From: Schleiferiaceae bacterium
GTDB taxonomy: Bacteria; Bacteroidota; Bacteroidia; Flavobacteriales; Schleiferiaceae
Direction: 5' to 3'
Assembly: GCA_022565875.1 (NCBI GenBank)
Contig: JAIULY010000011.1
Span: 1 to 33,684 of the forward strand
Length of the DNA: 33,684 nt
The notes beneath the pieces are model-generated. The model had not been told where the DNA came from. It saw only the letters and a list, made by a program, of their open reading frames with translations, and made no database searches. This document shows, piece by piece, positions 1 through 33,684 of the stretch. Made by a program: the position numbers and the translations under genes. Position 1 is the first letter of the stretch; each line of letters opens with the position of its first letter.

Positions 1-528
1 GGGTTGCCAGATCACCGGTTGTACCACTGGAGACAAACCATTTCGCTGAAAGAGAATCGGCGTATCACAAAGGGCACTGGCTACATCATAGCCGCTACCG
101 TTTTGCGTATTGTAAAAAAGCCTATAAGGGTCACAACCGCTCCATTTTGAAAGGAGCGCAATCAAACTACTACTACTGCCAAGACCCCACTCGCGCGGAA
201 AAGCAAGATGTGTCGAAACATAGTACCGCCCTATGGCCAACGGGTTGTTCTCAAACGCTATTTGAAGAAGTTTACTCAGATTTGCCGCAACGGGACTATC
301 GTCATTCTGGGCTATCAACTGTGTGTCAAATGTTGCTTCAAACCACAGGTTGTTTTCATGGTCAAAGCTTTGCCACTGAAGAATAAATTGAGATTGGGGC
401 ACAAAAGAAACCCTGAGTTCCTGTCCCAATTTGGTGGGGAAACTCAGGGCTTTTGCACTTTCTAATACAATGTATTCGCCAGTTAATAACAGTTTTCCGT
501 TAGCTTGAAAACTCTTGGCGTATTCCAT
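1..528 (-). CDS. GYDIA-type GHMP kinase, N-terminal part (cut by window edge)
   Basis: Reading the minus strand from the ATG at 528 gives 176 uninterrupted codons to base 1, so the 3' end lies outside the window. The product starts MEYAKSFQANGKLLLTGEYIVLE, the usual GHMP-kinase opening strand, and carries the ATP-binding glycine/serine loop GLGSSSSLIALL around residues 118-129 and an SGYDVA motif further on. GHMP kinases phosphorylate small metabolites such as mevalonate or phosphomevalonate. Bacteroidota commonly carry such a kinase beside HMG-CoA reductase, and here mvaA ends only 18 bp upstream on the same strand, so the two are probably co-transcribed. A role in the mevalonate pathway is therefore likely, but the exact substrate cannot be read from the sequence. 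Confidence 0.85.
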   Translation of the reverse strand, partial: MEYAKSFQANGKLLLTGEYIVLESAKALSFPTKLGQELRVSFVPQSQFILQWQSFDHENNLWFEATFDTQLIAQNDDSPVAANLSKLLQIAFENNPLAIGRYYVSTHLAFPREWGLGSSSSLIALLSKWSGCDPYRLFYNTQNGSGYDVASALCDTPILFQRNGLSPVVQPVIWQP

Positions 529-546
529 AATGCTTTCAAAAAAAAA

Positions 547-1893
547 TTACTGTTTCACTTTTGGTGTTGGCACTTCAATACCACGGACTTCGCAAAATTT
601 CTTTACCACATCACTATGCGTTACCACCTTGTCTTCAAAGTAAGCTTTGATTTCGGCAATCTCTTCTTCTGTTGCTTCTAGTTGGTTCAAAATATTCAGC
701 AAATGCATTTTCATGTGCCCTTTTTGAATACCCGTTGTGGTGAGCGCTCGCAAGGCGGCAAAATTTTGCGCCAAACCTGAGGCAGCGATTACACACATCA
801 ACTCTTCTGCATTGGGGTTGCCCAGCATCTGATGAGCGAATTTCACCATGGGATGCAATTTCGTCAAACCACCAACAGTACCCAAAGCCATGGGCACTTC
901 TATCCAAAACCGGAACTGTCCATCCTTCACCTCACAGTGTGTAAGGCTGCGGTATTGCCCGTCTTTTGAGGCGTAGGTGTGTCCTGCCGCTTCAATGGCT
1001 CTAAAGTCATTTCCGGTAGCAATAACTACTGCGTCAATACCATTGTAAATACCTTTATTGTGTGTCGTTGCGCGGTAGGGCTCAATTTCCGCAATGCGAA
1101 CAGCGCGTTGAAATTTCATGGCGAAGGTTTCTGGAGAGATGCCTTCATCCGCGTTAAGTTGACTCACAGGACAACTCACCTCAGCACGTACTACACAATC
1201 TGGTGTGTAATTACTCAAAATACACATCACTATTTGGATATCTTTTTCGGCAGCCGTAAAAAGATCGCTTTTTTGCACTTCACTGGTAAGTGTTTTGGCG
1301 AATTGCTCCAAGCAGCTATTGATGAAATTGGCTCCCATAGAGTCACACGTTTCAAAGTGAGCCTCCAATTGAAAGTAATTATCCATCGCTGCTGTTTTGT
1401 CTTTCAACTCGATATTGAGAATTCCGCCACCACGAGCGCGCATGTTGGCCGTCAATCCCTCAGTATCCTCAAAAAACTTGGGTGTAATCGCTTCGATAAA
1501 GGTCGTCAACTTCTCTACTGCACCCTCATACATAAAGTGTACGTGTCCAATTTTCTTGGTCGCGATAACGGAAGCTTTGAACCCACCGCGCTCGAGCCAG
1601 AATCCGGCAGCTTTTGCAGCAGCAGCAACAACAGAGCTTTCCTCAATGGCCATAGGGATGGTGTAGAGTTTTCCGTTGATTTTAAAATTCGGCGCCACAC
1701 CAAAAGGCATGTAGTAATTGGTTACCGTGTTTTCAATAAAGTCGTCGTGGAGCTTTTGCACTTTAGCATCTTCATGCCAGTAGGATTGCAGAAAGGCGAT
1801 GGTAGCTTCGGGATTCTTGCTGTAGGTAGCAGCTAGCCATTCTAATTTGGCTTCTTTTGTGAGCTTCGAAAAACCCTTAATCGGTTGCTTCAT
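547..1893 (-). CDS. mvaA: Hydroxymethylglutaryl-CoA reductase, class II type
   Basis: Makes mevalonate from HMG-CoA with NAD(P)H, the committed step of the mevalonate route to isoprenoids. The 448-residue product has class II signatures: an EESSVVAAAAKAAGFW segment near residue 80, the RARGGGI motif, NGIDAVVIATGND in the cofactor region, GTVGGLTKLHP, and a C-terminal KGHMKMHLLNI holding the catalytic histidine. The start was set at the ATG at 1893 (MKQPIKGFSK) rather than an upstream in-frame TTG at 1929, because the extra residues look unlike the family and a Bacteroidota -7 element (TACTTTTG, minus strand, 1918-1925) lies inside that extension. The GHMP kinase follows after 18 bp. Confidence in function is high; coenzyme preference is not assigned. 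Confidence 0.95.
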   Translation of the reverse strand: MKQPIKGFSKLTKEAKLEWLAATYSKNPEATIAFLQSYWHEDAKVQKLHDDFIENTVTNYYMPFGVAPNFKINGKLYTIPMAIEESSVVAAAAKAAGFWLERGGFKASVIATKKIGHVHFMYEGAVEKLTTFIEAITPKFFEDTEGLTANMRARGGGILNIELKDKTAAMDNYFQLEAHFETCDSMGANFINSCLEQFAKTLTSEVQKSDLFTAAEKDIQIVMCILSNYTPDCVVRAEVSCPVSQLNADEGISPETFAMKFQRAVRIAEIEPYRATTHNKGIYNGIDAVVIATGNDFRAIEAAGHTYASKDGQYRSLTHCEVKDGQFRFWIEVPMALGTVGGLTKLHPMVKFAHQMLGNPNAEELMCVIAASGLAQNFAALRALTTTGIQKGHMKMHLLNILNQLEATEEEIAEIKAYFEDKVVTHSDVVKKFCEVRGIEVPTPKVKQ

Positions 1894-1917
1894 TTGATTC
1901 GAATCTAAAGTGAATAG

Positions 1918-1925
1918 CAAAAGTA
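1918..1925 (-). promoter_or_regulatory. Candidate -7 element for mvaA
   Basis: The minus strand reads TACTTTTG, matching the Bacteroidota -7 consensus TAnnTTTG, 24 bp upstream of the chosen mvaA ATG at 1893. No TTG was found at the usual -33 distance, so this rests on one element and its position. Confidence 0.5.
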
Positions 1926-2008
1926 ACACAAAATATCACCGGAATGTTGACTTTTGAAAACCGATGAACAGAAGTGCACCAAAAAAGGAAAATTGCTGGG
2001 AATAGTAG

Positions 2009-2039
2009 TTGGGTAATCCTTTATAGTAGTGTATTTTTG
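2009..2039 (+). promoter_or_regulatory. Bacteroidota sigma(ABfr)-type promoter of the TPR-like gene
   Basis: TTG at 2009-2011 (-33) is followed after exactly 20 bp by TATTTTTG at 2032-2039 (-7), a full match to TTG-N(19-23)-TAnnTTTG. Transcription would start near 2046, giving a leader of about 12 nt to the ATG at 2058. The same 20-bp spacing recurs before the SDR gene and the last gene of the window. Confidence 0.75.
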
Positions 2040-2057
2040 CGGGCTTAAAATTTAATC

Positions 2058-2573
2058 ATGCTCAGTAAAGTTATTCGTTTAGCACTTACCACCATTATCT
2101 TCGGTTGGTCTGTTTATCAGTTTGCCAATGGCAAAATCGGAAATGGTATCTTGTTCGTGTTGTTGGCCGGTTTGGTTTTACTCACGTACTTCAGAAATGA
2201 GCGCATTTTATTGTCGTTTTGGTACTTGCGTAAAAACGATTTTGACAAAGCTAAGAAGTTACTCCAAGGCATTAAACATCCAGAAGAATCGTTAGTTGGT
2301 GGTCAAGTCGCTTATTATTATTTCCTTCTTGGACTTATCGAGAGTCAAAAAGGAATTGGAGTTGCTGATAAATTATTGCGCAAAGCCTTAGCCCTAGGCT
2401 TGAAACAGGACCATGATAAAGCTATGGCGAAAATGAGCTTGGCTAGCTTTGCCGTTGCAAGACGCCGAAAGAAAGAAGCCATGATTTTATTGACTGAAGT
2501 CAAAAAACTAGATCCAAAAGGCCTACTTGACGAACAAGTCAAATTGATTAAACAATCCATGAGACGCATCTAA
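2058..2573 (+). CDS. Membrane-anchored TPR-like protein
   Basis: A 171-residue protein of unknown role. Residues about 5-22 and 29-46 form two closely spaced hydrophobic helices (RLALTTIIFGWSVYQFA and GILFVLLAGLVLLTYF), followed by a soluble helical domain of about 120 residues with TPR-like spacing: pairs such as FDKAKKLL, ADKLLRKALALGL and KKEAMILLTEVKKLDP resemble helix B of TPR units. This two-TM plus TPR layout is common in conserved hypothetical Bacteroidota proteins. It has its own good promoter at 2009-2039 and lies about 70 bp before the penicillin-binding protein gene, so they may share transcription. No enzyme motif is seen. A scaffold role in the inner membrane is inference only. 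Confidence 0.8.
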   Translation: MLSKVIRLALTTIIFGWSVYQFANGKIGNGILFVLLAGLVLLTYFRNERILLSFWYLRKNDFDKAKKLLQGIKHPEESLVGGQVAYYYFLLGLIESQKGIGVADKLLRKALALGLKQDHDKAMAKMSLASFAVARRRKKEAMILLTEVKKLDPKGLLDEQVKLIKQSMRRI

Positions 2574-2643
2574 ATGCCCCATCGCATGATGTAAATAGGG
2601 CCTGCGGTGCCGCTTCATTTTACTTAGCACCACTACTTTGCCC

Positions 2644-4881
2644 ATGAAACGGTTTTTAAAAATTACAACCTTTGTCCTCTTGTTGATTTTCATGTCAGCA
2701 ATAGGACTTTTTTTTGCTGTAAAATGGGGCGCGTTTGGCAAACTCCCTACCCTTGCGCATTTGAAGGCGCTCGAAAACAGCTACGCCTCTGAAGTTGTGG
2801 CCACTCGTGGAGAGACAGTAGGCAAATACTTTACAATCAATCGTTCAGAAGTTCGCTTTGAAGAAATCCCCACGCCGGTCATTCAAGCGCTTGTGGCCAC
2901 AGAAGATGTGCGCTTTTACGAGCATTCGGGTGTCGACACCAAGAGTTTCTTTCGCGTGATTTTCAAATCCTTGTTACTGAACAAAAAGAGCAGTGGAGGC
3001 GGCTCTACATTGACACAACAGCTCGTGAAAAACATTTATGGTAGAAGTTCGGGAGGAAAAACCCAACTGCTCATCGACAAAATCAAAGAACAAATCATTG
3101 CCAAAAAGCTAGAACAAGTTTATACCAAAGATGAACTTATCACCCTCTATTTGAATACGGTTCCCTTTGGAGAAAATGTATACGGTATTGAAACTGCTGC
3201 CTATCGCTTTTTCAAGAAACCCACCAAACACCTAAAAACAGAGGAAGGCGCAGTGCTTATCGGGATGTTGAAGGCCAATACCACCTACAATCCCAAAAGG
3301 CACCCCGAGGCCGCCAAACAGCGACGCGATGTCGTTATTTCACAAATGCAAAAGGCACTGTTCATTGCCGATGCTGTGGCCGACTCGCTAAAAGCGCTCC
3401 CCCTAACCATTCGCTATCAGCAAACTACAGACGAAAACAACGCCCCGTATTTCCTAGACTTTATCCGTCCAGAATTGATAGCTATTCTAAATGAAATAGA
3501 GCGGGAAACAGGCGTGTCTTACGACTTACAAACGGATGGATTGCGCATTGAAACCACCTTGGACTTTGACATGCAACAAGCCGCCAATGCCGCTATTCGA
3601 AAGCATTTGAATGTTTTACAAAAGCAAGTTTACGCCGTTAGCAAAAAAAATCCACCTTGGAGCAAACATCCCAACTGGTTTCAAAGTCAAGAACAAAAAT
3701 TGGCAGCCCAATATCCCGAAGGAGCGACTATTCAAAAACCCACCAAGCTCTATCAATACGGGACCTTTACGGATACCTTACTTTCACCAATAGACAGTTT
3801 AAAGATTGCGTTGCAACAATTACACGCCGGATTAATCACCACAGACGTTAGGACTGGTGCTATTAAAGCGTGGGTGGGCGGTATCGATCACGCAACATTC
3901 CCTTACAATTTGGTTTTAGCCGAACGCCAGGTAGGTAGCACTTACAAGCCCTTTGTGTTTTTAGCTGCTTTGGAAAACAATTTTGAGCCCTGTGATTACC
4001 ACAGCAATGAGTGGGTCGCCTATGAGGAATACGACAACTGGGCCCCTCAAAACTACGACAAGAAATACGATGGCGCCTATAGCATGGGTGGGGCTTTGGC
4101 AAAATCCATCAATACGGTGACTGCCGCAGTGGCCATTTCGGTGGGCTTGGAGGAAGTAGTAGCCACAGCTTCCAGATTAACCATACCTAAGCCTTCAGAA
4201 ATCACTCCCGCTCTAGCGCTGGGCGCACAAGAAATTTCACTTTACCAAATGAACCAAGCGTACAGCGCCATTGCGAATGGTGGGAAATTGCATAAACAGT
4301 ATGCCATTGAACGAATCATAGACCGATCTGGCGCCATTTTATACAGCAGAAATCCCGTTTCTCCAGAAACCGTGATTGAAAAAGACCAAGCTGAAATACT
4401 GCGGTATCTATTAGAAAAGGTAGTAACCCATGGCACAGCAGCTAGTTGTAGATCGTTTGGTGTTAAAGGACATTACGGAGGAAAAACCGGTACCACTTCC
4501 AATTATTCGGACGGCTGGTTTATTGGGTTCAACAACAAGTATTCAACAGCCGTTTGGGTAGGACACCAATACCCCGTCTTATCTATGCCTTCGTATATCG
4601 GATCGAGCACGAAAACAGCGTTGCCGATTTGGTCGTACTACACCGTTTCGATGGAAAAATCCAAACAACACTCGCACGCTTTCACCCAACGGATGCCTGC
4701 AATTGGAAGTGACTTGTTACACCAATTGGACTGCGCTGATTTTATAGAAACCGATAGCTTCTGGGATTGGCTTTTGGACAAAGAAGACGATGGCGAACGC
4801 GAAATGCCAACCACAGACACTAAAACGAAGAAAAGACGCAATACAGGCAAAAGTTTTTGGGATCGTCTTTTTGGACGTTAA
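2644..4881 (+). CDS. Class A penicillin-binding protein (PBP1A-like transglycosylase/transpeptidase)
   Basis: Bifunctional peptidoglycan synthase: it polymerises glycan strands from lipid II and cross-links the peptides on the periplasmic face. In the 745-residue product, residues 8-28 form a membrane anchor. The glycosyltransferase domain shows the catalytic-Glu motif EDVRFYEHSGVD (E87), GGSTLTQQLVKN (about 119-130) and the KKLEQVYTKDELITLYLN / FGENVYGIETAAYRFF block. The transpeptidase domain has SxxK as S432-T-Y-K435, SxN as S488-I-N490, and KTGT at 614-617. The C-terminus ends in a basic, low-complexity tail. The ATG at 2644 is preferred to the in-frame TTG at 2638. All catalytic residues are present, so it should be active. 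Confidence 0.96.
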   Translation: MKRFLKITTFVLLLIFMSAIGLFFAVKWGAFGKLPTLAHLKALENSYASEVVATRGETVGKYFTINRSEVRFEEIPTPVIQALVATEDVRFYEHSGVDTKSFFRVIFKSLLLNKKSSGGGSTLTQQLVKNIYGRSSGGKTQLLIDKIKEQIIAKKLEQVYTKDELITLYLNTVPFGENVYGIETAAYRFFKKPTKHLKTEEGAVLIGMLKANTTYNPKRHPEAAKQRRDVVISQMQKALFIADAVADSLKALPLTIRYQQTTDENNAPYFLDFIRPELIAILNEIERETGVSYDLQTDGLRIETTLDFDMQQAANAAIRKHLNVLQKQVYAVSKKNPPWSKHPNWFQSQEQKLAAQYPEGATIQKPTKLYQYGTFTDTLLSPIDSLKIALQQLHAGLITTDVRTGAIKAWVGGIDHATFPYNLVLAERQVGSTYKPFVFLAALENNFEPCDYHSNEWVAYEEYDNWAPQNYDKKYDGAYSMGGALAKSINTVTAAVAISVGLEEVVATASRLTIPKPSEITPALALGAQEISLYQMNQAYSAIANGGKLHKQYAIERIIDRSGAILYSRNPVSPETVIEKDQAEILRYLLEKVVTHGTAASCRSFGVKGHYGGKTGTTSNYSDGWFIGFNNKYSTAVWVGHQYPVLSMPSYIGSSTKTALPIWSYYTVSMEKSKQHSHAFTQRMPAIGSDLLHQLDCADFIETDSFWDWLLDKEDDGEREMPTTDTKTKKRRNTGKSFWDRLFGR

Positions 4882-4933
4882 AAGCTCTCATTAAAAGGCT
4901 CTTACAGAAATTAAAAAAACAATCCATCTTGCA

Positions 4934-4956
4934 AACCAACCTGTTTTTGGTTGTTT
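4934..4956 (+). terminator. Weak candidate terminator after the PBP gene
   Basis: AACCAA (4934-4939) pairs with TTGGTT (4947-4952) around a 7-nt loop and is followed by GTTTT. The stem is short (6 bp) and AT-rich, so this is tentative. Confidence 0.3.
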
Positions 4957-5026
4957 TATCAAATTGTTAATTCTTTGTAAATTGCGGGTTCAAAACACAA
5001 CAAAACATTTCAGACCCTTCCCCGCG

Positions 5027-6088
5027 ATGTTCGCTCCAAAAAAAAGAGGTTTTATTCTATTTATTTTTGTCCCGCTAATCATTCTTGGGTTAAGTCCCCT
5101 GAGTTTTGAGTACTCCATTTCTGGAAAAGGTGTATTGTTACCCGCTAGCGAATGGGTGCTCGAGCGAACCGATGATGGCAATTTAATGTCATCGTTACTC
5201 AATAATGCAACCGGCACAACAGACAGCTATCAGATAACTGAATTTCAGCGCGGTGATGTGGCTAACCTGCAACTCAATACCAAAATGTTGGCGGGTGGAT
5301 TTATCAAAGCAGGCGACACCATTGCGACCATTCTCTCCAATGAGGAGCAGCGGCATTTTATCGAACTCCTTGGACAACTTGAAGTCCTGAATAAAGAACT
5401 CATTTTTTATACAACGGGACAAAAACCCGAAGATGTAGAAACTGCTGCTGAACAGTTAAAATTGGCGCAGCAGGAGCTCGAAACGGAACGCAAGTTATTG
5501 GCGCGAAGCAAAATGCTCTTTGAAGACTCTGTCATTTCCATGCAAGACTTTGAAATTGCTGAAAACCAACTTCAAGTTAAAGCCATTTCGGCACAAATTG
5601 CAGCTGCTCGTTATCAATCTGCCATTACAGGAGAAAAACCCGAGCAAGAACAATTGTTATTGGCTAAAATTGACGCCACTACATGGCAACTCGAGCAAGT
5701 GAAACAGCGCTTAGCCAACTTCTCCATGCAAAGTCCATTCAACGGCATTGTTTTAACAAACCGAGGAACTGCATCAAAAAACACACTTGTCCGTTTGGCA
5801 GACACCACCAATTATGTGGCCGTGATTCCTCTAGAAGTCAAGCACACCTCCTTAATTACACCGCAACAACCGGTCACCCTGACCTCAAATGGACAAGTCA
5901 TTGAAGGATTCATAGCCGCAATAGACAACACTGTGCAGTTTGTTGATGGCAAACAAGCGTTTTTTGTGACCGTAAATTTTCCACATCACCCGAATCTAAA
6001 GCCCGGACAATTTGCTGAATTTGAAATTCATGCAGATGATGTTTCCGCATTTACCTATTTGACGCGAACCTTTGGAAAAAACCCTTAA
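5027..6088 (+). CDS. HlyD-like periplasmic adaptor (membrane fusion) protein
   Basis: A 353-residue protein with one N-terminal membrane segment (about residues 8-26, GFILFIFVPLIILGLSPLS). A lipoyl-like half motif follows (AGGFIKAGDTIATI, near 89-102), then a long charged coiled-coil hairpin (about 108-225, rich in E, Q, K, L and A), a second lipoyl-like half (FSMQSPFNGIVLTNRG), and a beta-barrel domain ending near KPGQFAEFEI. That order is the membrane-fusion-protein fold, which links an inner-membrane exporter to an outer-membrane channel. No ABC, RND or TolC-like gene is adjacent, which is unusual. The stop codon directly abuts the ATG of the VTC-domain gene, so the two are translationally coupled. 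The ATG at 5027 is chosen over an in-frame TTG at 4964. What it exports or tethers is unknown. Confidence 0.85.
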   Translation: MFAPKKRGFILFIFVPLIILGLSPLSFEYSISGKGVLLPASEWVLERTDDGNLMSSLLNNATGTTDSYQITEFQRGDVANLQLNTKMLAGGFIKAGDTIATILSNEEQRHFIELLGQLEVLNKELIFYTTGQKPEDVETAAEQLKLAQQELETERKLLARSKMLFEDSVISMQDFEIAENQLQVKAISAQIAAARYQSAITGEKPEQEQLLLAKIDATTWQLEQVKQRLANFSMQSPFNGIVLTNRGTASKNTLVRLADTTNYVAVIPLEVKHTSLITPQQPVTLTSNGQVIEGFIAAIDNTVQFVDGKQAFFVTVNFPHHPNLKPGQFAEFEIHADDVSAFTYLTRTFGKNP

Positions 6089-6829
6089 ATGGCACGGGTT
6101 CGATACGAGAGAAAATACTTGGTACCCAACGCGGCCGTGACCCCCTTGCGCAAAGCCATAGCTCCCTTTGTCCGCCCGGATACTTTTGCTCCTTTAATTA
6201 ACGGAAATCCCCAATACACAGTAAAGAGTATTTACTTTGACAGTCCCAGTAATGGGTCTTTTTTTGAGAAACTCGAGGGATTTAAAAACCGCAAAAAATT
6301 ACGAATCCGAGGCTATGACCAGCAGACATCTGATAGTGAAGTCTTTTTTGAAATCAAACGAAAGTTAGAAAACCGCATTGCCAAAACACGTGCAAAGCTG
6401 CCTTTTGCTACTGCACTTGACATTTTGGCAAACAACAATCGCGACGCACATCTCAGCCCGGGCACAAAGGAATACGATGACATCGGACGTTTTTTATACA
6501 ACATGCATCGCTTTCATCAAACCCCGCGCAACTTAGTTGTTTATGATCGTGAACCGTATCACGGGAAACTAGATGCAGGAGTTCGCATTACGTTTGACAA
6601 AAATATTCGAAGCAAATTGCTCCCTCAATTACATGAACTCTACCAAGACGAAGACCTCAAATTGGTTTGGCCGGATCATTTTATTCTGGAAATCAAATAT
6701 TTTACAGACCATATGCCCTCATGGGCTGCGAGTATCGTACAGCAATTCAAACTGCGCCACGAGGCCCTCTCAAAATATGCGGAAGGCCTAACCTGCCACA
6801 ATCAATACCAAACCATTATTGCATCATGA
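6089..6829 (+). CDS. VTC-domain polyphosphate polymerase-like protein
   Basis: The 246-residue product has the motifs of the VTC/triphosphate-tunnel polymerase domain, which in yeast Vtc4 makes polyphosphate from ATP inside a basic tunnel. Visible elements are ERKYLV (K9), SIYFDS (47-52), KKLRIRGY (R72, R74), FFEIKRK (K90, K92), KTRAKL (K99, R101), VVYDREPY (R154), VRITFDKN (R166), ILEIKYF (metal-binding-type E201, K203) and a C-terminal SKYAEGL (K229). The basic tunnel residues and the acidic metal ligand expected of an active enzyme therefore appear intact. There is no membrane segment, so it must act with partners. It starts on the base after the upstream stop and overlaps the DUF4956 gene by 4 bp (ATGA). 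VTC-domain genes are known to sit beside DUF4956 genes in bacteria. Activity is inferred, not shown. Confidence 0.88.
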   Translation: MARVRYERKYLVPNAAVTPLRKAIAPFVRPDTFAPLINGNPQYTVKSIYFDSPSNGSFFEKLEGFKNRKKLRIRGYDQQTSDSEVFFEIKRKLENRIAKTRAKLPFATALDILANNNRDAHLSPGTKEYDDIGRFLYNMHRFHQTPRNLVVYDREPYHGKLDAGVRITFDKNIRSKLLPQLHELYQDEDLKLVWPDHFILEIKYFTDHMPSWAASIVQQFKLRHEALSKYAEGLTCHNQYQTIIAS

Positions 6830-7500
6830 GAAACGAGTTTCAAGATTTTTTCCTGTTTGACCTCACCGTTCCCGAGGCTATCGCCAACCTGTTGGTCGCT
6901 TTGATGTGCGGGGTTCTTATCGCCATCCTCTATAAAGTTACCTATCGCGGGCTGAGTTACTCGGCCAACTTCACCAATTCTATTATCATGCTTACGATGA
7001 TAACAGCATTGGTAATCATGGTCATCGGAAATAATTTGGCTCGTGCATTTGGGCTAGTGGGCGCCATGTCCATCATTCGCTTTCGGACAGCGGTAAAAGA
7101 TGCCCAAGACATCATGTTTATCTTTTTCGCGTTGGGTATTGGCCTAGCTGCTGGAAGCGGTATGTACGCCATTACCCTTACGGGAACCTTACTCATAGGG
7201 CTTGCTTTTTTTATTACCACAAAATGGAATCGCGAAAATCCTGCAAAACGAGAACTCCTCTTGCAAATTATTTCACCTACTGACGCCGACACCTCTTCTG
7301 CCGGTACTGAAATACTGGAGAATTACTGCCAATACTACAAGGTCGTCAATGTAAAAAGTGTAGGTGAACCCGATTTGGGCTTGCTCGAAACCTCGTTTTA
7401 CATTCAACTAAAAAAGGAGTCTCAAGCCGATAAAATCGTTAAAGAACTGCGTCAACTCAATGGCATTCAATCCGTAAACTTATTTTTTGATGAACAATAA
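6826..7500 (+). CDS. DUF4956 family membrane protein
   Basis: A 224-residue protein with about four membrane segments (residues roughly 17-37, 51-68, 95-112, 113-131) and the family signature GLVGAMSIIRFRTAVKD (76-92), followed by a soluble C-terminal domain of about 85 residues. DUF4956 proteins have no established biochemical function, but they recur next to VTC-type polymerase genes, which suggests they form a membrane partner or channel for the polymer. The true start is the ATG at 6826, overlapping the VTC gene stop as ATGA. A longer in-frame reading from 6667 only translates the VTC gene in another frame. The C-terminal ferredoxin-like domain may be regulatory (inference). Confidence 0.88.
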   Translation: MRNEFQDFFLFDLTVPEAIANLLVALMCGVLIAILYKVTYRGLSYSANFTNSIIMLTMITALVIMVIGNNLARAFGLVGAMSIIRFRTAVKDAQDIMFIFFALGIGLAAGSGMYAITLTGTLLIGLAFFITTKWNRENPAKRELLLQIISPTDADTSSAGTEILENYCQYYKVVNVKSVGEPDLGLLETSFYIQLKKESQADKIVKELRQLNGIQSVNLFFDEQ

Positions 7501-8410
7501 ACCCTGTAAATACCGCTATTTGGCGTTGCCTTTTGCAGCACTGCTTGCTGTAATACTGCTCTCGTGCGACAAAAGCAAAAACACACCCACTACCTCCCCA
7601 AGTGCGCGTTTTATTGAAATGGAACTCGTGGGGGTACTTGACAAAGTAGCTAAAGAAACATCAGGGCTGGCACTTTGGGGAAACACTTTGATCACCCACA
7701 ACGACAGGGGGAACACAAATGAACTCTTTTTCATAAGCACCGCCACAGGAGTACTTGAAAAAACATTGACCGTTCAAAACGCTACCAATACCGACTGGGA
7801 AGATTTAGCCATTGATAACGAATACCTGTATATCAATGATGCCGGAAACAATGATGGTGACCGCAGGGATTTGGGTATTTACAAGGTGCCAAAAACTTTT
7901 TCACAAGGTGTTGCGGTAACAACAGAACGCATTGCCTTTACCTACCCTAGTCAAACCCAGTTTACGCCGAACAAAAATCACAATTACGACTGCGAAGCAC
8001 TCATTGCCTTTGGAGATAGTTTGTTTTTCTTCACTAAAAACAGAGGCAATAACCAAACCGATTTGTATCGCATTCCTAAAATTGGGGGCAACTTTGAAGC
8101 AGAATGGTTGGCCAATTACAACACCGAATGCCTCATTACTGGAGCCGCGATTCATGCAAATGGAAAAAAAATAGCCCTATGTGGTATCGACAACAAAAAA
8201 GATGTATACCTGTTTTTGCTCTCTGATTTCGAGGGAAGTGCCTTTTTTTCGGGTAGCGTAAAAAAATATTACCTTGGCCGCTTCGATGTTTATGGGCAAG
8301 TAGAAGCCGTTGAATTCGTTGGTGATGACTTGTTTTTAACAGCTGAAAAAGTAAAAAAATATGGCCTCCCGCCACGCCTATTTCGCATTGGAAGTGAAGC
8401 ATTCGATTAG
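7490..8410 (+). CDS. Lipoprotein with SdiA-regulated-like beta-propeller features
   Basis: A 306-residue protein with a signal peptide ending in a lipobox (LAVILLSCDKSK; lipidated Cys about residue 26). The rest is beta-rich with repeated blade-like patterns: KETSGLALWGNTLITHNDRG, NTDWEDLAIDNEYLYINDAGNN, NYDCEALIAFGDSLFFFTKN and GQVEAVEFVGDDLFLTAEK. Recurrent acidic turns (WEDLAI, DCEAL, EAVEF) are typical of metal-supported propellers of the SdiA-regulated or esterase-like type. Its start lies inside the end of the DUF4956 gene (11-bp overlap), which marks it as part of the cluster. No catalytic site is recognised. A ligand-binding or scaffolding role on the envelope surface is inference. 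The ATG at 7490 is preferred over the TTG three bases earlier. Confidence 0.8.
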   Translation: MNNKPCKYRYLALPFAALLAVILLSCDKSKNTPTTSPSARFIEMELVGVLDKVAKETSGLALWGNTLITHNDRGNTNELFFISTATGVLEKTLTVQNATNTDWEDLAIDNEYLYINDAGNNDGDRRDLGIYKVPKTFSQGVAVTTERIAFTYPSQTQFTPNKNHNYDCEALIAFGDSLFFFTKNRGNNQTDLYRIPKIGGNFEAEWLANYNTECLITGAAIHANGKKIALCGIDNKKDVYLFLLSDFEGSAFFSGSVKKYYLGRFDVYGQVEAVEFVGDDLFLTAEKVKKYGLPPRLFRIGSEAFD

Positions 8411-8431
8411 AGCAATTTACACCATAGCCTC

Positions 8432-9598
8432 ATGAAAGTATTAAAGACCTTCCTTTTACGCGTTGCCTTTTCTCTATTAGTCCTAGTTTCTGCTCAGGCA
8501 CAAGTCACCTTTCAAGCAGCGCCCCACTCTTTTGAAGAAATGTTGGGCAAAGCTCAAGAAACGGGGAAACACATTTTTATAGATGCCTACACAGATTGGT
8601 GTGGACCGTGTAAACTAATGGATACCGAAGTTTTCTCCACCACTTTTGTTGGCGATTATATCAATGAGCGGTTTGTATCGTATAAATTTGAGGTGGAAAA
8701 AGACAGTTTAGGGCAGCAATTGGCCATGAAGTTTGGCATTTCTGGATACCCTTCATTTATTGTATTACACCCCAATGGTAAGTTGCGTTTGGTTACTTTG
8801 GGTTATAATGATGCCGAAGGATGGCTAAAAGGATTTATGGACAAAATGAACGCGCCCGAAGAAAGTTTTTCCGGTATTTCGACCACACTTGCTCTTGAAT
8901 GGCCAGAGCTATATATCAAAGCCTTTGTTCCGGAAAATGGTCGTCGCGCTTTTCCAGATTCTACTAGTTTAATGGCGTATTTAGCAGAAAAAAACTGGTA
9001 CGATGAAATACCTTTTCGCATAGCGCAACGCTTTCAGTGGTTGCTGCCCGAGGCGTATCAAGCTAAAATTATCGACAACAAAGAACGCGTCACTTCTTTA
9101 TTTGGCGCCGATGCCTATTATAATTTCACCTTGCGTTACTTCGAACAAAAAATTCAAAAGGCAATAAAGGCAGCTGCATACGAAAAAGCGATGACACACA
9201 TTACAGACCTAGAAACAGCACTTCCGGATAGTGAGGGAAACGCTCGCTTTTATAGGATAGAGGTTTACCTCAAGCAACAAGATTTCAACGCGTTAACGGC
9301 CTTATTACAAGCTCAGATCGACGACCTGCATCCGAGAGAAATCAATCACTATAGTTGGGAGTTGTATTTGGAATGCGAGGACATGAGCGTTTTAAACACA
9401 GCCGCGACCTGGATGAGCACAGTGGTAAAGGAGCATGCTGAATATCCGTATTACGACACCTATGCGGCACTGTTGTATAAAACGAAGCACTACGAAAAAG
9501 CGACCAGCTGGGCGATAAAGGCCATTGCATTAGGCAAGAAACAAGGAGAGGACACCTCAGAAACAGAAGCCTTGTTGGATGAGCTTCTGAAAAAATAG
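8432..9598 (+). CDS. Secreted thioredoxin-fold protein with helical C-terminal region
   Basis: A 388-residue protein with a signal peptide (residues 1-23, cut after AQA). The thioredoxin domain has the redox motif WCGPC (C57, C60) and a cis-proline-type GYPSF loop near residue 108. The C-terminal two thirds are helical, with TPR-like repeats (for example YDTYAALLYKTKHYEKATSWAIKAIALGKK). Such periplasmic thioredoxin-like proteins reduce or isomerise disulfides of exported proteins. It starts 21 bp after the lipoprotein gene with no clear terminator or promoter between them, so it is probably the last gene of the VTC/DUF4956 cluster. The substrate is unknown. The 3' end converges on the NUDIX gene with a 45-bp gap. 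Confidence 0.88.
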   Translation: MKVLKTFLLRVAFSLLVLVSAQAQVTFQAAPHSFEEMLGKAQETGKHIFIDAYTDWCGPCKLMDTEVFSTTFVGDYINERFVSYKFEVEKDSLGQQLAMKFGISGYPSFIVLHPNGKLRLVTLGYNDAEGWLKGFMDKMNAPEESFSGISTTLALEWPELYIKAFVPENGRRAFPDSTSLMAYLAEKNWYDEIPFRIAQRFQWLLPEAYQAKIIDNKERVTSLFGADAYYNFTLRYFEQKIQKAIKAAAYEKAMTHITDLETALPDSEGNARFYRIEVYLKQQDFNALTALLQAQIDDLHPREINHYSWELYLECEDMSVLNTAATWMSTVVKEHAEYPYYDTYAALLYKTKHYEKATSWAIKAIALGKKQGEDTSETEALLDELLKK

Positions 9599-9643
9599 AA
9601 CGCTTATTTCCAGAGCTGTGCAGACAATAAATTACACTAGAAC

Positions 9644-10069
9644 CTAAAAATTTGCTAGTTGTTCTTGTAGCAAACGAACCACCTTTTTCTCTATGGGAAA
9701 CGTCATCATCTCTTGTGAGAGCTTTGCCAAAGGCACCCATTCAAACACCTGACCATCAGCACCTATTTCAGGTACAACTTGCCCCTGCATCAAACTCACA
9801 AGATAATACACATTGATGACCTGAACACCAGGCGCAAAAACAGATTCCACAAAAAAGTCGGTGGTGTAAAAGTGTTGCCCTACAGAGATTGCAACATCAC
9901 ATTCCTCTCGAAATTCACGCAAGAGACAGTCGATGGTGCCTTCGCCAAATTCTAGACCACCACCGGGAAACTTTGTGAAGCGCTTGCCTTGAAATACTTC
10001 TGTAGAAAGTAAAACTTCGTCATTGGCATTTCGCAAAATGCCATACACGCGCACTGTAAAATCAGGCAT
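9644..10069 (-). CDS. NUDIX hydrolase
   Basis: A 141-residue single-domain protein carrying the Nudix box as GGLEFGE followed by REFREECDV. This fits Gx5Ex7REUxEExGU except that Asp replaces the last glycine. Nudix enzymes hydrolyse nucleoside diphosphates linked to another moiety, using divalent metal held by the REEC glutamates, which are present. Its start overlaps the end of the mnmD gene by 8 bp, so it is translationally coupled to it. The specific substrate cannot be predicted from sequence. Confidence 0.9.
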   Translation of the reverse strand: MPDFTVRVYGILRNANDEVLLSTEVFQGKRFTKFPGGGLEFGEGTIDCLLREFREECDVAISVGQHFYTTDFFVESVFAPGVQVINVYYLVSLMQGQVVPEIGADGQVFEWVPLAKLSQEMMTFPIEKKVVRLLQEQLANF

Positions 10070-10751
10070 TTGAGAGTGTTGAGGGTTTTGAGGCTCTTGT
10101 CATTTCGCGTTTTCTCGGTGGGCCAGGCAGCGCTTCCACCTGAAATCCAACAGCTTTCATGGCTCTTTTAACGCTCCCTTTAGCGCAATACGTTACCAAG
10201 CTCCCTCCGGGTTGTAGCGCAGTGTACAGCTTCAAAAAAATGGCTTCCGTCCAAAGTTCGGGCTGAGCACTGGGTGCAAAGGCATCAAAATAAATCAAAT
10301 GATATTCATTTGGGGTGGGTTGCCAAGCTTCTAGGGTAGCTTGTACTTTCAGCAATCTAAAGTTTTCCGTGAGTGGAAAAGCGGTCTCCCAGGGTGCTCG
10401 ATGCAATTTTTCAAAAAGAGCTTGACTATTTTGAAAAGAGAGGACACTGCTATAGTTTAAATGTTGCCATAGCGCACTTTCAATGGGATAAGCTTCAAGC
10501 GCTGTGTAATGTACCTGTTGTACCTCAGCAATAGAAAAAGCCGTGAGTAGTGCGTTTAGGCCCGTTCCGAGACCGACTTCCAAAATAGAAAGCGAGGGAA
10601 GTGTAGCAAAGGCCGATAAGCCATTTGTAATAAACACGTGCATAGACTCTTGCACAGCTCCGTGAATGGAGTGATAATGCTCATCCCAAACGGGCACAAA
10701 AATCGTAGAAGACCCGTCAGCGGTAACTCGAAGCTCGCGATGGATGCTCAT
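10062..10751 (-). CDS. mnmD: tRNA 5-methylaminomethyl-2-thiouridine methyltransferase (MnmD type)
   Basis: A 229-residue stand-alone version of the methyltransferase domain of MnmC, which makes the last methylation of mnm5s2U at the wobble position of tRNA. It has the AdoMet-binding motif ILEVGLGTGLNALL (about residues 55-68), the acidic end of strand 2 (LEAYPIE), and the family motif IYFDAFAPSAQPELW followed by GGSLVTYCAKGSVKRAMKAVGF. There is no FAD-dependent MnmC2 half, as is usual in Bacteroidota. Its ATG overlaps the stop of the upstream haem lipoprotein gene (4 bp) and its 3' end overlaps the NUDIX gene (8 bp), giving a compact three-gene unit of unrelated functions. Confidence 0.9.
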   Translation of the reverse strand: MSIHRELRVTADGSSTIFVPVWDEHYHSIHGAVQESMHVFITNGLSAFATLPSLSILEVGLGTGLNALLTAFSIAEVQQVHYTALEAYPIESALWQHLNYSSVLSFQNSQALFEKLHRAPWETAFPLTENFRLLKVQATLEAWQPTPNEYHLIYFDAFAPSAQPELWTEAIFLKLYTALQPGGSLVTYCAKGSVKRAMKAVGFQVEALPGPPRKREMTRASKPSTLSNA

Positions 10752-11212
10752 TCAGCAATGGTCAATTTTTTGATTTTGGGGATGGGCCCTTGACAGAAAA
10801 TTTGATGACAACTGATGCACGTAGTTACCATATTGTTGAAATTCTCTTTCACCGAGCCTGGGTCAGAGTTCACAATGCGCTCCATAGATTCAATGTAAGT
10901 CTGCGCCAAAGCTTTATACGTATCATTGATATCGTTGGGGTTGGTGGCTACAGCCGAATGGATGGTATAGAAATCTTCTGGAAAGGATTGCGGTACTTCA
11001 CCGCGCTCCACCATACTTTTCAAGTCTTGGTTGTCCTCGTACATTTTACGCATCAATTGCGCCAATTCTGAGGGTTCATATAGTTTTGGAGCTTCTTCAA
11101 CCGCATTGGTCACAGCGGTTTCATCCGCTTCAGAAGGGGTTGCGTTTTGACAACCAACAGCAGCAGCAATAACAAGCATTACCACAAAACTTAGGGTAGA
11201 TAATTTAGCCAT
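10748..11212 (-). CDS. Cytochrome c-like haem-binding lipoprotein
   Basis: A 154-residue protein starting MAKLSTLSFVVM, with a hydrophobic signal and lipobox (AAAVGCQNA, Cys about 21), an acidic linker and a helical domain. It ends in a single CxxCH haem motif, CISCHQIFCQGPIPKIKKL, with an extra cysteine nearby. The motif position resembles small c-type cytochromes of the c-prime/C556-like kind, in which haem sits near the C-terminus of a helical bundle. It is probably an outer-membrane or periplasmic electron carrier or sensor. The ATG at 11212 is chosen because it is the first residue of a clean signal peptide; an in-frame codon 42 bases upstream falls in the terminator hairpin of the preceding gene. 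Confidence 0.82.
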   Translation of the reverse strand: MAKLSTLSFVVMLVIAAAVGCQNATPSEADETAVTNAVEEAPKLYEPSELAQLMRKMYEDNQDLKSMVERGEVPQSFPEDFYTIHSAVATNPNDINDTYKALAQTYIESMERIVNSDPGSVKENFNNMVTTCISCHQIFCQGPIPKIKKLTIAE

Positions 11213-11230
11213 AAAAAGAAGTATAAGGGA

Positions 11231-11261
11231 AAAAAAAGCCTGTGATCGACTCACAGGCTTT
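11231..11261 (-). terminator. Strong intrinsic terminator after the DUF4920 gene
   Basis: AAAGCCTGTGA (11235-11245) and TCACAGGCTTT (11251-11261) form a perfect 11-bp stem with a 5-nt loop. On the minus strand the hairpin runs into a tract of eight or more T. It starts 6 bp after the DUF4920 stop codon and ends about 20 bp before the start of the haem lipoprotein gene. Confidence 0.88.
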
Positions 11262-11266
11262 CTAAA

Positions 11267-11776
11267 TTATTTTATTAAAACACCGGTTGCCATGAAGGTC
11301 AAACGCTCTTCAGGTTCGGTGATCGCGGCGATTTCTTCAGCAGATTTTCCTGCATCTTCAGCTTGATGACGCAACCAATCTACGTCTAAAACTTGACGCT
11401 TGGCCATCCCTTCAATGATGGTTTCTTTACCAGCAGAGTTCATAGGTACAAAAAACTCATAATCTTGAAAACGCACCAACATGGATTTTCCGTTTGCCAA
11501 TTCTAAGTCCATCCAGCAGCCCTTCTTTTGGCAGCATTCTGTAATGACGCCTGCTATCTTTACGTTAGCCGAATCAGTTGTTTCGAGCATGGCGAAAAGT
11601 TCATCTGCTTCTAGCACATTGTCTGGAGTCATATTTTCGTCACCGAAAATCTCATAAGCTGGTGCTGCTGTTTCCTCAACAACTTCAGCTGTAGCTGTAT
11701 TGGCTTCTTCAGAATTTTGACCACAAGATAGAAGCAACAAGCTTAAACCCGCGGAAACCAACATAAGTTTGTTCAT
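11267..11776 (-). CDS. DUF4920 domain lipoprotein
   Basis: A 169-residue lipoprotein (signal MNKLMLVSAGLSLLLLSCGQN, lipobox LLSC) with an acidic Glu/Ala-rich linker. A compact domain carries GVITECCQKKGCWMDLEL, the cysteine-rich segment typical of DUF4920, then VRFQDYEFFVPMNSAGK. The family has an OB-fold-like character and often sits near redox proteins. The paired cysteines suggest metal binding or redox chemistry, which is inference. A -7-like element (TACTTTTG, 11811-11818, minus) lies 34 bp upstream and a strong terminator directly follows, so it is probably transcribed alone. The ATG at 11776 is preferred over a TTG two codons upstream. Confidence 0.88.
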   Translation of the reverse strand: MNKLMLVSAGLSLLLLSCGQNSEEANTATAEVVEETAAPAYEIFGDENMTPDNVLEADELFAMLETTDSANVKIAGVITECCQKKGCWMDLELANGKSMLVRFQDYEFFVPMNSAGKETIIEGMAKRQVLDVDWLRHQAEDAGKSAEEIAAITEPEERLTFMATGVLIK

Positions 11777-11810
11777 AATCAAATCGTATTAATGAATGTA
11801 AATAAGGCTG

Positions 11811-11818
11811 CAAAAGTA
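11811..11818 (-). promoter_or_regulatory. Candidate -7 element for the DUF4920 gene
   Basis: The minus strand reads TACTTTTG, a full TAnnTTTG match 34 bp upstream of the ATG at 11776. A TTTG further upstream (11834-11837, minus) is closer than the usual -33 spacing. Confidence 0.5.
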
Positions 11819-11882
11819 ACGAAACTTATTGATCAAACAGCTATTTTAACTTCCACTAACAATTGGGATTAAGGCAAATTCC

Positions 11883-12269
11883 TTAGAGAACCAACCGCAT
11901 CTTGAGATTATAAAGCAATTCTGGAATTTCAACGATTTGATGTTGTCTGGAGACAATACCCATAAGGCCGGCATTGAGCGCTCGACCACGATAATCTTGT
12001 GATGTAACTCCGATAACAGGGGGTTGATTGGGTAACTCGCTCAATTCTTCTAGAAACTCGAAGCCACTTTTTGGCGATAACTCGAAATCATAGATGATTG
12101 CATCGAAAGTGTGCGATTTAACGGCCTCAATGGCTGCTGATCCTGATTTCACTACTTTAATGGCGGCGCCACAACGCTCCAAATACATTTGCATGAACAA
12201 CACGTACACTTCGTTGTCGTCTGCTAGCAAAATTTGCCAACCTGTTAAGTCTAAATTTTTCCTGACCAT
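11883..12269 (-). CDS. Stand-alone response-regulator receiver domain
   Basis: A 129-residue receiver domain with no output domain. It has the acidic pair D17-D18 (LLADDNE), the phospho-acceptor D61 in IIYDFELSPKSGFEF, and T89 (GVTS). The lysine normally found after strand 5 (KP) is replaced in GIVSRQ, where R108 is nearest. Signalling may therefore be altered or phosphate-independent. No histidine kinase lies nearby. The ATG at 12269 is preferred to an in-frame ATG at 12296, because the latter lies inside a 19-bp palindrome (12287-12305) that looks like an operator. Single-domain receivers act by protein-protein contact, but the partner is unknown. Confidence 0.82.
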   Translation of the reverse strand: MVRKNLDLTGWQILLADDNEVYVLFMQMYLERCGAAIKVVKSGSAAIEAVKSHTFDAIIYDFELSPKSGFEFLEELSELPNQPPVIGVTSQDYRGRALNAGLMGIVSRQHQIVEIPELLYNLKMRLVL

Positions 12270-12286
12270 AGTCTTTATTTTTAAGT

Positions 12287-12305
12287 AAGTGTACATTGTA
12301 CACTT
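12287..12305. promoter_or_regulatory. 19-bp perfect palindrome, possible operator
   Basis: AAGTGTACATTGTACACTT is two 9-bp perfect arms around a single T, 18 bp upstream of the receiver gene ATG at 12269. The symmetry and position fit a binding site for a dimeric regulator. Which protein binds is not visible. Confidence 0.5.
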
Positions 12306-12319
12306 TATGAAGTTCTCAC

Positions 12320-12343
12320 AAAAAAACGAGTTGAAACTCGTTT
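12320..12343 (-). terminator. Hairpin with T-tract between the DUF6438 and receiver genes
   Basis: AAACGAGT (12324-12331) pairs with ACTCGTTT (12336-12343) around a 4-nt loop. On the minus strand it is followed by seven T. It could terminate the DUF6438 lipoprotein transcript 137 nt after its stop, or act as an attenuator in the receiver gene leader if that transcript starts near 12371. Confidence 0.6.
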
Positions 12344-12377
12344 ATATTATACACGCTTGATACATTAAAAGTTTTGC

Positions 12378-12385
12378 CAAAGATA
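12378..12385 (-). promoter_or_regulatory. Candidate -7 element upstream of the receiver gene
   Basis: The minus strand reads TATCTTTG, a full TAnnTTTG match, about 109 bp upstream of the ATG at 12269. No -33 element is visible at 20-bp spacing. If used, the leader would contain both the hairpin at 12320-12343 and the palindrome at 12287-12305. Confidence 0.35.
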
Positions 12386-12479
12386 CCGAAATCTTTTTAA
12401 AGCTCGCGTTACGCTTTACAAAACTTAATCTAAGCTAAATAAAAATTTCTTTGGGGAGCCAACCAATTCACACGAGAGC

Positions 12480-12980
12480 CTACTGTTCTTCGGTGAGTGG
12501 CACAGATACTTCGGCGGGCATATAGGTTACGCGAAGTTTATCTATAAACCCAATGAAATCGGTAATTTTTTCGGGCGCCTCACAGACCACATAAACCGTT
12601 TTTCGTTGTTTTTTGACCTTAAAGGTCAATACTACTTCGGGCAAATCGGCTACATTACAGGTGTAGGCACTGTCCAAGTTGTGGATTTGAAGATTCAATA
12701 ATTGCTTTTGTAGTTGCAACAAGTCAGACTCCCCCAATACATTTTGTGCCTCGCCTATCAGTGGAACATTTCTTTTACCTTCGTACTTCAGCACGCCTTT
12801 GTGGTCTATTTCCATTTGGTATTCTGGGCACGCTCCAAGACAAGGCCCTGTGGATATGTACACCGTGTACGGATCAGCGGGCTGTATTTCATCAAAAGTT
12901 ACAGTATTCAGCTCTTTCTTGGTGGAACAACTGAATAATACGAAAAGAAAAGCCATTGTCAATACCGTTATGTTTTTCAT
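12480..12980 (-). CDS. DUF6438-type lipoprotein
   Basis: A 166-residue lipoprotein (signal MKNITVLTMAFLFVLFSCSTK, lipobox LFSC). The mature part starts with the family-like segment VYISTGPCLGACPEYQMEI, then beta-strands with KGVLKYEGKRNV and a helix (LLQLQKQLLNLQI). A third cysteine occurs in SAYTCNVADLPEV and a fourth in VYVVCEAPEK. Proteins with this GPCxGxCPxY motif are conserved in Bacteroidota with unknown function; the cysteines may form a disulfide in the periplasm. It is flanked by 135 bp and 175 bp of non-coding DNA and is apparently monocistronic. Confidence 0.82.
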   Translation of the reverse strand: MKNITVLTMAFLFVLFSCSTKKELNTVTFDEIQPADPYTVYISTGPCLGACPEYQMEIDHKGVLKYEGKRNVPLIGEAQNVLGESDLLQLQKQLLNLQIHNLDSAYTCNVADLPEVVLTFKVKKQRKTVYVVCEAPEKITDFIGFIDKLRVTYMPAEVSVPLTEEQ

Positions 12981-13115
12981 TTTTGAGGGGTTTTCTCTTT
13001 GTAAATCACTGACTATCTATTTGTGTTTTTGAAAATCATCCAAGGTGTAAAGCGGCGAGCCTCCACCCTATTTGTTTTCTCTTTTCCGTTTACAAAGAAA
13101 AGGTATATTTTGTGT

Positions 13116-14204
13116 TTAGCGATCTGTAAGACCAAATCGAAGTGAAAAAATATGGCTATACATGGCAACTGACTGATCGCCAATGTCCGTTAAAGCATAA
13201 TCTACCGAAACACCTTTGTAGTGGAAACCCAATCCCAAGTTCGGTTGCACGGATGTGTATTGGGAATCGTCAAAATTGCGTTCTCTTTGGAAATTGCCGA
13301 CCCCACCGCGCAGAAATACAAACTTTTTATAGCCCAATTCAAAGCCAAAACCGGGGTACAAACTTGCCACACTACTACTAACAATGGCATTTCGCTCCCC
13401 GTCAAAAGTAGCATAGGCTGACAATTCCATCAAAAGTGAAAAGTTCTCGTTTAAATCAAAGAGACGACCAGCGCCGAGGAGTACCTTAGGCAAAGTAAGT
13501 TCCAGTCCATTTTCTGGCATGGCATTCCCTGTTTCTCGGAAGACTTCCTCCAGTTCATCCGTTTTGATGGCCCACGTGTTGACAGTGGTCGTGATGTCGC
13601 GACCCATTGCCCCAAAGCGCCATTTGCCCCTTTGATATTGCACACCGGCATCAAGTCCAAAACCAAAAGCATCGGCAAATTGCCCTAAACTGCGGTATAT
13701 AATTTTCCCATTCCCCCCATAGCTCAATCCTTCTATTTTCGCCGATTTCCTGCCATAAGAAAAGATAAATGCGTAATCAGCAGCGGAAAATTTGGTAATC
13801 CTATCGTAGTCAATATTGCCATCTTGGTCGCGGAGTTGGAGTGTATTTTGAATATTATCAATACCAAAACGAATTAACGATACACCAACTGCGCTGCGTT
13901 CATCGAGTTGGTACACCCCCGCTAAATAGTCGTATTGAGCAATAGAAGCAAAATACTCGGCGTGCATAATACCAAAGTCCATTTTTTTATCTCCATGAAC
14001 AATACCCGCTGGATTCCAGTAACCTGCATACACGCCTTCTACATTGCCAATTACACTGTTTGCCATGCCCATCGATCGGGCATCCACGCCAATATTTAGA
14101 AACTCGTTGCTGTATTTTCGAGCAGTGCCGTCCTGCGCACGAGCAAACCAGCTTACCGACAGCGCCACTAAAACAAGCAGCGCGCGGAGAATATCATGAT
14201 GCAT
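13116..14204 (-). CDS. PorV/PorQ-family outer-membrane beta-barrel protein
   Basis: A 362-residue protein with a signal peptide (MHHDILRALLVLVALSVSWFARAQ). The family-typical N-terminus is NEFLNIGVDARSMGMANSVIGNVEGVYAGYWNPAGIV; its glycine- and asparagine-rich GYWNPAG turn is seen in PorV/PorQ and FadL-like barrels. Alternating hydrophobic strands follow, ending in HIFSLRFGLTDR. PorV and PorQ serve type IX secretion, PorV as the shuttle for cargo C-terminal domains, and a T9SS cargo is encoded at 21881-23653. Which family member this is cannot be decided by eye. The ATG at 14204 is chosen because it begins the signal peptide; a longer reading to 14294 would overlap the divergent pssA start. 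Confidence 0.85.
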   Translation of the reverse strand: MHHDILRALLVLVALSVSWFARAQDGTARKYSNEFLNIGVDARSMGMANSVIGNVEGVYAGYWNPAGIVHGDKKMDFGIMHAEYFASIAQYDYLAGVYQLDERSAVGVSLIRFGIDNIQNTLQLRDQDGNIDYDRITKFSAADYAFIFSYGRKSAKIEGLSYGGNGKIIYRSLGQFADAFGFGLDAGVQYQRGKWRFGAMGRDITTTVNTWAIKTDELEEVFRETGNAMPENGLELTLPKVLLGAGRLFDLNENFSLLMELSAYATFDGERNAIVSSSVASLYPGFGFELGYKKFVFLRGGVGNFQRERNFDDSQYTSVQPNLGLGFHYKGVSVDYALTDIGDQSVAMYSHIFSLRFGLTDR

Positions 14205-14282
14205 ATGGTTAAAAAATAAAGGACAAAGAAAACGAAAATCCCTTTTAAAACAACACAATTGGTTTAATATTGCATCACCATT

Positions 14283-14972
14283 ATGAAAAAGCACATTCCA
14301 AATAGCATTACCCTGGGCAACCTCCTTTTAGGACTACTCGGGATCATTCAAATTTTCCAAGGGAATTACACCACAGCCATACTGCTTTGTCTTGGCGGTA
14401 TGTTTTTAGACTTTTTTGACGGGCTAGCGGCTCGCTTGCTTGGCGTTTCGGGCGAATTGGGCAAGCAACTCGACTCTTTGGCTGATGTCGTTAGTTTCGG
14501 CGTATTTCCGGGTTTACTGTTTTGGCACATTGGTTATTATTATTTTGAAGTGGGTATCATGGCCTACTCTGGATTATTTATTACCCTAATGAGTGCCTAT
14601 AGACTGGCGAAATTTAACATAGACACCCGACAAACAGATCAATTTCTAGGGATGCCCACGCCTGCTGGTATGCTATTTATTTCTAGTATCGTTTGGGTGG
14701 CCATTACTCAAAAAGGCAGCTTTTGGTATGAATTGCTTTATCAATCACTATTTTACCCAGTAATGGCACTATTAATAGGTGGATTGCTGGTCTCCGAAAT
14801 TCCACTACTGGCATTGAAATTCAAAAACTACAAAATCAAAGACAATGCTTTCCGCTACTCTTTAATCGGAGGCGTTGCGCTATTAATATTGATTTTAGGG
14901 ATAAAAAGCGTTCCTTTTATTATACCTTTGTACTTGGTTTTATCTGTGTTTTCTAATGTAGTCAAACGTTAG
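14283..14972 (+). CDS. pssA: CDP-diacylglycerol-serine O-phosphatidyltransferase-like CDP-alcohol phosphotransferase
   Basis: A 229-residue integral membrane enzyme with about seven hydrophobic segments. The catalytic signature DGxxARx8Gx3Dx3D is complete: DGLAAR begins near residue 43 and GKQLDSLAD follows. The N-terminus (HIPNSITLGNLLLGLLGI) and the sequence VVSFGVFPGLLFW after the motif are those of phosphatidylserine synthases, which join CDP-diacylglycerol and serine to start phosphatidylethanolamine synthesis. It is transcribed divergently from the PorV/PorQ gene across 78 bp. A weak -7-like TAATATTG sits at 14265-14272. Substrate choice among CDP-alcohol enzymes is inferred from overall similarity. 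Confidence 0.88.
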   Translation: MKKHIPNSITLGNLLLGLLGIIQIFQGNYTTAILLCLGGMFLDFFDGLAARLLGVSGELGKQLDSLADVVSFGVFPGLLFWHIGYYYFEVGIMAYSGLFITLMSAYRLAKFNIDTRQTDQFLGMPTPAGMLFISSIVWVAITQKGSFWYELLYQSLFYPVMALLIGGLLVSEIPLLALKFKNYKIKDNAFRYSLIGGVALLILILGIKSVPFIIPLYLVLSVFSNVVKR

Positions 14973-15031
14973 TAATCCGATAAATACCAACGACAACGCA
15001 CACATTATCTCGTTAACACACATAATTCAAC

Positions 15032-15283
15032 ATGAAATTCAGAGCTGAAATTGACGTAATGCCGCTAAAGGCCTTACTAGATCCACAAGGAAAAACTGTA
15101 ACTGCAAGCATGAAAAACATCGGACTTGCTGAGATTGACAATGTACGCATTGGCAAGCACATCACGCTAGAAGTGGAAGCTGCTGATGAAGCCACGGCCA
15201 CGGACAAAGTGGAAGAAGCCTGCAAAAAACTTTTGACCAACCAAATTATGGAGAGTTACGAGTTTCGCATTAGCGCTTTATAA
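15032..15283 (+). CDS. purS: Phosphoribosylformylglycinamidine synthase subunit PurS
   Basis: An 83-residue protein with the PurS pattern: MKFRAEIDVMPLKALLDPQGKTV, where the DPQG/K turn is characteristic, then VRIGKHITLEVEA and a helix ending CKKLLTNQIMESYEF. PurS helps pass ammonia from PurQ to small PurL in the fourth step of purine synthesis. No purQ or purL lies in the window, so the gene is separate from its partners here. It is followed by a good terminator at 15303-15337. Confidence 0.92.
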   Translation: MKFRAEIDVMPLKALLDPQGKTVTASMKNIGLAEIDNVRIGKHITLEVEAADEATATDKVEEACKKLLTNQIMESYEFRISAL

Positions 15284-15302
15284 ATTCGAACTACAAAATT
15301 TT

Positions 15303-15337
15303 GCCCTGCTGCTTTCTTTAGCGGCGGGGCTTTTTTT
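15303..15337 (+). terminator. Intrinsic terminator after purS
   Basis: GCCCTGCTGC (15303-15312) pairs with GCGGCGGGGC (15321-15330), with two G-T wobbles and an 8-nt loop, followed by seven T. It lies 20 bp after the purS stop and ends 20 bp before the TTG start of the next gene. Confidence 0.88.
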
Positions 15338-15357
15338 CGTTTAAAAAAACATCCCCG

Positions 15358-15957
15358 TTGAACATTCTCGCTCACCTATTTTTATCCTTTGACAATCCCG
15401 CAGTAATGGTGGGGAATTTCATTGGGGACCATGTCCGCTCCAAAGACCTACAACGCTTTGATTTACCTACACAGTTTGGCGTGCGCTTGCATTGGGACAT
15501 CGACCAATTCACTGATAACCATCCGGTTGTTATGCAAAGCAAAATGCGGCTGCGACCGAAGTACCGCAAGTATAGCCCTGTGGTAGTAGATATTTTTTAC
15601 GATCATTTCCTTTCTAAAAATTGGAATACCTACCACAAAACTCCGCTTCTCGAATTCTCCCAGCAATTTTTTGACACTTGTAATACCGTTTGGGAATCCC
15701 TACCTGCCTCTGCACAGCACATGTTACCATATATGCAAAAGCACCAATGGCTAATTGCTTATGGTGACTTTGAGGGCTTGGGGCATGTTTTTAATGGGAT
15801 GAGCAGAAGAGCATCCTTCCAATCCAAGATGGAAGGTGCGGTGCAAGATTTGCAAAACCACTACGAAGCCTATTCAACTGAATTTGAAACGTTTTTCCCT
15901 GAGCTCATCACCTTCTCGAAAAATCGTTATTCCTTTTATCACAATCAATTGAAGTAA
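15358..15957 (+). CDS. Acyl carrier protein phosphodiesterase-like protein (AcpH family), TTG start
   Basis: A 199-residue protein whose N-terminus MNILAHLFLSF matches the family opening (MNxLAHLyLS), so the TTG at 15358 is taken as the real start; the next in-frame ATG would remove the conserved start. Further family features are GNFIGDHV (about 19-26), LHWDIDQFTDNHP and VVVDIFYDHFLSKNW. The family member in Escherichia coli removes the phosphopantetheine group from acyl carrier protein with a metal ion; the H and D residues of these motifs are the likely ligands. Trp replaces the Arg often found after the His of LHxxID. The M23 peptidase gene starts 6 bp after its stop. Bacterial homologues are often called AcpH, but activity outside E. 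coli is not certain. Confidence 0.85.
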   Translation: MNILAHLFLSFDNPAVMVGNFIGDHVRSKDLQRFDLPTQFGVRLHWDIDQFTDNHPVVMQSKMRLRPKYRKYSPVVVDIFYDHFLSKNWNTYHKTPLLEFSQQFFDTCNTVWESLPASAQHMLPYMQKHQWLIAYGDFEGLGHVFNGMSRRASFQSKMEGAVQDLQNHYEAYSTEFETFFPELITFSKNRYSFYHNQLK

Positions 15958-15963
15958 ACACAA

Positions 15964-17733
15964 ATGCGCTACCTACTTTTTTCTATGCTCACTTTTGGTT
16001 GGGTTATAATGGGCTTTGCCAACAAGGAGACGCCAAAATACTTTGGTTTTCAACAACTTTCCAACACCACTTTTGCAGACGAAAAAGAGTACCCCAAAGA
16101 CTATTTCGCTCCACCTTTAGACATTCCACTTGTTTTATCTGGGAATTTTGGTGAGTTGCGCAGCAATCATTTTCATTCAGGGATCGATATCAAGACACAA
16201 GGCGTTACTGGCAAAAACGTATTGGCTTCCGCCGATGGTTACGTCAGCCGCGTAAAAATTTCTCCGTGGGGCTATGGAAAAGCCGTTTACATTACGCATC
16301 CCAATGGCTACACTACTGTTTATGCGCATTTAGATGAAATTTTGGGTGACTTGGGCGCCTACATCAAACAGCAACAGGTGCAGCAACAGTCCTTTGCGGT
16401 AGATTTGTTTCCAGGTAAAAACAGATTTTCATACGTCCAAGGACAAGTCTTCGCCAAATCGGGGAATAGCGGGGGCAGCGGTGGGCCACATTTGCATTTT
16501 GAAATTAGAGAAACCGCTACAGAACGCCCTGTAAATCCGCTGCACTTTGGCTTTGCCATACAAGACAACATACCGCCTGTTATTCAAGGTGTTCAGGTGC
16601 ATCCACTTTCCGAAGATGCTGACGTCAATGGTCTGCATCACCCCTTTGCCGCACAACTCGATGTGCAGGGAAAAGGCGTGTATGCCTTGCGCAACACCAT
16701 TACCGCCGCAGGAGATATCGGCTTCTCTATCAATACATTCGACCGACAAAATGGCGCCTCCAATCAAAATGGTGTGTACCGGGTAGAAATGTTTGTAAAC
16801 AATGAAAAACGGTACGACTTTAAAGCGGATAAACTCGACTTCAATGAAACGAGATACCTCAATGCCCTAATTGATTATGAACGATTTTACAAACTCAAAA
16901 ACCGCTACCACAAAACCTTTTTAGAACCAGGGATACGCCTGAATATGTTCCCGTATATCCACCCACAACGCGGCGTCGTATCTATTTTGCCCGACAGCTT
17001 GTATCAGGTAGAAATTCGCACCAGCGACATCGAAGGCAACCAATCGGTGGTAAAATTTGAAGTGCGCGGCAAGCCCATTACTAGAGTCCCCGACGATGTT
17101 CACTCAGACTCACTCATAAAACACAATCAAAGTTATTACTTTCAAACAGATAGTGTCCGCATTCAACTGCCAGCTCATGTGTTGTATCGCAATACCCCAT
17201 TTACGTACGCATTTGAGAGTAAGCGCAATGCAGTTGTTTCTGGCGTACATCATATTTTAGAGGGTAGCGTACCCGCTCACAAATATTTCACTGTGAAGAT
17301 AAAAGCCAATACCACGGCATTACAACACCGCGAAAAAGCATGCGTGGTCAGCTTCACTGCCAACAATGGATTGGTTTACGAAGGAAAAGCATGGGAGGGC
17401 GATTGGTTAGTAGCCTCCACGAGATCTTTTGGTGCGTATGCAATTGCTATAGATACGATAGCCCCGAAAATCACACCTTTAAATAGTGTGGCAAACAGCA
17501 ACATCAACAAACAGCAAACCATCGCTTTTAAAATAACGGATGACTTGTCCGGCGTGGACAGTTTTCGAGGAACTGTCAATGGAAAATGGGTAGTAATGGA
17601 CTATGATCCAAAGACATCACGATTGGTATACACCATTGACGAAACCACAACATCAGGCAGAAATACCTTTGAGTTGACCGTGACAGATAATCTGGGAAAC
17701 CAAAGTAATTACACCGCCAATTTCACAAGATAA
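15964..17733 (+). CDS. Secreted M23 (LytM-type) metallopeptidase
   Basis: A 589-residue protein with an N-terminal signal (about 1-19). The peptidase domain contains HFHSGIDIKT (zinc ligands H71 and D75 of HxxxD), YAHLDE (H121) and GGPHLHFEIRE (H176 and H178 of HxH), the full LytM zinc/catalytic set. A Gln-rich insertion (KQQQVQQQ) lies at about 135-142. The C-terminal 390 residues are beta-rich and end in an Ig-like domain (PKITPLNSV...DDLSGVDSFRGTVNGKW...FELTVTDNLGNQ). M23 enzymes cut peptidoglycan cross-links; the long C-terminal part may bind or position it. It is 6 bp downstream of the AcpH-like gene, so probably co-transcribed. Confidence 0.92.
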   Translation: MRYLLFSMLTFGWVIMGFANKETPKYFGFQQLSNTTFADEKEYPKDYFAPPLDIPLVLSGNFGELRSNHFHSGIDIKTQGVTGKNVLASADGYVSRVKISPWGYGKAVYITHPNGYTTVYAHLDEILGDLGAYIKQQQVQQQSFAVDLFPGKNRFSYVQGQVFAKSGNSGGSGGPHLHFEIRETATERPVNPLHFGFAIQDNIPPVIQGVQVHPLSEDADVNGLHHPFAAQLDVQGKGVYALRNTITAAGDIGFSINTFDRQNGASNQNGVYRVEMFVNNEKRYDFKADKLDFNETRYLNALIDYERFYKLKNRYHKTFLEPGIRLNMFPYIHPQRGVVSILPDSLYQVEIRTSDIEGNQSVVKFEVRGKPITRVPDDVHSDSLIKHNQSYYFQTDSVRIQLPAHVLYRNTPFTYAFESKRNAVVSGVHHILEGSVPAHKYFTVKIKANTTALQHREKACVVSFTANNGLVYEGKAWEGDWLVASTRSFGAYAIAIDTIAPKITPLNSVANSNINKQQTIAFKITDDLSGVDSFRGTVNGKWVVMDYDPKTSRLVYTIDETTTSGRNTFELTVTDNLGNQSNYTANFTR

Positions 17734-17797
17734 CCTAAAGGGAATGTTAAAAATAGAATTCCCAAAACTTTATAAAATAAGATTGGTGAGTTTGAGT

Positions 17798-17805
17798 TAA
17801 CTTTG
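17798..17805 (+). promoter_or_regulatory. Candidate -7 element of the TonB receptor operon
   Basis: TAACTTTG is a full TAnnTTTG match ending only 7 bp before the ATG at 17813. No -33 TTG at 20-bp spacing is seen. Transcription would start at or just before the start codon, giving a leaderless or nearly leaderless mRNA. Confidence 0.5.
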
Positions 17806-17812
17806 TAGCCAC

Positions 17813-18508
17813 ATGAATACGATGAGATACCTTTTCAGCATACTACTTGTTATTGCAATGACGAGCCTGGGGTTACGCGCACAGTCTTCGTCTATCGACA
17901 CAACCGCTATCCGCAGCACACCACGTCCGGTGGTGCAATTCTCTGGGGTGGTGATTACCAACGATTCCATTCCTTTGTTTATTCCGTTTGCTCATTTGCG
18001 CGTTCGCGGGCGTTACCAAGGAACCATGAGTGATGCTGAAGGTTTTTTCACCTTGGCGGCGATGAGTGGTGATACCATAGACATCACCAGCTTAGGCTTT
18101 AAAAAAGAAACCTTGGTCATACCAGATTCATTGAAAGGTAAAGGGTATTTGATTCAAATTTTCATGGCGCGCGACACTACGTTACTCGATGAAATCACAC
18201 TTTACCCTTGGCCTACACCAGAGCGATTTAAGTATGCGTTTTTAAATATGGACGTCAACCAAACCGAGTTGGATATAGCGCGTCGCAATCTTGCGATAGA
18301 AGAATTGCGAGCACGGGCCGCCGCCATGGGATCTAGTGCAGAAGAAATGCAACGCTACGCCATTGCCATCCAAAATCAACAGATGTACAACTCCAATAGG
18401 TACTACGGTGGTACTGGTGGGGCCGCAATTCTAGGAGCACTGTCTAATCCATTCTCTTGGGCACAGCTGTTTGAGGCAATCAATAGGGGTGACTTCAAGC
18501 GGAGATAG
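17813..18508 (+). CDS. Secreted protein with carboxypeptidase-regulatory-like domain
   Basis: A 231-residue protein with a signal peptide (MRYLFSILLVIAMTSLGLRAQ from the second methionine). A CarboxypepD_reg-like beta-sandwich (about 40-120) shows FSGVVITNDSIPLFIPFAHLRVRGRYQGTMSDAEGFF and GDTIDITSLGFKKE, followed by a helical, Ala/Glu/Arg-rich region and a Gly/Ser-rich tail. The same domain begins many TonB-dependent receptors, and a receptor gene follows after 3 bp, so the two probably act together in the outer membrane. The start could be 17813 or the ATG at 17822; the second gives a more compact signal peptide. Ligand unknown. Confidence 0.82.
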   Translation: MNTMRYLFSILLVIAMTSLGLRAQSSSIDTTAIRSTPRPVVQFSGVVITNDSIPLFIPFAHLRVRGRYQGTMSDAEGFFTLAAMSGDTIDITSLGFKKETLVIPDSLKGKGYLIQIFMARDTTLLDEITLYPWPTPERFKYAFLNMDVNQTELDIARRNLAIEELRARAAAMGSSAEEMQRYAIAIQNQQMYNSNRYYGGTGGAAILGALSNPFSWAQLFEAINRGDFKRR

Positions 18509-18511
18509 CAG

Positions 18512-20956
18512 ATGCGACAATCCTTTTGGGCAATTCTTTTTTTGGCCTTTGCCGCTCGTGTTGCTTATGGTCAAGCCCATGTTATTGAGTGTGCTTTTGT
18601 AGACCAGAAAGGCAAACCCGTTTCGCAAGCGTTCATCAATATTAATGGAGTAACAGCAGTTTCCGACTCCTTGGGTAAAGCTACCGTAACGCTCGCCACC
18701 CCAACCGATACATTACAAATTTTAGTACGGCACATTAGTTACCAGCAAATTACGGATCGCATTTACACCAAAAAACAGCAACGCATTCGTGTAACTTATA
18801 AACTATCCGAGTTTTCCACAGAACTAGAAGCCGTTGAAGTGCGCGATGAAAGAGCTAGAATGGAGGGCACTACAGTTATTCAGGCGCGTGAAGTAGAATT
18901 TTATGCGGGGCCTACCTCTAGTGTAGAGGGTTTGATCAAGACGTTGCCCGGCGTATTTAGCAACAGTGAACTCTCCAACCAATACAATGTAAGAGGCGGT
19001 AGTTTTGACGAAAACCTCGTCTATGTCAATGGTATAGAAATTCACCGACCCTTTCTAGTGCGTGCCGGCCAACAAGAAGGCCTTAGCTTTATCAATCCCG
19101 ACATGGTAGAAGCGGTAAACTTTTCTGCTGGCGGCTTTGAAGCGCGTTATGGCGATAAAATGTCTTCGGTTTTAGATATCCGCTACCGCAAACCCACAGC
19201 ATTTGGTGTGCGTACTCAAGCTAGTTTCATGGGGGGAAGTGTTACCACAGAAGGTATTTCCAAAGACAAAAAATTTACCGCTATGGGCAGTGCGCGGTAC
19301 CGCACCAACCAACTTTTGGTAGGGAGCATGGATACCGATGCAGATTTCCGTCCACGATTCACCGATTTGCAAGCCTATCTTACTTATGAAATAAGTACCC
19401 GCTGGGAATTGTCTTTTCTGGGCAACTACTCCAAAAACATCTACAACCTGATTCCCACAAGTCGCACCACAGACTTTGGCACGTTGCAAGAAGCCTTAAG
19501 GGTAAATATATTTTTTGAAGGTCAGGAGAATTACAACTTTACCACGCGTTTTGGCGCCTTTACAGGAACGTATAATGCATCCGACAAAATGCAAATGAAG
19601 TTTACAGGGGTGATCTTTCAAACAGTAGAGGAAGAAAACTTTGATGTCATTGGCCTGTATCGCCTCAATGAACTAAACAATGACTTGGGTAGCGATGATT
19701 TTGGCGAAATTGCGTTTTTGAGAGGCGTAGGTGGTTTTCACAACTACGGCCGCAATACGCTTGACGCTTTGGTATACAACTTTGACTATCAAGGCACTTA
19801 CATAGAAGAAGACAACAGCTGGGGCTGGGGTATAAAGTGGCAAGGCGAAGACATCATCGACCGCTACAAAGAGTTTGAGCGCATCGATTCCGCAGGCTAT
19901 AGCGTCCCCTTCACAGGCCCAAGTGTACAAGATTGGATTGATCGCAACATTAATTATGCAGAAGGTTTAGATCTATTTGAACATTTTGATTCAAGAGAAG
20001 CGGTGAGAAGCGACCGGCTAATGGCCTTTGTTGAAAACAACCGGTCTTGGGATAAGAACGGCAATAGCTTTCGTTTAAATCTAGGTCTCCGCGCGCAGTA
20101 TTGGTCGTTGAATGGGCAGACCATCGTCAGCCCTAGAGCCAACTTTTCTTGGAAACCCAATTGGAAATCCGATTGGGTTTTTCGCGTGGCTTCCGGTTAT
20201 TATCAACAGCCTGCATTTTATCGCGAAATGCGCAATTTAGCGGGAAGTATCAACCGCGATATTCGCGCGCAGCAATCCATACATTTTGTAGCGGCTGCCG
20301 ATTATGGATTCAAGGCCAAAGACAGGCCCTTCCGCTTGGTTACGGAAGTGTATCACAAGCAAATGAACTATTTGATTCCCTATGAAATCGATAACGTTCG
20401 GCTGCGGTATAGCGCATTAAACGAAGCCGTTGGTTTTGCAACAGGGATTGATACACGCGTGCATGGAGAGTTTGTGCCCGGCACAGAGTCCTGGGCGAGT
20501 TTTTCGCTATTTACGGTACAGGAAAACATCGAGGGGGATGGCGCAGGCTTTATCCCTAGACCAACGGATAACAGGTTTAGCTTCAGTATCTTTTTTCAAG
20601 ATCACTTGCCCAACAACCCATCATCAAGGGTGAGTCTCACCTTATTTTTGGGTGGCGGTTTTCCTCATGGCGCACCACAAACCCCTCGCAAGGAGCAAAT
20701 TCTTCGTGCTCCCTTGTACCGTCGTGTAGATATCGGTTTTATAAAAGTCTTGAAAGATGAAACCATTACTTCCAATTGGAAAGCTATGAAGCCCTTCAAA
20801 GCCTTTTGGGTCTCTGTAGAAGTTTTCAACTTATTGCAAATTAGAAATACCGTTTCATATCTTTGGATCCGAGATATCAGCACCGCCAATCAGTACGCCG
20901 TGCCCAATTACCTCACCGACAGATTAATTAACTTAAAGGTAACTGCCAAATTTTAA
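18512..20956 (+). CDS. TonB-dependent outer-membrane receptor
   Basis: An 814-residue receptor with a signal peptide (about 1-21, cut near AYGQA) and an N-terminal carboxypeptidase-regulatory domain (about 24-100: VIECAFVDQKGKPVSQAFININGV). A plug domain (about 110-230) carries GLIKTLPGVFSNSELSNQYNVRGGSFDENLVYVNGIEI and FSAGGFEARYGDKMSSVLDIRYR, followed by a 22-strand-type beta-barrel ending LTDRLINLKVTAKF with the usual C-terminal Phe. These proteins import large or scarce ligands using TonB energy. No SusD-like partner is present, so it is not a typical SusCD pair. It overlaps the next small gene by one base. Confidence 0.94.
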   Translation: MRQSFWAILFLAFAARVAYGQAHVIECAFVDQKGKPVSQAFININGVTAVSDSLGKATVTLATPTDTLQILVRHISYQQITDRIYTKKQQRIRVTYKLSEFSTELEAVEVRDERARMEGTTVIQAREVEFYAGPTSSVEGLIKTLPGVFSNSELSNQYNVRGGSFDENLVYVNGIEIHRPFLVRAGQQEGLSFINPDMVEAVNFSAGGFEARYGDKMSSVLDIRYRKPTAFGVRTQASFMGGSVTTEGISKDKKFTAMGSARYRTNQLLVGSMDTDADFRPRFTDLQAYLTYEISTRWELSFLGNYSKNIYNLIPTSRTTDFGTLQEALRVNIFFEGQENYNFTTRFGAFTGTYNASDKMQMKFTGVIFQTVEEENFDVIGLYRLNELNNDLGSDDFGEIAFLRGVGGFHNYGRNTLDALVYNFDYQGTYIEEDNSWGWGIKWQGEDIIDRYKEFERIDSAGYSVPFTGPSVQDWIDRNINYAEGLDLFEHFDSREAVRSDRLMAFVENNRSWDKNGNSFRLNLGLRAQYWSLNGQTIVSPRANFSWKPNWKSDWVFRVASGYYQQPAFYREMRNLAGSINRDIRAQQSIHFVAAADYGFKAKDRPFRLVTEVYHKQMNYLIPYEIDNVRLRYSALNEAVGFATGIDTRVHGEFVPGTESWASFSLFTVQENIEGDGAGFIPRPTDNRFSFSIFFQDHLPNNPSSRVSLTLFLGGGFPHGAPQTPRKEQILRAPLYRRVDIGFIKVLKDETITSNWKAMKPFKAFWVSVEVFNLLQIRNTVSYLWIRDISTANQYAVPNYLTDRLINLKVTAKF

Positions 20957-21207
20957 TGCGACTCGTAGACACTATCCCCCACCCTGTTTTCAAAATATCT
21001 GTATTTGCCATGGAACTGTATTTCTATGTAGAAATAGAAGCAGGCCCCATGAAACAATGCTTCAAATACACTAAAGATATTGTCCCCAACATCGCCAAAT
21101 TGAAGGCCACTATGGACGATAGCTTCTTAAAAGAGGCGCACGAAAACTTCAATGCCATGTACCGCAATTTTAGCGCAGCATTGGAGAAGGCTAAAACAGA
21201 ACAATGA
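20956..21207 (+). CDS. Small conserved-looking protein downstream of the TonB receptor
   Basis: An 83-residue protein whose ATG shares one base with the receptor stop codon (TAATG), so it is translationally coupled. The sequence starts MRLVDTIPHPVFKISVFAMELYFYVEIEAGPM, with alternating hydrophobic strands, then a helix rich in Lys and Glu (KEAHENFNAMYRNFSAALEKAK). There is no signal peptide, so it should be cytoplasmic. I do not recognise a named family. The coupling and the coherent strand-strand-helix make-up argue that it is real. Its role with the receptor is unknown. Confidence 0.7.
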   Translation: MRLVDTIPHPVFKISVFAMELYFYVEIEAGPMKQCFKYTKDIVPNIAKLKATMDDSFLKEAHENFNAMYRNFSAALEKAKTEQ

Positions 21208-21272
21208 ATGCCTTGCCATTTCAAGCGCACTTTTTAATCACACACAGCGACGAATAGGCGCAACGTTTTTTT

Positions 21273-21280
21273 TATTTTTG
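21273..21280 (+). promoter_or_regulatory. Candidate -7 element in the 21208-21430 spacer
   Basis: TATTTTTG is a full TAnnTTTG match. It would give a leader of about 145 nt to the gene at 21431. No -33 TTG is seen at the expected distance. The spacer also holds the AT-rich palindrome CGAAAAATTTTTCG at 21323-21336. Confidence 0.35.
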
Positions 21281-21430
21281 GACTGTTAAAACAGGAACTA
21301 TAGCACCCTCTGGTATTTTTTTCGAAAAATTTTTCGGGGTAAAGGATGTGTTCCAAAAGTAAAACTCCAAACGGAATATCGCCATCCATACACCACTGTC
21401 AACGCTTAACATTAAAAACACAATCTCCAC

Positions 21431-21877
21431 ATGAAAAAGTCCCTTATCAAAATAGCTATAGTACTCGGCGTAGTGCTGATTGGCGTTTTTTCATTCCTGT
21501 ATTGGGGTGTTTACGATTATGGCAGCCGTTCGGGTATTGTCATTCGCGTAAGCAAAAAAGGTGCGCTTTTCAAAACTATGGAAGGCCAGTTGAATCTCCA
21601 AACCTTTGGTGCACTAGAACGCCCTAATGCCATGACAGAAACCTTCGATTTCAGTGTCGATAAAAAGGACGAAGTCGTTTTTCAACAGCTAAAAGATGTT
21701 AGTCTGTCCGGTGAGCGTGTGCGTTTGGAATTTAAAAAACGTTATGTACAAGTACCTTGGCGCGGCGATTCCAAGTATTTTGTAACCGAGGTCGTGCGCT
21801 CTGAGCAACCCAACGCCAAAAAAGAACGCACGAACCCGTATCGCGAAAACCGAGAAACCCCGACCACTCAGCTTTAG
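21431..21877 (+). CDS. Small membrane-anchored protein of unknown function
   Basis: A 148-residue protein with an N-terminal membrane helix (about 6-26, IKIAIVLGVVLIGVFSFLYWG) and a beta-rich domain: SGIVIRVSKKGALFKTMEGQLNL, FDFSVDKKDEVVFQQL, then RVRLEFKKRYVQVPWRGDSKYFVTEV. The pattern (RSGxxIxxSxKGxxFKTxEGxL and the YxxxPWxGDxxYFV end) is one I know from Bacteroidota proteins often labelled 6-phosphogluconate dehydrogenase. Nothing in the sequence supports that label: there is no Rossmann motif and the protein is far too short. A charged tail follows. Its stop lies 3 bp from the stop of the convergent beta-helix gene. Confidence 0.8.
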   Translation: MKKSLIKIAIVLGVVLIGVFSFLYWGVYDYGSRSGIVIRVSKKGALFKTMEGQLNLQTFGALERPNAMTETFDFSVDKKDEVVFQQLKDVSLSGERVRLEFKKRYVQVPWRGDSKYFVTEVVRSEQPNAKKERTNPYRENRETPTTQL

Positions 21878-21880
21878 CAA

Positions 21881-23653
21881 TTATTGCAAAACCAACGGTA
21901 TGGCTTGCGCTGTTTGGTCTACGCGCCACTCCAAAAGCACATGCCCACGTGGCAAGTCGGCGGTTGATACACACCACAAATCGTTTGCGTTGCGAAACGG
22001 CTGCCGAGCGACACGTGCCCCTGTTGGCGAAATGAAATACACCTCCGGCTGAAATGAACAACAAGAAAAACAGACTTCTGTAGTAGCGGGATTTGGAAAA
22101 ACACGCAGCAACGACTCTACCTTGTCCGTTTCACTTGGCACATCCAACCGCGATGGTTGGCTTTCCTGTACATTTTGTTTTAGCTGTGGCTGAACGCCTA
22201 GTAAAGTCCGAGCACAAGACGGGTTGGCGATGTAAAACGGGCTAAAATTATAGGTAGGAACAGCCACCAACAAACCATTAGCAATGCGAACCACTTGGAT
22301 CGGAGAGCACAGCTCATTTTGATGAACATCAAAACCTTGAAAAGGACTGTTAGCAGAAATAGAGCCCGAAATAGCCACACCATTTGCTGTGAATTTGTTG
22401 TTGCCCTTGTGCATGCGCACCCCGTTTGCGTTGTTCAACTGAATAGCTGCCGTGTTGCTCCAGAAAACATTCCCACCATATCTTCCGAGCTCCAGCCAAC
22501 TATTGTTGCTAGCCTTCACGGCTATCCCGTTAGCCGAAAAATTAGAACAGGAAAAGTGCGCATGGCCATTGTTTAGTTGCAACCCCTCAAGGGAATTATT
22601 ATAAAAAACGCTTTCAAAAACTTGAAGCTCACCATTTGCCCCTTGTTCGCAGATAGCGCCTACATCATTATTAAAAACATCGCAATGATTGATACCTGAG
22701 AAACCAACAAGGTGATTTCCTAGCCAGCCTACTCTACAACCAGAAAAGGCACAGCTCTCTAATTGAACACTCACATTATGGGAAAGTAAACCCGTATCAC
22801 AATCCCAAAATCTACTGTTCTCTATTACCACAACATTGCCGAGATAAGATTGTATCTGAAGCCCTTTTATGCCATTTATAAACAATATATCGTCAAAAAA
22901 ACCCTGTTGAAATGTGGCAAAAACACCGGCAAACTTTCTGTTTGTAATAGTTGCAGCAAAAGTGGTTTGAAAAATATGCACGTGAGCGACGTCGAAGTTT
23001 AGGACTACACCCTCCGCCATATCAACCTGAATGCCATCAAATTGAATCGACTGAAAGGATTGGGGAAATACGAGATCTTGAGTCAAGGATAGTCTTGTAG
23101 CGCCAAGGCTATCAGAAAACTGAATTGTATTGGAGCCATCTAACTGCCAAAACATACCCGAAGGATGAGGTGCTGCAGGATGTTGTGAGAACCTCACCAT
23201 TCCCCGACCCATAGGGTTAAAACTAGCTCCAGGCTGCAAGGTCACTTTTCCAGATATTTCCAATATTGCTTGGGGATGCCATAGAAAAATACGTGCGCCG
23301 GGATGAATAATTAACTCACCCAGCTGACTGATGGTGAGCGTTTGTTGTCCGAATAAAAGGAGTACAGAACCCGGAAGGAGTTCTAAAACGCCATTGCCTT
23401 TCAAGTGCATCTGAGAAATTTGGGAAGAAGAAAAAGAGAGCCGTTGGTTTGTTCCCACACAAATTTGTTGTGTGATTTCTAGCGTATGGCCAGCTATTTG
23501 GCTATTGGTTGGCAAGGGAACTTCAGAGTACTCGGCTAAAACTTTTGTGAGCAGTGATTCTGTTTTTGACGGGAATTGGCTTTGGCCAAGAGTTGGAATA
23601 CAAGCAAGGACACCAAACAGTATTGCCCTAGCTTTTGGCAAGATTGTCTTCAT
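21881..23653 (-). CDS. Secreted right-handed beta-helix protein with type IX secretion C-terminal domain
   Basis: A 590-residue protein with a signal peptide (cut near LGQSQ). A long middle region is made of short repeats with Asn turns and buried hydrophobics (for example FSGINHCDVFNNDVGAICEQG, VFESVFYNNSLEGLQLNNGHA, NFSANGIAVKASNNS), the pattern of parallel beta-helix (Pbl/PbH1-type) repeats. The last 80 residues carry LLRVFPNPATTEVCFSC and end in VLLEWRVDQTAQAIPLVLQ, the type A C-terminal signal for the T9SS. Such proteins are surface-attached or released and often bind or cleave polysaccharide, but no catalytic residues can be named. It is apparently monocistronic. Confidence 0.85.
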   Translation of the reverse strand: MKTILPKARAILFGVLACIPTLGQSQFPSKTESLLTKVLAEYSEVPLPTNSQIAGHTLEITQQICVGTNQRLSFSSSQISQMHLKGNGVLELLPGSVLLLFGQQTLTISQLGELIIHPGARIFLWHPQAILEISGKVTLQPGASFNPMGRGMVRFSQHPAAPHPSGMFWQLDGSNTIQFSDSLGATRLSLTQDLVFPQSFQSIQFDGIQVDMAEGVVLNFDVAHVHIFQTTFAATITNRKFAGVFATFQQGFFDDILFINGIKGLQIQSYLGNVVVIENSRFWDCDTGLLSHNVSVQLESCAFSGCRVGWLGNHLVGFSGINHCDVFNNDVGAICEQGANGELQVFESVFYNNSLEGLQLNNGHAHFSCSNFSANGIAVKASNNSWLELGRYGGNVFWSNTAAIQLNNANGVRMHKGNNKFTANGVAISGSISANSPFQGFDVHQNELCSPIQVVRIANGLLVAVPTYNFSPFYIANPSCARTLLGVQPQLKQNVQESQPSRLDVPSETDKVESLLRVFPNPATTEVCFSCCSFQPEVYFISPTGARVARQPFRNANDLWCVSTADLPRGHVLLEWRVDQTAQAIPLVLQ

Positions 23654-23807
23654 CGATAGAACTATTTAGTTGAAACAAGCCCTACACGGGGCACGAAAAA
23701 CCAAATCGATGAGCAACCTCGAAAAAATCAGAAAGTAGCGCAACACAACCCACCGACAACAAGGCCGCTAAAGTAGGTGATTTACGTCAAAAAAACAATA
23801 ATACTAA

Positions 23808-24377
23808 TTATTTTTTTGTATTAAAAGTATTCATTGTGATTTGCGGGCCAGCGAGAACGAAAGACTCGATAGCAGCAACGGCCCGATTTAGAAGCTCGGG
23901 GAGTTCCGATTGTTGGTCATCTGACCAATGCCCAAGTACATAATCCACCTGTTGCCCTTTTGGGTAATCGTTGCCGATGCCAAAGCGGAGTCTTGGGTAA
24001 ACCGTTGTATTGAGTAGGTCTTGGATATTTTTCAAGCCATTATGCCCACCGTGAGAACCATTGAGTTTGAGACGCAGCGTTCCGAAGGGAAGAGCGATTT
24101 CGTCGACGATTACGAGAATATTTTCCTGTGGCACTTGAAGCTGTTCGGCCCAATACCGCACTGCTTTGCCGCTTAAGTTCATGTAAGTAGACGGCTTGAT
24201 TAAGGTAATTTTTCGCCCTTTCAAAGAGGTTGTCGCCACATCTGCGTAGCGATCTGGGGCAAAAAAAATATTGGATGCCTTAGCAAAGGCATCCAATACA
24301 TCAAAACCAATATTATGTCGCGTATGCGCATAATCAGCACCAATGTTTCCCAATCCTACGATAAGATATTTTTTCAT
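23808..24377 (-). CDS. pth: Peptidyl-tRNA hydrolase
   Basis: A 189-residue bacterial-type Pth that releases tRNA from peptidyl-tRNA dropped by ribosomes. The family motifs are complete: IVGLGNIGADYAHTRHNIGF with the catalytic His of RHN (H21), KPSTYMNLSG, VDEIALPFG and GSHGGHNGLKNI, then RLRFGIGN. Length is normal. It lies 27 bp downstream of rplY, in the prs-rplY-pth order common in Bacteroidota, so it is likely the last gene of that operon. Confidence 0.96.
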   Translation of the reverse strand: MKKYLIVGLGNIGADYAHTRHNIGFDVLDAFAKASNIFFAPDRYADVATTSLKGRKITLIKPSTYMNLSGKAVRYWAEQLQVPQENILVIVDEIALPFGTLRLKLNGSHGGHNGLKNIQDLLNTTVYPRLRFGIGNDYPKGQQVDYVLGHWSDDQQSELPELLNRAVAAIESFVLAGPQITMNTFNTKK

Positions 24378-24404
24378 GAGACAGGGAAAACCAGGTAAGC
24401 GTGA

Positions 24405-25004
24405 TTATTCAGCAGCGGCTTCTTCAGCAACTTCTTCCTCGTCATCCACATCAGCAACTGCATTTCTAGAAGTTTTAATAGAAACGATAACAGCATTAGC
24501 AGCGTTGAGGATTTCGAATCCTTCAGAAGGCACTTGATTGACGCGAATAGCTTGACCAATTCTCAAGTTTTCGATATTCAAGTTGATACCATCAGGCAGG
24601 TTATCTGGAGTAGCTTTCACTTTCACTTTGCGGATAACTACTTTCATTTTACCCCCGTTGCGCACCCCTCTTGCAACCCCGATAAGGTTTACAGGGATTT
24701 CAACAGTAACAGGTTTACCATCGATCAATTGAATGAAGTCGATGTGCAAGATTTCGTCAGTAACCGGGTGGAACTGGATATCTTGCATTACAGCGTTAAC
24801 GGTTTTGCCATCAACAGTAATGGCAGCCATTTTGGCTTCTGGAGTGTATACCAAATCCTTGAAGGCCTTGGTGGGCGCACTAAAATGAATGGGAGCTTCT
24901 CCACCGTAAATAACACAGGGAACTAGGTCTTTTGAGCGAAGTGCTTTCGCTTCTTTTGAACCCAACTCTGTTCTGAGTGCACCTTCAATGATAACTGATT
25001 TCAT
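24405..25004 (-). CDS. rplY: 50S ribosomal protein L25/general stress protein Ctc
   Basis: A 199-residue long (CTC) form of L25, which binds 5S rRNA. The N-terminal domain shows MKSVIIEGALRTELGSKEAKALRSKDLVPCVIYGG and the conserved DIQFHPVTDEILHIDFIQL. The C-terminal beta domain carries VPVNLIG-like EIPVNLIGVARGVRNGG and ends in an acidic, Ala/Glu-rich tail. It lies 31 bp downstream of prs and 27 bp upstream of pth, in one operon. Confidence 0.96.
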   Translation of the reverse strand: MKSVIIEGALRTELGSKEAKALRSKDLVPCVIYGGEAPIHFSAPTKAFKDLVYTPEAKMAAITVDGKTVNAVMQDIQFHPVTDEILHIDFIQLIDGKPVTVEIPVNLIGVARGVRNGGKMKVVIRKVKVKATPDNLPDGINLNIENLRIGQAIRVNQVPSEGFEILNAANAVIVSIKTSRNAVADVDDEEEVAEEAAAE

Positions 25005-25035
25005 TATAAAAATGAATTAAGGTTTATACAAATTA

Positions 25036-25968
25036 TTACATGATGAAGTGTGAGCTAATCGATTCATGATAATGAACCTTTCTCATCACATCAGCAAATA
25101 GGTTTGCGACGCTAAGGACGCGGATTTTACTAGACTCTTTTTTCAGTGGAATGGTGTCTGTGACCACCATTTCCGTCAATGCTGAATTTTCGATACGCTC
25201 AATGGCGTTACCCGATAACACAGCATGTGTGCAATACGCTCTTACGCTCAAAGCACCTTGTTCCATCAACATGTCAGCGGCTTTGGTGATGGTGCCAGCC
25301 GTATCGGCCATATCATCAACCAACACCACATTGCGACCAGCAACATCTCCAATAACTGTCATCTTATCAATGACATTTGCTTTTTTGCGTTGCTTGTAGC
25401 AAATAACCACCTCAGCCTCCAAATGGCTTCCGTAAGCATTGGCGCGCTTAGAGCCCCCCATGTCTGGGGATGCAATGGTCAAGTCCTCCAGATTCAACGC
25501 TTTGATATCTGGCACGAACAAGCTCGAGGCAAACAAATGATCAATGGGCACATCAAAAAATCCTTGGATTTGATCGGCGTGCAAGTCCATAGTCATCACA
25601 CGCGTTGCTCCTGCTGCGCTCAACAAGTCAGCTACAAGCTTGGCGCCTATCGGCACACGGGGCTTGTCTTTACGATCTTGTCTGGCCCACCCAAAATAAG
25701 GGATAACAGCGGTAATGTGCTTTGCCGATGCGCGCTTTGCAGCGTCAATCATCAGCAACAATTCCATTAAATTCTCTGTGTGGCCGTTTGTTGTTTGAAT
25801 CAAAAACACGCGGCCTCCTCGAATGGATTCCTCAAATGAAGGCTGAAATTCACCGTCACTAAATTGGGTGATTGTGACCTTTCCTAAAGGCTGCCCGTAA
25901 GCATCTGCAATGTTTTCTGCGAGATACATGGTATTCCTTCCTGAAAAAAGTTTAGCTATTGGCGTCAT
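25036..25968 (-). CDS. prs: Ribose-phosphate pyrophosphokinase
   Basis: Makes PRPP from ribose 5-phosphate and ATP for nucleotide, His and Trp synthesis. In the 310-residue product: FSDGEFQPSFEESIRGGRVF, the catalytic RQDRKDKPR loop (near 95-103), MTMDLHADQIQGFFDVPIDHL (metal-binding DLH region), and the PRPP-binding VVLVDDMADTAGTI loop. Length is normal for class I enzymes. It is first in the operon prs-rplY-pth. A -7 element (TACATTTG, minus, 26023-26030) sits 55 bp upstream. Confidence 0.97.
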   Translation of the reverse strand: MTPIAKLFSGRNTMYLAENIADAYGQPLGKVTITQFSDGEFQPSFEESIRGGRVFLIQTTNGHTENLMELLLMIDAAKRASAKHITAVIPYFGWARQDRKDKPRVPIGAKLVADLLSAAGATRVMTMDLHADQIQGFFDVPIDHLFASSLFVPDIKALNLEDLTIASPDMGGSKRANAYGSHLEAEVVICYKQRKKANVIDKMTVIGDVAGRNVVLVDDMADTAGTITKAADMLMEQGALSVRAYCTHAVLSGNAIERIENSALTEMVVTDTIPLKKESSKIRVLSVANLFADVMRKVHYHESISSHFIM

Positions 25969-26022
25969 TTTTATTTTAAAATTGGAGTTTCTCCGGTTTT
26001 AAAGCCTTCTTTTTGAGGGCTG

Positions 26023-26030
26023 CAAATGTA
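26023..26030 (-). promoter_or_regulatory. Candidate -7 element for the prs-rplY-pth operon
   Basis: The minus strand reads TACATTTG, a full TAnnTTTG match, 55 bp upstream of the prs ATG. No -33 TTG is seen at 20-bp spacing. Confidence 0.5.
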
Positions 26031-26128
26031 AAAAGAATTATTGTATCGATTGTAGTTCTCAACAAAAAATCTTTTCACTCTTTTTTGTGGCTTTTCATCG
26101 CTGGCTTTACCAACCGCATGACCACGGT

Positions 26129-26160
26129 AAAAAAAAACGCCGCACATTACATGTACGGCG
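26129..26160 (-). terminator. Intrinsic terminator after tyrS
   Basis: CGCCGCACAT (26138-26147) pairs with ATGTACGGCG (26151-26160) with one wobble and a 3-nt loop. On the minus strand it is followed by nine T (A-tract 26129-26137). It lies directly after the tyrS stop at 26169. Confidence 0.9.
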
Positions 26161-26168
26161 CTATTACT

Positions 26169-27464
26169 TTAATTTACAATGAGTAAATAATAATTCTTTT
26201 TCCCCTTCTGTGCCAACAGATAACGGTCGTTGAGCAAATCTGCCATTCCCACTACCTTATCTATTCCCACCTTGGTTTTGTTTATGGAAACCCCGTTGGC
26301 CTGAATCATTTTTCGGGCTTCGCCTTTGGAGGAAAAAACTCCGGTTGACTCACCTAACAAGGCTACAATATCAAGACCTGCTGCTAACTCAGAGCGTTCC
26401 ACCTCAAATTGGGGTACGCCCTCAAAGATTTGCAACAATGTGTTAGAGTCAATTTCGCGGAGAATGGTCTCGGTGGCTTTGCCAAACAAAATTTCTGATG
26501 CTTTTTGTGCTTGAAGCAAATCGGCTGGACTGTGTACTCTTGCCGTGAGCTCCTCGGCCAAGTGACGTTGCAAGGTGCGCAAATGGGGTGCTTCTTGGTG
26601 TTCCGCAATCAGGGCTTCAATCTCTTTTCTCGTTTTTAACGAAAATATTTTGATGTAGCTCTCTGCATCAATATCGGCTGTGTTCAGCCAAAATTGGTAA
26701 AACTGATACGGCGAAGTTTTTTCTGGATCCAACCAAATGTTACCCGTTTCTGTTTTTCCAAATTTTGTGCCATCTGCCTTCTTTATTAATGGTGCGGTAA
26801 GCGCAAAAGCGTTACCCCCCTCTACCCTTCTGATGAGCTCTGTTCCTGTGGTAATGTTCCCCCACTGATCACTGCCGCCCATTTGAATTTTACAATTCAA
26901 GGTTTTGTATAAATGCAGAAAGTCGTATCCCTGTACCAATTGATAGGTGAACTCTGTAAAAGACATGCCCTCACCGGAATCGGGCGCGAGGCGTTTTTTC
27001 ACAGAATCTTTGGCCATCATATAATTTACTGTAATGTGCTTGCCCACTTCTCGAATGAAATCCAAAAAGCTAAAATTTTGCATCCAATCGTAATTATTGA
27101 CCATGACGGCCTTATTTTCGGCTTCACTAGTGAAGTCCAAAAACTTTTCTAATTGTGTTTGGATGGCTTTTTGGTTGTAGCGCAGTGTTTCTAAATCTAG
27201 TAAGTTGCGCTCTTGCGATTTTCCGGACGGGTCGCCGATCATACCGGTCGCGCCGCCGATCAACACCACAGGACGATGCCCGCACTGCTGCATGTGGCAC
27301 AAAATCATTACGCCTACCAAGTGGCCGATGTGCAAAGAATCTGCTGTTGGATCAATCCCCACATAGCCCGAAGTCATTTCTTTTTCGAGTATGTCTTCAG
27401 TTCCCGGCATGATGTCGTGCAACATGCCTCTCCAACGCAATTCTTCTACAAAATTTTTAGTCAT
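26169..27464 (-). CDS. tyrS: Tyrosyl-tRNA synthetase
   Basis: Charges tRNA-Tyr. The 431-residue class I synthetase has the HIGH motif as LHIGHLVG (near residue 42), [17 protein letters not shown], the tyrosine/tRNA region [32 protein letters not shown], the KMSKS-type loop as KFGKTETG, and a C-terminal S4 RNA-binding domain ([20 protein letters not shown]). It is followed by a strong terminator and is divergent from the SDR gene across 77 bp. Confidence 0.97.
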
Positions 27465-27506
27465 AACAACGCTTCACATTAGAAGCTGCGAAAGTAATAA
27501 ATATAG

Positions 27507-27537
27507 TTGGGGGCGGTGCGCATTATCGCTATTTTTG
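27507..27537 (+). promoter_or_regulatory. Bacteroidota-type promoter of the SDR gene
   Basis: TTG at 27507-27509 and TATTTTTG at 27530-27537 are separated by exactly 20 bp, a full consensus match. The -7 element ends 4 bp before the ATG at 27542, so the mRNA is probably leaderless. Confidence 0.75.
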
Positions 27538-27541
27538 CAAC

Positions 27542-28333
27542 ATGATACAATTAAACCTCCTCCACAAGAATGCCGTAGTGTGCGGCAGTACGCAAGGCAT
27601 CGGCCTTGCAGCAGCAAAAGAACTTGCTGATATGGGCGCCAACGTAACATTACTTGCCCGAAACGAAGAAAAACTGCAAGCAGCTGTAGCAACCCTCAGC
27701 GCCACAAAGCATCAAAAACACGGGTATGCTGTGGCTGATTTCTCCAAGCCAAATACTGTTGCCGATGCCATCGCCAAGGTTTTAGAGAAAAATCAAGCCA
27801 TTCACATCTTAATAAACAACACGGGCGGCCCTCCCGGTGGCCCCATTGCTGATGCCACTCCTGAAGCCTTTACCGCTGCATTCGACAGTCACTTAATTTG
27901 CAATCATATCCTAACCACAGCCTGCATTCCGGGCATGAAGTCCGATGGTTACGGACGTATTGTTAACGTGATATCGACGAGTGTAAAAGCACCTTTGTCA
28001 GGACTAGGTGTAAGCAACACCATACGTGCGGCTGTAGCTAATTGGAGCAAAACCATGGCCAATGAGCTCGGGCCATTCGGGATTACTGTGAATAATGTTT
28101 TGCCTGGCGCAACAGAAACCGAACGCCTCACGAGTATTATTTCAACCAAAGCATCAAAAACCGGAAAAGAAGAAGCGGCTGTTGTAACAGCTATGCAACA
28201 AGAGGTTCCCCTCAAACGCTTTGGCAAACCTGAAGAAATTGGCCAAGCTATTGCCTTTTTGGCGAGTCCTGCTGCTGCTTATATTTCGGGCATCAACTTG
28301 CCTGTGGATGGTGGAAGAACGGCCAGTTTGTAA
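27542..28333 (+). CDS. Short-chain dehydrogenase/reductase with atypical active site
   Basis: A 263-residue SDR with the nucleotide-binding motif CGSTQGIG (G15-G21), LARNEEKL after strand 2 (fits NADP(H)), and NNTG in place of NNAG. The active-site serine lies in VISTSVKAP, and PLKRFGKPEEIGQAIAFLASPAAAYISGINLPVDGG ends the fold. The YxxxK catalytic pair is not present: the aligned stretch reads SNTIRAAVANW, so Tyr is replaced by Ser and Lys by Arg. This form recurs in a divergent SDR group, which may use a different mechanism or lack oxidoreductase activity. It has its own promoter at 27507-27537. Substrate unknown. Confidence 0.9.
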   Translation: MIQLNLLHKNAVVCGSTQGIGLAAAKELADMGANVTLLARNEEKLQAAVATLSATKHQKHGYAVADFSKPNTVADAIAKVLEKNQAIHILINNTGGPPGGPIADATPEAFTAAFDSHLICNHILTTACIPGMKSDGYGRIVNVISTSVKAPLSGLGVSNTIRAAVANWSKTMANELGPFGITVNNVLPGATETERLTSIISTKASKTGKEEAAVVTAMQQEVPLKRFGKPEEIGQAIAFLASPAAAYISGINLPVDGGRTASL

Positions 28334-28418
28334 CACAAGAAACCTCCGTTTTACTGTTTGAGGGGGAGTTTACTTAAATGCTGCCTTTCTTGCGCCAACT
28401 TAAAAATGCTCAAAGAGA

Positions 28419-29243
28419 ATGCGAACATTCAAAAAGATTCCCAATCGAAATGCGCTTTTATGGGTGTGTGGCATGCTCATTTTCGGATTGCCCCAATTCG
28501 GTTTTTGCCAAGGCAATGACAGTACCTTTAAATACAGCGAAACGTTGCGCTGGCCCAGTAGCAGGGATTGGATGCGGACAGGAGTCGCTCTGGGGACTAC
28601 CGGGGCGAGCGTCTTGCTATTTCAACAGTATGCCAAAGTCCCCACTTCGCAAGATGTGGCAAAAATCGCAGGTAGGCACCGTTATATCGGCGAGCAGCGA
28701 AAGGGTTATGGTGCACTTAGCGATGCCCTATTGATTGGGAGCGTGGCACTCCCTGCGCTGTACGCTTTGACCATTACAACACAGCAAGACCGGGTTGATT
28801 GGGCTGTAGGATTTGGGGAAGCCTTGTGTTACACATTTGCCATCAACCAATTGACAAAAACAATTGTCACTGCTCCACGACCTTATGTGGTAACACTTGA
28901 CCCCGCTGCACTCGATCAGCGGAGTGGGGCTTCCTTTTTCTCTGGGCACGCCGCGGTGGCTGGAGCAGCTGCCTCTTACTTCTTGTTTCGTTTTTCCGAT
29001 TGGGGAAATTCGCGCCATCGTGGGTGGTGGTTAGCTGGCGCTGGTGTACTCGCCACAGCCGCCGCGGGGAGTCGTGTAGTCGCTAGAAATCACTTTCCAG
29101 AAGATGTTATCACAGGGTTAGCCGTTGGCACTACCGTTAGTTATCTTACCTATCGCTTGCAACGCTCCAACAAAACAAAAGTAACTGCGGCACCCAATGC
29201 ATTAGGCGGTGGGCATTTTTCTGTTGTGTTTGAATGGCAATAG
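28419..29243 (+). CDS. PAP2-superfamily membrane phosphatase
   Basis: A 274-residue protein with an N-terminal signal-like segment (NALLWVCGMLIFGLPQFGFCQ), several hydrophobic segments and the three phosphatase motifs: KTIVTAPRP (KxxxxxxRP), SFFSGHAA (P/SSGH form) and SRVVARNHFPEDVITG (SRxxxxxHxxxD). The histidines of motifs 2 and 3 form the catalytic pair. PAP2 enzymes in bacteria remove phosphate from lipids such as undecaprenyl diphosphate or lipid A; which applies here is not visible. A different frame also gives an open stretch at 28378-28734, but only this frame has the family motifs. It starts 85 bp after the SDR stop. Confidence 0.9.
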   Translation: MRTFKKIPNRNALLWVCGMLIFGLPQFGFCQGNDSTFKYSETLRWPSSRDWMRTGVALGTTGASVLLFQQYAKVPTSQDVAKIAGRHRYIGEQRKGYGALSDALLIGSVALPALYALTITTQQDRVDWAVGFGEALCYTFAINQLTKTIVTAPRPYVVTLDPAALDQRSGASFFSGHAAVAGAAASYFLFRFSDWGNSRHRGWWLAGAGVLATAAAGSRVVARNHFPEDVITGLAVGTTVSYLTYRLQRSNKTKVTAAPNALGGGHFSVVFEWQ

Positions 29244-29377
29244 GCTCGAAGGAACAAAAAGTATAACACAAACAAAACCACACCCCCATTTGGGTTGATA
29301 ATCTTAGAAAAATAGCACCAAAAATCACCGAAAAACCCTGCTAGTTTTCGGATATTTGCACACACAAAACTTAGGCA

Positions 29378-30652
29378 ATGGCTTCAAAATTTCAAAATGT
29401 TACCGGTACCCGCGATTTCTCTCCTATTGAAATGGCGCGCCGCAATTATATCATCGACACCATAAAAAGTGCGTTTTTGAATTTCGGCTTTCAACAGATT
29501 GAGACGCCGGCATTGGAAAACCTCAATACCCTTACAGGTAAGTACGGCGAAGAGGGTGATCGATTGATTTACAAGATCCTGAATTCCGGTGATTTTCTAA
29601 AAAAAGTAAACGCAGACGATATAGCCGCTGCAGACAGCGTTAAAGTATTGCCTCAGTTATCCGAAAAAGCACTCCGCTATGACCTTACCGTTCCATTTGC
29701 TCGGTATGTGGTGCAACACCAATCAGAATTTACGTTGCCTTTCAAGCGTTTTCAAATTCAACCGGTATGGCGTGCCGATCGTCCACAAAAAGGGCGATAC
29801 CGCGAATTTTACCAATGCGATGCCGATGTGGTGGGCGCAAAATCACACTTTCAAGAAGTAGAATTATTGCAAATCTACCTGCGCGTTTTCGAAAATTTGG
29901 GTCTCCCGGTTACTATAAAAATCAATCACCGCGGTATTCTAACGGCGTTAGCGCATTACCTCGACGCTGCCGATCAAGCGACAGCCATTATCACTGCAAT
30001 TGACAAACTCGATAAAATTGGCATCGAAAAAGTACTCGCTGAAATTGGTGCCTTGGGAGTTACAGCGGACAAATTGGCTGCACTTCGCGTGCTGCTATCA
30101 CCATCTAGCGAAAGCAATGCAGAAAAAATGAATAGTGTAGCGGCAACTCTTGGTACCGATGCGCACGCAGCATTAGCCATTACAGAACTCACGGCCATTT
30201 TCGAGCTTTTGGCAAAAGTAGCATCCAAAAACGCTACAAACGTGGCCTTTGACATCACATTAGCGCGCGGACTCAACTATTATACAGGGGCCATTTTTGA
30301 AGTACAGGCACACGGCGCCGGCCTTGGCAGCATCGGCGGTGGAGGACGCTACGACGATTTAACCGGAATTTTTGGATTGCCCAATCTTCCAGGTATCGGC
30401 ATTTCCTTTGGCCTCGATCGCATCTACTTAGCGCTTGAAATTTTAGATTTATTCCCAAAGGAAAACGAGCAACACATTCGGGTTCTATTTGTGAATTTCG
30501 GTGGCGCTGCGGCTGAATACGCTTTCGAAATAGCCACACATTTGCGCAACGAAAACATCGCTTGCGAAATGTATCCCACATCAGCAAAAATCAAAAAACA
30601 ATTTGATTATGCTAACAAAAACAACATTCCCTATGTGGCTATTGCCGGTTAA
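29378..30652 (+). CDS. hisS: Histidyl-tRNA synthetase, ending early at an in-frame TAA
   Basis: Charges tRNA-His. The class II catalytic domain is complete: TGTRDFSP at the N-terminus, LRYDLTVPFARYV, motif 2 (WRADRPQKGRYREFYQCDADVVG), histidine-A motif LARGLNYYTGAIFEV, and motif 3 (GIGISFGLDRIYLAL). The anticodon-binding domain follows, but the frame stops at TAA (30650-30652) after VAIAG. The same frame then continues for 31 codons to TAG at 30746-30748, with LKNMATGAQ resembling the normal HisRS tail. Full length would be 456 residues against 424 here. One base change (GAA to TAA) would explain this. It may be a true nonsense mutation, a read-through stop or a sequence error. Confidence 0.93.
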   Translation: MASKFQNVTGTRDFSPIEMARRNYIIDTIKSAFLNFGFQQIETPALENLNTLTGKYGEEGDRLIYKILNSGDFLKKVNADDIAAADSVKVLPQLSEKALRYDLTVPFARYVVQHQSEFTLPFKRFQIQPVWRADRPQKGRYREFYQCDADVVGAKSHFQEVELLQIYLRVFENLGLPVTIKINHRGILTALAHYLDAADQATAIITAIDKLDKIGIEKVLAEIGALGVTADKLAALRVLLSPSSESNAEKMNSVAATLGTDAHAALAITELTAIFELLAKVASKNATNVAFDITLARGLNYYTGAIFEVQAHGAGLGSIGGGGRYDDLTGIFGLPNLPGIGISFGLDRIYLALEILDLFPKENEQHIRVLFVNFGGAAAEYAFEIATHLRNENIACEMYPTSAKIKKQFDYANKNNIPYVAIAG

Positions 30653-30748
30653 GACGAGGTGGGCCACCAAACCATTGTATTGAAAAACATGGCCACCGGA
30701 GCGCAAGAGTCAGTGCCGAAAAATGGACTATCACTGGTTATAAAGTAG
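30653..30748 (+). pseudogene. hisS: Severed 3' end of hisS (31 codons after the in-frame stop)
   Basis: Read in the hisS frame, this stretch gives DEVGHQTIVLKNMATGAQ and 13 further residues before TAG. The LKN-x-x-TG-x-Q pattern is that of the last strand and helix of the HisRS anticodon-binding domain. There is no start codon of its own at the front. It is probably the true end of the gene above, disconnected by the TAA. Confidence 0.7.
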
Positions 30749-30752
30749 GGAG

Positions 30753-30787
30753 TAGGGAAGCGGCGTTTTCGCGAGGGGTTTATGCCT
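30753..30787 (+). repeat. 35-bp box, copy 1
   Basis: It begins TAGGGAAGCGGCG and ends GGGGTTTATGCCT, and matches 32769-32803 at 32 of 35 positions with no gap. Confidence 0.8.
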
Positions 30788-30790
30788 GAT

Positions 30791-30891
30791 GGTTCACCAC
30801 GGGGGACACTGGGATCACTGTGTGGCGCGGGGAATATGTGTTTTCAATTCTCAGTGTCACACCGTGCCTTCTCCGTGCGCTCTGTGAAACC
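30791..30891. repeat. Imperfect inverted repeat of the CACGGAG family
   Basis: The left arm (30791-30824) begins GGTTCACCACGGGGG. The reverse complement of the right arm (30851-30891) begins GGTTTCACAGAGCGCACGG. Both are degenerate chains of CACNG-type heptamers, as found in many environmental bacterial genomes. Confidence 0.5.
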
Positions 30892-30940
30892 AAAAAGAGC
30901 GTGAAATGAATAACAGAAGTCAAGTCGCCGATAATGCCGA

Positions 30941-31065
30941 GCCTAACTCCCTAACTTCCAAACTCCCAAACCGTATGGAAAGATGCGCGGAATGAATAAC
31001 GCTTTGTTTCCCGAGTCTGGCGGGGACAAGCCCCGCCCCTACAGAATCCGTAATGCAACACGATC
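30941..31065 (+). repeat. Long direct repeat, copy 1
   Basis: 125 bp starting GCCTAACTCCC and ending CACGATC, closely matching 33308-33424 except for a short length difference near the start. It includes the perfect hairpin GGCGGGG-ACAAG-CCCCGCC at 31019-31037. The pair flanks the Nramp gene. Confidence 0.9.
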
Positions 31066-31119
31066 CTACCAAAACGGCCCGTGGAATGAATATCTCAACG
31101 TCGTTCATGCACACGCCTC

Positions 31120-31143
31120 GCCTAACTTCCAAACTCCCAAACC
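31120..31143 (+). repeat. Partial third copy of the long direct repeat
   Basis: This is the first 24 bp of the unit (CCTAACTTCCAAACTCCC core), 55 bp after copy 1. The hairpin part is absent. Confidence 0.65.
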
Positions 31144-31295
31144 ACTCCGATAGTTTTTTCACCACGGCGTTCACGGGGAATTTTTGTCGATTCGGTGAGT
31201 CGATTTATCCTTCGTGAACCTTTGTGCGTACTTAATGCAACTTCGTGCTCCAAAAAAAGAATCGCAGAATAAATAAAAAATATCAACACCTTCTT

Positions 31296-32534
31296 CTACC
31301 ATAACAATAGCACCAAATAAGCGATCGTAAATATCACTAAGAAAAATATCCCTAGAATACTCAAACCTTTCAAAAAATTATTTGGCCGAGCTTCTTTGGG
31401 AAATGTGGCGTCAAATACCTCGCGGTAGTTAAACCATGCTATAATTGGCGCAATTACAAAAGAAATTCCTGTAGCAATGCTCAGTAAAAGTTTCATCTCA
31501 TCGGCAAAAAACTGAATGATAAACACCGCGCCAATGGCAAGAATAATGATAATATAAAAATAACTTGAGCGTTGCCAGTCGGGACGCAACAGTTGGAAAC
31601 TCTCTTGCAACACCCGCCCATAACCGTCAAAAACCGTAATCGTAGTGCTCAACATAATGGAAAAAGCACTGACCAAAATCACCCAATAACTCCATGACCC
31701 TAAATTACTGGTATACAAATCCAATAGCTTTTGAACAAACCCCACGGCACCACTCGGGAACTGCTCAGCTGGAAAATACATCAAGCGTGCACCTAAGACC
31801 AAAAACACCAAGGCCAAGACAGCAGAAATGATGTAACCCACTCGGAAATCTAATAAGGTTTGTTGCAAAGAAGGACGAAAACCAGTATCCCTAATTTTTT
31901 CTACGGTCCACACACTATTCCAAGTGCTCAAATCTACTGCTGTTGGCATCCAGCCCATTAAAGCTACAATGAAAACTATGTGTTGTGCATCGTCCCACCA
32001 CACTTTTGGCTCAAAAGTAGGCGCCGTTACCACAGGGTGTTGCAGTGCGATGACAAGTGCTAGTAGCGTAGATAGCAATAAACAGAGTGCCACTATTTTT
32101 ACTGCATTATCAAGTGCTCGAAATTTACCAATAAACAACAGCGCAATTGCAGCAACAAAAAGCAGGATGGTCAACAAATACAGCGGATGCGGCCAGCCTA
32201 TGAGTTCTGCTAGCAAGGCCGATGTAACCACCGAAACGCCAGCTGTCACGGTAAACATGGATAAAAAAACGGTGATAACATAAATGCGTAAAGTCCACTT
32301 ACTCCGTTGATAATAACCTACCAACAAACTCTTTCCTGTAATATTGGCATAGCGACTACCATACTCAAAAAATGGATATTTAAACAGGTTGGCCAACACC
32401 ACCGCCCAAACCAATCCATAGCCAAACTCAGCACCAGCCTGTGTGCTTTGCACCAAATGAGAGACCCCAATTGCGGTAGCGGCAAATAAAATTCCAGGTC
32501 CAAACAGCCGATTGATTTTTCCCATTAACTTCAT
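31296..32534 (-). CDS. Divergent Nramp-family membrane transporter
   Basis: A 412-residue protein with about eleven hydrophobic segments and the Nramp/APC fold layout. The N-terminus GPGILFAATAIGVSHLVQSTQAGAEFG aligns with TM1, and VALMGWMPTAVDLSTWNS with TM6. The metal ligands of true Nramp proteins are not conserved: the TM1 DPGN position reads GVSH and the TM6 MPH motif reads MPT. It is therefore unlikely to move manganese or iron in the usual way; another ion or solute is possible. The start may be 32534 or the ATG at 32525. It stands alone between two repeat-rich spacers, one with a long direct repeat copy on each side. Confidence 0.85.
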   Translation of the reverse strand: MKLMGKINRLFGPGILFAATAIGVSHLVQSTQAGAEFGYGLVWAVVLANLFKYPFFEYGSRYANITGKSLLVGYYQRSKWTLRIYVITVFLSMFTVTAGVSVVTSALLAELIGWPHPLYLLTILLFVAAIALLFIGKFRALDNAVKIVALCLLLSTLLALVIALQHPVVTAPTFEPKVWWDDAQHIVFIVALMGWMPTAVDLSTWNSVWTVEKIRDTGFRPSLQQTLLDFRVGYIISAVLALVFLVLGARLMYFPAEQFPSGAVGFVQKLLDLYTSNLGSWSYWVILVSAFSIMLSTTITVFDGYGRVLQESFQLLRPDWQRSSYFYIIIILAIGAVFIIQFFADEMKLLLSIATGISFVIAPIIAWFNYREVFDATFPKEARPNNFLKGLSILGIFFLVIFTIAYLVLLLW

Positions 32535-32662
32535 TTGGCAAATAAAAACAGAAAGTTTCTAGCGAGCAAGTCTTTCCTTCATTTCTACGTTACCACTACG
32601 CTCGTAGAATTTTTGCGCGATACAGGGAAGGTTTGCAGAGTTGTTGATGCGTTTCCGTAAAG

Positions 32663-32757
32663 GGTTTAGAGGCGCTGACGCGCCTAGGTTTAGAGCAGCA
32701 GGCTAAGGCGCCTGCTGTTTGGGTTTAGACAGGTCGGCTGGCGCCACCCTTGGTTTA
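32663..32757 (+). repeat. 95-bp module, copy 1
   Basis: Four GGTTTA boxes enclosing three hairpin-forming segments. The same order and exact length recur at 32945-33039 with scattered substitutions, several of which preserve stem pairing (for example CAGCAGGC/GCCTGCTG against GCAGGC/GCCTGC). Confidence 0.85.
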
Positions 32758-32768
32758 GAGGGGGGAAA

Positions 32769-32803
32769 TAGGGATACGGCGTTTTCGAGAGGGGTTTATG
32801 CCT
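32769..32803 (+). repeat. 35-bp box, copy 2
   Basis: Matches 30753-30787 at 32 of 35 positions. It lies inside the GGTTTA array and includes its fifth box. Confidence 0.8.
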
Positions 32804-32944
32804 TCGGCTGGGGTTTATCGCTGCGCGGGCTCCGCCCTTGCTCGCAGTTTATTGCGTGCGCCTGGCGGCGCGCGCAGGTTTATGGAGTGTGTTTGGGGGA
32901 TGTGAGGGGGATTGTGATTTGTAGCGGTGTGCCGTTTCCCAATT

Positions 32945-33039
32945 GGTTTAGACGCGCTGATGCGCTTGGGTTTAGCTCCGCAGGCTCGGTCGCCTGCTGT
33001 TTGGGTTTAGACAGGGCGGCTGGCGTCGGCCTTGGTTTA
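32945..33039 (+). repeat. 95-bp module, copy 2
   Basis: Second copy of the four-box module, the same length and box spacing as 32663-32757. Confidence 0.85.
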
Positions 33040-33070
33040 GAGGGGATTGTGTGGGTGACGGAGGGCCTCT

Positions 33071-33101
33071 CAGTTCCTAGCCCTATCAGGCTAGGCTACT
33101 G
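33071..33101. repeat. Long imperfect hairpin
   Basis: CCTAGCC (33076-33082) and GGCTAGG (33089-33095) pair perfectly around a 6-nt loop, with an outer CAGT/ACTG stem (33071-33074 and 33098-33101). There is no T-tract, so it is not an obvious terminator. Confidence 0.6.
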
Positions 33102-33212
33102 ATTGCGCGCCCTTGGCGCTTCGGTTAAGTCTGTTTGTGGCCACTTCGGATAACTTTTTGAACCTTAGTGCTCCAAAAAAAAGTGTGCACCAACAAAATA
33201 ACCCCTCATAAA

Positions 33213-33262
33213 CCTCCGTGCCACTCCGTGTACAACTCTGTGGAACTCCGTGTTCCAAAAAA
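33213..33262 (+). repeat. 50-bp CTCYGTG repeat, copy 1
   Basis: Four CTCYGTG heptamers spaced 10-12 bp apart, ending TTCCAAAAAA. It differs from 33456-33505 at one base. Confidence 0.9.
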
Positions 33263-33307
33263 GAATCGTGTAATAAATAACCAAACGTAATCACCTGAAC
33301 ACGCCGC

Positions 33308-33424
33308 GCCTAACCTCCTAACTCCCAAACCGTGTGGAAATACGCGTGGAATGAATAACGATTCGTTTCCAGAGTCTGGCGGGGACAAGCCCCGCCCCTA
33401 CGGAATCCGTGATGCAACACGATC
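33308..33424 (+). repeat. Long direct repeat, copy 2
   Basis: 117 bp, the partner of 30941-31065 in the same orientation, with the hairpin GGCGGGG-ACAAG-CCCCGCC at 33378-33396. It lies between the two 50-bp repeats. Confidence 0.9.
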
Positions 33425-33455
33425 GGTTTATCACGCATGGAACATCAAAAATAAC

Positions 33456-33505
33456 CCTCCATGCCACTCCGTGTACAACTCTGTGGAACTCCGTGTTCCA
33501 AAAAA
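33456..33505 (+). repeat. 50-bp CTCYGTG repeat, copy 2
   Basis: Second copy of the 50-bp unit at 33213-33262, with CTCCATG in place of the first CTCCGTG. Confidence 0.9.
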
Positions 33506-33534
33506 AATCTAGATAAAAAAGAGCAAAAAACACC

Positions 33535-33565
33535 TTGTCTATTCAAAATTTTTCTCCTACATTTG
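33535..33565 (+). promoter_or_regulatory. Bacteroidota-type promoter of the last gene
   Basis: TTG at 33535-33537 and TACATTTG at 33558-33565 are separated by exactly 20 bp, a full consensus match. The start of transcription would fall near 33571, about 22 bp before the ATG at 33593. Confidence 0.75.
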
Positions 33566-33592
33566 AAATTTATAATCCATAACCCATTCGCC

Positions 33593-33684
33593 ATGAAAAA
33601 CTTGTACACTACTTTAACTAGATTTGTAAGAAGGGGGGGGGCAGAATCTTCTCCTTTTAATTCTAATTATTTTCGCTACTGACA
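33593..33684 (+). CDS. Start of a secreted-protein gene, out of frame at a G9 tract (cut by window edge)
   Basis: The ATG at 33593 follows a full promoter by about 27 bp and opens MKNLYTTLTRFVRR. A run of nine G (33633-33641) follows. As written, the frame ends at TGA 33680-33682 after 29 residues with no membrane or signal character. With eight G the frame reads GGQNLLLLILIIFATD to the window end, which gives a classic signal peptide (basic n-region, Leu/Ile-rich core). With ten G it stops at once at TAA. The gene is therefore probably a secreted or surface protein that is switched off or mis-called here. Phase variation or a homopolymer error are both possible. Confidence 0.55.

Follow-up and report, generated by a model that had tools for sequence, protein, structure and literature searches.

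Promoter, leader and G tract at the window end

The window (the whole stretch of DNA that was analysed, 33,684 nucleotides) is the entire contig C11 of an assembly of 312 contigs and 3.15 Mb that is 92.8% complete; the contig stops at the right end of the window. An earlier note had described, at this end, a promoter of the form TTG-N20-TACATTTG, an ATG, nine G and a frame of 29 codons, and each of these elements was present in the sequence. The features are as follows.

33525..33684, plus strand: segment common to the window and contig C216 (C216 minus strand, up to 4332), 97% identity over 160 bp
33535..33565, plus strand: Bacteroidetes-type promoter-like elements, with TTG at 33535-33537, a 20-base spacer and TACATTTG at 33558-33565; a consensus match only
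33593..33632, plus strand: start codon (ATG 33593-33595) and leader codons MKNLYTTLTRFVR, the predicted signal peptide n-region; identical on C216
33633..33641, plus strand: G9 tract, a slippery repeat that reads G8 at the corresponding position of C216
33593..33682, plus strand: short frame with G9 (putative OFF state), MKNLYTTLTRFVRRGGAESSPFNSNYFRY, 29 codons followed by TGA (stop 33680-33682)
33642..33684, plus strand: predicted hydrophobic core of the signal peptide (NLLLLILIIFA), read in the other frame, QNLLLLILIIFATD, with no stop before the contig ends; on C216 the ATG is in frame with it

The G9 tract was placed 13 codons after the ATG, in the 5′ part of the gene, and its unit is not a multiple of three. 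Translation confirmed that the signal-peptide core lies in the frame expected after G8 and that this frame is open to the window end, as had been claimed; 14 codons of the window's own copy are legible past the tract, and contig C11 ends 43 bases after it. The tract was unique in the window, and dinucleotide shuffles yielded a mean of 0.05 such runs, with at least one in 4 of 100 shuffles. Genome-wide, about 14 G/C runs of at least 9 were found versus about 6 expected under a simple base-composition model, and because this excess is only about twofold, the G9 run by itself is weak evidence. The case for a switch is instead carried by the position of the tract and by the repeats found at the same place in relatives.

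Inverted repeats of at least 12 bp were found neither in window positions 33400-33684 nor in C216 positions 3900-4547. An inversion switch resembling the invertible promoters of Bacteroides was rejected, since no inverted repeats flank the promoter. Dispersed intergenic repeats were observed at window positions 30950-31143 and 32640-33520 (for example, around CTCCGTGTTCCAAAAAAA); they have about 80 matches genome-wide, and repeats of this type sit upstream of several tract genes. A second dispersed intergenic repeat, the copies of which are 70-79% alike, contains G8 to G10 (L016, C15:3731; L027, C49:194; L032, C66:7365; L019, C22:23087).

The C216 copy and its two-gene operon

A DNA search of the same assembly detected the segment in one other place, on the minus strand of contig C216. 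The promoter hexamers and spacer were identical in the two copies, and the last 127 bases differed by one substitution and by the tract, which is G9 on C11 versus G8 on C216. With G8, the C216 frame stayed open for 1183 aa from MKNLYTTLTRFVRRGGQNLLLLILIIFA, versus 29 codons with G9 in the window. The C terminus of the C216 protein (residues 1115-1183) matched the T9SS type A sorting domain TIGR04183 with an E value of 1.7e-8, and a hydrophobic core follows RRGGQ, the signal peptide being judged by eye. With a predicted signal peptide and a C-terminal sorting domain, the C216 gene product is a T9SS cargo protein as judged from its sequence. This G8 twin, with its 1183-aa open frame and T9SS domain, supports the earlier proposal that a surface-protein gene begins with a contingency locus. 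Following the G8 frame downstream, which had been suggested as a check, succeeded in part: C11 itself could not be extended because the window end is the contig end, and the C216 twin, open to the T9SS domain, stands in for it. A continuation of the C11 path was not found elsewhere in the assembly.

Contigs overlapped by exactly 127 bases where this was testable (window positions 1-127 are identical to the end of contig C183), and in this the assembly behaves like a k=127 short-read assembly; G9 and G8 are therefore separate assembly paths. C11 and C216 may be paralogs or strain alleles. Elsewhere in the assembly, a contig end consists of 29 G/C (L055, C234:1-29), which two-colour sequencing may have produced as a base-calling artefact.

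Directly after the switched gene lies a second gene, encoding a small secreted protein with a QNLVxNxxFE start (L009, 2-871, minus strand), and on C216 its ATG overlaps the stop of the first gene (ATGA). The second gene is kept downstream of homologs of the switched gene in G030 (two loci), G017:C9, G002:C93 and G001:C7. Its protein had no Pfam match, and the switched protein had no Pfam domain besides the sorting signal and no solved relative found by sequence. An AlphaFold model of one homolog (pLDDT 65) was all-beta and resembled right-handed beta-helix enzymes and phage tailspikes only weakly, with no match at E 0.001. The switched protein may be an adhesin or a polysaccharide-active enzyme.

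Leader repeats in homologs, control genes and other loci

Scanning genome contigs with the C216 protein alone gave no match. Distant homologs with roughly 21-30% identity occur in other genera of the family, and a homolog profile was used that covers the shared beta-strand-rich region of the mature protein and is blind to repeats. Profile matches were obtained in 11 of 396 genomes of the order, 10 of these 11 belonging to the window's family, with the window's own genome included. Leader repeats with units of 1, 2 or 8 bases were present in 10 of the 14 homologs, either downstream of the start codon and ahead of the signal-peptide core or within the signal peptide.

G030: tract G8 (contig C68), tract C6 (contig C19), tract C9 (contig C334)
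G017: tract C11 (G017:C2), tract G12 (G017:C9)
G002: (AC)9 (G002:C93), (GA)9 (G002:C96)
G020: (CA)11 (G020:C106)
Octamers: CCAGCTCA x8 (G001:C7), ACACGCGA x5 (G069:C303)

None of the repeat units in these ten leaders is a multiple of three. In a further homolog (G013:C7), an imperfect octamer array is accompanied by an internal stop, and a leader repeat was absent in three (G021:C22, G018:C93 and G049:C1). As assembled, five homologs were out of frame, namely those with G12, C6, C9, (AC)9 and (CA)11, with the remaining repeat carriers in frame; the downstream frames of all five were intact over 550 to 790 aa. G017 and G030 correspond to the public MAG records JAUHWL and JAUICR, both "Bacteroidia bacterium", and two of the four G/C runs of at least 10 that lie away from contig ends in G017 precede homologs of the switched protein.

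A single fixed repeat definition, set after a first look at the leaders, was applied to homologs and controls. Within the homolog loci, the leaders, 3.5 kb in all, held 10 repeats, compared with 4 in the other 53 kb (ratio 38, P about 7e-10). As a control, 80 other T9SS genes of the window's genome, out of 105 sorting-domain matches, were examined at their 5′ regions. Approximately 71 of these sequences include the 5′ end, and under the same definition one of them carried a leader repeat, a marginal (AATA)3. A Fisher test of 10/14 versus 1/70 gave a P value of about 4e-9, and both P values are indicative only, given some dependence among the homologs and criteria set after the first look. The idea that such tracts are a general habit of T9SS genes was rejected, as about 70 others are without them.

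Other candidate switches were also recorded. Contigs C51 and C199 have a promoter and leader in common, 96% identical over 165 bp up to MNKFTLVGGN and a C10 tract (L030, C51:14442; L052, C199:4835). Past the tract the secreted proteins that they encode are unrelated, and neither is in frame in the assembly. On contig C127, a C9 tract lies ahead of a signal peptide, in frame, and in G002 the signal peptide of an unrelated T9SS protein contains a G11 tract, the gene being out of frame. Separately, a C9 run in a membrane-protein gene (L059, C17:29810-29818), at which the frame is broken, is another possible switch.

A probable slipped-strand switch, its rivals and known systems

Two tract lengths, two frame states, the T9SS domain, the operon layout and the same-site repeats in homologs were directly observed. 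Slipped-strand phase variation is a textbook mechanism, and contingency loci that work by it are known mostly from host-adapted pathogens and commensals. We consider it very probable that the window end is the 5′ end of such a phase-variable (contingency) gene, encoding a T9SS-secreted cell-surface protein, and that slipped-strand phase variation acts on the operon. One promoter would drive both the large beta-strand-rich protein and the small QNLVxNxxFE protein. During replication the tract would slip at the DNA level and reversibly gain or lose a G. At a length of G8, or longer by any multiple of three, the ATG would be in frame with the signal peptide, and the full protein would be made and exported (ON); with G9 the ribosome would stop after 29 codons, and the remainder would be neither made nor exported (OFF). 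The OFF state would probably take the second gene down too via translational coupling, its ATG overlapping the first gene's stop on C216. The repeat lies mostly in the signal-peptide n-region, where extra residues (Gly, Pro, Thr-His or Arg-Glu) should be tolerated when ON, and a frameshift at the tract would cost export and everything downstream. Counting against this reading are the three homologs that lack a leader repeat, the modest genome-wide excess of G/C runs and the fact that the window's own tract is followed by no assembled gene.

The earlier note had allowed that a homopolymer error in sequencing or assembly would look the same, in which case the tract would really be G8 and belong to an ordinary T9SS gene that is always on. 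C216 indeed reads G8 in frame, and the 29 G at one contig end may be a base-calling artefact. However, the G9 path is set apart from C216 by other base differences, and the contigs overlap by exactly 127 bases, hence each base rests on 127-mers; furthermore, (AC)9, (CA)11 and octamer repeats occur in homologs, in some of them with the frame lost, and such repeats are not homopolymer errors. We therefore judge an error to be very unlikely. It is also highly improbable that C11 is a dead copy of the C216 gene, a decaying pseudogene frameshifted once by the additional G. As this would allow, the frame of the window copy is broken and no gene after its tract is assembled, but, the tract aside, only one substitution separates it from C216 in the last 127 bases, the five out-of-frame homologs keep downstream frames of 550 to 790 aa, and the frame was lost at a repeat every time. 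Least probable of all is slippage of the polymerase during transcription or of the ribosome on the tract, which would yield several products in constant proportion from a single DNA sequence with no DNA switching. Transcriptional slippage is possible at homopolymer runs in general, yet at this position homologs have (AC)n, (GA)n, (CA)n and 8-bp units, and it is disfavoured because 8-bp units fit DNA slippage and not transcript slippage.

If slipped-strand switching is indeed at work, a switch site that was kept as its repeats were swapped (G, C, AC, GA, CA and octamers) would be evidence for selection on switchability itself, and phage or predator pressure on T9SS surface proteins may be indicated. 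More tentatively, the switch could be a module of promoter, leader and slippery tract that was duplicated and attached to unrelated secreted proteins, a possibility about which we are rather doubtful. Its basis is the leaders that C51 and C199 have in common, the 97% identity of C11 and C216, and the repeated replacement of the tract by other repeat types across genera. With such a module, an uncultured Bacteroidia lineage would possess a set of surface proteins, each flickering on and off independently of the others.

For phase variation in Bacteroides, a 2025 review (PMC11868660) cites DNA inversion, with invertible promoters and invertases. The likeness lies in the same phylum and in the on/off switching of surface structures, whereas the inversion described there is site-specific and the window promoter is without flanking inverted repeats. 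The nearest report found, on Ornithobacterium hominis, ascribes a "putative phase variation mechanism" to its FSD adhesins (PMC13183296). These are likewise putatively phase-variable surface proteins of a Bacteroidota species but belong to a different protein family and a host-associated organism. Our literature search turned up no account of T9SS cargo undergoing phase variation through short repeats, an absence that is suggestive only, as the search covered a minority of subscription papers. Close parallels are the translational contingency loci with intragenic poly-G/C or short repeats of Neisseria, Campylobacter, Helicobacter and Haemophilus (PMC5084427, PMC6321876, PMC2823697, PMC2651432). 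As in those loci, a slippery repeat lies near the start of a surface-related gene, its length modulo three sets the frame, and there are several per genome. Unlike them, the gene here encodes a predicted T9SS cargo protein in an uncultured Bacteroidia lineage, its homologs keep the site and vary the repeat unit (1, 2 or 8 bp), and the C51 and C199 leaders are common to unrelated cargo. The recurrence at one site with changing repeat types among homologs of a Bacteroidia family, together with leaders common to unrelated cargo, appears to be new.
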